A stretch of DNA of 10,386 nt from Flaviramulus sp. (GTDB taxonomy: Bacteria > Bacteroidota > Bacteroidia > Flavobacteriales > Flavobacteriaceae), in contig JALRJA010000080.1 in NCBI GenBank assembly GCA_023255235.1, positions 1-10,386 of the forward strand, given 5' to 3'. Both the position numbers and the translations under genes were made by a program. The notes under the pieces were generated by a model. The model searched no databases and was not told the DNA's origin. It saw only the letters and a list, made by a program, of their open reading frames with translations. Each line of letters starts with the position of its first letter. Within the stretch, counting starts at the first letter, position 1. Of this stretch, positions 1 to 10,386 are shown one piece after another.

Positions 1-26
1 ACACACGTCCAGATCTAACCAAAAAC

Positions 27-1499
27 CTAAAACTTAATAGCAAATCCGGTATAAACACCTATAAAAAACGGTGTAAAATTACCTGAAGTGTTTTTAAATG
101 TATTTATTTGATATTTGAACATGGGTTCTAAATTCAAGTCTATTTTTTTAGAAATATGGTAATTAAAACCAAAACCAAAATTAGCACTATAACTTGTTTT
201 GTTTATGTTATTTGCCTCTCCTAAAAAGGTTCTGTTACCGTTTGCAGATTCAGAATAGATTTCGTTGTCATTTAAAAACAAAGAGCTAAATCCACCAATG
301 AGGTTAATTTTTAATTTTTTATCAGATAGGTTATATTGAAGTTCTAAAGGTATTTCTATATAGCCTAAGGCTTGATTAATAGAATATGTAGAATTTGAAA
401 AATCATTTGATGATAAATTATTTAAACTTTCTGCACTAATAATTGAAATTGGTGTATTAGAATTTGAATTACTTGCTGAGTTTACATTTTGTAATTGAAC
501 CCTATGGTTAAGCCCAATTGTTTCAAAAATTATAACGTCATTGGTGTTGTAGCCTAAATTAACCTTATTAATACCCGACCTAACAGTAAATTTATTGTTT
601 ATTGCATAACTAGCTCTTATGCCATAGCTCATGCTTATATCACCACTTTTTGAGTTTTTATTAAATTGTGAGTCTATCGAAGATCCTTCTTTTAAGGTGT
701 TGAAATAAACAGGCGCAGCATTTGCTACAATGCTCCACCTGTTTTGTTTCTCTTTCTCTTTTTCAATAAGGTCTTTATTTTTTTCTAAAGCGTCTTCTAT
801 GGTAGATGCTTTTTGGTCTTTTTTAGCAGTTTCTGTTTCTAAGGGGTTATTATTGCTAATAGCCGTTTTTTGCTTTGAAATACTATCAAAAAGGGCTTTG
901 GCATTGTCTTTATTAGTTGTTGTTGGTGTTTTAGTATCTGTATGGTGTAACTTAGTAATTAAAACATCTTCTTTTGGTTGATTTTGTTGAGTTTCATTTA
1001 CAGTTTTTGGGTTTAAATACCTCGCCTGATTAGAATTTGATGGGTTTTTAAGTTTATTTTTTAAAGCAGGCGTTTTAGCTATTCTAGATTTATTTAAACT
1101 GTTTAACTTATTTTGAATAGTGTCAATGGTTATGTTTTTATTTGAATTTTTTAAAGTTTCTTTATGCTCATTATTTGAAATAATGGGTTCTGTTTTATGA
1201 GCATCTTCAATACTCTCAAGGGTTTCATTAGCATTTGAAGCATCGTTTTCTATTTCTACAACTTGATTTTTAGGACTGTTATCATTTGATATGGTAAAAT
1301 AGTTAAAACCAATAGTTACTAACAGAAAAAGTAAAGCGGCTACGCCAGCAAAACGCCACCAGATAGGAATAATGCGTTGTTTTTTCTTTTTCTTTTTAAG
1401 CGATGCTTCAATTGCTTCCCAAACGTTGTCTCTGGGCGTAACTTCAAAGTCTTTAAAGTTCTCTTGAAAGAGTCGGTCTATATGTTTTTTTTCATTCAT
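27..1499 (-). CDS. Dual membrane-spanning anti-sigma factor-like protein with C-terminal outer-membrane beta-barrel domain
   Basis: The 490-residue protein has an unusual layout. Residues 1-45 are a short charged cytosolic segment with a run of lysines (35-40). Residues about 47-68 form a single hydrophobic helix (WWRFAGVAALLFLLVTIGF). Residues 69-255 are a long linker rich in N, K, T and S with no hydrophobic segment. Residues about 256-490 alternate polar and hydrophobic positions like beta-strands and end in Phe, as outer-membrane barrel proteins do. The stop of the ECF sigma gene upstream overlaps this ATG in TAATG, which implies translational coupling. In Bacteroidota, anti-sigma proteins that cross both membranes (the Dma family of Bacteroides thetaiotaomicron) have this arrangement, so I infer that the N-terminus holds the sigma factor while the barrel sits in the outer membrane. 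Automatic annotation would probably say only 'outer membrane beta-barrel protein' (PorT-like). The domain order is clear; the sigma-binding role is inferred from context. Confidence 0.8.
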   Translation of the reverse strand: MNEKKHIDRLFQENFKDFEVTPRDNVWEAIEASLKKKKKKQRIIPIWWRFAGVAALLFLLVTIGFNYFTISNDNSPKNQVVEIENDASNANETLESIEDAHKTEPIISNNEHKETLKNSNKNITIDTIQNKLNSLNKSRIAKTPALKNKLKNPSNSNQARYLNPKTVNETQQNQPKEDVLITKLHHTDTKTPTTTNKDNAKALFDSISKQKTAISNNNPLETETAKKDQKASTIEDALEKNKDLIEKEKEKQNRWSIVANAAPVYFNTLKEGSSIDSQFNKNSKSGDISMSYGIRASYAINNKFTVRSGINKVNLGYNTNDVIIFETIGLNHRVQLQNVNSASNSNSNTPISIISAESLNNLSSNDFSNSTYSINQALGYIEIPLELQYNLSDKKLKINLIGGFSSLFLNDNEIYSESANGNRTFLGEANNINKTSYSANFGFGFNYHISKKIDLNLEPMFKYQINTFKNTSGNFTPFFIGVYTGFAIKF

Positions 1500-2041
1500 T
1501 ATAATAATTGTGAATGTTGATTTGTTTTAAAATTTTCAATAATATTTTTTAAAATTTGTCTTGCTCTAGCTAAATTAGATTTTGATGTTCCAACAGTAAT
1601 GTCTAGCATACTGGCTATATCTTTATGAGAATACCCATCTAGTACATATAGGTTAAATACCAAGCGGTATCTGTCGGGTAATTCTTGAATAATTTGCAAT
1701 AAATAATCAATTGATATATCATCTTCATCAACTTCTAATTCAGTATTTTCAATGGCATGTTCATTAACTATATTAAAAACCTTTTTATTTCGGTAGCGTT
1801 GCAAAACGGTATTGGTGGTAATACGTTTTAGCCAACCTTCAAAAGAGCCTTTGTTTTTATATTGCTCAATTTTTTTAAAAATGGTTAAAAAAGCATCTTG
1901 TAAATTATCTTCGGCTTCTGCATAACTTCTGGAATACTTTAAGCATACAGCGAATAGTTTGCTTGAAAAAAGCTTATATAAATCGCTTTGTGCTTTAGTA
2001 TCATGTTTTTTACAATTTTCTATGAGTTGATTTAAACTCAA
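1499..2041 (-). CDS. RNA polymerase ECF-type sigma-70 factor
   Basis: The 180-residue size is typical of an extracytoplasmic-function sigma factor with only regions 2 and 4. Region 2 covers about residues 20-85: DNLQDAFLTIFKKI (45-58) is the core-binding and -10 recognition helix pair, followed by GSFEGWLKRITTNTVLQRYR. Region 4 covers about 115-170: LPDRYRLVFNLYVLDGYSHK, then the helix-turn-helix DIASMLDITVGTSKSNLARA that reads the -35 element. An acidic linker (ELEVDEDDISID) separates them. The start codon is TTG. An in-frame TAA lies five codons upstream and no ATG lies between, so TTG is the only credible start that keeps region 1.2/2.1. The stop overlaps the ATG of the anti-sigma-like gene by one base (TAATG). 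It should direct polymerase to an envelope regulon and is probably held inactive by the downstream protein. Confidence 0.9.
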   Translation of the reverse strand: MSLNQLIENCKKHDTKAQSDLYKLFSSKLFAVCLKYSRSYAEAEDNLQDAFLTIFKKIEQYKNKGSFEGWLKRITTNTVLQRYRNKKVFNIVNEHAIENTELEVDEDDISIDYLLQIIQELPDRYRLVFNLYVLDGYSHKDIASMLDITVGTSKSNLARARQILKNIIENFKTNQHSQLL

Positions 2042-2071
2042 ATGTAATATGTGTTAATTAATACTAATTTT

Positions 2072-2476
2072 TTACTCAATAACGGGTACTTCAATAGTTA
2101 AATATTGGGCATTGCCTTGAGTGTCTTCGCCTTGCCAAAACTTAAAAATATACGAGCCATTACTTGTTACTATAAAGTTAAAAGTAGCTTCAGCTAAAAC
2201 ATTTTCAAGTGTTGTACAATCAGTTCTATCAAAAACATACGTTATTGGCGCTACGGTGCGTTCATTGTTTTCTCTCGTGTAATAAAACTCTTTAAAACTA
2301 TAACAAGTTGAGGGTTTAAAATAGGAGATGGTTATGGGGTATGTTTCACCAAGTTGAAATGTTTCGGGTATATCTACGCTTTCAACTGGTAAAAGATCAA
2401 GGCTATAGTTAACGCCATCATCAACGTTACAAGCAAATGATAATACTAATAAACAAAACACAGCAAGCTTTTTCAT
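2072..2476 (-). CDS. Small surface lipoprotein of unknown function, first gene of the sigma/anti-sigma operon
   Basis: The frame can be opened 15 codons further upstream from a TTG, but the ATG at 2476 begins a perfect lipoprotein signal, MKKLAVFCLLVLSFAC, so I choose it (134 residues). Signal peptidase II would cleave before Cys16. The next residues are NVDDG; acidic residues just after the lipidated Cys are the export signal that sends Bacteroidota lipoproteins to the cell surface. The mature part is mostly beta-strand, perhaps one immunoglobulin-like domain (ATFNFIVTSNGSYIFKFW at 97-114), with two cysteines (58 and 87) that could form a disulfide. The stop lies 30 bases before the sigma factor's TTG, with no terminator, so co-transcription is likely. 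I do not recognise a named family. A sensory or ligand role for the anti-sigma barrel is only a guess from position. Confidence 0.75.
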   Translation of the reverse strand: MKKLAVFCLLVLSFACNVDDGVNYSLDLLPVESVDIPETFQLGETYPITISYFKPSTCYSFKEFYYTRENNERTVAPITYVFDRTDCTTLENVLAEATFNFIVTSNGSYIFKFWQGEDTQGNAQYLTIEVPVIE

Positions 2477-2504
2477 CTGTATAAATTTTATCGTTTTTAT
2501 CGGG

Positions 2505-2512
2505 CAAATGTA
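2505..2512 (-). promoter_or_regulatory. Candidate -7 element (TACATTTG) of the lipoprotein-sigma-anti-sigma operon
   Basis: On the minus strand TACATTTG matches the Bacteroidota -7 consensus TAnnTTTG exactly and lies 28 bases before the lipoprotein ATG, giving a leader of about 20-25 bases. No TTG stands at the usual 17-23 base spacing upstream (the nearest, at 2519-2521, is only 6 bases away). The -33 contact is therefore weak, or the promoter is read by another sigma factor, possibly the operon's own ECF factor. Confidence 0.4.
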
Positions 2513-2532
2513 ACTCACCAATTCACTTTGGG

Positions 2533-2567
2533 AGGTATAATCTCTTGTTATGACTCATTTTATACCT
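2533..2567. repeat. Perfect 8-base inverted repeat AGGTATAA / TTATACCT upstream of the sigma operon
   Basis: AGGTATAA (2533-2540) is mirrored exactly by TTATACCT (2560-2567) across a 19-base spacer. It lies just upstream of the candidate -7 element of the lipoprotein operon. The half-sites are centred 27 bases apart, between two and three helical turns. It could be a regulator site or part of an RNA hairpin; there is no T-tract on either side that would make it a clear terminator. A chance occurrence in AT-rich DNA is possible. Confidence 0.35.
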
Positions 2568-2571
2568 AATC

Positions 2572-2619
2572 AAAAAAGGGTTTGTTAATACTTGCATTAG
2601 CAAGATGCATTTTTACCCT
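2572..2619 (-). terminator. Candidate Rho-independent terminator downstream of recA
   Basis: Read on the minus strand, AGGGT pairs with ACCCT, and the enclosed segment contains a second stem, CTTGC-taat-GCAAG. The outer stem is followed directly by TTTTTTG. This nested hairpin plus T-run lies about 150 bases beyond the recA stop and before the next operon's promoter, where a recA terminator would be expected. The outer stem is only 5 bases and the loop between stems is long, so the call is moderate. Confidence 0.4.
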
Positions 2620-2772
2620 AAAGGTTGCGTATGAGACACCAGAATTTTGTAAAATTCTTTATAAGAAGTGCTTTTTAAGACAATAAAAAACGCAATTTAA
2701 ACAGCTTTTTATCAAAGAATTGTTTAATAAATAGTTTTATAAAACAACCTACTTTTAGTAAATGGCAAAAAC
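2620..2772. other. Rest of the gene-free stretch between recA and the sigma operon
   Basis: I see no coding sequence here. It holds an AT-rich hairpin, AGAATTTT-gt-AAAATTCT (2641-2658), and a 12-base palindrome, GTTTTATAAAAC (2734-2745). A 6-base inverted pair, AGGTTG (2622-2627) and CAACCT (2745-2750), brackets most of the stretch. Together these could fold the 3' end of the recA transcript, but AT-rich DNA yields such pairs easily. Confidence 0.3.
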
Positions 2773-3774
2773 CTATTTACCAGATACAATTTCTTTAACT
2801 TTGGTCTCTAGTTCATCCATTAATTCTGGATTATCTTTTATAAGAGCTTTAACAGCATCACGACCTTGACCTAATTTTGTGTCATCATAACTAAACCACG
2901 AGCCACTTTTTTTGATAATATCATGCTCAACTGCCAAATCTAAAACTTCGCCTACCTTACTAACGCCTTCACCATACATAATATCAAATTCGGCTGTTTT
3001 AAAAGGTGGAGCCACTTTGTTTTTTACTACTTTAACTCTTGTTTTATTACCAGTTACATTACCGTCGGTTTCTTTTATTTGAGTTGATCGGCGAATGTCA
3101 AGCCTTACTGAAGCATAAAATTTTAATGCATTACCGCCTGTTGTTGTCTCTGGGTTTCCAAACATAACACCAATTTTTTCGCGTAATTGGTTAATGAAAA
3201 TCACGGTGCAATTGGTTTTGCTAATTGAGGCTGTTAACTTTCTAAGAGCTTGAGACATTAATCGGGCATGTAACCCCATTTTAGAATCGCCCATTTCGCC
3301 TTCTATTTCACTTTTTGGTGTTAAAGCTGCAACCGAATCTATTACTACAATATCAATAGCTCCAGAGCGAATTAAATTATCTGCAATTTCAAGAGCTTGC
3401 TCACCATTGTCGGTTTGAGAAATAATTAAATTATCAATATCTACACCTAGTTTTTCTGCGTAAAACCTATCAAAAGCATGCTCGGCATCAATAAATGCAG
3501 CTATACCACCTGCTTTTTGAGCTTCGGCAATAGCATGTAGGGTTAAAGTGGTTTTTCCAGAAGATTCTGGACCATATATTTCTATTACTCTTCCGCGAGG
3601 ATAACCGCCAACACCCAATGCTATATCTAATCCTAAAGAACCAGATGGAATAGCATCTACATCTACTATGGCAGAATCACTCATTTTCATTACAGTGCCT
3701 TTTCCGTAGGCTTTATCTAGTTTGTCTAGCGTTAGTTTTAATGCTTTTAACTTGGCTTCTTTTTCACTACTCAT
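2773..3774 (-). CDS. recA: RecA recombinase
   Basis: RecA is the ATP-dependent strand-exchange protein of homologous recombination and DNA repair. The 333-residue product shows the whole core: Walker A GPESSGKT (68-75), Walker B around VVIDS (143-147), loop L1 around EIEGEMGD (156-163) and loop L2 [20 protein letters not shown] (194-213). The frame extends upstream to an ATG at 3816, but the ATG at 3774 gives [20 protein letters not shown], the normal RecA N-terminus. The longer version would also start upstream of the promoter candidate. The C-terminus ends in VKEIVSGK without the long acidic tail of E. coli RecA, as is usual in this group. It is transcribed alone; the SDR gene runs in the opposite direction. 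I see no recognisable LexA operator. Confidence 0.98.
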
Positions 3775-3802
3775 GGTTATTGTTTTTCTAAAAAATTGTA
3801 TG

Positions 3803-3833
3803 CTAAAATAAGACATCTTTTATCACAATACAA
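3803..3833 (-). promoter_or_regulatory. Candidate Bacteroidota-type promoter of recA
   Basis: On the minus strand TTG (3833-3831) is followed after exactly 20 bases by TATTTTAG (3810-3803). The consensus is TTG, 17-23 bases, TAnnTTTG, so there is one mismatch in the -7 box. Initiation would fall about 3795-3799, leaving a leader of about 20-25 bases to the ATG at 3774 and supporting that start over the one at 3816. Confidence 0.5.
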
Positions 3834-4084
3834 TTTTATTACACAACCTTTTTTATAAACTACGCAACTTGTAGTGCACAATCTATAAAAATGATAACAT
3901 TTAAGATAAAAAACACATCATATAGTAATAACTCAAACTATAGATATACAAACTAAATTACAAGGTATGGAAAGTATATCTTAAAATTTTTAATTTTTAT
4001 ACGGTATCATTTTATAAATAGAATTATGTATTTTTAAAAACGCATAATAAGATATTAATAAACAATACCGTTTTCATATTTAAA
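3834..4084. other. Divergent intergenic region between recA and the SDR gene
   Basis: This very AT-rich stretch must contain the SDR promoter, but I cannot find a convincing TTG plus TAnnTTTG pair. The only visible structure is a 7-base inverted pair, ACGGTAT (4001-4007) and ATACCGT (4065-4071), the second copy ending 13 bases before the SDR ATG. I see no small gene. Confidence 0.4.
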
Positions 4085-4846
4085 ATGAATAAAAACACAA
4101 AAACAGCTCTAATTACTGGCGCAACAAGTGGTATAGGTGAAGCTACCGCTTATGAGTTTGCTAAAAAAGGTATAAACCTTGTGCTTTGTGGAAGACGTTT
4201 TGAACGCCTAGAAACTATAAAAAAAGCGTTAGAAAGATTTGCCGATATACACATTTTAAATTTTGATGTAAGCAACAAAAAAGCCACTTTTAGTGCCATT
4301 GAATCACTACCAGAAGCATTTAAACAAATAGATATTTTAATAAATAATGCTGGTAATGCTCATGGTCTTGACCCTATTAATGAAGGCAATCTTGATGATT
4401 GGGAAGCTATGATAGACATTAATGTTAAAGGGCTTTTATATGTTAGCAAAGCAATTATTCCGCAAATGACAGAGCGTAAATCGGGTCATATAATTAACAT
4501 TGGTTCTTCAGCAGGGAAAGAGGTTTACCTTAAAGGCAATGTATATTGTGCAAGCAAGCATGCCGTTTTGGCTATTACAGAAGGTATGCGATTGGATTTA
4601 AACAACTATGGTATTAAAGTGGGTGTTATTAATCCGGGGATGGTAGAAACCGAATTTTCTCAAGTGCGTTTTAAAGGCGATGCTCAAGCAAATACGGTAT
4701 ATAAAGGCTTTGAAGCCCTTCAAGCAAAAGACATTGCAGAAATTATTTACTTTACCATATCAAGACCACCTCATGTAAACATAGCCGATTTATTGGTGTT
4801 TCCAACTGCTCAAGCCAGTGCAACATTAGTAAAGAAACACCTTTAA
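4085..4846 (+). CDS. Short-chain dehydrogenase/reductase, YdfG-like (NADP-dependent 3-hydroxy acid dehydrogenase type)
   Basis: A classical SDR of 253 residues. The nucleotide-binding motif TGATSGIG is at 11-18, and GRR at 36-38 after the second strand suggests NADP(H). NNAG is at 87-90. The catalytic tetrad reads Asn113 (INVKG), Ser141 (GSSAG), Tyr154 and Lys158 (YCASK). The C-terminal part (EFSQVRFKGD at 190-199, PPHVNIADLL at 228-237, PTAQASATL near the end) matches E. coli YdfG, which oxidises L-allo-threonine, serine and related 3-hydroxy acids and reduces malonic semialdehyde. A cytosolic oxidoreductase is certain; the YdfG-type substrate is likely but not proved. It lies 110 bases upstream of the AlbA_2 gene on the same strand. 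Confidence 0.88.
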   Translation: MNKNTKTALITGATSGIGEATAYEFAKKGINLVLCGRRFERLETIKKALERFADIHILNFDVSNKKATFSAIESLPEAFKQIDILINNAGNAHGLDPINEGNLDDWEAMIDINVKGLLYVSKAIIPQMTERKSGHIINIGSSAGKEVYLKGNVYCASKHAVLAITEGMRLDLNNYGIKVGVINPGMVETEFSQVRFKGDAQANTVYKGFEALQAKDIAEIIYFTISRPPHVNIADLLVFPTAQASATLVKKHL

Positions 4847-4884
4847 ATTTCTAAGCCTTGAGTTATTCAATAATTTGTTTTTAT

Positions 4885-4914
4885 AACCTTCAAAAAAAAG
4901 TACTAAGGTTTTAT
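4885..4914 (+). terminator. Weak hairpin between the SDR and AlbA_2 genes
   Basis: AACCTT (4885-4890) pairs with AAGGTT (4905-4910) across a 14-base A-rich loop, followed by TTATTT. It could attenuate transcription leaving the SDR gene. The stem is short and the T-run is interrupted, so the two genes may still be co-transcribed. Confidence 0.25.
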
Positions 4915-4956
4915 TTAGTAGAAATAAAGGATATTAAAAAAACAGATACATTATAA

Positions 4957-6090
4957 ATGATAAATAAACGCTTACTTATTAAACATCTTTTAGCTCACAA
5001 TGATGAGAATAGTTTTTATGACAAAAAGCGTAAAATAGATATTAGTTATAAAGAAGGAAAGGCTAAGTTTTTAAAACATATTTGTGCCCTTTCAAATAGT
5101 AATCCTAAAAACAATTCATATATAGTTGTTGGTGTTTCAGATGAAGACAATAATATTATAGGGGTTGACTTTTTTGATGACAGCAAAATTCAAAACCTAA
5201 TTAACGCCTATTTAACAAACCCGCCAATTGTTCAATATGAAAACATTCCGTTCCCTCATTTACCAGATGATAAAGTGGTAGGCTTGGTAACTATTAGAGC
5301 AACTAATAAAATCACATCACTTAGAAAAAACATATGGAAATATTATGGCGGTTCTGTATTTTTTAGAGATGGTAGTATGAGTATGCCCAAAGTGTTTGAT
5401 ATTGAAATAAAAGATGTTAACTCAAAAATGGTTGAAGCCATTGAAAACAATGCACAAAACAATATTGAACACACCTTAAACGGGGTTTTTGATTTTATGA
5501 AAAAACGCCAAGATTACAACGCACAATACAAAGTTTTTAAAGAGTATTTTGTAGTTTGTTGGGCAGGACAAAAAAAGACTGTCAAAGAAAACACTTACTT
5601 TTCAAGAGTTGATATTGAATTGATAAACGAACAAGTAAGGTTGTTTTTTTCTGCTTTAGATGAAGTTTCTATTTTTTTTGACAACGAATCTTTTAAAATA
5701 ATTGAATATGTAAATCTTGGGCTTCAGGGTTCTAATAAGTATTATCCCCTTGAAGAAACCATTATAAAATTTGAAAATAATGCCAGTTATAACATAGAAA
5801 CCAATCTCTTATTTGAAGCGCCACAATATGATAAAAAAGAGTTATTTCATGTTTATAATGCCTGTAATGCCATTTTAGAAAAACTTAAAAAAGGCGTTTC
5901 ATTAACTAAAAGCGAAGAAGTAGATTTAAAAAATTTACCGGCAACCTATTTAATATGTTACCTCAATTTATTTCATGATGCTGTTAAAAAACTACAAGAA
6001 GCAAAACCATATTTAAAAGCCATTAATAAGGAATTATATAGTTTACATAAAGAAACATTAAGAATTTTAAGAAAGATAAAGTATAGTTAA
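4957..6090 (+). CDS. AlbA_2 / Schlafen-type divergent AAA_4 domain protein (putative ATP- or nucleic-acid-binding protein)
   Basis: The N-terminal 150 of 377 residues form an AlbA_2 (divergent AAA_4) domain: YKEGKAKFLKHICALSNSNP (31-50) is the family's 'E-x-K-x-x-F...K-x-I-x-A-x-x-N' helix, followed by a strand and turn, YIVVGVSDEDNNIIGVD (55-71), and the late motif GGSVFFRDGS (131-140). The middle and C-terminal parts (about 165-377) contain no domain I recognise and appear mixed alpha/beta then helical, with several lysine-rich helices. There is no signal peptide or membrane segment, so it should be cytosolic. Relatives are found in transcription regulators, tRNA-cleaving Schlafens and some defence systems, but a stand-alone gene in a chromosomal housekeeping setting gives no sign of defence here. 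Molecular function is unknown. Confidence 0.7.
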   Translation: MINKRLLIKHLLAHNDENSFYDKKRKIDISYKEGKAKFLKHICALSNSNPKNNSYIVVGVSDEDNNIIGVDFFDDSKIQNLINAYLTNPPIVQYENIPFPHLPDDKVVGLVTIRATNKITSLRKNIWKYYGGSVFFRDGSMSMPKVFDIEIKDVNSKMVEAIENNAQNNIEHTLNGVFDFMKKRQDYNAQYKVFKEYFVVCWAGQKKTVKENTYFSRVDIELINEQVRLFFSALDEVSIFFDNESFKIIEYVNLGLQGSNKYYPLEETIIKFENNASYNIETNLLFEAPQYDKKELFHVYNACNAILEKLKKGVSLTKSEEVDLKNLPATYLICYLNLFHDAVKKLQEAKPYLKAINKELYSLHKETLRILRKIKYS

Positions 6091-6230
6091 AACCCAAAGG
6101 CAACAAACAAGCGTGGTGTTTACAAAATAGCGGTATATTTTTTCACAAATAAATTTGACACATTGTTTTTGTTATAACAGCAATACCAAATAAATAACCA
6201 GTTTGACTAGCTAAATCAATAAACGTACTT

Positions 6231-7775
6231 TTACAAATTAAATGTTATGCCTTGAGCTAAAGGCAGTTCGGCTGTATAATTTATAGTATTGGTTTGGCGG
6301 CGCATATATATTTTCCAGGCATCACTGCCAGATTCACGTCCGCCTCCTGTTTCTTTTTCTCCTCCAAAAGCTCCGCCAATTTCTGCTCCAGATGTTCCAA
6401 TATTAACGTTGGCAATACCGCAATCTGAACCGGTAACAGACAGGAAGCTTTCGGCTTCGGTTAAGTTATTGGTCATAATAGCCGAGCTTAACCCTTGTGC
6501 TACATTGTTTTGAATAGCAATAGCATCTTGAATGTCTCCTGTATATTTTAATAAATATAAAATGGGAGCAAAGGTTTCTTCTTGAACAATTTTAAAATTG
6601 GGTTTTGCTTCGGCAATAGCGGGTTTAACGTAGCAACCACTTTCATAGCCTTTGCCAGACAAAACCCCGCCTTCAACTACAATATGCCCACCTTCTTCTT
6701 TTACTTTTTTTAGTGCATTTTGATACATTTTTACAGCATCTATATCAATTAAAGGACCAACATGATTATTTTGGTCTAAGGGGTTTCCAATGCGTAATTG
6801 TTTGTAAGCATCAACAAGTGCTTTTTTGACTTGGTTATAAATACGCTCGTGTATAATAAGTCTTCTTGTAGAAGTGCAGCGTTGTCCTGCTGTTCCAACA
6901 GCGCCAAAAACAGCACCTATAACAGTCATTTTAATATCGGCATTTGGTGTTACAATAATGGCGTTGTTACCACCTAATTCTAATAAGGTTTTACCTAAGC
7001 GACCAGCAACTTGTTGAGCTACAATTTTGCCCATTCGAGTTGATCCAGTTGCCGAAATTAAGGGTATTTGAGTGTCTTTGGTTAGCATTTCGCCAACATT
7101 GTAATTTCCGGTAACCAAACACGAAATGCCTTCGGGGAGGTTGTTGTCTTTAAATACTTTTGCAGCAATATTTTGGCAAGCAATACCGCAAAGAGGTGTT
7201 TTTTCGCTTGGTTTCCAGATACAAACATTACCGCATACCCAAGCCAAAGCTGTATTCCATGACCATACCGCAACAGGGAAGTTGAATGCCGATATAATAC
7301 CAACAATACCCAAAGGATGGTATTGTTCATACATTCTATGCCCCGACCTTTCAGAATGCATAGTAAAACCGTGTAATTGCCTTGATAGTCCAACTGCAAA
7401 ATCACATATATCAATCATTTCTTGCACTTCACCTAAACCTTCTTGATAACTTTTTCCCATTTCATAGGAAACTAGTTTTCCTAAAGCTTCTTTTTTTTCT
7501 CGCAATACAGTTCCAAATTGTCTTACAATTTCGCCTCGTTTTGGTGCGGGTATAGTTCGCCATATTTTAAAAGCACTTATGGCTGCTTCTCTTGTTTTTA
7601 AATAGTCTTCTTTGGTAGTGGTTTTTATTTTGCCTATTAATTTTCCGTCAACCGGAGAATAGGAGGAAATAATGTCACCATTTGAAAAATTAGTTGAGCC
7701 TGTTGAGGTACCTTCATTAATTTTTTTAACACCTAAAATTTTTAGGGTTTTGTCTATTTCAAAATTAGTTATCAC
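6231..7775 (-). CDS. amaB: ALDH7-family aldehyde dehydrogenase, L-piperideine-6-carboxylate / alpha-aminoadipate semialdehyde dehydrogenase
   Basis: This 514-residue NAD(P)-dependent dehydrogenase oxidises alpha-aminoadipate semialdehyde (in equilibrium with piperideine-6-carboxylate) to alpha-aminoadipate in lysine breakdown. ALDH motifs are complete: Asn165 in NFP, Lys188 in KPSE, GSTRMG (244-249), Glu266 in ELGGNN, catalytic Cys300 in GTAGQRC and EETFAP (399-404). The subfamily is fixed by the C-terminal block SGAEIGGAFGGEK...TGGGRESGSDAWK and by PLAQGI near the end, diagnostic of ALDH7A1/antiquitin and bacterial AmaB/Pcd. The start is GTG: an in-frame TAA lies three codons upstream, and the first internal Met is residue 106, inside the fold. 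No lysine aminotransferase or saccharopine gene lies beside it. It follows the CYTH gene by 71 bases on the same strand. Its convergent neighbour ends 140 bases away, with no clear terminator between. Confidence 0.93.
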   Translation of the reverse strand: MITNFEIDKTLKILGVKKINEGTSTGSTNFSNGDIISSYSPVDGKLIGKIKTTTKEDYLKTREAAISAFKIWRTIPAPKRGEIVRQFGTVLREKKEALGKLVSYEMGKSYQEGLGEVQEMIDICDFAVGLSRQLHGFTMHSERSGHRMYEQYHPLGIVGIISAFNFPVAVWSWNTALAWVCGNVCIWKPSEKTPLCGIACQNIAAKVFKDNNLPEGISCLVTGNYNVGEMLTKDTQIPLISATGSTRMGKIVAQQVAGRLGKTLLELGGNNAIIVTPNADIKMTVIGAVFGAVGTAGQRCTSTRRLIIHERIYNQVKKALVDAYKQLRIGNPLDQNNHVGPLIDIDAVKMYQNALKKVKEEGGHIVVEGGVLSGKGYESGCYVKPAIAEAKPNFKIVQEETFAPILYLLKYTGDIQDAIAIQNNVAQGLSSAIMTNNLTEAESFLSVTGSDCGIANVNIGTSGAEIGGAFGGEKETGGGRESGSDAWKIYMRRQTNTINYTAELPLAQGITFNL

Positions 7776-7846
7776 GTTGTGTTAAATTATAGATTTGTTA
7801 GTAATATTAAATAATTTATGAATATACCAATAAAAATTGGGTTTTT

Positions 7847-8320
7847 TTAAAGAGTCCATTTTTGATACGGATGTTTACTTAGTTGTGAATTATAATATTT
7901 TACATCTCCTGTGACTTCATCTCCTAGCCAATTGGGTTTTTCAAAAACTTCGGTTTTGCTTTGTAGCTCTATTTCGGCTATAATTAACCCATTGTTATCA
8001 CCATAAAACTCATCAATTTCAAAAATATGATTATTTAATTTTACCTCGTAACGTGTTTTGTTTATCACACCTGGTTCGCAAATTTTTAACAGAGCTTGGG
8101 CTTCTGTTTTTTTAATTTCCTTTTCCCATTCAAATCGTGCTAATCCATCATTTGAAGATTGCCCTTTAACAGTTATGTATGCTTTATTGCCTTTTATTCT
8201 TACTCTTACGGTTCTTGCTTTATGGGTGTTTAAAAACCCTTGAATAATTGGGGTTTGTTTTGATGCTTGTTTTTTAAAGTCGAGTGATTTAACTAAAAAC
8301 TTACGTTCTATTTCTATCAT
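7847..8320 (-). CDS. CYTH-domain protein, probable inorganic triphosphatase
   Basis: At 157 residues this is a single CYTH domain (triphosphate tunnel metalloenzyme). The hallmark ExExK is EIERK at residues 3-7. Tunnel residues follow in family order: Arg39 and Arg41 (VRVRIKG), Lys52 (VKG), Glu64 and Glu66 (FEWEKEI), Lys88 and Arg90 (KTRYEV), Asp103 (EIDEF) and Glu116/Glu118 (AEIEL). Acidic residues bind the metal and basic residues hold the triphosphate. Short bacterial CYTH proteins such as that of Nitrosomonas europaea hydrolyse tripolyphosphate, so this is the best guess; thiamine triphosphatase or a signalling-nucleotide role remains possible. No CHAD domain is present. The start is ATG, immediately before MIEIERK. 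It is divergent from dinB (90 bases between) and upstream of the ALDH gene. Confidence 0.88.
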   Translation of the reverse strand: MIEIERKFLVKSLDFKKQASKQTPIIQGFLNTHKARTVRVRIKGNKAYITVKGQSSNDGLARFEWEKEIKKTEAQALLKICEPGVINKTRYEVKLNNHIFEIDEFYGDNNGLIIAEIELQSKTEVFEKPNWLGDEVTGDVKYYNSQLSKHPYQKWTL

Positions 8321-8410
8321 TAAAGTTGCATGAGATTAGATTTAAAAATGTGTTTTTATAACTTTTTTATTAATAAAAAAAGTATGTTAATTATTGTCTA
8401 AATTTACATC

Positions 8411-9508
8411 ATGTTGAGCGATTTACCAATAAGAAAAATTATTCATATTGATATGGATGCTTTTTATGCTTCTGTAGAACAAATGGATAATCCGGAATTA
8501 CAAGGAAAGCCTGTTGCTGTAGGCGGTAGTGAGAAACGCGGTGTAATTAGTGCGGCAAGTTATGAGGCTAGAAAATTTGGTGTTAGAAGTGCTATGGCAG
8601 GAAATTTGGCTGTTAAATTATGTTCTGATTTAATTTTTGTTAAACCTAATTTTGATAGATATACTGAAATATCAAAGGCTATTAGAAGTATTTTTTATGA
8701 TTATACAGATTTGGTAGAACCTCTTTCGTTAGATGAAGCTTATTTGGATGTAACCCATAATAAAAAGGGAAACCCAAGTGCTTCTTTGATTGCTAAAGAA
8801 ATTAGAGAGCGTATTTTTAATGAGATTGGTTTAACCGCCTCGGCAGGTATATCTATTAACAAATTTGTTGCTAAAGTGGCTAGTGATTTTAATAAACCTA
8901 ATGGACAAAAAACGGTAAACCCTGAAGATGTGATGGTGTTTTTAGAGCAATTAGATATTAGAAAATTTTATGGTGTAGGTAAGGTTACTGCCGATAAAAT
9001 GTACCAAAACGGTATTTTTACAGGCTTAGATTTAAAGGATAAATCTATGGCTTATTTGGAAGCTAATTTTGGTAAATCTGGCAGGTATTATTATGATGTT
9101 GTGAGAGGGATTCACAATAGTGAGGTAAAGCCTAACCGTATTAGAAAAAGTTTGGCTGCAGAACGCACCTTTAATGAAAATTTATCTAGTGAAGTTTTTA
9201 TGTTAGAGAAGCTTACTAATATAGCTGATGAGGTTTCTAGAAGATTGTCTAAAAGTAAGGTTGCTGGTAAAACGCTAACTTTAAAAATAAAATACAGCGA
9301 TTTTTCATTGCAAACACGTAGTAAAACTATGCCTTATTATATACGTAGTGCTAGTATGATTTTTGATATTGCTAAAGCCTTGCTTTTTCAAGAAAAGCTG
9401 CGTGATTCGGTTAGATTATTAGGCATATCGTTATCTAATTTAAATACGGAAACCAAAAAGCAGCCCGAGCAAAAAAGTGTGAGTGTACAGCTAAAGTTTG
9501 CGTTTTAA
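8411..9508 (+). CDS. dinB: DNA polymerase IV (Y-family translesion polymerase)
   Basis: This 365-residue error-prone polymerase replicates past damaged bases. The metal ligands are Asp14 in HIDMDAFYASVE and Asp108-Glu109 in SLDEAYLD; Tyr19 occupies the steric-gate position that excludes ribonucleotides. SAGISINKFVAKVASDFNKP (144-163) is the conserved palm motif, FYGVGKVTADKM (186-197) is the helix-hairpin-helix thumb, and the little-finger domain occupies about 240-345. The C-terminus ends QLKFAF, which resembles the beta-clamp peptide at the end of E. coli DinB (QLVLGL). The length is full. The ATG is preceded by 90 AT-rich bases shared with the divergent CYTH gene. There is no LexA-like box that I can recognise, so DNA-damage control is not shown. 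Confidence 0.97.
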   Translation: MLSDLPIRKIIHIDMDAFYASVEQMDNPELQGKPVAVGGSEKRGVISAASYEARKFGVRSAMAGNLAVKLCSDLIFVKPNFDRYTEISKAIRSIFYDYTDLVEPLSLDEAYLDVTHNKKGNPSASLIAKEIRERIFNEIGLTASAGISINKFVAKVASDFNKPNGQKTVNPEDVMVFLEQLDIRKFYGVGKVTADKMYQNGIFTGLDLKDKSMAYLEANFGKSGRYYYDVVRGIHNSEVKPNRIRKSLAAERTFNENLSSEVFMLEKLTNIADEVSRRLSKSKVAGKTLTLKIKYSDFSLQTRSKTMPYYIRSASMIFDIAKALLFQEKLRDSVRLLGISLSNLNTETKKQPEQKSVSVQLKFAF

Positions 9509-9523
9509 GTGTGGTGTTTAACT

Positions 9524-9612
9524 GCGTTAGCGATTGTAGTGGCATCCTTTTTTGAGGTACGATAAAAAGATATAACGGAAAGCGCGACCCTGAACCTGTT
9601 TCAGGGTAACGC
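9524..9612 (+). ncRNA. Candidate structured intergenic RNA element (flavobacterial repeat type)
   Basis: Just after dinB, GCGTT (9524-9528) can pair with AACGC (9608-9612), closing a junction that contains two hairpins. The first is CTTTTT (9547-9552) with AAAAAG (9564-9569). The second is ACCCTGAA (9587-9594) with TTCAGGGT (9600-9607) around a CCTGT loop. The primary sequence (GATTGTAGTGGCATCC, AGATATAACGGAAAGCGCGA, AACGCCC) resembles an element I recall recurring between genes in Flavobacteriaceae. It may correspond to the Rfam Flavo-1 motif, but I cannot confirm the match. An alternative pairing, GCG (9582-9584) with CGC (9610-9612), competes with the outer stem. The pairing is seen directly; the RNA identity is inference. 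Confidence 0.4.
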
Positions 9613-9623
9613 CCTTATTTTTA
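9582..9623 (+). terminator. Terminator hairpin of dinB, probably bidirectional with pyk
   Basis: The perfect 8-base stem ACCCTGAA / TTCAGGGT with a 5-base loop can be lengthened by GCG / CGC across a small internal loop, and is followed on the plus strand by TTATTTTTA (9615-9623). It stands between convergent dinB and pyruvate kinase. In the other direction a T-run (CTTTTT complementing 9564-9569) lies about 15 bases beyond the stem, so termination of pyk is less certain. Confidence 0.6.
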
Positions 9624-9633
9624 TGAAAATAAA

Positions 9634-9990
9634 TTAATCGCTTGTAATTTCTCTTACACGTAGGGTGTTTACCATGCCTCTTTCTGCAATTGGCATTGAG
9701 GCTAAACTAATTACCATATCGCCTTTTGATACATACCCTTGTGTTTTGGCAATTCTGTTTATGTCAACTACGGTTTCATCTGTTGAAACAAAACTGTCGT
9801 AAAAAAACACTTTGACTCCCCAAAGTAAGTTAAGTTGTGTTAAAATGCGTTTGTTGGATGTAAATACTAATATGTGGCATGATGGTCGCCATGCCGAAAT
9901 TTGAAAGGCTGTATAACCACTATTTGTTAATGTTGAAATGGCTTTGGCGTTAATTTCGTTTGCCATATTTGCGGCATGGTAACATATAGA
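9634..9990 (-). pseudogene. pyk: Pyruvate kinase, C-terminal fragment truncated at its 5' end by the junction with phage sequence
   Basis: Pyruvate kinase makes pyruvate and ATP from phosphoenolpyruvate and ADP in glycolysis. Only the C-terminal domain is present, about 118 residues of an enzyme of roughly 475. An ATG at 9966 could open a 110-residue frame, but family similarity continues upstream of it in frame: SICYHAAN precedes MANEINAKAISTLTNSGYTA, as in flavobacterial enzymes. A TGA at 9993-9991 then ends the frame, so the ATG is an internal Met. The C-terminal allosteric-type domain shows ISAWRPSCHILVFTSNKRIL and the ending MPIAERGMVNTLRVREITSD. The barrel with the active site is missing. 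Upstream DNA is phage-like and encoded on the other strand. The intact gene probably exists in the organism and the break lies in this contig; a real disruption would remove a central enzyme. Confidence 0.9.
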
Positions 9991-10386
9991 TCAGGTTGGG
10001 AATTTGCATTTATGAAATTCTGTGACGAAAACTCAAACGTTACTCAATGGGCAAGCGAAGCAATACGTATTCCTTATCGCAATCCACTAACCGGCAAGCA
10101 TACAATATATGTGCCGGACTTTTTTATTGCATACGTAGATAAAACTGGTAAACAGTTTGTTGAACTTATTGAAGTTAAACCTTCAAATCAAACTAGTCTA
10201 AAAGAAGCCGGCCGCAGTCGCCACAACCAACTACACGCAGTAGTTAATCAAGCCAAATGGGAAGCTGCAAACGCATACTGTAAACAAAACGGTATTAATT
10301 ACGACTTGATGGTATGTCAGGCAGCTTTTGGTATGGAGTTTACTCTCGGATTTGAAGGAGTATCTTCTACGTGGGACGGTAAAGAT
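9976..10386 (+). CDS. T4-like phage head-completion protein (gp4 family, PD-(D/E)XK nuclease fold), N-terminus missing, open at window end
   Basis: The frame is open for 137 codons to the last base. It reads VTYRSGWEFAFMKFCDEN, then WASEAIRIPYRNPLTGK, VPDFFIAY, ELIEVKP, and NQAKWEAANAYCKQNG. These blocks follow the order of the gp4 head-completion proteins of T4-like myoviruses, especially cyanophage and marine types. Counting from the ATG at 9976, Glu9, Asp48 (VPDF) and Glu66-x-Lys68 (EVK) form a PD-(D/E)XK nuclease active site. Family members carry about 20-30 residues before the Y-R-S/G-W-E block, ending in something like NPTN-I-V; these are absent, so the apparent ATG is probably not the true start. 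A tail after AAFG (MEFTLGFEGVSSTWDGKD) goes beyond the part I recognise. Four of five arginines use CGN codons, against mostly AGA in dinB. No other phage gene is visible. Confidence 0.75.
   Translation, partial: MVTYRSGWEFAFMKFCDENSNVTQWASEAIRIPYRNPLTGKHTIYVPDFFIAYVDKTGKQFVELIEVKPSNQTSLKEAGRSRHNQLHAVVNQAKWEAANAYCKQNGINYDLMVCQAAFGMEFTLGFEGVSSTWDGKD

Follow-up and report, generated by a model that had tools for sequence, protein, structure and literature searches.

Chimeras and local assembly errors are named among the faults of metagenome-assembled genomes in the available text of PMC7111523, which also states that the scaffolds of a bin often share perfect end overlaps, of n bases with IDBA-UD and of n-1 bases with metaSPAdes, where n is the largest k. 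Chimeric contigs in general are treated in the available part of PMC7299287. An ordinary bacterial pyruvate kinase combines two domains, PF00224 and PF02887, in one gene. The T4-like head completion protein family relevant here (PHROG 218), which we take to be gp4 of T4, is encoded by whole genes of 143-149 residues in 119 of the 120 homologues listed; an N-terminal AQGK motif is present in 106 of these 120 proteins, and a C-terminal FRI-TE-like stretch in 118.

The window, that is, the whole stretch of DNA analyzed here (10,386 nucleotides), is an entire contig, C364, of a Flaviramulus sp. draft genome (456 contigs, 2.07 million bases, 77.47% complete). The fusion of a pyruvate kinase gene (pyk) with a phage gene at the end of this contig is almost certainly an assembly or library artefact, because C214, a second contig from this assembly, carries the missing part of pyk. 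Taken as a whole, the best explanation is a chimeric join, with the contig end foreign to the bacterium from position 9992 on, a reading to which we assign a probability of about 0.97. As in the chimeric contig ends and local assembly errors covered by the available text of PMC7111523, a foreign end stands here beside an exact overlap with the true neighbor. In contrast to the chimeras of that text, whose defining mark is a lack of read support, C364 was judged from contigs alone, and its tail comprises at least two foreign pieces. The features of this contig end are the following:

9634-9990, minus strand: C-terminal domain of the host pyruvate kinase (PF02887, E 2.3e-33); the remainder of the gene is on C214.
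9873-9991: contig overlap, exactly identical to the first 119 bases of C214; presumed branch in the assembly graph.
9976-9978, plus strand: chance ATG within pyk DNA, not the start of gp4; it is also in C214, and relatives of the phage gene have more gp4 codons upstream.
9981-9991: point of the false join, 11 bases, AACATATAGAT, common to the true pyk (C214), the window and the viral contig L004.
9981-10298, plus strand: internal piece of a T4-like head-completion gene, gp4 (PHROG 218, PF08722); the first 23-24 codons and the genuine end of the gene are missing.
10299-10386: 88 bases after a second break, not gp4; 24 of the 88 positions are identical to L004, about as expected by chance.

On the minus strand, similarity to pyruvate kinase extends to 9990 and is followed by a stop at 9993-9991 (TCA in the window, TGA on the minus strand), and the 5' part is absent from both genes at the join, as an earlier, sequence-only reading of this DNA had described. 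That reading had also proposed to search the bin for a pyk 5' part continuing from about 9990; C214 has that part, and its overlap with the window ends at 9991. A profile search of the contigs yielded a single match to PF00224 in the draft genome, on C214, where a pyk frame stays open as far as the contig end and is 400 residues long (399 when counted from the first Met). When the genome was searched with window DNA 9951-10050, positions 79-119 of C214 were found to be identical to window 9951-9991, and direct comparison extended the exact identity to window 9873-9991 and C214 positions 1-119, with the two sequences parting at 9992. At the protein level, the last 39 residues of the C214 pyk frame are identical to the first 39 of the window piece.

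The same arrangement was recovered in four fetched relatives (L109-L112), in which, by tblastn, both pyk pieces adjoin, share one orientation and again overlap by 39 residues; in this comparison, the front of the gene lies outside the fetched stretch in L109 and L111, and the open frame was displayed for L109 and L112. Thus, the C214 piece and the window piece jointly cover both domains of a bacterial pyruvate kinase, PF00224 and PF02887, which are contiguous in the four relatives, and the only departure from an ordinary gene of this kind is its division between two contigs. A DNA search of 39 other genomes with window 9480-10386, considering up to the best 12 candidates per genome, matched the pyk region in 24 of them; none of these matches extends past 9991, and 10 end exactly there. 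Under the same limit on candidates, two of the remaining genomes match only around a Flavo-1 RNA, and 13 have no match. Given the exact overlap, the pyk frame on C214 and the gene layout in the relatives, the true chromosome passes at window 9991 into C214 and carries a complete, ordinary pyk.

The Flavo-1 RNA itself is located at 9516-9593 on the plus strand, between dinB and pyk (Rfam RF01705, 54 bits, cut-off 42). DNA similarity to this region, as distinct from matches to the Rfam model, was detected in 13 of the 39 relatives and, within the genome itself, on 10 further contigs (up to the best 12 candidates per genome); the phrase "Flavo-1 RNA" had no match in the literature searched. At the opposite, left end of the window, positions 1-260 are 78% identical to positions 9-265 of C69, a contig of the same bin, where the similar stretch likewise lies at a contig end. 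This likeness perhaps reflects a paralog, or the presence in the bin of DNA from a related strain or species.

On the phage side, a plus-strand frame is open from the chance ATG at 9976 to the contig end. It matches PHROG 218 (head closure) with E 1.3e-33 over profile positions 23-136 of 148. A tblastn search against phage records produced 2448 matches, all below 60% identity, and most of the phage records among the best 20 are annotated "head completion protein"; blastn of the 411 bases against phage records gave no match. The closest sequence among the best 80 of 490 viral stretches encoding a relative is L004, an IMG/VR contig that shares 296 of the 318 bases of window 9981-10298 and departs from the window to either side of this interval. 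Among the viral loci kept, of which L004 is the nearest, none is identical to the foreign part.

Both ends of this gp4 piece are abnormal when set against its homologs. In 24 of the 80 viral loci, compared around the join, 11-17 of the 60 bases before 9976 agree with the window, and the gp4 frame goes on upstream of the join point in every one. Among the 120 listed homologs, 113 contain the motif TYRS[GS]WE, in all of which it is preceded by proline, with 22-23 residues ahead of that proline; of the other seven, five have the proline on inspection, P0071 lacks it and P0069 starts later. The window reads valine in this position, from pyk DNA. The sequence-only reading had placed the beginning of gp4 similarity at 9979 (VTYRSGWE): a gp4-like frame does start at the join, but the GT at 9979-9980 belongs to pyk only, given the proline of the homologs. 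The likeness to T4-like gp4 holds from TYRSGWE to CKQNGI; the window differs in lacking the first 23-24 residues and the conserved C-terminal FRIVTEHDIFH-like stretch. Accordingly, what the window encodes is the middle of gp4 only, with the N-terminal part absent, the proline read as valine and the C-terminal stretch missing.

The loss of the C-terminal stretch coincides with a second break, missed by the sequence-only reading, at 10298/10299, where gp4 similarity ends; none of the 120 listed homologs aligned over more than 86% of the query. The last 88 bases have no other occurrence in the bin. In blastn-short and tblastn searches against 103 of 108 loci (the window's own five being left out), matches were confined to the stretch preceding the break and to short chance words, and an exact 24-base word from 10299-10386 was absent from the viral and genome contigs searched. 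A 30-residue frame of these bases, compared with phages by tblastn, retrieved five Pseudomonas phage DNA polymerases at E 2-6, which is not significant, and two frames compared with PHROG profiles had no match. Because the sequence switches at 10299 to something other than gp4, the tail comprises at least two foreign pieces, unless the source phage has an unusual gp4 end. The foreign part thus spans the last 395 bases of the contig, starting at 9992, with a further break at 10298/10299 and no genuine gene context, and, with the phage-side tail itself broken, the contig end is a patchwork of at least three parts.

The junction between host and phage DNA falls on a short stretch, AACATATAGAT, delimited by the three-way comparison of C214, the window and L004; as L004 is a stand-in for the real phage, the shared stretch may be a base longer or shorter. 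The sequence-only reading was right that the two genes share a few bases, and the comparison moved these from 9979-9990 (about 12 bases) to 9981-9991 (11 bases). In a blunt random join, 11 or more shared bases would arise with a chance of about 8e-6 (L004 again standing in for the phage), which suggests that the join most likely depended on the short match. A 24-base pattern spanning the join was found in no viral contig searched, as expected of a false join, and a pattern beginning inside the shared bases was found in one, L108, which is the same contig as L004. The first choice of the sequence-only reading, a chimeric join at short shared sequence, is therefore borne out by C214, which carries the rest of pyk, and by the exact 119-base overlap.

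Where its graph branches, a de Bruijn (k-mer) assembler leaves an exact end overlap up to the base of divergence; the default k values of MEGAHIT include 119, and this program extends contig ends using words down to a length of 11. The artefact probably originated in a short-read assembly in which the 119-base word 9873-9991 formed a branch point of the graph. One branch, the true one, would lead to C214, whereas the false one, which stayed on C364, would have been entered via 11 bases that are by chance common to pyk and a T4-like phage gene. This false branch, stemming from contig-end extension by the assembler or from chimeric reads, would have added 307 bases of phage gp4 (9992-10298), followed by a third sequence of 88 bases. 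Neither the left end of the window nor the far end of C214 has an exact overlap with other contigs, so that the 119-base signature comes from the C364/C214 pair alone.

Within the same chimeric reading, the join could also have been made in the laboratory, by a template switch during amplification at 11 complementary bases, with the assembler following the resulting reads. The length of the shared stretch is compatible with this scenario: in the available text of PMC1855051, more than 70% of MDA chimera junctions are primed at complementary stretches of 2-21 bases, a range that includes 11. The same text reports, however, that 85% of MDA chimeras are inverted, mostly within one molecule, and that complementary bases occur at only 27.6-34.8% of the junctions joining segments more than 10 kb apart. 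Moreover, nothing was seen to indicate an amplified sample, and a second break 318 bases on fits piecewise contig-end extension at least as well. A laboratory origin is possible but doubtful, and the second break makes contig-end extension by the assembler the preferred alternative to template switching.

A real event would require that, in a small share of the cells or phages, microhomology-driven recombination joined pyk to T4-like phage DNA, either because a T4-like phage captured the end of pyk or because phage DNA entered pyk in some cells, and that the contig caught this variant. The contig does exist, and it is conceivable in principle that C214 and C364 represent two genuine alleles. 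Against this stands the structure of the phage piece, which lacks both gene ends, is succeeded by another piece without a match and ends where the contig ends; the contig breaks off on the phage side, leaving one flank only. A search with the PHROG 218 profile found no second gp4 in the bin, the window copy being the only one, and none in 99 other genomes of the family. The same search gave no match in any of 14 named controls, yet found the window's copy; silence in the controls is expected for a gene of lytic phages. A search of the bin for gp23 also had no match, a weak point given that the control genomes were equally without one. On this evidence we consider recombination in a subset of the population very improbable. 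A prophage is not favored either, as no second gp4 was found in the bin. Least probable of all is a chromosomal fusion that destroyed the only pyk of the bacterium: the catalytic domain has a single match in the bin, but that match is on C214, which overlaps the window exactly, runs on from 9991 and completes pyk.

With a chimeric join as the preferred reading, this locus calls for caution, as a chimeric contig end can look like the capture of host metabolic genes by a phage. Automated gene calling would yield a gp4-like protein here of which neither the start nor the end is genuine. In this case, the question could be answered without reads, from the exact overlap between the ends of two contigs in one bin.
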